Shown here: one piece after another, positions 1 to 42,630 of the stretch
Layout of the letters: the number at the start of each line of letters is the position of its first letter
How positions within the stretch are numbered: the first letter of the stretch is position 1
Assembly: GCA_902592345.1 (NCBI GenBank)
Contig: CACJEE010000008.1
Span: 1-42,630 of the forward strand
DNA from: an uncultured Alphaproteobacteria bacterium
GTDB taxonomy: Bacteria; Pseudomonadota; Alphaproteobacteria; HIMB59; GCA-002718135
Direction: 5' to 3'
DNA length: 42,630 bases
Notes under the pieces: generated by a model
Seen by the model: the letters and a program-made list of their open reading frames with translations, nothing else
Told to the model about the DNA's origin: nothing
Database searches by the model: none
Made by a program: the position numbers and the translations under genes

Positions 1-522
1 CCACTAAATGAAAAAGTAGAAGAGAGTTTAAAAAAAATATTAAAACCAAATCAAGATTATGTTGGTATAGCCCCTGGAGCCGGTGAAAAGAATAAAATTT
101 GGCCTATTCAGAATTATATTGCATTATGCAGATATTTAGAGACTAAAGATTGTAAATTGGTTTTTTACTTAGGCCCAAACGAAAAAGAATATGAGGAAGT
201 TTTAAAAATGCATTTTAAAAAAGCAATATTTTTAGAAAATGAATTGTTATTAAGCAATTATAGTAATATTGAAATAATTATGACATCAACAAAATTTTTA
301 AAATTTGCTATATCGAATGATAGTGGTGTTAGTCATATGCTTTCAACAAATCATTGCCCTTTAATCAAATTGTTTGGACCAAAAGATGCAAAAAAATTTA
401 CTCCAAGAATAAAAAATTTAATTACTATTTCATCATCAGAGGTTAATTCTAATAGAGTAGAGGATATTAAGGTTTCTAGAGTTATTAAAACCATTGAAGA
501 TATGAAATTTATTAATGTTTAA
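1..522 (+). CDS. Glycosyltransferase family 9 (heptosyltransferase-like), 5' truncated by window
   Basis: This is the C-terminal part of an ADP-heptose:LPS heptosyltransferase-type enzyme, which adds sugars to the lipopolysaccharide core at the inner face of the inner membrane. The reading frame is open from base 1, so the ORF-track start (TTG at 157) is internal and the true start lies outside the window. Family 9 signatures are visible: IAPGAGEKNKIWP at the start of the nucleotide-sugar-binding half, FYLGPNEKE, the donor-binding NDSGVSHM (the usual D-S-G-x-x-H) and KLFGPKD. The gene ends 8 bases inside the following ABC permease gene, so the two are probably cotranscribed although their functions are unrelated. 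The acceptor sugar cannot be read from the sequence. The family assignment is firm and the exact step is open. Confidence 0.85.
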   Translation, partial: PLNEKVEESLKKILKPNQDYVGIAPGAGEKNKIWPIQNYIALCRYLETKDCKLVFYLGPNEKEYEEVLKMHFKKAIFLENELLLSNYSNIEIIMTSTKFLKFAISNDSGVSHMLSTNHCPLIKLFGPKDAKKFTPRIKNLITISSSEVNSNRVEDIKVSRVIKTIEDMKFINV

Positions 523-1219
523 ATTTGAAAAATTAGTATTTGGTGATTTGGGGTGGGGTGATGAATTTTTATTTGCAACCTTGATGACAATTACAGTTAG
601 TATTTTATCAATGGGACTTGGCTTATGTTTAGCAATAATTACAGTTTGGGCTAAGCTAATTACTAATAAAATTACTCGTTTAATTGCTAATTTTTATACT
701 ACTGTTGTAAGAGGCGTGCCTGAATTGCTTGTTATATATCTAATTTTTTTTGGAGGAAACTCTGTTGTGATGAGTGTCGCTAAACTTTTTGGTTACAATG
801 GATATATTGAATTAAATGCTTTAACAATTGGCACAATTGCAATAGCTTTTATATCTGCTACTTATTCAAGTGAAGTTCTCAGAGCTGCTTACTTAGCGGT
901 CAATAAAGGACAAGTAGAAGCTGCTAAGGCGCTAGGACTTAGTAAAATACAAATTTTTTTTAGAGTAATAGGCCCTCAAATATTAAGGCATGCTTTACCA
1001 GGAATTGGTAATGTATGGCAAATCACACTTAAAGATACATCTTTAATTTCTGTTACTGGATTAGTTGAAATAATGAGACAAACAAGAATTGCATCTAATG
1101 TAGAGCATTCTCCATTAACCTTTCTTGTTACAGCAGCATTTTTATATTTATTTCTTACAACTTTTTCTGGAAAATTTTTTAAAGTTTTAGAATTAAATTA
1201 TTCTAAAGGATATAACTAA
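515..1219 (+). CDS. Polar amino-acid ABC transporter permease (HisQ/GlnP type)
   Basis: Inner-membrane permease of a HisMQ-type ABC importer for polar amino acids, 234 aa, the usual length. Several hydrophobic segments are visible, the first after about residue 15. The EAA loop that contacts the ATPase is clear (EAAKALGLSKIQIFF followed by RHALPGIGN), and VVRGVPELLVIY is the typical conserved stretch between early helices. The ATG at 515 overlaps the glycosyltransferase stop by 8 bases. The gene is followed with a one-base stop/start overlap by a second permease, and the pair would form the membrane heterodimer. No periplasmic binding protein or ATPase gene lies downstream, so those partners must be upstream of the window or elsewhere. 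Substrate is not determinable here. Confidence 0.9.
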   Translation: MFKFEKLVFGDLGWGDEFLFATLMTITVSILSMGLGLCLAIITVWAKLITNKITRLIANFYTTVVRGVPELLVIYLIFFGGNSVVMSVAKLFGYNGYIELNALTIGTIAIAFISATYSSEVLRAAYLAVNKGQVEAAKALGLSKIQIFFRVIGPQILRHALPGIGNVWQITLKDTSLISVTGLVEIMRQTRIASNVEHSPLTFLVTAAFLYLFLTTFSGKFFKVLELNYSKGYN

Positions 1220-1932
1220 TGGAATATATTTTAGAAAACCTAAATCAATCTTTATTATTCAGAAATTTTGTTGAAGTTTTATTAGGATTAGATAACACAT
1301 TATTGTTATTGATTATTTCACTTCCAGTAGGTTTTATTTTATCTCTAATATTTGCCATAGGAAGAGTTTCAGAAAATAAACTTATCTCTAAAACTATTGC
1401 AAGTTATATTTTCATTATTAGAGGTACTCCATTGCTAGTTCAGATATATTTAATTTACTTTGGATTAGGTTCTATTGTGTATATTAGAGAAAGTTTTTTG
1501 TGGTATTTGCTTAGAGAACCATTTTGGTGTGGTGTTTTAGCACTCACTATAAATACTGTTGCTTATGGCAGTGAAATTTTTAGAGGTGGTATACAATCTG
1601 TAACAAAAGGACAGATTGAGTCTGGTTTGTCGTTGGGATTTAATAAATTAATGCTTTTAAGAAAGGTAATTTTACCTATTGCACTTAGAAAAGTTTTGCC
1701 ATCTTATGGTAATGAATTAATTTTAATGGTCAAGGCAACATCTTTAGTAAGTCTTACAACTTATATGGAGATGACTGGTATTGCTAGAAAAATAATGGCA
1801 AAAACATTTGCACCAGTGGAAGCATTTATAGCTGCAGGGATTTTATATTTATTTTTAAATTTTTTAATGGTTCAATTTGTTAAATATTTAGAATGGAAGT
1901 ATAATCCTCACTTAAGGGTATCAGAGTCTTAA
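1219..1932 (+). CDS. Polar amino-acid ABC transporter permease (HisM/GlnQ-partner type)
   Basis: Second membrane subunit of the same importer, 237 aa. It starts at ATG 1219, whose A is the last base of the previous TAA stop, which indicates translational coupling. It has the family stretch IIRGTPLLVQIYLIYFG and an EAA loop (ESGLSLGFNKLMLLRKVILP, with S replacing the second A of EAA), followed by LPSYGNELILMVKATSLVS. After it the operon ends facing the convergent iolE-like pseudogene. The 39-base gap between them holds only a weak AT-only inverted repeat. The family is certain and the transported amino acid is unknown. Confidence 0.9.
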   Translation: MEYILENLNQSLLFRNFVEVLLGLDNTLLLLIISLPVGFILSLIFAIGRVSENKLISKTIASYIFIIRGTPLLVQIYLIYFGLGSIVYIRESFLWYLLREPFWCGVLALTINTVAYGSEIFRGGIQSVTKGQIESGLSLGFNKLMLLRKVILPIALRKVLPSYGNELILMVKATSLVSLTTYMEMTGIARKIMAKTFAPVEAFIAAGILYLFLNFLMVQFVKYLEWKYNPHLRVSES

Positions 1933-1971
1933 TTTTTGAACTTTATATTATTTTGATACAATAATAGTAAT

Positions 1972-2801
1972 TTAATGTTTATAATTTGTATGTGCTAAAC
2001 TTTTTGATAAGTAATTATATCCGATTTTGGCATATTCAAATGGGTTAGCTTTTTTTGGATCTTGCTCAGCTTCAATTATTAGCCATTTTTCATAATTATT
2101 TTCATACAAAATTTTAAATAGTGGCTTATAATCAATGCATCCATCTCCAGGAACGGTAAAAACACCATCTAAAAAAGATTCTCTAAAACTAAGGTCATTT
2201 TTGAGCGAATTTTCTAAAATATCTTTTCGTATATCTTTGCAATGTACATGATTAATTTTTTGAACATAGTTTTTTAATACTCTTTCATAGTTTGCTTGAG
2301 CAAAAAGCAAATGACCAGTATCATAAAGAAGGAAAGTATTTTCATTTGTATGTTCCATAAATCGATCAACATCATTTTCTGTTTGTATAATTGTTCCCAT
2401 ATGTTCGTGGTATGACATTGGAATACCTTCATCATATAAACGGTTGGAAATTTTTTTGTTTGATTACCTTGAATTGATCCTGACACATCAGCAAAAACAA
2501 ATACGTCAGCATTAACCAATTTGAGCAAGCTTAAATGATCTTGCATTGCGGACCATTCCTCCTCAACAGATCTATTTCTTAAGAGAGATCCATACCACCC
2601 ACCTGGCATTTTGAGATTATATTTATCGAGTAAAAAATTTGTAATTCCTGGATTTCTTGGAAATTTTCCACCAAGTTCTATGCCTGTAAATCCTGCTAAA
2701 GAAGCTTCTTCTAAGCATTGTTCAATAGGCGTGTCACCTCCTAGTTCTGGCATGTCATCGTTGCTCCATGCGATCGGTGCTATTCCCAATTTAATTTTCA
2801 T
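1972..2801 (-). pseudogene. iolE: iolE-like myo-inosose-2 dehydratase / TIM-barrel sugar isomerase, frame broken
   Basis: Two overlapping minus-strand ORFs are the halves of one IolE-like protein. IolE dehydrates 2-keto-myo-inositol in inositol catabolism. The N-terminal half (start 2801) carries KLGIAPIAWSNDDMPELGG and FADVSGSIQGN. The C-terminal half carries MSYHEHMGTIIQTENDVDRFM, LLYDTGHLLFA, HVHCKDIR, VPGDGCIDY and WLIIEAEQDP. The frame changes by -1 at an A7 run (plus-strand T7, 2451-2457). From remembered IolE sequences, about 20-25 residues are also missing at this junction, so a single deletion whose length is not a multiple of three would explain both defects. No other iol gene is present in the window. 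A homopolymer sequencing error or programmed/transcriptional slippage could restore the frame but not the missing segment. It could also be a related sugar-phosphate isomerase rather than IolE itself. Confidence 0.75.
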
Positions 2802-2845
2802 TTTTTTTTATATTTCATGATATGAAGAAAAAATAAAGAGCAAAT

Positions 2846-3667
2846 ATGAATATTCTTATAGTAGATGGTAATGAAAAGGAAGCCTCTGAAAGATATACTA
2901 AAATGGGTATGGATACACAGTATGAAGTATATAAAAATGTTCTAGAGAATTTATCTAATAATAATTTAAATATTTTAGTAGTTCATCCCGCTATTAAAGA
3001 TCAGTATTTACCTCTTGGAGTTAGTTTGGATGATTTTGATGGCATAGCTTGGACAGGGAGTTTACTCAATATATACGACATGACTCCATCAATAATAAAA
3101 CAGATTGAGCTTGCAAAAAGTCTTTATACAAAAAAAAATAAAATATTTGGTAGTTGTTGGGGATTACATGTTTTAGTAACCGCTGCAGGGGGAAAGATTA
3201 GAAAAAATCCAAATGGGTTAGAGGCTGTAGTAGCAAAAGAAATTACAATTAATGATCAGGGTTTGCAACATCCAATGTATAAAGGAAAAAACAAAGTTTT
3301 CGATGCTTTTTGTTGGCATTATGATGATACTGAAAATTTACCCTCCAATGCTTCCATATTGGCTTCTAATGAAAAAAGTAAAGTTCAATCAATTGATTTT
3401 AATATAAATGACTCAAGTGTTTGGGCAGTACAGTATCATCCAGAATTTGATCCATTGTGGATTGCTGGTTTAATGAAACAGAGAGAGGACATATTATTGA
3501 AAGAAAAAGCTTTTTCTGAAAAAAAATTTTTTGATGAAGAATTAAAATTTTTTTCAAATTATAAGAATAACCATCAAGAACAACATTTTAAAAAATATAA
3601 AGATTTAACTAATATTAATAATCACACTTTAGAGTTATCTAATTGGATCAAGCAATTTAATTATTAA
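2846..3667 (+). CDS. Class I glutamine amidotransferase-like protein (GuaA-type GATase domain)
   Basis: Single-domain class I glutamine amidotransferase of 273 aa, which would hydrolyse glutamine to glutamate and ammonia for an unidentified acceptor. The triad is visible: nucleophile Cys104 in GSCWGLHV, then His198 and Glu200 in QYHPEFDP. IAWTGS near residue 70 fits the oxyanion strand of this fold. The C-terminal 60 residues are Lys/Asn-rich and family-specific. The ATG at 2846 is preceded by AAAGAG. It is transcribed divergently from the iolE-like pseudogene, and its 3' end overlaps the convergent glpK 3' end by 11 bases. No synthetase partner is adjacent, so the physiological reaction is unknown. 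It may resemble stand-alone GMP-synthase-like amidotransferases or gamma-glutamyl hydrolases. Confidence 0.8.
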   Translation: MNILIVDGNEKEASERYTKMGMDTQYEVYKNVLENLSNNNLNILVVHPAIKDQYLPLGVSLDDFDGIAWTGSLLNIYDMTPSIIKQIELAKSLYTKKNKIFGSCWGLHVLVTAAGGKIRKNPNGLEAVVAKEITINDQGLQHPMYKGKNKVFDAFCWHYDDTENLPSNASILASNEKSKVQSIDFNINDSSVWAVQYHPEFDPLWIAGLMKQREDILLKEKAFSEKKFFDEELKFFSNYKNNHQEQHFKKYKDLTNINNHTLELSNWIKQFNY

Positions 3668-5138
3668 GTGATATCAAGTTTTTAATAGTTTTTTTCCAAT
3701 TATTAATTCTTTTCTGCATAACTATTTTATTTGTTTTTGGTTTAGCTTCTTTATTTTTTTTCCAAAATCTTTTTATTTCATTTATGTTATTAATTAATCC
3801 TGAATTAAGTCCTGCTAAATAAGCTGCGCCAAGAGATGTGGTTTCGATGTTTTCTGGTTTGATAATTTTTACTTGTGTTACATCTGATAAACTTTGAAGA
3901 AAGTTTTTATTATTTATCATTCCGCCATCAACTCTTATTTCTGTAATTTTAATTTTAGCATCTCGCTCCATTGATTCTATTAAGTCTAATGTTTGGAATG
4001 AGATGCTATCTAGTGTTGCCTTTATAATATCTGCCTGTGATGTATTTCTGGTTAATCCAAATATTGCTCCTCTTGTATTCGGTTTCCAATGAGGAGCTCC
4101 CAAACCTGTAAGAGCAGGCACAACAATAACTTCTTCATATCTATTGGCTTGAGAATAGATTTTATCAGTTTCTTTTGAGTCTTTAAAAAATAACATATTA
4201 TCTCTAAGCCATTGAATTGCTGATCCAGCAACAAATATACTGCCTTCATAACAAAACATCTTTTTTCCATTAATTTTAAAAGCTACTGTTGTTAGAAGTT
4301 TATTTGAAGATATTTTAAATTTATTTCCTATGTTCATTAATAAAAAACACCCAGTTCCATAAGTGCTTTTTGACTGACCTGCATTAAAACATGCTTGACC
4401 TATTGTAGCCGCTTGTTGGTCGCCCGCCATTCCACCTATTTCAATTTTACCACCAAATAATTTAGTTGTTCCAAAATTATAAGAGTTTTCTTTTACATCG
4501 GGCAACATGCTCTTATCTATATTAAATAAATTTAAAAGTTCTTCAGACCATCTCTCTTTTTTTGGATCATAGATCATTGTCCTGGAAGCATTTGTTATAT
4601 CTGTTAAATGTGATCTGCCTTCAGTGAGTTTCCAAAGTAGCCAAGTATCAATGGTTCCAAATAGAATATTTTTATTTAAGATTTTTTTCTTTTTTTGAAC
4701 ATTATTTAATATCCAGTTAATTTTTGTTGCTGAGAAATATGGATCTAATACTAATCCAGTAATTTTCTGAATCATTTTATCTTTTTTTTTTAATTTTAGT
4801 TTTTTGCAATAATCAGCTGTTCTTCTATCTTGCCATACAATTGCTTTATTTAATGGTTTCCCTGTTAATTTATTCCATAAGACAGTTGTCTCTCTTTGAT
4901 TTGTAATACCTATAGAAATAATCTGAGCTGATTTAAGTTTATTTTTTTTTATTGTTAATTGTATTAACTTTTTTACATCATTCCAAATATCTTCGGCATC
5001 ATGTTCTACCCAACCATCTTTTGGAAAAAATTGTTTCAATTCTTTTTGCTGAATACTTTTGATTATAAATTTATCATCATACAATACAACCCTTGAGCTA
5101 GTTGTACCTTGATCAATTGAGAGGATATATCTTTTCAT
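3657..5138 (-). CDS. glpK: Glycerol kinase
   Basis: FGGY-family kinase that phosphorylates glycerol to sn-glycerol 3-phosphate with ATP in the cytoplasm, 493 aa, full length. The N-terminal phosphate-binding SIDQGTTSSRVVLYD, the glycerol-binding GITNQRETTVLW and KAIVWQDRRT, the adenosine-pocket region MAGDQQAATIGQ, and the C-terminal RVDGGMINNKNFLQ and SLGAAYLAG are all present. The ATG at 5138 lies two bases after the parE stop, so glpK appears to be read from the parE transcript. No glpF or glpD is nearby. The product could feed phospholipid synthesis or glycerol catabolism. Its stop overlaps the convergent amidotransferase gene. Confidence 0.95.
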   Translation of the reverse strand: MKRYILSIDQGTTSSRVVLYDDKFIIKSIQQKELKQFFPKDGWVEHDAEDIWNDVKKLIQLTIKKNKLKSAQIISIGITNQRETTVLWNKLTGKPLNKAIVWQDRRTADYCKKLKLKKKDKMIQKITGLVLDPYFSATKINWILNNVQKKKKILNKNILFGTIDTWLLWKLTEGRSHLTDITNASRTMIYDPKKERWSEELLNLFNIDKSMLPDVKENSYNFGTTKLFGGKIEIGGMAGDQQAATIGQACFNAGQSKSTYGTGCFLLMNIGNKFKISSNKLLTTVAFKINGKKMFCYEGSIFVAGSAIQWLRDNMLFFKDSKETDKIYSQANRYEEVIVVPALTGLGAPHWKPNTRGAIFGLTRNTSQADIIKATLDSISFQTLDLIESMERDAKIKITEIRVDGGMINNKNFLQSLSDVTQVKIIKPENIETTSLGAAYLAGLNSGLINNINEIKRFWKKNKEAKPKTNKIVMQKRINNWKKTIKNLISLNN

Positions 5139-5140
5139 AA

Positions 5141-7078
5141 TTAAATATCAATTTGATCAGTAAAATTTGCATTTTCTTGAATAAACTTAAATCTATATTC
5201 AGCTTTTTTACCCATCAAAGATTCAAATAAATTTTCTGTTTTCTTCAATTCTTTTTTCCCTTGATTGATATTTACGTTTAACAATTTTCTTTTCTCTGGA
5301 TTCATAGTAGTTGATTTAAGTTGTTCTGCTGGCATTTCGCCAAGTCCTTTGTAACGACTTAAGGCTACATGCATTTTATTGGAAAACTCTTTTTTAATAA
5401 TTTTATCTTTTTCATGTTCATCATATGCAAAAAAAACTTTGTCTTTATGCTGTATTTTAAAAAGAGGAGGCATAGCTAAATATAACCTATTATTATCAAT
5501 TATAGGCCTCATGTATTTATAAATGAAAGTTATAAGTAATGTTGCAATGTGTGATCCATCAACATCAGCATCGGTCATTAAAATTATTTTTTCATACCTT
5601 AATTTTGATAAATCAAAATTTTTACCAATACCACATCCAAGTGATTGTATTAGATTTTGAATTTCATTATTATCAGCAATTTTTGACAAACTAACACTAA
5701 AGACATTTAATATTTTTCCTCTTAAAGGCAATATAGCTTGTAACTCTCTATGTCGAGCTTGTTTGGCTGAACCTCCTGCACTGTCACCTTCAACTATAAA
5801 TAATTCAGTGCCTTCAATTTGCTTACTTGAACAGTCAACCAGTTTTCCTGGAAGTTTATTACGCTCTTTAATTGATTTTCTTTCTAGTTCTTTTATTTTA
5901 GTTAAATCTGTTCTTAATAAGGATCTTTCAACCAAGGTTTCAATAAGTGCTTTAGTAATTTTCTTATTTGAATTTAGCCATAATAAAAATTCATTTTGAA
6001 TTATTGATTCCAGTCGTTTTTGCAGCTTTGGCATAATAATTCTTTTTTTTGTCTGCCCCTCAAAACTAGGTTCGTTTATAAATATAGAAATAATTATGTC
6101 TGAATAATCTGCTAAATCGTTAATATTTATATTTGAAATTTTAGATACTTGGTTTTTTTGCCCATATAGTTTTATGGCTTTTAAAATTCCATTTTTAAAA
6201 CCATTTTCATGTGACCCTCCATCAGGTGTTTCTATGGTATTGCAGAATGAAATCAATGAAGCTTTTTCATTTTGATTAAAACTTATGAAGATTTCACATT
6301 TCTCATTATCATCTATATTTTTAATTATTGAAAATTGCTTATCAAATAATTTAGCAGTATTCTTATTTTTTATTTCTGAAAAATCAGCAATTCCATTTTT
6401 AAAATAAAATTTTTCATAGTTTGGAGTGTTATCATTTATTAATTCTTTATCAATTTTAAAATCGATAATTGTTCTTGATACAAGTACAGCCTTCATTTTT
6501 ATAAAATCATATAATTTTTTTGGTGAAAATTGGATTGTCTCAAAAATACTTTCATCAGGAGTAAAGATTATTTCAGTCCCTTTTTCATTTTTTTTACATT
6601 TTGTTATCTTAATTTTAGTTTTAGGTTTCCCTTTTGAATATAATTGTGAATATTTTTTACTATTCTTATGTACATTGACCTCTAATGAAGAACTTAGGGC
6701 ATTTACAACGGAGATTCCAACACCGTGCAATCCTCCCGATGTCTTATAAGAATTATTATCAAATTTCCCTCCAGCGTGAAGTGTAGAAAGTACTATTTCT
6801 AAAGCTCTTTTATTTTTAAATTTAGGATGAAAATCAATTGGTATACCTCTGCCATTATCTCTAATTTTAATTGATCCATCTTTTTTATAATGAAAAGAAA
6901 CCTCACTTGCATACCCTGCAACGACTTCATCTATGCTATTATCTAGCACTTCATTTACTAAGTGATGTAATCCTTGTTCATTTGTACTTCCTATGTACAT
7001 GCCTGGTCTTTTTCTAACAGGTTCTAATCCCTCTAAAACTTCTATATTTTTTGCTGAATAAGTAGCTTTTTTAGCCAT
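5141..7078 (-). CDS. parE: DNA topoisomerase IV subunit B
   Basis: ATPase subunit of topoisomerase IV, which decatenates daughter chromosomes with ParC. The order is GHKL ATPase domain (VLEGLEPVRKRPGMYIG, DEVVAGYA, IRDNGRGIP, TSGGLHGVG), transducer, then TOPRIM domain with EGDSAGGSAKQARHR, PLRGKILNV and the acidic DADVDGSHI, and a short C-terminal tail (RYKGLGEMPAEQL). About 645 aa without the GyrB insertion favours ParE over GyrB. The track begins at TTG 7093, but the ATG at 7078 (MAKKATYSAKNIEV) is the better start because family conservation begins shortly after it. No strong Shine-Dalgarno is visible. It is followed two bases later by glpK and preceded by the glnA terminator. Confidence 0.93.
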   Translation of the reverse strand: MAKKATYSAKNIEVLEGLEPVRKRPGMYIGSTNEQGLHHLVNEVLDNSIDEVVAGYASEVSFHYKKDGSIKIRDNGRGIPIDFHPKFKNKRALEIVLSTLHAGGKFDNNSYKTSGGLHGVGISVVNALSSSLEVNVHKNSKKYSQLYSKGKPKTKIKITKCKKNEKGTEIIFTPDESIFETIQFSPKKLYDFIKMKAVLVSRTIIDFKIDKELINDNTPNYEKFYFKNGIADFSEIKNKNTAKLFDKQFSIIKNIDDNEKCEIFISFNQNEKASLISFCNTIETPDGGSHENGFKNGILKAIKLYGQKNQVSKISNININDLADYSDIIISIFINEPSFEGQTKKRIIMPKLQKRLESIIQNEFLLWLNSNKKITKALIETLVERSLLRTDLTKIKELERKSIKERNKLPGKLVDCSSKQIEGTELFIVEGDSAGGSAKQARHRELQAILPLRGKILNVFSVSLSKIADNNEIQNLIQSLGCGIGKNFDLSKLRYEKIILMTDADVDGSHIATLLITFIYKYMRPIIDNNRLYLAMPPLFKIQHKDKVFFAYDEHEKDKIIKKEFSNKMHVALSRYKGLGEMPAEQLKSTTMNPEKRKLLNVNINQGKKELKKTENLFESLMGKKAEYRFKFIQENANFTDQIDI

Positions 7079-7116
7079 TACTTTTTTTATCAAAAGTATC
7101 GAAAAAATGACATAAA

Positions 7117-7145
7117 AAAAACCGTCTAAATAAAAGACGGTTTTT
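7117..7145 (-). terminator. Intrinsic terminator of glnA
   Basis: A perfect 11-bp inverted repeat (AAAAACCGTCT / AGACGGTTTTT) with a 7-base loop lies between the glnA stop and the parE start. On the minus strand it reads as a GC-containing stem ending in a U-run, as expected for a Rho-independent terminator of glnA. Symmetrical A/T flanks would let it work in both directions, but no plus-strand gene leads into it. Confidence 0.85.
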
Positions 7146-7182
7146 AATTACAATTTAATTTAGTGAAAAATTTTATAAATTT

Positions 7183-8616
7183 TTAGACATCATAATAAAG
7201 ATTAAACTCATGTGGATGAGGTCTTATATCCATTGGGCTAACTTCATTTTCCCTTTTGTAAGCAATATAAGTTTCAATGTTATCTTTAGTAAATACATCG
7301 CCCTTAAGCAAATATTTATGATCTTTTTCTAAAGCATCAAGAGACTCAGCAAGAGAACCAGGTGTTGAAGGAATTTTTTCTAAGACACTAGCTGGAGCTT
7401 CATATATATTTATATCCGTAGGTTTACCTGGATTAATCTTATTTTTAACACCATCTAAACCTGCCATTAATATCGCTGAAAATGCTAGATAAGGATTTGA
7501 AGAAGGGTCTGGACATCTAAACTCAATTCTTTTTGCTTTAGGGCTAGCTGTATAGTTCTTAGGTATTCTAACAGATGCAGTTCTATTAGCAGCAGAATAA
7601 GCAATATTTACAGGTGCTTCAAATCCTGGCACCAAACGTTTATAAGAATTTGTTGTAGGTGCACAAAAAGCTAATAATGATGGAGCATGTTTTAATATTC
7701 CACCTATGTAATAAAGTGCAAATTCACTTAAATCTGCGTAGTTACCTTTTTTATACATTAGTGTTTTATTTTTTTTCCAGATACTAGAATGAACATGCAT
7801 GCCTGATCCATTATCTTCAAAAAGTGGTTTTGGCATAAATGTTGCAGTAAGACCATGAAGTTTAGCAACATTTTTAACAACATATTTATATCTCAATAAA
7901 TCATCAGCCATTGATAATAGTGGTGAGAATTCTAAATCAATCTCACACTGTCCCCCAGTTGCAACTTCATGGTGCGAAGCTTCAACATTAATTCCGATAT
8001 CCTCCATTGTTAAAACCATTTCAGTTCTAACATCTTGCAAACTATCAGATGGAGGTAATGGGAAATACCCACCTTTATGTCTTGGTTTGTGTCCTAAATT
8101 TGGATTTTCATCTTTTCCTGTGTTCCAAGCTCCTTCAGTAGAGTCTACTTCATGAAAAGCAAAGTTAGAACCTGAGTCATACTTAACATCATTAAATACA
8201 AAAAATTCAGCTTCAGGGCCAAAATATGCTATATCACCCATACCAGAAGATTTAAGATATTTTTCTGCCTTTTTTGCAATATATCTAGGATCTCTCGTAT
8301 AACTTTCATAAGTAATTGGATCAACAACATCACAAGTAAATGCAATTGTTTTTTCAGAATAAAATGGATCAACGTATGCGGTGGTTACATCAGGTACCAT
8401 TGCCATATCACTATTTTCAATGGATTGAAATCCTCTAACAGATGAGCCATCAAAACCAACACCATCTTTAAATAAATCTTCAGTTAAATATTTAATTGGA
8501 ATTGAGATATGATGTGTTGATCCAGGCATGTCTGTGAAACGAAGATCAACCATTTTTATTTCTTCATTTTTAATTTTTTTTAATAATTCTTTAGCAGTCT
8601 TGCATTTATATTTCAT
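7183..8616 (-). CDS. glnA: Glutamine synthetase, type I
   Basis: Dodecameric GS-I, which condenses ammonia and glutamate with ATP to glutamine, the main ammonium assimilation step. 477 aa from the chosen start. Characteristic segments include DGSSVRGFQSIENSDM, the metal-site FGPEAEFFVF, VEASHHEVATGGQCEID, FMPKPLFEDNGSGMHVHSS, and VPGFEAPVNIAYSAANR followed by RIEFRCPDPSSNPYLA. The tyrosine in INIYEAPA sits where the GS-I adenylylation tyrosine normally lies. The track starts at ATG 8637, but the ATG at 8616 is preceded by GAGGTG at ideal spacing and begins the conserved protein (MKYKCKTA), so I prefer it. The leader contains two tandem glnA riboswitches and a separate 10-bp hairpin. A strong terminator follows. 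Confidence 0.95.
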   Translation of the reverse strand: MKYKCKTAKELLKKIKNEEIKMVDLRFTDMPGSTHHISIPIKYLTEDLFKDGVGFDGSSVRGFQSIENSDMAMVPDVTTAYVDPFYSEKTIAFTCDVVDPITYESYTRDPRYIAKKAEKYLKSSGMGDIAYFGPEAEFFVFNDVKYDSGSNFAFHEVDSTEGAWNTGKDENPNLGHKPRHKGGYFPLPPSDSLQDVRTEMVLTMEDIGINVEASHHEVATGGQCEIDLEFSPLLSMADDLLRYKYVVKNVAKLHGLTATFMPKPLFEDNGSGMHVHSSIWKKNKTLMYKKGNYADLSEFALYYIGGILKHAPSLLAFCAPTTNSYKRLVPGFEAPVNIAYSAANRTASVRIPKNYTASPKAKRIEFRCPDPSSNPYLAFSAILMAGLDGVKNKINPGKPTDINIYEAPASVLEKIPSTPGSLAESLDALEKDHKYLLKGDVFTKDNIETYIAYKRENEVSPMDIRPHPHEFNLYYDV

Positions 8617-8639
8617 ATACACCTCATGTTCTAACATTG

Positions 8640-8664
8640 ACTAATTTCAACAACTGAAATTAGT
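8640..8664 (-). promoter_or_regulatory. 10-bp hairpin in the glnA leader, possible expression platform
   Basis: A perfect inverted repeat, ACTAATTTCA / TGAAATTAGT with a 5-base loop, lies between the glnA-proximal riboswitch and the glnA Shine-Dalgarno (GAGGTG). On the minus strand it is not followed by a U-run, so it is not an obvious terminator. Its position fits an expression-platform or mRNA-stabilising element, but no anti-Shine-Dalgarno pairing is visible, so the role is inferred. Confidence 0.5.
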
Positions 8665-8709
8665 TTATTAATCAATTCATGCTCTAGTTATGAAATCTGC
8701 TTTTTTTCC

Positions 8710-8757
8710 GCGTTCCTTCAGCTGAAGCTTACTTCCGACCCAAAAGGGTTGAACGAT
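8710..8757 (-). ncRNA. glnA RNA (glutamine riboswitch), glnA-proximal copy
   Basis: Read on the minus strand this matches the glnA RNA aptamer. An outer stem pairs CGTTC with GAACG. A second hairpin is ACCC-TTTT-GGGT. It is followed by the conserved CGGAAGTA, a short third hairpin AGC-TTCA-GCT, and the conserved GAAGGAACGC. The motif class binds L-glutamine. It lies upstream of glnA and downstream of glnB, so it can regulate glnA separately from the upstream genes. The second stem differs completely in sequence from the neighbouring copy yet still pairs, which supports the fold. Confidence 0.9.
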
Positions 8758-8772
8758 TTATAACTTTTGCAT

Positions 8773-8828
8773 GCGTTCCTTCGGTCAAAGACCTACTTCC
8801 GATTTAAGAAAATCTTAAATTGAACGAT
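8773..8828 (-). ncRNA. glnA RNA (glutamine riboswitch), glnB-proximal copy
   Basis: Second copy of the same aptamer, separated from the first by 15 bases. The outer stem pairs CGTTC with GAACG. The second hairpin is a perfect ATTTAAGA-TTT-TCTTAAAT. It is followed by CGGAAGTAG, a third hairpin GGTC-TTT-GACC, and GAAGGAACGC. Junction nucleotides are identical to the first copy while stem sequences vary. Tandem aptamers of this class usually suggest a steeper or more sensitive response to glutamine. No clear promoter is visible in the 41 bases between this copy and the glnB stop, so readthrough from glnB and a local promoter are both possible. Confidence 0.92.
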
Positions 8829-8869
8829 TAAAAGTCTTTTATTAATTTTATCAAAAAAGTAAAGTTAAT

Positions 8870-10365
<1,496 letters not shown>

Positions 10366-10369
10366 TTTT

Positions 10370-10398
10370 TTGGTATAGCGAATAAACTTTATTAATAA
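10370..10398 (+). promoter_or_regulatory. Possible sigma-70 type promoter for tRNA-His
   Basis: TTGGTA and TAATAA are separated by 17 bases, ending 22 bases before the tRNA. The match is modest in an AT-rich background, so this is a suggestion based on position and spacing only. Confidence 0.3.
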
Positions 10399-10420
10399 AA
10401 CTTAAATTTATTAATTCAAC

Positions 10421-10498
10421 GGCGAACGTAGCTCAGTTGGTTAGAGCGCGGCCTTGTGGTGGCCGATGTCGTGGGTTCGAATCCCATCGTTCGCCCCA
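10421..10498 (+). tRNA. tRNA-His (GTG anticodon)
   Basis: Complete cloverleaf with GCTC/GAGC D-stem, anticodon stem GGCC with loop TTGTGGT, T-loop TTCGAAT and encoded CCA. The acceptor is read as GCGAACG/CGTTCGC plus an extra 5' G at 10421 (G-1) opposite C73 (10495). This is the canonical bacterial tRNA-His identity pair, which several alphaproteobacterial orders have lost. Confidence 0.97.
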
Positions 10499-10575
10499 AA
10501 TATAATAAAAAAACATTTATATTTTAAATTCTCTATTGTTTTTTATCGTATTCATCATAAAAGCGGCAGATTAAT

Positions 10576-10660
10576 GGGGCGATGGTGGAATTGGTAGACA
10601 CGCTAGGTTTAGGTCCTAGTCTCGCGAGAGGTGAAGGTTCAAGTCCTTTTCGCCCTACCA
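10576..10660 (+). tRNA. tRNA-Leu (TAG anticodon)
   Basis: Class II tRNA with the long variable arm TCTCGCGAGA, anticodon stem CTAGG/CCTAG, loop TTTAGGT (anticodon UAG), T-loop TTCAAGT and encoded CCA. The terminal acceptor pair reads G1:U72. Its 3' end lies only 17 bases before the tig start codon, so tRNA processing probably produces the 5' end of the tig mRNA if both share a transcript. Confidence 0.97.
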
Positions 10661-10677
10661 TTAAAGGGGGATAGTTT

Positions 10678-12027
10678 ATGTCTATTAAGGAAATAAAATC
10701 AGGAACTCTTTACAAAGAGTTTGCTGTTGAAATACCGTATGATGAAGTTAATATAATAATAGACTCAAAAATAAAGGAAATGCTACCCACAGTATCCTTA
10801 CCTGGTTTTAGGAAGGGCAAAGCCCCTATTAATATAGTAAGAAAAAAATATGAGGACAATATTTTATCTGAAGCTATTGAAAAGTTAGTTCAAGATAAAA
10901 CTAAAGATTTGCTAGATACAAATAATCTTAAACCATTTATTCAGCCTAGAGTAGATCTAAAAAAATATAAAAAAAATGAACCAGTTGAAGTTGAGGTTAA
11001 GATTAACTTAGAGCCAGAAATAAAATTAAAAGACTTTCAAAAGATTGAAGTTAATAAATATGAAATTGATTTAAATAAATCTTTAGTTGAAAAAAATTAC
11101 AACGAGTTTTTAAGTAATCAAAAAAAATATTCTCCAATTAAAAACAATAGAGAAATAAAGAAATCAGATAAAGTTTTTATTAATTTATTATCAGAAGACT
11201 CATCTACTCCACAATTTCTTAAAGAACAAAAAAATTTACCTATTATAATTGACTCTGAATTACAGATTTTGCCTGAGTTGGGGTCGAAAATAATGAAACA
11301 GAAATTAAAGAAAGGTGATAAAAATAAAATTAAACTAGACATATCAAAATCTTTAAAATTAGATAATGAAAAGATTGTTGAGTTTGACATTGAAATTCTT
11401 AATATTGAAGAACCCACACCTTTTGTAGTTGATAAAGAATTTCTTGAAAAAAATAACTTAAAAAACGAAGAAGAATTAAAAAATAATTTAGAAAAAAACT
11501 TAAAATCACAATATCAAAATGGCTTAAAACAAATAGAAAAAAAACAATTGATGGATATTTTAGATAGGGAGCATAATTTTGATTTACCCCAAGGTATTGT
11601 AGATCAAGAGTTTAATGATATATGGCACAGGATTGAGCATGCAAAAGAAAATAACTCACTTGATGAGGATGATAAAAAACTAAATGAAGGACAACTTAAA
11701 AAAAGATATGAAAAAATTTCTAAAAGAAGAGTCAAACTTGCTATACTTTTACAATTTATTGCAAAACAAAACAAAATTTCAGTTGATGAAAAAGAATTAA
11801 CAAATGGAATGATGGCATACACATCTCAATATCCTGGTCAAGAGAAAGAAATTATGGAATATTTTAAGAAAAATCCATCTGCTATAGAAACTATCAGAGG
11901 ACCTATTTTAGAAGAAAAAGTTATTGAAAATGTTATTTCATCAGCAAAAATAATTAAAAAAATAATTGATAAACAGGAATATGAAAATTTAGAGCAAATT
12001 ACTTTTGAAATTAAAAAGGAAAAATAA
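10678..12027 (+). CDS. tig: Trigger factor
   Basis: Ribosome-associated chaperone and peptidyl-prolyl isomerase, 449 aa, normal length. The N-terminal ribosome-binding domain contains the signature [17 protein letters not shown] (about residues 41-57). The PPIase domain follows (about 150-245), although it is poorly conserved in sequence and very lysine-rich. The C-terminal substrate-cradling helices continue to the end. The ATG at 10678 has a strong Shine-Dalgarno (AAAGGGGGA). Its TAA stop overlaps the clpP ATG by one base. tig-clpP-clpX-lon is a widely conserved order linking nascent-chain folding with ATP-dependent proteolysis. Confidence 0.95.
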
Positions 12028-12638
12028 TGAAAGATATAGAAAAAATAACTAATAATTTAATACCCATGGTTGTTGAGCAATCTTCTCGCGGAGAAAGAGC
12101 ATATGATATTTATTCAAGATTGCTTAAGGAAAGAATTATTTTCTTAACCGGACCAATTGACGATAACATTGCAAGTTTAATTTGTGCACAATTACTATTC
12201 CTTGAATCAGAAAATCCAAATAAAGAAATATCTTTTTATATTAACTCACCAGGTGGAATAGTTTGGTCAGGTTTGGCAATTTATGATACTATGCAATATA
12301 TTTCTCCCAAAATAATGACAATTTGTATAGGTCAGGCAGCATCAGCAGGTTCATTGTTGTTAACAGCTGGCGCTGAAGGTATGAGATTTTCACTACCTAA
12401 CTCAAGGATTATGGTTCATCAGCCAAGTGGAGGATATCAAGGTCAGGTAACTGATATAGAAATACATACTAATGAAATTAAAAAAACTAAAGAAAGATTA
12501 AATCAAATTTATTCAAAACATACAAAAAAGAAAATCAAGGATATAGAAGATATTATGGAGAGAGATAAATATTTTTCTCCTGACGAAGCAATTAAATTTG
12601 GTTTAATTGATAAGACAGTTGAAAGTAGAAAAATCTAG
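12027..12638 (+). CDS. clpP: ATP-dependent Clp protease proteolytic subunit
   Basis: Tetradecameric serine peptidase that degrades proteins unfolded by ClpX or ClpA, 203 aa. The triad is visible as Ser106 in [10 protein letters not shown], His131 in [10 protein letters not shown] and Asp180 in MERDKYFS. The N-terminal [20 protein letters not shown] is typical. The ATG shares a base with the tig stop and the TAG stop shares a base with the GTG of clpX, so tig-clpP-clpX is a translationally coupled unit. Confidence 0.97.
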
Positions 12639-13900
12639 TGAGTAAAAAAGAAGATAAAGATTCATTGTTTTGTTCTTTTTGTGGAAAAAGTCAAAAAGAA
12701 GTAAAAAAATTAATTGCTGGACCAACAGTTTTTGTCTGTGATGAATGCGTTGAACTCTGTATGGATATCATCAAAGAAGACAATAAAAATAATAAGAAGA
12801 AATTAAAAGCCAATACTCCTAAACCATCAGAAATAAATAAATTTCTTGATGATTTTGTAATAGGGCAAACCAAAGCTAAAAAAAACTTATCTGTTGCAGT
12901 TTATAATCATTATAAAAGATTAACTAATTCTGTATATGATGATGTAGAAATTTCTAAATCAAATATACTGCTTGTTGGTCCAACAGGAACAGGAAAAACA
13001 CTTCTTGCTCAAACTTTAGCAAAAGTTTTAGATGTGCCTTTTACTGTAGCTGATGCTACTAGTCTGACTGAAGCAGGGTATGTAGGTGAAGATGTTGAGA
13101 ATATAATTTTAAAATTACTACAAGCATCTGATTATAACGTAGAAAGGGCTCAAAAAGGAATTGTTTATATAGATGAAATAGACAAGATAAGTAGAAAAAG
13201 TGATAACCCATCAATAACTAGAGATGTATCAGGCGAGGGAGTACAACAGGCTTTATTAAAAATTATGGAAGGCACAATAGCGAGTGTACCTCCACAAGGA
13301 GGAAGAAAGCATCCTCAACAGGAATTTTTACACGTAGACACATCTAATATTTTATTTATTTGCGGAGGAGCTTTTTCTGGCTTAGAAAATATAATCAATC
13401 AAAGATTAAAAGGCTCATCAATTGGTTTTAATTCATCCATAGTAGATTTTAATGAAAAGTCAGTTGGGGATTCCCTAATCAGCCTTGAAAATGAAGACCT
13501 TTTAAAGTTTGGCATGATTCCTGAATTTGTTGGAAGATTGCCTGTAGTGACAACTTTAGAGGAGCTTGATCTAAATATGCTTATTAGAATAATGCAAGAA
13601 CCAAAAAATGCATTAATAAAACAATATACAGCTTTATTTAAAATGGATGGTGTTAATCTAGAAATTAAAAATGATGCTTTAAAAGAAATCGCTAAACTCG
13701 CAATTCAACAAAAAACTGGAGCTAGGGGTCTTAGATCTATTTTAGAGACATTGTTAATGGATTTAATGTTCAAAACACCAGATTATAAGGACTTAGATAA
13801 AATACTAGTAAACAAAGACGTTGTTAGTAGAAGCGCAGAACCAATAATGATTTATAATAACAAAAATACTAATCAAAAGATTTTAGTTAACAAGTCTTGA
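12638..13900 (+). CDS. clpX: ATP-dependent Clp protease ATP-binding subunit
   Basis: AAA+ unfoldase that feeds ClpP, 420 aa. The N-terminal zinc-binding domain has four cysteines (Cys12, Cys15, Cys34, Cys37 in CSFCGKS and CDECVELC). The AAA+ module has Walker A GPTGTGKT (about 114-121), [11 protein letters not shown], Walker [21 protein letters not shown], the RKHPQQEF loop region and sensor-2 GARGLRSI. The start codon is GTG at 12638, overlapping the clpP stop by one base. Confidence 0.97.
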
Positions 13901-13934
13901 TTTTATTAAAAAAATAATCATTTATTATACTTAT

Positions 13935-16328
13935 ATGAATAATACAACTTTACCTGTTCTGCCTTTAAGAGACATAGTTGTTTTCCCAAGCATGGTAGCT
14001 CCATTATTTGTTGGAAGAGTACAATCTGTTAATGCCTTAAATCATGCTATGACATCAGATAAAAAAATTTTTTTACTAGCACAAAAAAACTCTGAAATTG
14101 ATAATCCAAAAAAATCAGATCTTTATGAGTGGGGAACAATAGCAAAAGTACTTCAACTTCTCAAACTCCCTGATGGAACAATAAAAGTTTTGGTTGAGGG
14201 AATTACTAGAGCAAGATTAAATACTTTAAATTTATCTAATGATTTTTTAACAGCTAAAATAAATAAAATAGATACTAAACTTAAAAAAAACAACAATTTA
14301 AAAGCATTAGTAAAAATTGTAATTGATCAATTTCAGGATTACTCAAAAGTAAATAAAAAAATACCATCTGATATAGTTAATAATCTAATTTCTATTAGTG
14401 ATCCGAATAAAATAGCAGATGTAGTTTCCATTAATTTGAATATAAATATGGAGCAAAAACAAGAACTACTTGAAATGCATGATTTGGAAAAACGATTAAA
14501 TAAAATACATGTATATTTAGTTTCTGAAATTGATTCTTTCCAAATGGAAAAAAAGATTAAAGGCAGAGTTAAGCGTCAAATGGAAAAGACTCAAAAAGAG
14601 TATTATTTAAATGAACAAATGAAAGCGATTCAGAAGGAGCTTGGTGATAACGATGATTCTGATGATATTGCTGAAATAGAAAAGAAAATTACTTCTGTTA
14701 AATTATCTAAAGATGCAAATGAAAAGTGTAAATCAGAATTAAAAAAATTAAAAAATATGAGCCCAATGTCCGCAGAAGCAACTGTCATAAGAAATTATTT
14801 AGATTGGATTTTGTCAATACCATGGAATTCTAAGTCAGAAATTTCAAAAAATATTAAAAAATCAAAAAAAATTCTAGAGGAAGATCATTATGGGCTTGAT
14901 AAAGTAAAAGATAGAATTTTAGAATATTTGGCTGTTCAGAAAAGAACAGAAAAATTAAAAGGACCAATTTTATGTTTAGTTGGACCTCCTGGAGTTGGTA
15001 AAACATCTCTAGGTAAATCAATTGCAACTGCAACAGGAAGAAACTTTGTAAGAATGTCACTTGGTGGGATTAGAGATGAGGCAGAAATAAGAGGTCATAG
15101 AAAAACATATATTGGCTCAATGCCAGGTAGATTTATTCAATCGATGAAAAAAGCACAGACATCAAATCCATTAATCTTGTTGGATGAAATTGATAAACTT
15201 GGATCAGATTGGAGAGGAGATCCATCATCTGCTCTACTTGAGGTTTTAGACCCTGAACAGAATGATAAATTTAATGATCATTATTTAGAGTTAGATTATA
15301 ATTTATCTGATGTAATGTTTGTGTGCACAGCTAATACTCTAAACATACCTCCTGCACTACTTGACAGAATGGAGATTATAAGAATTCCTGGATATACTGA
15401 TAAAGAAAAAAATAAAATTGCACAAAAATATTTAATCCCTAAACAAATTAAAAATCATTATCTAAAAAATAGTGAAGTTAGATTTACAAACAAAATTATA
15501 AATCAAATCATTAGAAATTATACTCGAGAAGCTGGTGTAAGAAATTTAGAAAAAGAAATATCTAAAGTATGCAGAAAAACCGTAAAATTATTGGAAACAA
15601 GCACTAATAAACTTGTAAAACTTAGCGATGAAAAACTTAAAGATTTTTTGGGTATTAGTAGATATAGATCAAGTGAAATTGAAAAGAAAAATTTAATTGG
15701 TGTTACAAATGGACTTGCTTGGACAGAAGTAGGTGGTGAAATTCTCTCAATAGAAGTGATATTATCAATTGGTAAGGGAAAGCTAACTATTACTGGAAAG
15801 CTTGGAGACGTAATGAGAGAATCAGTTCAGGCTGCAATTTCGTATGTAAAATCTCATAGTTTAAATCTTGGTATACATCCATTTGATTTCGACAAATTTG
15901 ATATTCATGTTCATGTTCCAGAAGGAGCTACTCCGAAAGATGGACCAAGTGCAGGTATAGCAATTTTCAACTCATTAGTATCTTCTCTAACATCAAACAA
16001 AGTAAGAAAAGATATTGCAATGACAGGTGAAATTACCTTGAGAGGCAGAGTTCTTCCTATAGGAGGACTTAAAGAAAAAATTTATGCTGCTTCAAGAGCA
16101 GGAATTAAAAAAGTATTAATTCCCGAAGAAAATAAGAACGAAATTATAGAATTTGATAAAGAAATTCTTAAAACAATTGAAATAATTCCTATAAGTGAAG
16201 CAAAGTCAATTTTAGAGCATTCACTTACTAAGCCCATTTCACCACTAAATTTAACCGAATCAGAAATCCTTGAAGCTCAAAAAAATAGATTTTCTGAGAC
16301 TAATTTAAAAGAAAATTTAAGACATTAA
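13935..16328 (+). CDS. lon: ATP-dependent protease Lon
   Basis: Single-chain AAA+ serine protease for misfolded and regulatory proteins, 797 aa. Its order is the N-terminal substrate domain (LPVLPLRDIVVFPSMVAPL), a coiled middle segment ending in MEKTQKEYYLNEQMKAIQKE, the AAA+ module with GPPGVGKTSLGKS and LILLDEIDKL, and the LonA proteolytic domain. The catalytic serine is Ser672 in KDGPSAGIAIF, and the catalytic lysine lies in PIGGLKEKIYAA. The ATG at 13935 is 34 bases after the clpX stop and lacks a strong Shine-Dalgarno. It is followed by hup after 123 bases. Confidence 0.97.
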   Translation: MNNTTLPVLPLRDIVVFPSMVAPLFVGRVQSVNALNHAMTSDKKIFLLAQKNSEIDNPKKSDLYEWGTIAKVLQLLKLPDGTIKVLVEGITRARLNTLNLSNDFLTAKINKIDTKLKKNNNLKALVKIVIDQFQDYSKVNKKIPSDIVNNLISISDPNKIADVVSINLNINMEQKQELLEMHDLEKRLNKIHVYLVSEIDSFQMEKKIKGRVKRQMEKTQKEYYLNEQMKAIQKELGDNDDSDDIAEIEKKITSVKLSKDANEKCKSELKKLKNMSPMSAEATVIRNYLDWILSIPWNSKSEISKNIKKSKKILEEDHYGLDKVKDRILEYLAVQKRTEKLKGPILCLVGPPGVGKTSLGKSIATATGRNFVRMSLGGIRDEAEIRGHRKTYIGSMPGRFIQSMKKAQTSNPLILLDEIDKLGSDWRGDPSSALLEVLDPEQNDKFNDHYLELDYNLSDVMFVCTANTLNIPPALLDRMEIIRIPGYTDKEKNKIAQKYLIPKQIKNHYLKNSEVRFTNKIINQIIRNYTREAGVRNLEKEISKVCRKTVKLLETSTNKLVKLSDEKLKDFLGISRYRSSEIEKKNLIGVTNGLAWTEVGGEILSIEVILSIGKGKLTITGKLGDVMRESVQAAISYVKSHSLNLGIHPFDFDKFDIHVHVPEGATPKDGPSAGIAIFNSLVSSLTSNKVRKDIAMTGEITLRGRVLPIGGLKEKIYAASRAGIKKVLIPEENKNEIIEFDKEILKTIEIIPISEAKSILEHSLTKPISPLNLTESEILEAQKNRFSETNLKENLRH

Positions 16329-16391
16329 TGGCAGATTTATTGAATATTTTTTAAAAATTCCTTCTAAACTGGGAATAATGTCAAATATTTA

Positions 16392-16418
16392 TTGACTTCA
16401 GCTATGATGAAATAATAT
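16392..16418 (+). promoter_or_regulatory. Possible promoter for hup
   Basis: TTGACT followed 15 bases later by TAATAT, located 34 bases before the hup GTG in the lon-hup gap. The -35 match is good and the -10 match fair, but the spacing is shorter than optimal, so confidence is low. Confidence 0.35.
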
Positions 16419-16451
16419 TCATTAACTAACATCAATGAAAAGGAGTTTAAT

Positions 16452-16727
16452 GTGAATAAAAATGACCTAATTGCATCAGTTGCTTCATCTGCTGGATTGT
16501 CAAAATCTGATGCCACAAGAGCTATAGAAAGTTTATTAGATGCTGTCACTAATTCTCTAAAAAGAGATGAGAAAGTAAGTATTGTTGGTTTTGGTAATTT
16601 TAGTGTTAGCCATAGAAAGGCTACTACTGGAAGAAATCCAAGAACTGGTGAGTCTATACAAATACCTGCATCTAAAAGACCTAAATTTACTGTAGGTAAA
16701 GCTCTTAAAGACGCAGTAAATAACTAG
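16452..16727 (+). CDS. hup: DNA-binding protein HU
   Basis: Small histone-like nucleoid protein that bends DNA as a dimer, 91 aa. The conserved core is visible: MNKNDLIASVASSAGLSK, VSIVGFGNFSVSHR, then the beta-arm segment RKATTGRNPRTGESIQIPA and KRPKFTVGKALKDAVN. The start is GTG at 16452 behind AGGAG. An ATG two bases upstream is out of frame and terminates at once (ATGTGA), so GTG must be used. It follows lon as in many proteobacteria and ends at a strong terminator. Confidence 0.96.
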   Translation: MNKNDLIASVASSAGLSKSDATRAIESLLDAVTNSLKRDEKVSIVGFGNFSVSHRKATTGRNPRTGESIQIPASKRPKFTVGKALKDAVNN

Positions 16728-16748
16728 TAAATAACAAATTTTTCTTGC

Positions 16749-16785
16749 ACCGGCTGTTAAAAATATTTAACAGCCGGTTTTGTTT
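16749..16785 (+). terminator. Intrinsic terminator after hup
   Basis: A perfect 13-bp stem ACCGGCTGTTAAA / TTTAACAGCCGGT with a 4-base loop is followed by TTTGTTT. The U-rich tail on the plus strand marks it as the terminator of hup. It ends just before tRNA-Val, so the tRNA needs its own promoter or readthrough. Confidence 0.92.
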
Positions 16786-16786
16786 A

Positions 16787-16862
16787 GGGTGTTTAGCTCA
16801 GTTGGTAGAGCATCTCGTTTACACCGAGAGGGTCGGGAGTTCGAGTCTCTCAACACCCACCA
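16787..16862 (+). tRNA. tRNA-Val (TAC anticodon)
   Basis: Acceptor GGGTGTT/AACACCC, D-stem GCTC/GAGC, anticodon stem TCTCG/CGAGA with loop TTTACAC, T-loop TTCGAGT, discriminator A and encoded CCA. It begins two bases after the U-tract of the hup terminator and is three bases from tRNA-Asp. Confidence 0.97.
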
Positions 16863-16865
16863 TGC

Positions 16866-16942
16866 GCGGGAGTAGTTCAGCTGGTTAGAACGCTGCCCTG
16901 TCACGGCAGAGGTCGCGGGTTCGAATCCCGTCTCTCGCGCCA
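16866..16942 (+). tRNA. tRNA-Asp (GTC anticodon)
   Basis: Acceptor GCGGGAG/CTCTCGC (one G:U), anticodon stem CTGCC/GGCAG with loop CTGTCAC, T-loop TTCGAAT, discriminator G as required for Asp identity, and encoded CCA. It forms a tandem pair with tRNA-Val. Confidence 0.97.
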
Positions 16943-17022
16943 GTTTTAAGATTAATTTTAAAAAATAACTGCCAAACTAGTAGCAAAAAAATTATGCTAA
17001 TATTGAATATTCGGCTCAGAAA

Positions 17023-17042
17023 TCAAGGATTGTTATCCTTGA
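17023..17042 (+). promoter_or_regulatory. 8-bp hairpin upstream of the nuo operon
   Basis: TCAAGGAT-TGTT-ATCCTTGA is a perfect inverted repeat 53 bases before the nuoA start. It is not followed by a U-run. It may be a leader hairpin or an operator for a dimeric regulator. The surrounding 152 bases between tRNA-Asp and nuoA contain no gene and no convincing -35/-10 pair. Confidence 0.4.
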
Positions 17043-17094
17043 ATAATCAAAAAAATAGATTAGTTAATCATTTGTTTGTAGATACATATATAAA

Positions 17095-17460
17095 GTGGAA
17101 AATTATTTATCAGAATATTTACCAATTTTAATTATAATTATTATTGGTTTTGCAATAGCAATTGGAATGACTACCTTATCTTTTGTGGTTGGGGAGAGAA
17201 AACCAGATAATGAAAAACTTTCTGCTTATGAGTGCGGCTTTGAAGCTTTTGATGATGCTAGAGGAAGATTTGATGTAAGGTTTTATTTAGTTGCAATCCT
17301 GTTTATAATATTTGATTTAGAAGTTGCTTTTTTATTTCCTTGGGCAATATCATTAGGAAGTATTGGCCTGTTTGGATTTTGGTCAATGATGATTTTTTTA
17401 TTAATCCTTACCATTGGTTTTATTTATGAGTGGAAAAAAGGAGCTCTTGAATGGGAGTAG
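17095..17460 (+). CDS. nuoA: NADH-quinone oxidoreductase subunit A
   Basis: Small membrane subunit of complex I near the quinone site, 121 aa with three hydrophobic segments. The conserved loop [18 protein letters not shown] (with its cysteine) and [12 protein letters not shown] are clear. The start is GTG at 17095 with only a weak upstream purine stretch. It is the first gene of an unbroken co-directional run to dnaE. Its stop overlaps nuoB by 10 bases. Confidence 0.96.
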
Positions 17461-17951
17461 AAATTAATGAAGATAATTTTGGTGATCAACTTAATTCTAA
17501 GGGATTTTTAGTTTCAAATTTTGATAAACTCTTAACCTGGGCAAGAACTGGCTCTTTGTGGCCAATGACATTTGGTCTAGCTTGTTGTGGAGTTGAAATG
17601 ATCCATACATATATGGCAAGATATGATCTTGATAGATACGGTGTAATTCCAAGAGGAAGTCCTCGTCAATCTGATGTAATGATTGTTGCTGGGACTCTAA
17701 CTAACAAGATGGCACCAGCACTAAGAAAAGTTTATGATCAAATGCCTGAACCTAGATGGGTAATATCTATGGGATCCTGTGCAAACGGGGGAGGATATTA
17801 TCATTACTCTTATTCAGTTGTAAGAGGTTGTGATAGAATTGTCCCAGTCGATATTTATGTTCCTGGATGCCCTCCAACAGCAGAGGCCTTAGTATATGGC
17901 ATTTTGCAACTACAAAAAAAAATAAAAAGAAAAAATAAATTTGTAAGATAA
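17451..17951 (+). CDS. nuoB: NADH-quinone oxidoreductase subunit B
   Basis: Peripheral-arm subunit that carries cluster N2, the last iron-sulfur centre before quinone. 166 aa. The ligands are visible as adjacent Cys45-Cys46 in LACCGVEM, the cysteine in [10 protein letters not shown] and the one in [17 protein letters not shown] and [14 protein letters not shown] are family hallmarks. The ATG at 17451 lies inside the nuoA 3' end. The Lys/Arg-rich tail ends three bases before nuoC. Confidence 0.97.
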
Positions 17952-17954
17952 TCG

Positions 17955-18521
17955 ATGCTGGAAGATTTAAAAAAAATTTCTGATCTATCATCAATTGAGA
18001 ATAAAAAAATATTTTACCAAGCTTTTTTTAAAAAAGAGAACATATTACAAATTTTCAATGAGTTAAAAGATAACGAATTATTTAGTTTTGATCAGTTAAT
18101 TGACATAACTGCTATAGATTATCCATCTAGAGAAAAGCGATTTGAGATGATTTATATTTTTTTAAGCATGAAAAAAAATAAAAGAATTATTTTAAAAACA
18201 TCTATTAATGAAAATGAAAGTATAGATAGCATCATTCAGATTTTTAAAGCATCAGATTGGTATGAGAGAGAGTGCTATGATTTGTTTGGCATCAAGTTCA
18301 ATAATCATCCTGATTTAAGAAGAATTATGACTGATTATAATTTTGAAGGCCATCCTCTTAGAAAAGATTTTCCATTAACAGGACATAATGAAGTTAGATA
18401 TGATGATGTTGAAAAAAAAGTTGTTTATGAGTCTGTTAAATTAGCACAAGAATATAGAGACTTTGATTATACCTCTCCATGGGAGGGCATGCCTGAGGGC
18501 ATTAATGATCATAACAAGTAA
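17955..18521 (+). CDS. nuoC: NADH-quinone oxidoreductase subunit C
   Basis: 30-kDa type peripheral subunit of complex I, 188 aa, separate from NuoD as usual in alphaproteobacteria rather than fused as in E. coli. The conserved core is [17 protein letters not shown], then [20 protein letters not shown] and a C-terminal [10 protein letters not shown]. The N-terminal third is poorly conserved. It starts at ATG 17955, three bases after the nuoB stop. Confidence 0.96.
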
Positions 18522-18529
18522 GAATAAAT

Positions 18530-19708
18530 ATGAAAGAAATAGAAGTAAACACAACAACTATTAATTTTGGCCCTCAGCATCCAGCTGCACATGGAGTTTT
18601 GAGATTAGTAGTTGAGCTTGATGGTGAAGTTGTTGAGAGAGCAGAACCTCATATTGGATTATTGCACAGAGGAACTGAAAAATTAATTGAATACAAAACT
18701 TACCTTCAAGCTGTCCCGTATTTTGATAGATTAGATTATGTTTCTCCTATGTGTCAAGAACATGCCTTTGCACTTGCTACTGAAAACCTTCTTAAAATTG
18801 AAGTGCCTCAAAGGGCTCAATATATAAGAGTTATTTTTGCTGAAATCACAAGATTATTAAATCACTTATTAAATATTCCTGCTTATGCCGCTGATATTGG
18901 CGCAGTTACTCCATTCTTATGGTGTTTTGAGGAACGTGAAAAACTTCTTCAGTTTCATGAAGCTGTATCAGGAGCTAGATTTCATGCAGCTTATTTTAGA
19001 CCTGGAGGTGTTCATCAAGACATGCCTGAAGGTATGGAAGAAAAATTAAATGAACATTTTCAAACCTTACCTAAATTTATTGATGATCTTGAAGATCTTT
19101 TGACAAACAATAGAATATTAAGACAAAGATCTGTTGATATAGGAGTTATATCTAAGCAAGAAGCAATTGATTGGGGATGCACAGGCCCAGTCTTAAGAAG
19201 TGCTGGTGTTGCATGGGATTTGAGACGTTCTCAACCTTATGATGCATACGACAAAGTTGATTTTGAAGTACCTATTGGAAAAAAAGGTGATTGCTTTGAT
19301 AGATATTTAGTTCGTATTGAAGAAATGAGACAAAGTATTTCAATAATTCAACAATGTTTAACACAAATTAAGTCTGGAGAAATATCTGTAATTGATAATA
19401 AGATTACTCCTCCAAAAAGAAGCGAAATGAAACAATCTATGGAGTCATTAATTCATCATTTTAAATTATTTACAGAAGGATATAGAGTTCCAGAAGGTCA
19501 GACTTATTACGCTGTTGAAGCACCTAAAGGTGAGTTTGGTGTTTTTTTAGCTTCAGACGGTTCAAGTAAACCTTATAGATGTAAAATAAGAGCGCCAGGT
19601 TTTGCTCATCTACAAACACTTGATTTTTTATCAAAAGGGCATTTAATGGCAGACATAGCTGCGATTCTAGGAAGTCTTGATATTGTATTTGGGGAAATAG
19701 ATCGATGA
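18530..19708 (+). CDS. nuoD: NADH-quinone oxidoreductase subunit D
   Basis: 49-kDa subunit that lines the quinone cavity with NuoB, 392 aa. [15 protein letters not shown] is the loop with the quinone-contact His, [12 protein letters not shown] and [15 protein letters not shown] follow, and the C-terminus is the invariant [12 protein letters not shown]. Similarity to NiFe-hydrogenase large subunits is a family property, and the metal-binding cysteines are absent as expected. Its stop overlaps the nuoE ATG by four bases (ATGA). Confidence 0.98.
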
Positions 19709-20304
19709 AACACCCAGGTATGATAAATAAAGTTTATAATATTTCAGATGAAATCTTTAATTGGTCTGAAGAAAATTTTAAAAAAGCTGCAGTTATTATA
19801 AAAAAATATCCTGACTCAAGACAACAAAGTGCAGTTATTCCACTACTTGATCTTGCCCAAAGACAAAATTCAGGATGGTTAAGTAAAACAGCTATTGAAA
19901 AAGTCGCTGAAAATTTAAGTATGTCATATATCCGTGTTTTAGAAGTTGCTACATTTTATTCTATGTTTAATCTTGAACCAGTTGGTGAACATTTTGTTCA
20001 AATTTGCAGAACAACTCCTTGCTGGTTAAGAGGGAGTGATAAACTTGTTGAAGTTGCCAAAGAAGTTTCAAATACTAAACTAGGTGAAACTTCTAATGAT
20101 AAAAAATTTACTATTGTTGAGGTTGAATGCTTAGGAGCTTGTTGTAATGCCCCTATGGTTCAAATAAATGATGATTACTATGAAGATCTTGATGAAGATA
20201 ATTTTAAAAAAATATTAACTGATTTAAAACAAAGCAAAAAAATTACCAAAGGTTCACAGATAGGAAGACAAACTTCCCATCCTCAAAGAGAAAAAAATGC
20301 TTAG
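19705..20304 (+). CDS. nuoE: NADH-quinone oxidoreductase subunit E
   Basis: 24-kDa thioredoxin-fold subunit that binds [2Fe-2S] cluster N1a, 199 aa. The four cysteines are in CRTTPCW and [31 protein letters not shown] and [11 protein letters not shown] are typical of the N-terminal helical part. The C-terminal [12 protein letters not shown] matches the extension seen in alphaproteobacterial and mitochondrial homologues. It overlaps nuoD by 4 and nuoF by 8 bases. Confidence 0.96.
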
Positions 20305-21574
20305 AGAAGAAGATAAAATTTTTAAAAATTTATATGGTTTTGATGACTGGTCTTTAACTGGAGCTAAAAGCAGAGGTGTTTGGTCTAATACTAAAGAAAT
20401 CATTGAAAAAGGATCTGATTTTATTGTTGAAGAAATTAAAAGTAGTCAATTACGTGGAAGAGGTGGAGCTGGTTTTCCTGCAGGATTGAAATGGTCATTT
20501 ATGCCAAAAGATTCTGGTAAGCCTCATTATTTAGTAGTCAATGCTGATGAATCTGAGCCTGGAACATGTAAAGACAGAGAAATAATGAGAAATGATCCAC
20601 ATCTTTTATTAGAAGGTTGTTTAATTGCTGGTTTTGCTATGCATGCAAATACTTGTTATATTTATATTAGGGGGGAATACTATGATGAAGCATCAAACCT
20701 TCAAAAAGCAATTGATGAAGCATACGAAAATAATTTAATTGGTAAGAATGCATGCGGAACTAACTGGAATTATGATATTTATTTGCACCGAGGTGCTGGG
20801 GCTTATATTTGTGGTGAAGAAACAGCTCTTTTAGAGAGTCTTGAAGGAAAAAAAGGCCAACCAAGATTAAAGCCTCCATTTCCAGCAGGTGCTGGATTAT
20901 ATGGATGTCCAACAACAGTTACGAATGTTGAAACTATTGCCGTAGCACCGACTATTATTAGAAAAGGAGCATCTTGGTTTAGCAGTTTAGGAAGAGAAAA
21001 TAATACTGGTTCAAAAATATTTAGTATTTCAGGTCATGTAAATAACCCATGTAATGTTGAAGAAGAAATGGGTATCGGATTAAAAGAACTTATAGAAAAT
21101 CATGCTGGTGGAGTAATTGGTGGATGGGATAATTTATTAGCAGTAATCCCTGGAGGTGCAAGTGTTCCACTTATTCCAAAATCAATATGCGACACAGTTA
21201 AGATGGATTTTGATAGCTTAAAAGAAGTTCAAAGTGGACTTGGCACAGCAGCAGTTATAGTAATGAATAAATCTACTGACATTGTTGACGCTATATGTCG
21301 GCTTTCTCATTTTTATAAACATGAAAGCTGTGGTCAATGCACACCTTGTAGAGAAGGAACAGGTTGGATGTTTAGGATGATGGAAAAAATGGTTAAAGGT
21401 AGTGCGCAAGTTAATGATATTGATAAGCTTTTAGATGTGACTAAACAGGTAGAAGGTCATACTATTTGTGCTTTAGGAGATGCAGCTGCTTGGCCAATAC
21501 AAGGACTTATGAGACACTTTAGGCCCGAAGTTGAGAGAAGAATAAAAGAATATCGATTTGGAGAAGTTGCATAA
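20297..21574 (+). CDS. nuoF: NADH-quinone oxidoreductase subunit F
   Basis: 51-kDa subunit that oxidises NADH with FMN and passes electrons to cluster N3, 425 aa. The NADH/FMN-binding parts are [17 protein letters not shown] and [19 protein letters not shown]. The [4Fe-4S] ligands are in [12 protein letters not shown] and [12 protein letters not shown]. The ATG at 20297 lies within the nuoE 3' end. Its stop shares one base with the nuoG start. Confidence 0.98.
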
Positions 21575-23625
21575 TGCCTACAATTACTATTGATAATAAA
21601 AAAGTTGAATTCGAAAATGGTATGACAGTAATGCAAGCCTGTGAATTAGCTGGTGCTGAAATTCCAAGATTTTGTTATCATGAAAAACTATCCATTGCTG
21701 GAAATTGCAGAATGTGCCTTGTAGAAATGGAGAAAGGCCCCCCAAAACCAATTGCTTCATGTGCTATGCCTGCTGGAGATGGAATGGTGATTAAGACAGA
21801 TTCTGAAATGGTTAAAAAGGCAAGAAAGGGTGTTATGGAATTTCTTTTGATAAACCATCCCCTAGATTGTCCAATTTGTGATCAAGGAGGTGAGTGTGAT
21901 CTTCAGGATCAAGCCCTTCATTATGGCTTTGATAAATCAAGATATGAAGAAAATAAGAGGGCTGTAAAAAACAAACACATGGGGCCATTAGTAAGCACCA
22001 TCATGACAAGATGTATTCATTGCACAAGATGTGTAAGATTCTCTACTGAGGTAGCTGGTGTTGATGATTTAGGACTTCTTGGAAGAGGAGAAAATGCTGA
22101 AATTACGACTTATCTAGAAAAAACTATCGACTCTGAATTATCTGGAAATGTCATTGATTTATGTCCAGTAGGAGCTTTAACAAGTAAACCTTACGCATTT
22201 AAATCTAGACCTTGGGAATTAAGTAAAACTGAAACTCATGATGTTTTAGATGGAATTGGATCAAGTATAAGAGTTGATACAAAGGGTAAACAAGTTTTAA
22301 GAGTATTACCTCGTATAAATGAAGATACAAATGAAGAATGGATTAATGATAAAACAAGATTTGCTATAGATGGCCTATCAAGACAAAGATTAGATAAAAT
22401 TTATATCAGAGAAAATAATCAACTAAATGTTTCTGACTGGGATAATGCATTAGATAAAATTAAAAATGAAATAAATAAAAGAGGGAAAGATAAAACTATA
22501 ACTTTATCTGGAAAATTTACAGATGCTGAAACTATAATAGCGACAAAACTTTTTTCAGCAGGGTTAGGTTCTGACTTGTATGATTGTAGATTTGATAACG
22601 CTCAGATTGTTCATAGTGAAGATGAAAGTTATAAATTTAATTCTTCTATTAAAGAAGTTGAAAATGCTGATGCAATTCTTTTGGTTGGATCCAATCCAAG
22701 GTGGGAAGCAAGTGTTTTAAATGCAAGAATAAGAAAAGCTTTTATTGATAATAATTGTAAAGTAGGCCTTATTGGTCCTGATCTTGATTTGAATTACTCT
22801 TACTCAAAAATTTCTAATTCTTTAGGAGGACTTAATGATATTTTGGATAATAAATCAGAATTTTCTAAAGATTTATTTAATGCTAAAAATCCTATAATCA
22901 TTGTTGGAACATCAGCAATCAATACCAGTCAGGGTAGTTCAATTTTAAAAACTTGTGCTGAAATTGCTAAAAAATTATCAAACTTTTCAGGCTCTTTCAA
23001 TCCATTAAATGTTTTAAATCAAGATATATCAAGAGTGGGATCATTGGAACTTGGTTTTGTTAATAAAGTTTTTGATGGTGATTTTTCAAAAAAACTTAAA
23101 GAACAAATTTATAAAAATAAACCTGTTGTATTCTTATTAGGTTTAGATGAAATTGATCCAAAATCGCTAGAAGAATCTTTTGTGGTATATTGTGGTCATC
23201 ATGGTGATATCAATGCTCAACATGCAGATATAATTTTGCCTACACCTGCATATACAGAAAAATCTTCTACTTTTATGAATATTGAAGGTAGGGTAATTCA
23301 AACATCTCGATGCCATAATCCTTTAGGTGACTCAAAAGAAGAATGGAAAATATTTAGAGTTTTAAGTGATCTCCTTAGTTGTGGTTTAGATTTTAATAAT
23401 CTTAATGATGTTAGAAGAAAATTAGTTAATGAAAATAAAAATTTCCTTGCTTTATTAGAAGTTACTAATTCATCTAAATTGTCTTTTTCATCTAAAGAAA
23501 AAATAAAAGATGAAAATATTTCATACAATATTAAGAATTTTTACATGAACGACTCAATTTCTCGATCTTCTGAAACTATGGCTAAGTGCACAAATGAAAT
23601 ACTTAATAAAGCCAAAGCTTCATGA
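21574..23625 (+). CDS. nuoG: NADH-quinone oxidoreductase subunit G
   Basis: 75-kDa subunit carrying clusters N1b, N5 and N4, 683 aa, the length usual for alphaproteobacteria and mitochondria and shorter than E. coli NuoG. The N-terminal 2Fe-2S domain has [19 protein letters not shown]. The His/Cys N5 motif is [15 protein letters not shown]. The N4 motif is [10 protein letters not shown] plus [10 protein letters not shown]. The molybdopterin-like C-terminal domain is degenerate, as in the family. It overlaps nuoH by four bases. Confidence 0.97.
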
Positions 23626-24644
23626 ATAATTTTTCATATTTAAATGATTTTATAATTCCAGGCAGCATAATTATTGCGCAGATACTGGCTGTGTTAATGC
23701 CTGTATTAATTTCAGTGGCATTTTTAGTTTATGCTGAAAGAAAGGTACTTGCTCTTATTCAACTCAGAAGAGGTCCAAATGTTGTAGGACCTTTTGGGAT
23801 CCTCCAAAGTTTTGCTGATGCTCTCAAATTATTAACTAAAGAAAATATTGTTCCAGCCAATTCTAATAAAATAGTTTTTTTATTAGCTCCGATTATTACC
23901 ATGGTTCTAAGTTTGGCAGGATGGGCAGTAATACCATTCGCTCCTAATTGGGTAATTGCTGATATAAATGTAGGGATAATGTATTTATTTGCTGTCTCAT
24001 CTTTAGGTGTATATGGAATCATAATGGCTGGATGGGCAAGCAATTCTCAATACCCATTTCTTGGTGCACTTCGATCAGCCGCTCAAATGGTTTCATATGA
24101 AGTGTCAATAGGTTTTGTTATTATAACTGTACTCTTATGTGTTGGCTCATTAAATCTAACCAAGATAGTTGAGGCTCAAGCAACTGTTTGGTTTGCTATT
24201 CCCCTATTACCAATGTTTGTTGTTTTTTTTATATCTGCATTAGCCGAGACAAATAGATTACCTTTTGATTTACCAGAAGATGAATCAACACTTGTTGCTG
24301 GTTTTTTTACTGAATATTCATCAGCTTCTTTTGTATTATTTTTCCTTGGAGAATACGCGAGTATGATCTTGATGAGCTCAATGACCGTAATATTATTTAT
24401 GGGAGGTTGGCTACCTCCATTTGACATATACCCTCTTAATGCAATTCCAGGTGTAATTTGGTTTGTTATTAAAATTATATTTATTTTATTTTTGTTTATA
24501 TGGGTTCGCGGAACTTTTCCAAGATATAGATATGATCAATTAATGAGATTAGGTTGGAAAATTTTTTTACCTCTATCTCTATTATGGGTTGTTTTAACTG
24601 CAGGTTTTTTAATTGTATTTGATATGGTTCCAAATTCTTTATGA
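23622..24644 (+). CDS. nuoH: NADH-quinone oxidoreductase subunit H
   Basis: Membrane subunit joining the two arms of complex I and forming part of the quinone chamber. 340 aa with about eight hydrophobic segments. [19 protein letters not shown] and [16 protein letters not shown] are the conserved cytoplasmic loop. [18 protein letters not shown], with its acidic residues, is the other key loop. It starts at ATG 23622 inside the nuoG 3' end and overlaps nuoI by four bases. Confidence 0.97.
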
Positions 24645-25120
24645 TTAAGTATATAAAATCATTTACTCTTTTTGAGCTATTCCAGGGAATGTTTTTAACT
24701 TTAAAGTATATGTTTAAAGCGAAAGTAACAATAAATTATCCTCATGAAAAAGGTCCTTTGAGTCCTAGATTTAGAGGGGAGCATGCACTAAGAAGATATC
24801 CAAGCGGTGAAGAGAGATGTATTGCATGTAAATTGTGTGAAGCAGTTTGTCCGGCTCAAGCAATAACAATTGAAGCTGAACCAAGAGAAGATGGAAGTAG
24901 AAGAACTACTCGATATGATATTGATATGAGTAAATGTATATATTGTGGTCTTTGCGAAGAGTCATGTCCAGTTGATGCAATTGTTGAAGGTCCTAACTTT
25001 GAATTTGCAACAGAAACTAGAGAAGAATTAATGTATACGAAAGAAAAACTTTTGGAGAATGGAGAACGGTGGGAGCAAGAAATAGCTCAAAATATTTATT
25101 TAGATAGGAAATATCGTTAA
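24641..25120 (+). CDS. nuoI: NADH-quinone oxidoreductase subunit I
   Basis: Ferredoxin-like subunit with two [4Fe-4S] clusters (N6a, N6b), 159 aa. The two motifs are [15 protein letters not shown] and [33 protein letters not shown] precedes them, and the C-terminal [18 protein letters not shown] is the usual alphaproteobacterial tail. It is coupled to nuoH (4-base overlap) and nuoJ (1-base overlap). Confidence 0.97.
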
Positions 25121-25731
25121 TGTATTTGTATTCAATTACATTTTATATTTTTTCTCTTGTTGCAGTTTTATCAGCTTTAATGGTTATAAGTGCAAGAAAT
25201 CCAGTTCATTCCGTTTTATTTCTAATTTTAAGTTTTGTGAATGCATCTGGATTGTTTGTTTTATTAGGGGCTGAATTTTTAGCTATGATTTTAGTCGTAG
25301 TATATGTCGGAGCTGTTGCAGTGCTTTTTTTATTTGTCGTAATGATGCTGGATATAAATTTTGTAAAGTTAAGAGAAGGGTTTCTTCAATATTTACCCTT
25401 TGGAGCATTATTAGGAATAGTTTTAATTATTGAGTTAGGTATTTTATTTCTTACGAAATCTTTCTCTAAAAATTCCCTTAATAAATTTGTTTCATCACCT
25501 CAAATCAACGAAATAGAAAACACCAAATTAATTGGTCAGGTTTTGTATACTGATTATTTTTATTTATTCCAAATAAGTGGATTGATTCTTTTAGTAGCTA
25601 TGATTGGCTCAATAACTCTCACACTTAGGGATAGAGGCCAGGTAAAAAGACAAAACATATCTTCACAAAATTATATTGATGCTAATAAAGCAATAGAAAA
25701 GAAAAAAGTAAAATTAGGAGAGGGTATTTAG
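25120..25731 (+). CDS. nuoJ: NADH-quinone oxidoreductase subunit J
   Basis: Hydrophobic complex I subunit with about five membrane segments, 203 aa. [19 protein letters not shown] and [28 protein letters not shown] are the strongly conserved parts, the latter being the helix with a pi-bulge in solved structures. The C-terminal part after the last helix is basic and poorly conserved. Its stop shares a base with the nuoK GTG. Confidence 0.96.
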
Positions 25732-26036
25732 TGATTTACTTAGAGCATTATTTATTTCTTGCGGCAATCATTTTTACAATTGGAGTTCTTGGAATTTTTT
25801 TAAATAAAAAAAATGTCATTATAATTTTAATGTCTATTGAATTAATTTTATTATCTGTGAACATAAATCTAATATCTTTTTCTGTTTTCTTGAATGATAT
25901 TTCAGGTCAAATTTTTGCTATGCTCACTTTAACAGTTGCTGCTGCTGAAGCGGCGATTGGTTTAGCAATACTAGTTGTTTTTTATAGAAACTTAGGCTCT
26001 ATCGAAGTTAATAAAATAAATAAATTAAAAGGATAA
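25731..26036 (+). CDS. nuoK: NADH-quinone oxidoreductase subunit K
   Basis: Three-helix proton-channel subunit of complex I, 101 aa. The two membrane glutamates essential in the family are visible in [10 protein letters not shown] and [11 protein letters not shown]. The start is GTG at 25731 overlapping the nuoJ TAG stop. It is followed nine bases later by nuoL, the widest gap inside the nuo series. Confidence 0.97.
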
Positions 26037-26045
26037 ATTATAATT

Positions 26046-27953
26046 ATGGCACAATTAATTGTATTTCTTCCTTTGTTTGGTTTTTTATTTTGTTTTTTCT
26101 TTGGAAAAATATTTGGTTTTAAAGCCTCTCAAATTATAACTACTTCATTCCTTTTTATATCAGCTATTTTATCTTGGTTTTTATTTTTCTCTTATTTAGG
26201 TGAAAGAGAAATGGAAGTTATTTATATTTTTAACTGGTTTACTTCCGGCAATTTTATAGTTGATTGGTCAATACGCTTGGACTCATTAACTACAACAATG
26301 TTTATTGTTGTTTGTAGTGTTTCAGCATGTGTTCATCTTTACTCAATTGGCTACATGAGCAATGATCCATCTAAGGAAAGATTTATGGGATATCTTAGCC
26401 TTTTCACTTTTTTTATGTTGATGTTGGTTTCAAGTAATAATTTGTTGCAAATGTTTTTTGGTTGGGAGGGTGTAGGACTTGCCTCTTATTTACTAATTGG
26501 GTTTTGGTATCATAAACCATCTGCAAATAATGCCGCTATAAAAGCCTTTCTTGTAAATAGAATTGGAGATTTTGGATATGCTTTAGGTATAGGGGGTATT
26601 TTTTATATTTTTGGATCTGTAGAATTTAGTGTTATTTTTGATAACGCAGAAAGTTTTAAAGATCATTCAATACAATTTATAGGTCTTAACTTTAGTACAA
26701 TTGATTTATTATGCTTTCTGTTGTTTATTGGTGCAATGGGTAAGTCGGCCCAACTTGGTTTGCATACATGGTTACCCGATGCAATGGAAGGGCCAACGCC
26801 TGTTTCAGCCCTAATCCATGCAGCCACAATGGTGACAGCCGGTGTATTTTTAGTAGCTAGAATGAGCCCATTATTTGAATACGCTTTATTTACAAATTTA
26901 TTTATTATTTTTATAGGAGCTTCTACTGCTATTTTTGCTGCAAGTATTGCACTTACTCAAAATGATATAAAAAGAGTGATTGCGTATTCAACATGCAGTC
27001 AACTTGGCTATATGTTTTTTGCCGCAGGTTTAGGAGCTTATAATGCTTCAATTTTTCATTTGATGACTCATGGATTTTTTAAAGCACTACTATTTTTATC
27101 AGCTGGATCAGTAATCCATGCAATGCATCATGAGCAAGATATGCGAAAAATGGGTGGATTGTTTAAAAAAATTCCTTTTACTGGTGCAATGATGTGGATT
27201 GGATCACTTGCTATTATAGGTTTTCCATATTTCTCTGGTTATTATTCTAAGGAAAGCATTTTAGAAAATGCTTATTATTCAAGTTCATCAATGGCTACAT
27301 TTGCATATACAGTTGGAATTTTAACAGCTCTTTTAACTGCTTTTTATTCATGGAGATTATTGTTTATGACATTTCACGGTGAAACAAGATCTGATAAAAA
27401 AACTTTTGACCATGCTCATGAGTCCCCGCTAGTAATGACCTTACCTCTAATATTACTTGCTTTCGGTTCAATTTTTGCAGGATTACTTTTTTCAAATTTT
27501 TATATTGGTAAAATGCAATACAGTTTCTGGGGTAATTCCATAATTCTCCATGAAAGTAAACATCACTATTTACCTTTTATTCAAACCTTAATCGTTAAAA
27601 GTTCTGTTGCAATAGGTGTTATGCTAGCCGCTCTAATTTATTTTTATAAAAATCATTTATCTAAGAATTTAGCTAATAATTTATATCCTCTTTATTCAAT
27701 CTCTCTTAATAAATGGTATGTTGATGAACTTTATCATTCAATTTTTATTAGGCCCTATTTCTATCTTGCTAATTTGTTTTGGAAAAAAGGTGATGAAAAA
27801 ATAATTGATGGGTGTGGACCTAACGGAATTTCAAAATTAATATCTATTTCATCTTACTACTTAAGTCGTTTTCAGTCAGGGTATTTATATCATTATGCTT
27901 TTGTAATGCTTGGGGGCTTGGTAATTATCCTAACATGGTTCATATATTATTAA
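26046..27953 (+). CDS. nuoL: NADH-quinone oxidoreductase subunit L
   Basis: Largest antiporter-like proton pump subunit at the distal end of the membrane arm, 635 aa. The channel glutamate lies in FGWEGVGLASYLLIGFWY, the lysine helix in GKSAQLGLHTWLPDAMEGP, and the histidine-containing SALIHAATMVTAG follows. The long C-terminal amphipathic region that runs along the arm is present and ends in a final hydrophobic anchor. It abuts nuoM with no gap. Confidence 0.97.
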   Translation: MAQLIVFLPLFGFLFCFFFGKIFGFKASQIITTSFLFISAILSWFLFFSYLGEREMEVIYIFNWFTSGNFIVDWSIRLDSLTTTMFIVVCSVSACVHLYSIGYMSNDPSKERFMGYLSLFTFFMLMLVSSNNLLQMFFGWEGVGLASYLLIGFWYHKPSANNAAIKAFLVNRIGDFGYALGIGGIFYIFGSVEFSVIFDNAESFKDHSIQFIGLNFSTIDLLCFLLFIGAMGKSAQLGLHTWLPDAMEGPTPVSALIHAATMVTAGVFLVARMSPLFEYALFTNLFIIFIGASTAIFAASIALTQNDIKRVIAYSTCSQLGYMFFAAGLGAYNASIFHLMTHGFFKALLFLSAGSVIHAMHHEQDMRKMGGLFKKIPFTGAMMWIGSLAIIGFPYFSGYYSKESILENAYYSSSSMATFAYTVGILTALLTAFYSWRLLFMTFHGETRSDKKTFDHAHESPLVMTLPLILLAFGSIFAGLLFSNFYIGKMQYSFWGNSIILHESKHHYLPFIQTLIVKSSVAIGVMLAALIYFYKNHLSKNLANNLYPLYSISLNKWYVDELYHSIFIRPYFYLANLFWKKGDEKIIDGCGPNGISKLISISSYYLSRFQSGYLYHYAFVMLGGLVIILTWFIYY

Positions 27954-29438
27954 ATGACTGATATCCCTATATTATCACTAACTATTTTCTTACCTTTGTT
28001 AGGTGTCATAGTTATTCTTCTAATTAAAGATGATGAAAACTCTATAAATAATATTAAAAAAGTTGCATTATTGACATCAGTTGGTGTTTTTCTTTTAAGC
28101 TTGTTTATATGGTTGCAGTTTGACAACAGCAATCCCGGTTATCAATTTCAAGAAAAATTTAGATGGTTTAATGACTTTAATTTTTACTATCATATTGGCA
28201 TTGATGGAATATCTCTCTTTATGGTTATCTTAAGTACTTTTTTAACACCTTTATGCATCTTAGCAAGTTGGGAAAGTATAAAAAAAAGGGTTAAAGAATA
28301 TATGATCGCATTTTTAACTCTTGAGACAGTTATGATAGGAATGTTTTCATCTGTAGATATTTTGCTTTTTTATATATTTTTTGAAGTAGTTTTAATTCCA
28401 ATGTATTTAATTATTGGTATCTGGGGTGGAGATAGAAGAATTTATGCATCTTTTAAATTCTTTTTATACACACTACTTGGCTCAGTATTAATGCTAATTG
28501 CTATAATTGCAATTTATAGATTAACAAGCTCAATGAGTATTGAAGATTTGCAAGGTAACTATTTTGCAAAAAATGTTCAGATGTATCTTTGGTTAGCTTT
28601 CTTTGCTTCATTTGCTGTCAAAATTCCAATGTGGCCTTTTCATACTTGGTTACCTGATGCCCATGTTGAAGCCCCTACAGCTGGTTCAGTAATATTAGCT
28701 GGGGTACTTTTGAAAATGGGAGGATATGGATTTATTAGATTTTCTCTAGGAATGTTACCAGAGGCCTCAGAATATTTCTCACCTTTGGTAATGACTTTAA
28801 GTATAGTTGCGGTAGTTTACACTTCGCTAGTTGCTCTAGCTCAAACTGACATAAAAAAATTAATTGCTTACTCATCAGTAGCTCACATGGGTTTAGTTAC
28901 TATAGGTATATTTATAGTAAATGCTCAAGGGTTAGAAGGGGCGATGATTCAAATGATAAGTCATGGAGTGGTATCAGGAGCTTTATTTTTATGTGTAGGA
29001 GTTATTTATGATCGAATGCATACACGAGATATTAATTTTTATGGTGGCCTAGTTAATAGAATGCCAATTTATGCAACTGTTTTTATGATATTTATGTTAG
29101 GATCTGTTGGCCTTCCAGGCACAAGTGGTTTTATTGGGGAATTTTTAGTTATCGTTGGCGCTTTTAAATATTCAAGTATTGTAGTTATTGGTTCAGCTAC
29201 TGGCATTGTACTTTCAGCAGTTTACATGCTTTATTTGTATAAACGGATTATTTTTGGCGAGATGAGTAATAAAAAATTGATTGAGATATTAGACTTGAAT
29301 AATAGAGAAAAAATTATTCTGATTCCTCTCGCAATAGCTGTTATATTTATAGGTATTTTCCCAAATATTTTTATTGAACCAATGAGATTGCCCTTAGAGT
29401 CAATAATATTTAACTATGAGCTTGCTAATGCTAAATAG
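27954..29438 (+). CDS. nuoM: NADH-quinone oxidoreductase subunit M
   Basis: Antiporter-like proton pump subunit, 494 aa with about 14 hydrophobic segments. The key glutamate is in FEVVLIPMYLIIGIWGG, and the conserved lysine in KIPMWPFHTWLPDAHVEAP. YSSVAHMGLVTIGIF marks the second half of the antiporter fold. The start is the ATG directly after the nuoL stop. The 3' end overlaps nuoN. Confidence 0.97.
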   Translation: MTDIPILSLTIFLPLLGVIVILLIKDDENSINNIKKVALLTSVGVFLLSLFIWLQFDNSNPGYQFQEKFRWFNDFNFYYHIGIDGISLFMVILSTFLTPLCILASWESIKKRVKEYMIAFLTLETVMIGMFSSVDILLFYIFFEVVLIPMYLIIGIWGGDRRIYASFKFFLYTLLGSVLMLIAIIAIYRLTSSMSIEDLQGNYFAKNVQMYLWLAFFASFAVKIPMWPFHTWLPDAHVEAPTAGSVILAGVLLKMGGYGFIRFSLGMLPEASEYFSPLVMTLSIVAVVYTSLVALAQTDIKKLIAYSSVAHMGLVTIGIFIVNAQGLEGAMIQMISHGVVSGALFLCVGVIYDRMHTRDINFYGGLVNRMPIYATVFMIFMLGSVGLPGTSGFIGEFLVIVGAFKYSSIVVIGSATGIVLSAVYMLYLYKRIIFGEMSNKKLIEILDLNNREKIILIPLAIAVIFIGIFPNIFIEPMRLPLESIIFNYELANAK

Positions 29439-30867
29439 TTTTATTCATATATTTTTTGTACCTGAAATAGCACTTTCAATACTGTCTGTTACTTGTTTAA
29501 TGTATGGCTTATTTTCAAAAACTAATTCTTTTATAAAAGCCACTAACTTTGCAATTTTAACCTTATTATTAACTGCCGCTTTAACATATTTTGATTTTTC
29601 AACCAACTTTGCTCTATTTGAAAATTTTTTCTCCAACACATCTTTTACAAAATTTTTTAAAATTTTGACTACTCTAGGTGCTGCTGCATCTTTAATTATT
29701 TCAAAAAATTATTTCTTAGATACAAAAATAATTAGATTTGAAATTCCAACTCTTCTTTTATTTTCAACTTTAGGAATGATGATAATGATAAGTTCTAAAG
29801 ATCTAATGATTATGTATTTATCAATAGAACTTCAAAGTTTATCTCTCTACGTTGTAGCTTCTATTAAAAGAAATTCTATAGAATCAGCTGAATCTGGTGT
29901 TAAGTATTTTATCTTAGGAGCTTTATCCTCTGGAATTTTACTTTATGGTTTCTCTCTGATTTATGGATTTACTGGCCACACATCTTTTGATGGAATATCG
30001 CAATCTTTAACTCAATTAGAAAGTCTTCCAATTGGATTAGTTTTTGGATTAGTTTTTGTACTTGTAGGACTAGCATTTAAAGTATCAGCTGTTCCATTTC
30101 ATATGTGGACACCTGATGTTTATGAGGGTGCGCCAACATCAATAACATCCTTTTTTGCAATTGCCCCAAAACTAGCTGCAACTGCATTAATATTTAGATT
30201 TTGTCTTGAGCCATTTGCTAAATTTCACTTCGAATGGACACAAGTAATTTTCTTTTTATCTATCGCCTCTATGTTTTTAGGTGCTATCGCTGCTATATCT
30301 CAAAAAAATATAAAACGTCTTCTTGCATATAGTTCTATTGGTCATGTCGGTTATGTGTTAATTGCGTTAGTATCAGCAAGTGAACAGGGTTTAAAAAGTG
30401 CTTCGATTTATATGTTTATTTACCTTGTGATGAATATTGCAGTATTTTCAATTATTTTATCTCTTAAAAAATCTAACTCATATGTTGAAAAGATCAACGA
30501 ATTAAGTGGATTGAGTAAATCAAATCCTGTTATTAGTGTTTGCCTAGCAATAATAATGTTATCTATGGCTGGCATTCCGCCTTTTATAGGTTTTTTTGGT
30601 AAATTTTACGTTTTTATTTCTGCTGTAGAAAGTGAACTTTATATATTAGCAGTATTAGGTGTTTTAGCTAGTGTGATTTCAGCATTCTACTATTTAAGAA
30701 TTATTAAAGGTATGTATTTTGATGATAAAACAGATTCAGAAATTTTTGAATTTACAATTAGCAATGAAGCTAAAGTAATATTAACGATTTTGATGATTAT
30801 AATTTCATTTTTTATTGTTAGTCCATCTCTTTTGACTAACATTGTTGCAAATATCTCTTTAATTTAA
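29416..30867 (+). CDS. nuoN: NADH-quinone oxidoreductase subunit N
   Basis: Third antiporter-like subunit, between NuoM and NuoK in the arm, 483 aa. The conserved glutamate is in SIELQSLSLYVVAS, the lysine helix in AFKVSAVPFHMWTPDVYEGAP, and YSSIGHVGYVLIAL is the later conserved helix. The track start (ATG 29416) overlaps nuoM by 23 bases. An in-frame ATG at 29428 would reduce the overlap to 11, and the choice cannot be settled by eye. birA follows after four bases. Confidence 0.96.
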   Translation: MSLLMLNSFIHIFFVPEIALSILSVTCLMYGLFSKTNSFIKATNFAILTLLLTAALTYFDFSTNFALFENFFSNTSFTKFFKILTTLGAAASLIISKNYFLDTKIIRFEIPTLLLFSTLGMMIMISSKDLMIMYLSIELQSLSLYVVASIKRNSIESAESGVKYFILGALSSGILLYGFSLIYGFTGHTSFDGISQSLTQLESLPIGLVFGLVFVLVGLAFKVSAVPFHMWTPDVYEGAPTSITSFFAIAPKLAATALIFRFCLEPFAKFHFEWTQVIFFLSIASMFLGAIAAISQKNIKRLLAYSSIGHVGYVLIALVSASEQGLKSASIYMFIYLVMNIAVFSIILSLKKSNSYVEKINELSGLSKSNPVISVCLAIIMLSMAGIPPFIGFFGKFYVFISAVESELYILAVLGVLASVISAFYYLRIIKGMYFDDKTDSEIFEFTISNEAKVILTILMIIISFFIVSPSLLTNIVANISLI

Positions 30868-30871
30868 ATTA

Positions 30872-31624
30872 GTGTCACTACATATTAAAATAGAAAAATT
30901 TTTAACAAAAAAAAATATTAGTTTAATCCATCTTGAAACTGTTGGATCTACTATGCAAGATATAAAAAAGTATATCGGAGATAAGAATATTTGTATGATT
31001 GCTGATGAACAAATATCAGGTATCGGTAGGAGAGGAAATAAATGGATAAGCCCTAAAGGAAATATTTATTTATCTTTTTTATTTGATTTTAATTTATCAA
31101 TCGAAGACCATTTTTTGTTAACTGCAGTTACTGCAAATTCAATTTGTAAATTTTTAAATTATTATATTGACGAAAATATAAATATTAAATGGCCAAATGA
31201 TATAAACATCAATGAAAGTAAAATTGCTGGAATTATGACTGAGATTGTTATGCAAAATAATAAAAAGTATTTAATAATAGGAATGGGGATTAATATTTCA
31301 AACTCACCAAAAATAAATGATTATAAAACATGCTGTTTAAAAGAATTTAATTCTCAATTAAAATATGAAGACGTTCTATTAAGAATGATAGAAACATTTT
31401 TTTTGGAATATGAGATGATATTAAAAAAAGAATATAATAAAATTATAGATAAATTTAAAAATAATATGAAATATTTAGGAGAAACAATAAATATTTTGCT
31501 TCCTAATGATAAAAAACAAAAGGTATTTTTGAAAAATTTAAATTTTGATGGGTCAATATTAATAGAAAATGATGGCAAAGAAGAAAGTATATTTTCAGCA
31601 AGGATAGTGAATGATATTAATTGA
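30872..31624 (+). CDS. birA: Biotin--[acetyl-CoA carboxylase] ligase
   Basis: Attaches biotin to the carrier protein of biotin-dependent carboxylases through biotinyl-AMP, 250 aa. The adenylate-forming segment is GIGRRGNKWISPKGNIYLS, and KWPNDININESKIAGIMTE holds the conserved lysine and the dimer/biotin loop. There is no N-terminal helix-turn-helix, so this is a monofunctional ligase and not a repressor. The start is GTG 30872. Placement between nuoN and coaX is the usual alphaproteobacterial order. The 3' end overlaps coaX by 14 bases. Confidence 0.93.
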   Translation: MSLHIKIEKFLTKKNISLIHLETVGSTMQDIKKYIGDKNICMIADEQISGIGRRGNKWISPKGNIYLSFLFDFNLSIEDHFLLTAVTANSICKFLNYYIDENINIKWPNDININESKIAGIMTEIVMQNNKKYLIIGMGINISNSPKINDYKTCCLKEFNSQLKYEDVLLRMIETFFLEYEMILKKEYNKIIDKFKNNMKYLGETINILLPNDKKQKVFLKNLNFDGSILIENDGKEESIFSARIVNDIN

Positions 31625-32375
31625 TATAGGGAATACAAATATAGTTTTTGCTGTAAGTGCAAATAATTTAATAAAAAAAATCATTAGAATAAATACAAAA
31701 CAAAATAAAATTAAATTAAAAACTTTGATTAACTCTATAATTGTAAACTATTCATCAATAAAAAAATTAGATAATGATAAAATAGCAATTATTTCTTCCG
31801 TTGTGCCAAGTTTAAATTATTTAATAATTAATATTTTGAAAAAAAATTTGATTAAAGGATTGATTATTACATCTAAAGATATTTTACCATTTTTAAAAAT
31901 TAATTATAATTTAAAAGAAATTGGTGCTGACAGGCTTGCTAATTCAACTGCTATTATTATAAATAAAATTTCTAATAGTATTGTTATTGATTTTGGAACA
32001 GCTACAACTTTTGAAGTAATAAAAAATAATATTTTCTTAGGAGGTATAATATTTCCTGGTATTAATTTATCTAAAAACACTCTTATTAACGAAGCATCAT
32101 TATTAAAAAATACCACAGTCATGAAGACTAAGAGAGTTGTTGCTAACAATACTAAGAAATCAATTCAATCAGGTTTTTATTGGGGATATTTATTAGCAAT
32201 CAATGGTTTAATTGAAAAAATTTCGAAAGAAAATAAATTTAAACCAAAAATCATTCTTACTGGGGGGCTAGCAAATAAATTCAAAGATGATATTAAGCCT
32301 AAACCCATTATTAGGCCAAATTTAACCTTAGAGGGTCTAAAAATTATTGGATCAATTTATAATGCTAAAAAATAG
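31611..32375 (+). CDS. coaX: Type III pantothenate kinase
   Basis: ASKHA-fold kinase for the first step of coenzyme A synthesis, 254 aa. MILIDIGNTNIVFAV is the phosphate-binding start. GADRLANSTA and SIVIDFGTATTFEVI are the substrate and acidic motifs, and GGIIFPGINLSKNTL follows. The late segment KIILTGGLANKF closes the nucleotide site. The sequence is exceptionally rich in Ile, Asn and Lys, reflecting the AT bias. It overlaps birA and, by 14 bases, rnj. Confidence 0.94.
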   Translation: MILIDIGNTNIVFAVSANNLIKKIIRINTKQNKIKLKTLINSIIVNYSSIKKLDNDKIAIISSVVPSLNYLIINILKKNLIKGLIITSKDILPFLKINYNLKEIGADRLANSTAIIINKISNSIVIDFGTATTFEVIKNNIFLGGIIFPGINLSKNTLINEASLLKNTTVMKTKRVVANNTKKSIQSGFYWGYLLAINGLIEKISKENKFKPKIILTGGLANKFKDDIKPKPIIRPNLTLEGLKIIGSIYNAKK

Positions 32376-34035
32376 TAATAATATAAAAATTTATGAAAAA
32401 GGCCTGTATTTTTTATCTTTAGGTGGAATAGGGGAAATTGGAGCAAATTGTTATCTGTATTGCTGTGATGGTAAGTGGATAATGATTGATTTGGGTTTAT
32501 CATTTGCAGATGAGCAGTTTCCTGGTGTAGATCTTCTAGTGCCTAAAATTAATTTTCTTGAAGAAATAAAAAATAATCTTGAAGCTATTATAATTAGTCA
32601 TGGACATGAAGATCACGCAGGGGCAGTGGCATATTTATCAGATAAGATTGAATGCCCTGTATATGCTTCTAGTTTCCCAAAACTTTTAATTGAAAATAGA
32701 TTAAAAGAATTTGGAAAGCTTGATTCTATTAATTTAATCGAACTTGATTCAACTAAAAATCTACTTTTAGAAAATTTTAATTTAAGATTTATTGAAACAA
32801 CTCATTCTATACCTCAGCCTCAAGCAATAGTCATTGAAACAAAGTATGGTAATTTATTGCATACTGCTGATTGGAAAATTGATAGTAAACCAACATTAGG
32901 AAAAGCTTTTAATAAAAACAGCTTTATTGATTTGGGTAATGAGGGAGTATTAGCTTTAATTGGTGACTCAACGAATGCTGATGTACCAGGTTTTTCCTCT
33001 TCTGAGGAAGATGTTAAAAATGAACTACATCAAGTTTTTTCAAGATACATAAATAGAATTGTTGTTACATGCTTTTCTTCTAATATTGCGAGAATTATTA
33101 ATATTACTAATGCTGCTAAGAAAAGTAATAGAAAAATTGCTTTGATTGGCAGAAGTATGAAAAAAAATATTGAAGCTGCGGTCAAAGCAAATTTAATTGC
33201 AGATGCAGAAATTTTTATTTCAGAAGAAGAAGCCTCATTGATTCCAAAAGAAAATCTTGTAATTATATGTACAGGTAGTCAAGGTGAAAAAAGATCTGCT
33301 TTATATAGGATTGCTTATAACTCTCATCGGAATATTCATTTGGAAAAAGATGATGTAGTAATTTTTAGTTCAAAGGACATACCTGGTAATGAAAAATCAA
33401 TAAATGCTCTAAAAAATTTATTAATAAGGCAAAGAATTGAAATTATTACTGCTGATGATGATTTAGTACATGTATCTGGACATGGTCATGCAGAAGAAAT
33501 AAAGCAAATGTATAACTGGACTAAGCCTTTTATTTCTATACCTGTTCATGGAGAGCCTATGCACTTAGAATCACATAAAAAAATCTCTGAAGCCTCACAG
33601 GTACCTATAACAAAAATTCTTCAAAATGGTAAATCCTTTAAAATTGCACCTGGAGATTGTGCTATTGTTGATGACATTGAAACGGGCAAACTAATTGTGG
33701 AAGGAAAATATCTATATGATTCTGAATCTGATTTTATAAGAGATAGGAGAAAATATTCATATGAGGGAATAGCTATGATATCTATAGTTATCAATGATGA
33801 TCTGACCATTGATAAAAATATTCAATTAAGCTTTATTGGTCTGCCTTATGAAGAAATAGACTTAGCCAAAAACACATTTCAAACTGAATTTATAGAAAAT
33901 TATCTCAAATTAAATCAAGAACAAAAATCTTCTGATCAAAATGTAATAGACTTAATTAAGAAAAATTTAAAAATTGCTTTAAAAAATATTTTACAAAAAA
34001 AACCCCAAATTAAAATTCATTTGATTAGAAAATAA
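32362..34035 (+). CDS. rnj: Ribonuclease J
   Basis: Metallo-beta-lactamase/beta-CASP ribonuclease with endo- and 5'-exonuclease activity in RNA processing and decay, 557 aa. The metal motif is ISHGHEDHAGAV (HxHxDH), with LHTADWKID, a beta-CASP segment CTGSQGEKRSALYRIA and HVSGHGHAEE and PVHGEPMHLESHKK as later motifs. The track uses TTG 32347. The ATG at 32362 inside the coaX end (MLKNSNN) is more likely. This gene order after coaX is typical for alphaproteobacteria. The last base is shared with the next gene start. Confidence 0.94.
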   Translation: MLKNSNNIKIYEKGLYFLSLGGIGEIGANCYLYCCDGKWIMIDLGLSFADEQFPGVDLLVPKINFLEEIKNNLEAIIISHGHEDHAGAVAYLSDKIECPVYASSFPKLLIENRLKEFGKLDSINLIELDSTKNLLLENFNLRFIETTHSIPQPQAIVIETKYGNLLHTADWKIDSKPTLGKAFNKNSFIDLGNEGVLALIGDSTNADVPGFSSSEEDVKNELHQVFSRYINRIVVTCFSSNIARIINITNAAKKSNRKIALIGRSMKKNIEAAVKANLIADAEIFISEEEASLIPKENLVIICTGSQGEKRSALYRIAYNSHRNIHLEKDDVVIFSSKDIPGNEKSINALKNLLIRQRIEIITADDDLVHVSGHGHAEEIKQMYNWTKPFISIPVHGEPMHLESHKKISEASQVPITKILQNGKSFKIAPGDCAIVDDIETGKLIVEGKYLYDSESDFIRDRRKYSYEGIAMISIVINDDLTIDKNIQLSFIGLPYEEIDLAKNTFQTEFIENYLKLNQEQKSSDQNVIDLIKKNLKIALKNILQKKPQIKIHLIRK

Positions 34036-34265
34036 TGCAAATATTTTCTTATTTTCTTTTTTTGGTAATTATTGGGTGGGTATTATTTTTTATATTTTTA
34101 AAAATTAAAAATGAAACTCCTCAAGACTGGCAGGTTGACATTGCAAGTAGTGCGACAATTCAAAGTTATCTTTTAATAAAAGTAATAATTACATCAGTTT
34201 TATCTTTGATTATTTTGATTACTTTAATATACTTTAGGTTGTATTTAGCTTTTATATTTAAATAA
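34035..34265 (+). CDS. Small two-helix membrane protein, DUF1467-like
   Basis: A 76-aa protein with two hydrophobic segments (about residues 3-24 and 45-72) separated by a polar stretch. The position, directly between rnj and proS, and the layout match the alphaproteobacterial DUF1467 family, whose function is unknown. Sequence similarity to that family is weak by eye, so the assignment rests mainly on synteny. It is coupled at both ends by one-base overlaps (TAATG), which supports it as a real gene despite its size. Confidence 0.7.
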   Translation: MQIFSYFLFLVIIGWVLFFIFLKIKNETPQDWQVDIASSATIQSYLLIKVIITSVLSLIILITLIYFRLYLAFIFK

Positions 34266-35560
34266 TGAAATATTCAGAATTTTTTATACCTACTGTTAAG
34301 GATATTCCTAGTGATGCTGAAATTATTTCTCATAAGTTAATGATTAAAGCGGGGATGATTAAACAATCAAGTGCAGGTATTTATTCTTGGTTACCTCTTG
34401 GATTTAAAGTTCTTAAAAATATTGAACAAATAGTAAGAGAAGAGCAAAATAATGCGGGCGCTAATGAAATGTTAATGCCTACAATTCAATCTTCAGATTT
34501 ATGGATCAAATCAGGTAGATATGATGATTATGGAAAAGAAATGCTTCGAATAAAAGATAGAAGCGGTAGAGAAATGTTATATGGGCCAACAAATGAAGAA
34601 TTAATTACTGATATTTTTCAAACATATATCACTTCATATAAAGAGCTTCCTAAAAATTTATATCACATTCAGTGGAAGTTCAGAGATGAAGTTAGGCCAA
34701 GGTTTGGTGTTATGCGAGGAAGAGAATTTTTAATGAAAGATAATTATTCTTTTGACCTTAATGAAGAGACAGCACAGATTTCTTATAATAAAATGTTTAA
34801 AGCATATATTAAAACATTTTTAAGAATGGGATTAACGCCGATTTCTTTAAGAGCAGAAACAGGTCCAATAGGTGGAAATTTGAGCCATGAATTTCAAATA
34901 TTGGCAAATACAGGTGAAAGTACATTATATTATGACAAAGAATTAGAAAGCTTAGATCCTGAAAGCCTGGATCCAGAAAAATTACAGTCATATTATGCAG
35001 CTGTGGATGACGAACACGATGAGGATAAATGCCCAATAAAAAAAGAAGATTTGAAAATATCTAAAGGAATTGAGGTTGGGCACATTTTTTATTTTGGCAC
35101 TAAATATTCTCAAAAATTAAAGGCTTATGTTCAAGATAAAAATGGAAAAAAAATAGCTGTTCACATGGGCTCATATGGAATTGGTGTTTCTAGGTTAGTT
35201 GGGGCTCTAATTGAAGCAAATCATGATGACAAAGGTATAAAATGGCCGATGTCAGTGGCTCCATTTAAGCTAAGCATAATTAATTTAATGCCAGATGATC
35301 AAAATTGCACCACAATAGCATCAGATTACTATTCCAGTTTTATGGCTGAGAATATTGATACTTTATATGATGATAGAGAGTGCAGTATTGGAAAAAAATT
35401 ATCTGATAATGATTTAATAGGAACTCCTCTACAAATTATAATTGGTAAAAGAGATATATCTGCAGGCGTAGTAGAGATTAAAGACAGACTATTGGATTCA
35501 AGTGAAAAAATTCAAATTAACGACGTTAAGAAAGTTGTTTCAAAAAAACTTAACTTTTGA
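34265..35560 (+). CDS. proS: Prolyl-tRNA synthetase
   Basis: Class II aminoacyl-tRNA synthetase charging tRNA-Pro, 431 aa. This is the short alphaproteobacterial form without the large editing insertion between motifs 2 and 3. Motif regions are visible: SSAGIYSWLPLGFKVL, the TNEELITDI stretch with the motif 2 part KFRDEVRPRFGVMRGREFLMKD, and motif 3 in GSYGIGVSRLVGALIEA. The anticodon-binding domain follows. An unusual short tandem SLDPESLDPE occurs where the insertion would lie. It starts one base inside the preceding gene and ends with a one-base overlap with lolC. Confidence 0.96.
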   Translation: MKYSEFFIPTVKDIPSDAEIISHKLMIKAGMIKQSSAGIYSWLPLGFKVLKNIEQIVREEQNNAGANEMLMPTIQSSDLWIKSGRYDDYGKEMLRIKDRSGREMLYGPTNEELITDIFQTYITSYKELPKNLYHIQWKFRDEVRPRFGVMRGREFLMKDNYSFDLNEETAQISYNKMFKAYIKTFLRMGLTPISLRAETGPIGGNLSHEFQILANTGESTLYYDKELESLDPESLDPEKLQSYYAAVDDEHDEDKCPIKKEDLKISKGIEVGHIFYFGTKYSQKLKAYVQDKNGKKIAVHMGSYGIGVSRLVGALIEANHDDKGIKWPMSVAPFKLSIINLMPDDQNCTTIASDYYSSFMAENIDTLYDDRECSIGKKLSDNDLIGTPLQIIIGKRDISAGVVEIKDRLLDSSEKIQINDVKKVVSKKLNF

Positions 35561-36810
35561 TGCTTTCTAGATCAGAAATTTTAATAATAAAACGTTTTTT
35601 ATTCTCTAAGAAAACTGAGGGTTACGTATCTATTTTTTCTTGGTTTTCAATAATTGGAATAACACTAGGAGTTGCTGCAATTATAATTGTAATGTCAGTG
35701 ATGAATGGATTTCGTGCTAATTTAACTGAAAGATTAATTGGTGTTAATTCGCATCTTAATCTTTATTCTTTTGATGAGAAAATAAAAAAGCATGAAATTG
35801 AAATAATAAAAAAACCACTGGATTCAAAAAGCTATAAAAAAATCTTTTCTTCAATTGAAACACAAGGATTAGTTATTAGTGATAATATTTCAAAAGGAGT
35901 AATAATGAGATCTTATAAAGAAATTAGCTCAGAACATTATTTATATAAAAGAATAATTACTAAAAAATTATCCTCTATTGATTTTGATAAGATCATAATT
36001 GGTGATGCTTTAGCGAAAGAATTAAATTTAAAAATAGGAGATAAAATAAAAATTGCCATTCCTAAAACTGACACGTCTCTATTGGGCAGTATTCCTAGAT
36101 TCAAAACTCTTAAAATTGATGGAATATTTGATTTTGGTATGTTTGAATACGACTCAAATCTTGTATTTATATCTATAGAACTTTCAAGAAAATTACTATT
36201 CTTTGAAGATGAAACTTATAACAGGCTTGAATTTTATTTATATGATCCTTTACAAGTTAACAATTTTAAAAAGCTTATTAATTCAAATATCAAAAAAAAT
36301 AATTTAAATTTATATTCACTATCATGGATGGATAGAAATTCATCATTAATGAACGCTTTAAAAGTTGAAAAGAATGTAATGTTTTTAATTTTAACTTTAA
36401 TAATAATTGTAGCTTCTATGAATATAATTTCAGGATTAATTATTTTTGTGAAAGAAAAAAACAAAGATATAGGTATTTTGAAAACTTTAGGCTTCACTAA
36501 TTTAAGTCTTCTAAAAATATTCTTTGTTATTGGCTTATCTATTGGTCTAATAGGCACGATTTCAGGCACTATCCTAGGTATAATTATTACTGAAAATCTT
36601 CAGAGAATACAATATGTGATAGAAAACTTGCTACATATTGAACTTTTCTCTGAAGAAATTTATTTTTTATCAACACTTCCTTCAGATATAAAATATCAAG
36701 AGGTATTATTTGTATTTTTAATTTCTATTATAATAACTATATTGTCGACAATATTTCCATCAATAAGAGCATCTAATATTGACCCTATTGATACATTAAA
36801 AAATGAATAA
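35560..36810 (+). CDS. lolC: Lipoprotein-releasing ABC transporter permease (LolC/LolE family)
   Basis: Inner-membrane subunit of the Lol exporter, which extracts mature lipoproteins for delivery to the outer membrane. 416 aa from the chosen start. One N-terminal helix (FSIIGITLGVAAIIIVMSVMNGF) is followed by a large periplasmic domain (about 50-265) and three C-terminal helices with KEKNKDIGILKTLGFT, the conserved FtsX-like loop. The track uses TTG 35557, but the ATG at 35560, overlapping the proS TGA, is better. A single LolC/E gene implies a homodimeric exporter (LolF-like), as in many alphaproteobacteria. Confidence 0.93.
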   Translation: MLSRSEILIIKRFLFSKKTEGYVSIFSWFSIIGITLGVAAIIIVMSVMNGFRANLTERLIGVNSHLNLYSFDEKIKKHEIEIIKKPLDSKSYKKIFSSIETQGLVISDNISKGVIMRSYKEISSEHYLYKRIITKKLSSIDFDKIIIGDALAKELNLKIGDKIKIAIPKTDTSLLGSIPRFKTLKIDGIFDFGMFEYDSNLVFISIELSRKLLFFEDETYNRLEFYLYDPLQVNNFKKLINSNIKKNNLNLYSLSWMDRNSSLMNALKVEKNVMFLILTLIIIVASMNIISGLIIFVKEKNKDIGILKTLGFTNLSLLKIFFVIGLSIGLIGTISGTILGIIITENLQRIQYVIENLLHIELFSEEIYFLSTLPSDIKYQEVLFVFLISIIITILSTIFPSIRASNIDPIDTLKNE

Positions 36811-37483
36811 ATTAATAGAAATAAGTAATTTAAAAAAAATATACAATTTATCAAATAAAGATCAATTATTATTAATTGATAATCTAAATTTAACTATTTA
36901 TAAAAATAGCATTACTTCTATAATAGGGCCATCCGGATGTGGAAAATCCACTTTGCTTAATATTTTAGGTCTTCTAGATTCAAATTTTCATGGCAACTAT
37001 TTTTTTGAAAGTAAATCTATTAAAGAAATTAACAGTAAAAATTTAAGTAATATAAGAAACAAAAAAATAGGTTTTGTGCATCAGTTTTTTCACTTGATCC
37101 CTGAATTAACTGTTCTAGAAAATGTAATATTACCTGCTCTAGTTCAACATGATAATATATTAGATGTAAATAATGATGCTTGCAAGTTATTAGAAATTTT
37201 TGAAATTATTGATAAAAAAAATATGAAACCAAATAAATTATCAGGAGGAGAGCAGCAACGTGTTGCTATAGCTCGATCTCTTATAAACAAACCAAATTTA
37301 ATATTGGCAGACGAAATGACTGGCAATTTAGATGAAAAAACATCTGATGAAATCATTAATTTTTTTTTAAAGTTTGTAGCGAATCATAATATATCCCTAA
37401 TTTATGTAACTCATAATAAAAAATATGCAGAGATGGCAAAAATTAAATACGAGTTAAGAAATAGAAATTTAATATTAAAATGA
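36803..37483 (+). CDS. lolD: Lipoprotein-releasing ABC transporter ATP-binding protein
   Basis: ATPase of the Lol exporter, 226 aa, MacB/LolD family. Walker A is GPSGCGKST, the Q-loop is [17 protein letters not shown], the signature is [15 protein letters not shown], Walker B is [12 protein letters not shown], and the switch histidine is in YVTHNKKYA. The Walker B context has Met where most relatives have Pro (ADEPTGNLD), while the catalytic Glu is retained. It overlaps lolC by 8 and dnaE by 4 bases, so exporter subunits are coupled. Confidence 0.95.
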
Positions 37484-40400
37484 CTAAACCTTTTATTCAT
37501 CTAAGATGCTTATCTTCATATTCTTTATCTGAAAGTACTTTAAAAATCAAAAAATTAGTAAATTTAGCTAAAAAAAATAATATGCCTGCTTTGGCGATTA
37601 CAGATAATAACAATATGTTTGGTGTATTTGAGTTTGCTCAAGAATGTATAAATAACAACATTCAGCCTATTATAGGCACATCAATAAACTTAATTGATGT
37701 TCAACTTAAAAATACAATTTCACAATTATCTTTTTTAGTAAAAAATGAAATTGGATATAAAAATTTAATATATTTAAGCTCATTATCATACTTAAACAAA
37801 AATAGAGATTTAGGAATTAGTATTGAAGATATAGAAGGTCACACAGATGGACTATTTTGTTTTTTAGGAGGTGAATTCAACCCACTATTAATTTTACATA
37901 ATCAAAATAAACAAACTGATAATTTTATAACAAAATTAAAAAGATTATTTAAAAATAATTTATTATTTGAATTACAAAGAATCAATGACTCTAACATAGA
38001 CTCTTTTGAAAGCTATTTAATAGAAAAGTCCTACAAATTTAATATTCCATTAATTGGAACAAATAATATTAAGTTTGGAGAAGTGGATGAGTTTTCAGCA
38101 CATGATGCTTTATTATGTGTTGCTCAAAAAACAACTATAAATAGTGGCAATAGAAAAACTTCAAATAATCAAATTGCATTTAAGAGTAATGACCAGATGA
38201 TTGATATATTTTTTGATATTCCAGAAATTGTGGAAAATAATTTTAATGTTGCAATATCATGTAGTTATTACCCAAGAGAGGTTTTGCCAAAATTACCTAA
38301 GTTTAAAAATAATCTTAATCTTTCAGAGAGTGAATTATTAATTCAAATAGCTTCAAATGGCCTTGATAAAAAAATTATAGAAAATAAAATTTTACAGAAA
38401 AAAAATTATAAAGAAAGGTTAAACTACGAAATTGAAATTATTATTAAAATGGGATTTGCTGGCTATTTTTTAATAGTTTCTGATTTTGTTAATTGGGCAA
38501 AAAAAAATTATATTCCTGTTGGTCCAGGTAGAGGATCTGGCGCAGGAAGCGTAGCTGCTTGGTCATTGGGTATTACTGATTTGGACCCTATTAAGTACAG
38601 CTTGTTATTTGAGAGATTTTTAAATCCAGAGCGCATATCTATGCCAGATTTTGATATTGATTTTTGCCAAATTAGAAGGGATGAAGTTATAGAATACGTA
38701 AATAAAAAATATGGACGTGACTCGGTAGCACATATCATTACTTTTGGTACTTTAGCATCAAGAGCAGCAGTTAGAGACATTGGTCGTGTTTTAGAAGTGC
38801 CATATGGAGAAGTTGATTCATTTGCAAAATTAATTCCTTTTAATCCTGGAAGTCCATTAACATTGGCAGAGTCCATAAAATCAGAAAAATCTCTAAGAGA
38901 TATTATAAACAGAGATGAATCTCTATCTAATGTTGTGGATATAAGTCTTAAGTTGGAAGGTGTACATCGACATGCTTCAACCCATGCAGCGGGGGTTGTT
39001 ATAGGTGACACCAGCTTAAGCAATATTGTTCCTTTATACAAAGATCCAAATACTCAAACCAATGCAACTCAATTTTCAATGAAATATGTCGAAAAAGCAG
39101 GTTTAGTAAAATTTGATTTTCTAGGATTAACTACATTATCTATTATTAATGAATGTGTAAATTTAATTAAAAATGAAATTCATGATTTTGCCTTACAAAA
39201 TATTCCTTTAGATGATTTAAAAACTTTTCAACAACTTAGCAGAGGAAACGCTGTTGGTGTTTTTCAATTGGAGAGTAATGGAATGAGCAGTGTTTTAAAA
39301 CAATTGCAGCCTGATAAATTTGAAGAAATTATTGCAGTTGTAGCTCTTTTTCGCCCTGGACCTATGGATAATATTCCTTCTTTTTGTAATCGTAAACATG
39401 GAAGAGAAGAAATCAATTATATTCACCCAATATTAAAAGATGTTTTAAAAGAAACATACGGAATTATTGTTTATCAAGAGCAAGTAATGCAAATAGCACA
39501 AGTTCTTTCAAACTATTCACTTGGTGAAGCTGATTTATTAAGAAGAGCTATGGGAAAAAAAATACAAAAAGAAATGGACGATCAGAAAAATAGATTTATA
39601 GAAGGTGCAATAAAAAATGATATAAGTGAAAAAGAAGCCTCAAAAATATTTGATCTTGTTGATAAATTTGCAGGATATGGTTTTAATAAGAGTCATGCAG
39701 CAGGTTATGCTTTAATCTCCTATCAAACAGCATATTTAAAGGCAAATTTTCCTCATGAATTCATGACAGCTACTCTAAATTTTTCTATTGATAGAACTGA
39801 TAAAATTATTTCGTTAAAACAAGAATTGGAGAAACTTGAAATACCATTTCTAAAACCAGATATTAATTTTTCTAAAGAAAAATTCACTATTGAGAAAGAC
39901 AATTCTAAAAAATCAATACGATTTGGATTAAGCGCCATAAAAGGAGTTGGCTCTAAATCTATTAAATCAGTTGTGTCTGTAAGGGAGCAAAAAGGTAAAT
40001 TTATATCTATTATTGATTTTTTAAAAAGAGTTGATTCAGAGGTTATAAATAAACGCCAGCTTGAAAAATTGATTCAATCAGGTTCTTTTGATTCAATTGA
40101 AACAAACAGATCTAAACTTTTTTTTAATGTACCTCAATTTGTTAACTTATTTGGATCTAATAATTCACAATCAAATCAAAATTTACTTTTTGAAGAGGAG
40201 GAGATTTCATTTGAAGATAAAAATCTTTTTAATCAAAAAATATCTACATGGACTTCATCGGATATACTAAACAACGAATTAGAGGTTGTAGGCTTTTACT
40301 TTAGCGACCATCCACTTAAACATTATCCTCAAAAATTTTTTGAAATACAAAATATAAGTTTTTTTAAAGATATAGATCTTAATGAAAATGCTAAAAAAAT

Positions 40401-40878
40401 TAGACTTTGTGGGTCAGTTTTAGATATTAAAGAAAGATCTAATAAAGATGGAAGAAAGTATGCATTTGTAACAGTTTCAGAAGTAAATGCACAGTATGAA
40501 TTATCTATTTTTAGTGAAAATTTAAGTAAATTTCGATATCTTTTGAAAGAGGGAAATTTGTTAATATTCGATATTGATATAATTTTGAACAATAATGATC
40601 CTAGATTTGTTATTAGAATGATAAAGAGATTAGAAAGTGAATTTAATAATTTAGAAAAAAAAATAGATATTTTTATAGAGCCAGATCAATTGATTGAATA
40701 CAAGGACATCTTATTTTCTAAAAAAAACAACTTGAAAAGTAAGATTTCTATTTTTATGAATATCAATGATAAACTAATTAATTTTAATTCAAATAGTAAG
40801 TACTCACTTACGTCTTATAAGCATTTAGATATGTTAAAAAATTCAAAAAAATTAGATTACAACATAGATATATCTTGA
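37480..40878 (+). CDS. dnaE: DNA polymerase III subunit alpha
   Basis: Catalytic subunit of the replicative polymerase, 1132 aa. The N-terminal PHP domain starts FIHLRCLSSYSLSES and includes ALAITDNNNMFGVFEF. The polymerase core has the GPGRGSGAGSVAAW motif, the catalytic aspartates in MPDFDIDFCQIRRDEVIEY, and ALFRPGPMDNIPSF and YQEQVMQIAQ. FAGYGFNKSHAAGYALISY precedes the helix-hairpin-helix. The OB domain (KKIRLCGSVLDI) lies near residue 970. It is the last gene of the 22-gene run. No terminator hairpin is visible before the rpsB leader. Confidence 0.98.
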   Translation: MTKPFIHLRCLSSYSLSESTLKIKKLVNLAKKNNMPALAITDNNNMFGVFEFAQECINNNIQPIIGTSINLIDVQLKNTISQLSFLVKNEIGYKNLIYLSSLSYLNKNRDLGISIEDIEGHTDGLFCFLGGEFNPLLILHNQNKQTDNFITKLKRLFKNNLLFELQRINDSNIDSFESYLIEKSYKFNIPLIGTNNIKFGEVDEFSAHDALLCVAQKTTINSGNRKTSNNQIAFKSNDQMIDIFFDIPEIVENNFNVAISCSYYPREVLPKLPKFKNNLNLSESELLIQIASNGLDKKIIENKILQKKNYKERLNYEIEIIIKMGFAGYFLIVSDFVNWAKKNYIPVGPGRGSGAGSVAAWSLGITDLDPIKYSLLFERFLNPERISMPDFDIDFCQIRRDEVIEYVNKKYGRDSVAHIITFGTLASRAAVRDIGRVLEVPYGEVDSFAKLIPFNPGSPLTLAESIKSEKSLRDIINRDESLSNVVDISLKLEGVHRHASTHAAGVVIGDTSLSNIVPLYKDPNTQTNATQFSMKYVEKAGLVKFDFLGLTTLSIINECVNLIKNEIHDFALQNIPLDDLKTFQQLSRGNAVGVFQLESNGMSSVLKQLQPDKFEEIIAVVALFRPGPMDNIPSFCNRKHGREEINYIHPILKDVLKETYGIIVYQEQVMQIAQVLSNYSLGEADLLRRAMGKKIQKEMDDQKNRFIEGAIKNDISEKEASKIFDLVDKFAGYGFNKSHAAGYALISYQTAYLKANFPHEFMTATLNFSIDRTDKIISLKQELEKLEIPFLKPDINFSKEKFTIEKDNSKKSIRFGLSAIKGVGSKSIKSVVSVREQKGKFISIIDFLKRVDSEVINKRQLEKLIQSGSFDSIETNRSKLFFNVPQFVNLFGSNNSQSNQNLLFEEEEISFEDKNLFNQKISTWTSSDILNNELEVVGFYFSDHPLKHYPQKFFEIQNISFFKDIDLNENAKKIRLCGSVLDIKERSNKDGRKYAFVTVSEVNAQYELSIFSENLSKFRYLLKEGNLLIFDIDIILNNNDPRFVIRMIKRLESEFNNLEKKIDIFIEPDQLIEYKDILFSKKNNLKSKISIFMNINDKLINFNSNSKYSLTSYKHLDMLKNSKKLDYNIDIS

Positions 40879-40918
40879 AAAATTTAAGTTTTCGATTAAA
40901 AGCCTGAAAAAAACTAGC

Positions 40919-40965
40919 ACACAGAAAAAACCGGTGTTTTTGTTTCTGTGGAGGTTGAACCGGAG
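40919..40965 (+). promoter_or_regulatory. Structured rpsB leader with a putative pseudoknot over the Shine-Dalgarno
   Basis: CACAGAAA (40920-40927) pairs with TTTCTGTG (40943-40950). Alternatively, CACAGA/TCTGTG encloses an inner stem AAAAC/GTTTT capped by loop CGGT (40932-40935). That loop is complementary to ACCG at 40959-40962, which runs into the Shine-Dalgarno CGGAG just upstream of the rpsB ATG. Loop pairing would therefore mask the ribosome-binding site. This is the layout expected of autogenous control by ribosomal protein S2. Structured rpsB leaders are known in alphaproteobacteria. The exact family match has not been tested here. Confidence 0.7.
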
Positions 40966-40971
40966 ATAATT

Positions 40972-41739
40972 ATGAATTTACCTGAAATTAAGATTGAAGA
41001 TCTTCTAGAGGCTGGCGTTCATTTTGGACACAATGTCAGAAGATGGAATCCAAAAATGGAAGAATATATTTTTGGAGTAAGAAATAATATCCATATTTTT
41101 GACTTAAGGATAACTGCTGAAGCTTTAAATAATGCACTTGTAAAGATGCATGAAACAGTAAGCAAATCTGGAAAGATCCTTTTTGTAGGTACAAAAAAAC
41201 AATGTGCTGAAATTGTAAAAGATTTAGCAACTATAAATAATAATTTTTATGTTAATAAAAGATGGTTAGGAGGCACATTAACAAACTGGAAAACTATTTC
41301 AAATTCAATTGATAGATTAAATACTTTAGACTTGAATTTAAATGATCCAGCTTTTACAAATAGTATATCAAAAAAAGAATTGCTGCAATTAACTAGAGAA
41401 AAAGAAAAACTTCATTTAAATTTAGGTGGGATTAAGGATCTTAATGGTAAACCTGATTTAATAATAATATTTGATGTATTAAAAGATAAGCTTGCAGTAT
41501 TGGAAGCTAAAAAACTTAACATTCCAATAATAGGCATTGTTGATTCTAATGCTAATCCAGAAGCTATAGATTATATAATACCTGGCAATGATGATGCGAT
41601 TAGGTCAATTAATCTTTATAAACATTATTTTAAGCATACAATTGAAGATGCTGTTTCTTTTCAAGATAAATCTGAAAATAAAATAACTGATCCTAAAAAA
41701 ATAGATAGTGAAAACAATACAAATCAAGGAGAGCTATAA
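40972..41739 (+). CDS. rpsB: 30S ribosomal protein S2
   Basis: Component of the small ribosomal subunit near the 3' end of 16S rRNA, 255 aa. [55 protein letters not shown] and [15 protein letters not shown] are canonical. The track uses GTG 40948, but the ATG at 40972 ([12 protein letters not shown]) has GGAG at good spacing and matches the family N-terminus. The GTG lies inside the regulatory hairpin region. The C-terminal tail is acidic and Asn-rich. It is directly followed by tsf. Confidence 0.97.
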
Positions 41740-42600
41740 ATGGGTGAAGATTTAAAATTGGTAAAAGAACTTAGAAATAAGACTGGAGCAGGTTTTTTAG
41801 ATTGCAAAGAGGCTTTAAGTAATAATAATGGAAACATCGATAATGCAATTGATTATTTAAGAAAAAAAGGTCTTGCTAAAGCCTCTAAAAAATCCTCAAG
41901 AGAGGCAAATGAAGGTGCTATAGGTTTTTATGAAAATAATAGTATTTGTGTTTTAATAAAAATAAATTCTGAAACTGATTTTGCTGCTAAAAGTGATACA
42001 TTTTTAAATTTTGTTGATTATATAGGTAAAATAATCCTTGATTTAAATAACACAGAATTAGATCTGCATATGTTTCTAGATACAAAAATTTCTTCAAAAT
42101 CTATTAAAGAAATTTTTGATGAGATGATAGCTAAAATTGGTGAAAATATTGTTATATCTGATTTAAGAGTTTTTAATAAAAATAATAATTATTTATCATT
42201 TTATGTCCATAATGCTTATAGAAAAAATATTGGAAAAATTATTTCTATATTAAAATATTCTTCAGATTCTAATGATGAAAGTATTCAAAATCTTGCAAAA
42301 AATTTATGCATGCATATTGCGGCATTAAAACCTGAGGCTATAGATGAGAGTAATTTAGAGCAAACTACTATTGATAAAGAATTAAATATCCAAAAGGAAT
42401 TAATAGCAAGTTCTGGAAAGCCAGCAAATGTTGTAGACAAGATATTGGAAGGAAAGATGAAAAAGTTTTATTCTGAAGTAACATTACTAAATCAGAGTTT
42501 CGTTTTAGATCCTGACAAATCTGTAAAAGAAGTAATTAACTCTAATCACAATGATAAAAAATTTGAAATTGATATGTTTAATTACTTGTCTTTAGAATAG
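41740..42600 (+). CDS. tsf: Elongation factor Ts
   Basis: Guanine-nucleotide exchange factor that regenerates EF-Tu-GTP, 286 aa. The N-terminal UBA-like domain (VKELRNKTGAGFLDCKEAL, YLRKKGLAKASKK) and the EF-Tu-contacting TDFAAKSDTF are visible. SGKPANVVDKILEGKMKKF is the conserved C-terminal part. The ATG at 41740 immediately follows the rpsB stop and has AAGGAGAG upstream. rpsB-tsf-pyrH is a classic translation operon. Confidence 0.97.
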   Translation: MGEDLKLVKELRNKTGAGFLDCKEALSNNNGNIDNAIDYLRKKGLAKASKKSSREANEGAIGFYENNSICVLIKINSETDFAAKSDTFLNFVDYIGKIILDLNNTELDLHMFLDTKISSKSIKEIFDEMIAKIGENIVISDLRVFNKNNNYLSFYVHNAYRKNIGKIISILKYSSDSNDESIQNLAKNLCMHIAALKPEAIDESNLEQTTIDKELNIQKELIASSGKPANVVDKILEGKMKKFYSEVTLLNQSFVLDPDKSVKEVINSNHNDKKFEIDMFNYLSLE

Positions 42601-42630
42601 ATGAAAAAAAGAATCCTTTTGAAGTTATCA
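42601..42630 (+). CDS. pyrH: UMP kinase, N-terminal fragment cut by window end
   Basis: Only ten codons are present (MKKRILLKLS), starting directly after the tsf stop. The RxLLKLS stretch is the beginning of PyrH, which phosphorylates UMP to UDP, and pyrH is the usual gene after tsf. The call rests on these few residues and synteny. Confidence 0.8.
   Translation, partial: MKKRILLKLS

Follow-up and report, generated by a model that had tools for sequence, protein, structure and literature searches.

The question raised by this locus is what a pair of RNA aptamers between glnB and glnA of an uncultured alphaproteobacterium senses, and how it could act on glnA. In the window (the whole stretch of 42,630 nucleotides that was analysed) the gap between these genes contains two full-length matches (1-53/53) to the Rfam Glutamine riboswitch model RF01739, both on the minus strand: aptamer 1 at 8770..8828 (59.9 bits, E 6.8e-11) and aptamer 2 at 8707..8757 (64.5 bits, E 3.6e-12). 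The preliminary description had proposed tandem glnA-type riboswitches in this gap and named a covariance-model search of both copies as the check; both matches proved significant, far above the gathering score of 35. The feature is confirmed as tandem glutamine aptamers in the glnA leader. Glutamine binding by both aptamers is predicted from their membership of the RF01739 class.

The two copies share the same junction bases (CGGAAGTA, GAAGGAACG and GTTCAA). As had been read earlier, their P2 stems (ATTTAAG..CTTAAAT vs ACCC..GGGT) and P3 stems (GGTC..GACC vs AGCT..AGCT) are unlike in sequence yet paired. In P2 and P3 of aptamer 2 seven pairs are changed on both sides among 54 relatives, meaning that these stems are kept by covariation. 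The C after GAACG, the equivalent of the linchpin C60 on the 3′ side of P1, is invariant in both aptamers across 54 sequences. The earlier figure of 15 bases for the spacing has to be corrected: the Rfam matches lie 12 bases apart, and the linker, counted from the P1 end of copy 1 (GAACG) to the P1 start of copy 2 (CGTTC), is 18 bases long.

The identities of the surrounding genes agree with the first reading of an aminotransferase-glnB-glnA block. The aminotransferase gene (9208-10365) is followed by glnB, encoding the PII protein (8870..9211, minus strand; PF00543, 110.5 bits), and by glnA, encoding a type I glutamine synthetase (7183..8616, minus strand; TIGR00653, 651 bits against a cut-off of 429). 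The glnA start appears better placed at 8616 than at the ORF start at 8637, because a Shine-Dalgarno (SD) sequence (ATGAGGT, 8621..8627, minus strand) lies just before it, 4 nt ahead of the ATG. An AT-rich hairpin (8640..8664, minus strand; inverted repeat ACTAATTTCAGTTGTTGAAATTAGT) occupies the region between this SD and the 3′ element described below, and relatives with a different sequence also have a hairpin at this site. The spacer between glnB and the aptamers (8829..8869, minus strand) holds a proposed glnA promoter: CTTTAC follows the glnB stop in 28/28 distinct relatives, with a -10-like motif (TAATNA/ATAAAAG) about 17 nt on. The suggestion that glutamine tunes glnA alone is plausible given this motif pair in every relative, though a generic sigma-70 consensus promoter scan of the leader region found nothing. 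Transcriptional control by an intrinsic terminator was also considered and rejected, as none is present in 8600-9000.

The tandem is a family trait. Five aptamers are present in the genome that contains the window (62 contigs totalling 1.33 Mb, 76% completeness): the glnA pair, a pair ahead of one ammonium transporter gene, and a lone aptamer ahead of another. Of 100 genomes of the same family, 97 contain the aptamer and 96 contain at least one tandem by exact pattern; a reversed control pattern had 0 matches, so the tandems are not a chance finding. Family genomes have up to four tandem riboswitches, and these precede glnA, ammonium transporter genes (amt) and a cpATP-grasp gene, a set largely concerned with nitrogen assimilation. 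The order glnB-[tandem]-glnA is kept in five genera of the family. Class-wide, the aptamer was found in only 6/385 genomes. No aptamer was found in the three genomes sampled from the sister family, two of which have glnB directly ahead of glnA with nothing between. Since the aptamer is rare in the class and the glnB-glnA pair is bare in the sister family, this family either gained the tandem or retained it, within a glnB-glnA pair that is older.

Scanning GTDB genomes also uncovered tandems in SAR116, as well as in SAR86 and other gammaproteobacteria. The gammaproteobacterial tandems (SAR86 included) have other linkers and are found ahead of GSII, amt or TonB-receptor-like genes. In two SAR86-type contigs (L048, L102) three glutamine aptamers stand in a row, with an ammonium transporter gene about 850 nt on; in three others (L045, L093, L142) a tandem lies directly ahead of a TonB-dependent-receptor-like gene, an unusual riboswitch target. 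Gammaproteobacterial tandems before GSII (L063, L067, L099, L107, L124) have a conserved GTTAAAC..GTTTAAC hairpin, and some of these leaders have a CTTCTAT stretch complementary to the SD.

How could two aptamers act on one gene? Comparison of 104 tandem leaders uncovered two conserved blocks outside the Rfam model. One is the inter-aptamer linker (CATGCAAAAGTTATAAAT; 8756..8773, minus strand), conserved in all alphaproteobacterial tandems. The other is a conserved 3′ element (GATTTCATAACTAGAGCATGA; 8677..8697, minus strand), which reads ATTTCATAACTAGAGCATGA ahead of glnA and ATTTCCATAGCTAAGCATGA ahead of amt and cpATP-grasp. Because the two blocks are complementary, they are proposed to pair as a helix, P0, that surrounds aptamer 2, with the linker as its 5′ strand and the 3′ element as a putative switching strand, able to pair with either the linker or the glnA start codon. 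In the window the P0 pairs are 8773-8769/8678-8682, 8765-8760/8686-8691 and 8759-8756/8693-8696, with C8692 bulged. The helix consists, in order, of CATGC/GCATG, a symmetric internal loop, AGTTAT with ATAACT or ATAGCT, and AAAT/ATTT, the last directly beneath P1 of aptamer 2. Its first base, C8773, is the linchpin C60 equivalent of aptamer 1, and this is so in 54/54 sequences.

The first two parts of P0 are formed in each of the 56 distinct linker/flank pairs. The duplex of linker and 3′ flank has a z of about -4 against dinucleotide shuffles (p <= 0.01 in >90% of the 56 pairs), and CATGC/GCATG was recovered unprompted by RNAalifold in 54/54, with G-U variants. The internal loop has the same size on both strands, 3x3 in glnA and 2x2 in amt. 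Where the glnA linker changes from AU to UG or from AU to AG, at least 9 pairs are kept through a shift of the single bulge. Two-sided substitutions are few, and the support for P0 comes from complementarity, not from classical covariation. Column-wise covariation of the whole of P0 in one MAFFT alignment was tried and misses P0b, because the glnA and amt linkers are offset by one base; it was replaced by per-class duplex energies.

A tandem with the same frame is found ahead of a circularly permuted ATP-grasp gene (PF14403/PF04174) in L011-L035 (e.g. L012:1526-1673). Between riboswitch and gene these leaders contain a short ORF (about 20 codons) whose SD lies in a hairpin loop and whose stop is close to the start of the gene or overlaps it.

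In glnA leaders the 3′ element has a second possible partner. Its ATTTCATA is the exact complement, over 8 bp, of TATGAAAT, which comprises the start codon and its neighbours; in the window, 8696-8689 pair with 8617-8610. ATGAAAT is present in 13/13 distinct glnA start regions, which are orthologues and therefore not independent, versus 1.5% of 202 other genes. The energy of the glnA element-start duplex is matched by 2% of background starts, and the sister-family glnA genes without aptamers start with ATGGAC/ATGGAT. P0 and the start pairing overlap and are mutually exclusive, in the glnA class only. When either fold was forced, the two were near isoenergetic across 33 leaders (mean of -42.5 kcal/mol for P0 and -44.4 kcal/mol for the start-paired fold; -41.8 and -46.0 kcal/mol for the window's leader). 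Ensemble folding with the aptamers forced gave energies with no clear lean to the OFF fold. In amt leaders the 3′ element can cover the SD (TATGGAG), hardly better than in background genes, and cpATP-grasp leaders show no start or SD pairing signal for this element. Sequestration of the start or SD as a general rule for all targets was therefore rejected, being good for glnA, weak for amt and absent for cpATP-grasp; it is supported for glnA only.

These observations suggest a switch. A short helix below P1 is said to melt when glutamine binds, in work by Ren in 2015. In the solved aptamer structure, glutamine binding inserts the junction base G23 into P1, where it pairs with C60 just beyond P1 (PMC11477058). 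In the glnA leader P0 begins with the C60 equivalent of aptamer 1, and its pairs beneath aptamer 2 correspond to the helix below P1, so both aptamers would open P0 on binding. At low glutamine P0 would be formed and the glnA start codon free (ON). Glutamine on aptamer 1 would take the first C of the linker into the linchpin pair, and glutamine on aptamer 2 would rearrange the foot of P1, which P0 adjoins. In either case P0 would be weakened, letting the 3′ element pair with the start codon, and GlnA synthesis would stop (OFF). With two sensors acting on a single switching helix, the response would be steep. The reading of the feature as a tandem type-1 glutamine riboswitch in the glnA leader that acts on translation, glutamine opening P0 and thereby closing the start codon, is judged somewhat better than even. 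For the glnA tandem we infer both OFF polarity and cooperativity.

The polarity could be the opposite. Glutamine at aptamer 2 might stabilise P1 together with the P0 stacked on it, freeing the start codon and turning glnA ON, as for cyanobacterial gifB. The characterised cyanobacterial relatives are indeed ON switches, activated by glutamine, which counts against OFF here (PMC6316151). The AAAU/AUUU of P0 abuts P1 of aptamer 2, so stabilisation of P1 might stabilise P0 as well. However, more glutamine synthetase and more ammonium transporters at high glutamine is physiologically the wrong sign, while OFF would be the sensible direction for glnA and amt. In 54/54 sequences, moreover, P0 includes the linchpin C of aptamer 1, and glutamine bound there should open the helix. 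Since P0 uses the base just 3′ of aptamer 1 P1, which glutamine should capture, an OFF switch is favoured and ON polarity is considered unlikely.

Alternatively, the aptamers may be independent of each other with local effects, the linker and 3′ element having some other use (protein or sRNA binding, or mRNA stability). That both blocks are kept as primary sequence with few compensatory changes would fit. Nevertheless, they are complementary in every case and the internal-loop sizes are matched, and neither block is found in single-aptamer amt1 leaders, which makes independence slightly less probable still than reversed polarity. A duplicated aptamer that has decayed or is non-functional is very improbable: no observation speaks for it, the junctions are intact, both copies score far above the cut-off, a tandem occurs in 96/100 relatives and the stems covary.

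The preferred OFF switch at glnA has to be set beside the protein regulators of nitrogen. One PII gene is present in 16/20 family genomes, and it adjoins the tandem wherever coordinates were compared. GlnD and GlnE were each found in 0/20 family genomes by searches whose E. coli and Caulobacter controls were positive, and the NtrC matches in the family are all below the equivalog cut-off. Of the two layers of control suggested earlier, PII and riboswitch, the retention of PII therefore stands, but with no GlnD, GlnE or above-cut-off NtrC found, PII is not the classical second layer that reads glutamine. In enteric bacteria the protein GlnD reads glutamine. PII in this family probably does not carry the usual glutamine signal read by GlnD, and no glutamine sensor other than the RNA could be identified at glnA. 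A similar state of PII without GlnD is described for SAR11 IIIa/LD12 (PMC10030771). In the window's PII (8870-9211) the T-loop tyrosine position is kept, judged by eye, though GlnD was not found in the family, and the T-loop has one residue more than that of E. coli GlnB.

Nearly every genome of the family has a tandem, which seems to stand in for the missing proteins in glutamine sensing. The fullest version of the preferred reading is that the coupled aptamers share P0, that glutamine on either opens P0 and closes the start, and that this OFF switch acts on translation and replaces GlnD as the glutamine sensor throughout a family of small-genome marine bacteria. It is put forward tentatively, with a chance just short of even. 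If true, streamlined ocean bacteria would have a compact RNA substitute for the protein cascade. It would also be a glutamine switch of OFF type, unlike the characterised ones, which are ON, and would offer a readily testable example of two aptamers wired to one helix.

Weinberg 2010 (PMC2864571) described glnA RNAs in tandem from marine metagenomes, upstream of genes for glutamine synthetase, PII and ammonium transporters. The window's pair resembles that glnA RNA, the type 1 glutamine riboswitch (RF01739), in its full-length high-scoring copies, marine origin, glnA/amt/PII context and tandem arrangement (PMC2864571). It differs in that the host here is a defined alphaproteobacterial family in which the tandem is near-universal, and in that the P0 frame of linker and element and the start-codon complementarity lie outside the RF01739 model. 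The cyanobacterial gifB riboswitch shares the aptamer class and the ligand, but it controls a different gene with ON polarity (PMC6316151), whereas OFF is predicted for the glnA tandem. Tandems of the glycine riboswitch type also have two like aptamers in one leader and a short conserved linker; here, in contrast, coupling is proposed to run via one switching helix around aptamer 2.

Marine viruses have tandem glutamine riboswitches too (105 viral stretches, loci L187-L266 and others), with two RF01739-type aptamers and a translational platform. Unlike the alphaproteobacterial leaders, they have a short linker that complements the P3 loop of the second aptamer, and the SD strand pairs directly with that aptamer's 3′ flank; the alphaproteobacterial 3′ element was found in 0/100 of them. 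In 14/30 distinct combinations (shuffle mean 5.9, maximum 11 of 2000) the bases following aptamer 1 (CATTA/CATTG/TATTA) are complementary to the loop of P3 in aptamer 2 (TAATG/CAATG/TAATA). Complementarity between the 3′ flank of aptamer 2 and the SD strand holds in 99/100 and is accompanied by covariation (CACC/GGTG, CATCT/AGATG, CAATCT/AGATTG). This looks like an aptamer-aptamer contact combined with an SD hairpin starting at the linchpin C. The window's pair belongs to a kind known since 2010; the present analysis adds the family-wide regulon, the start-codon element and the frame by which P0 would couple the aptamers.
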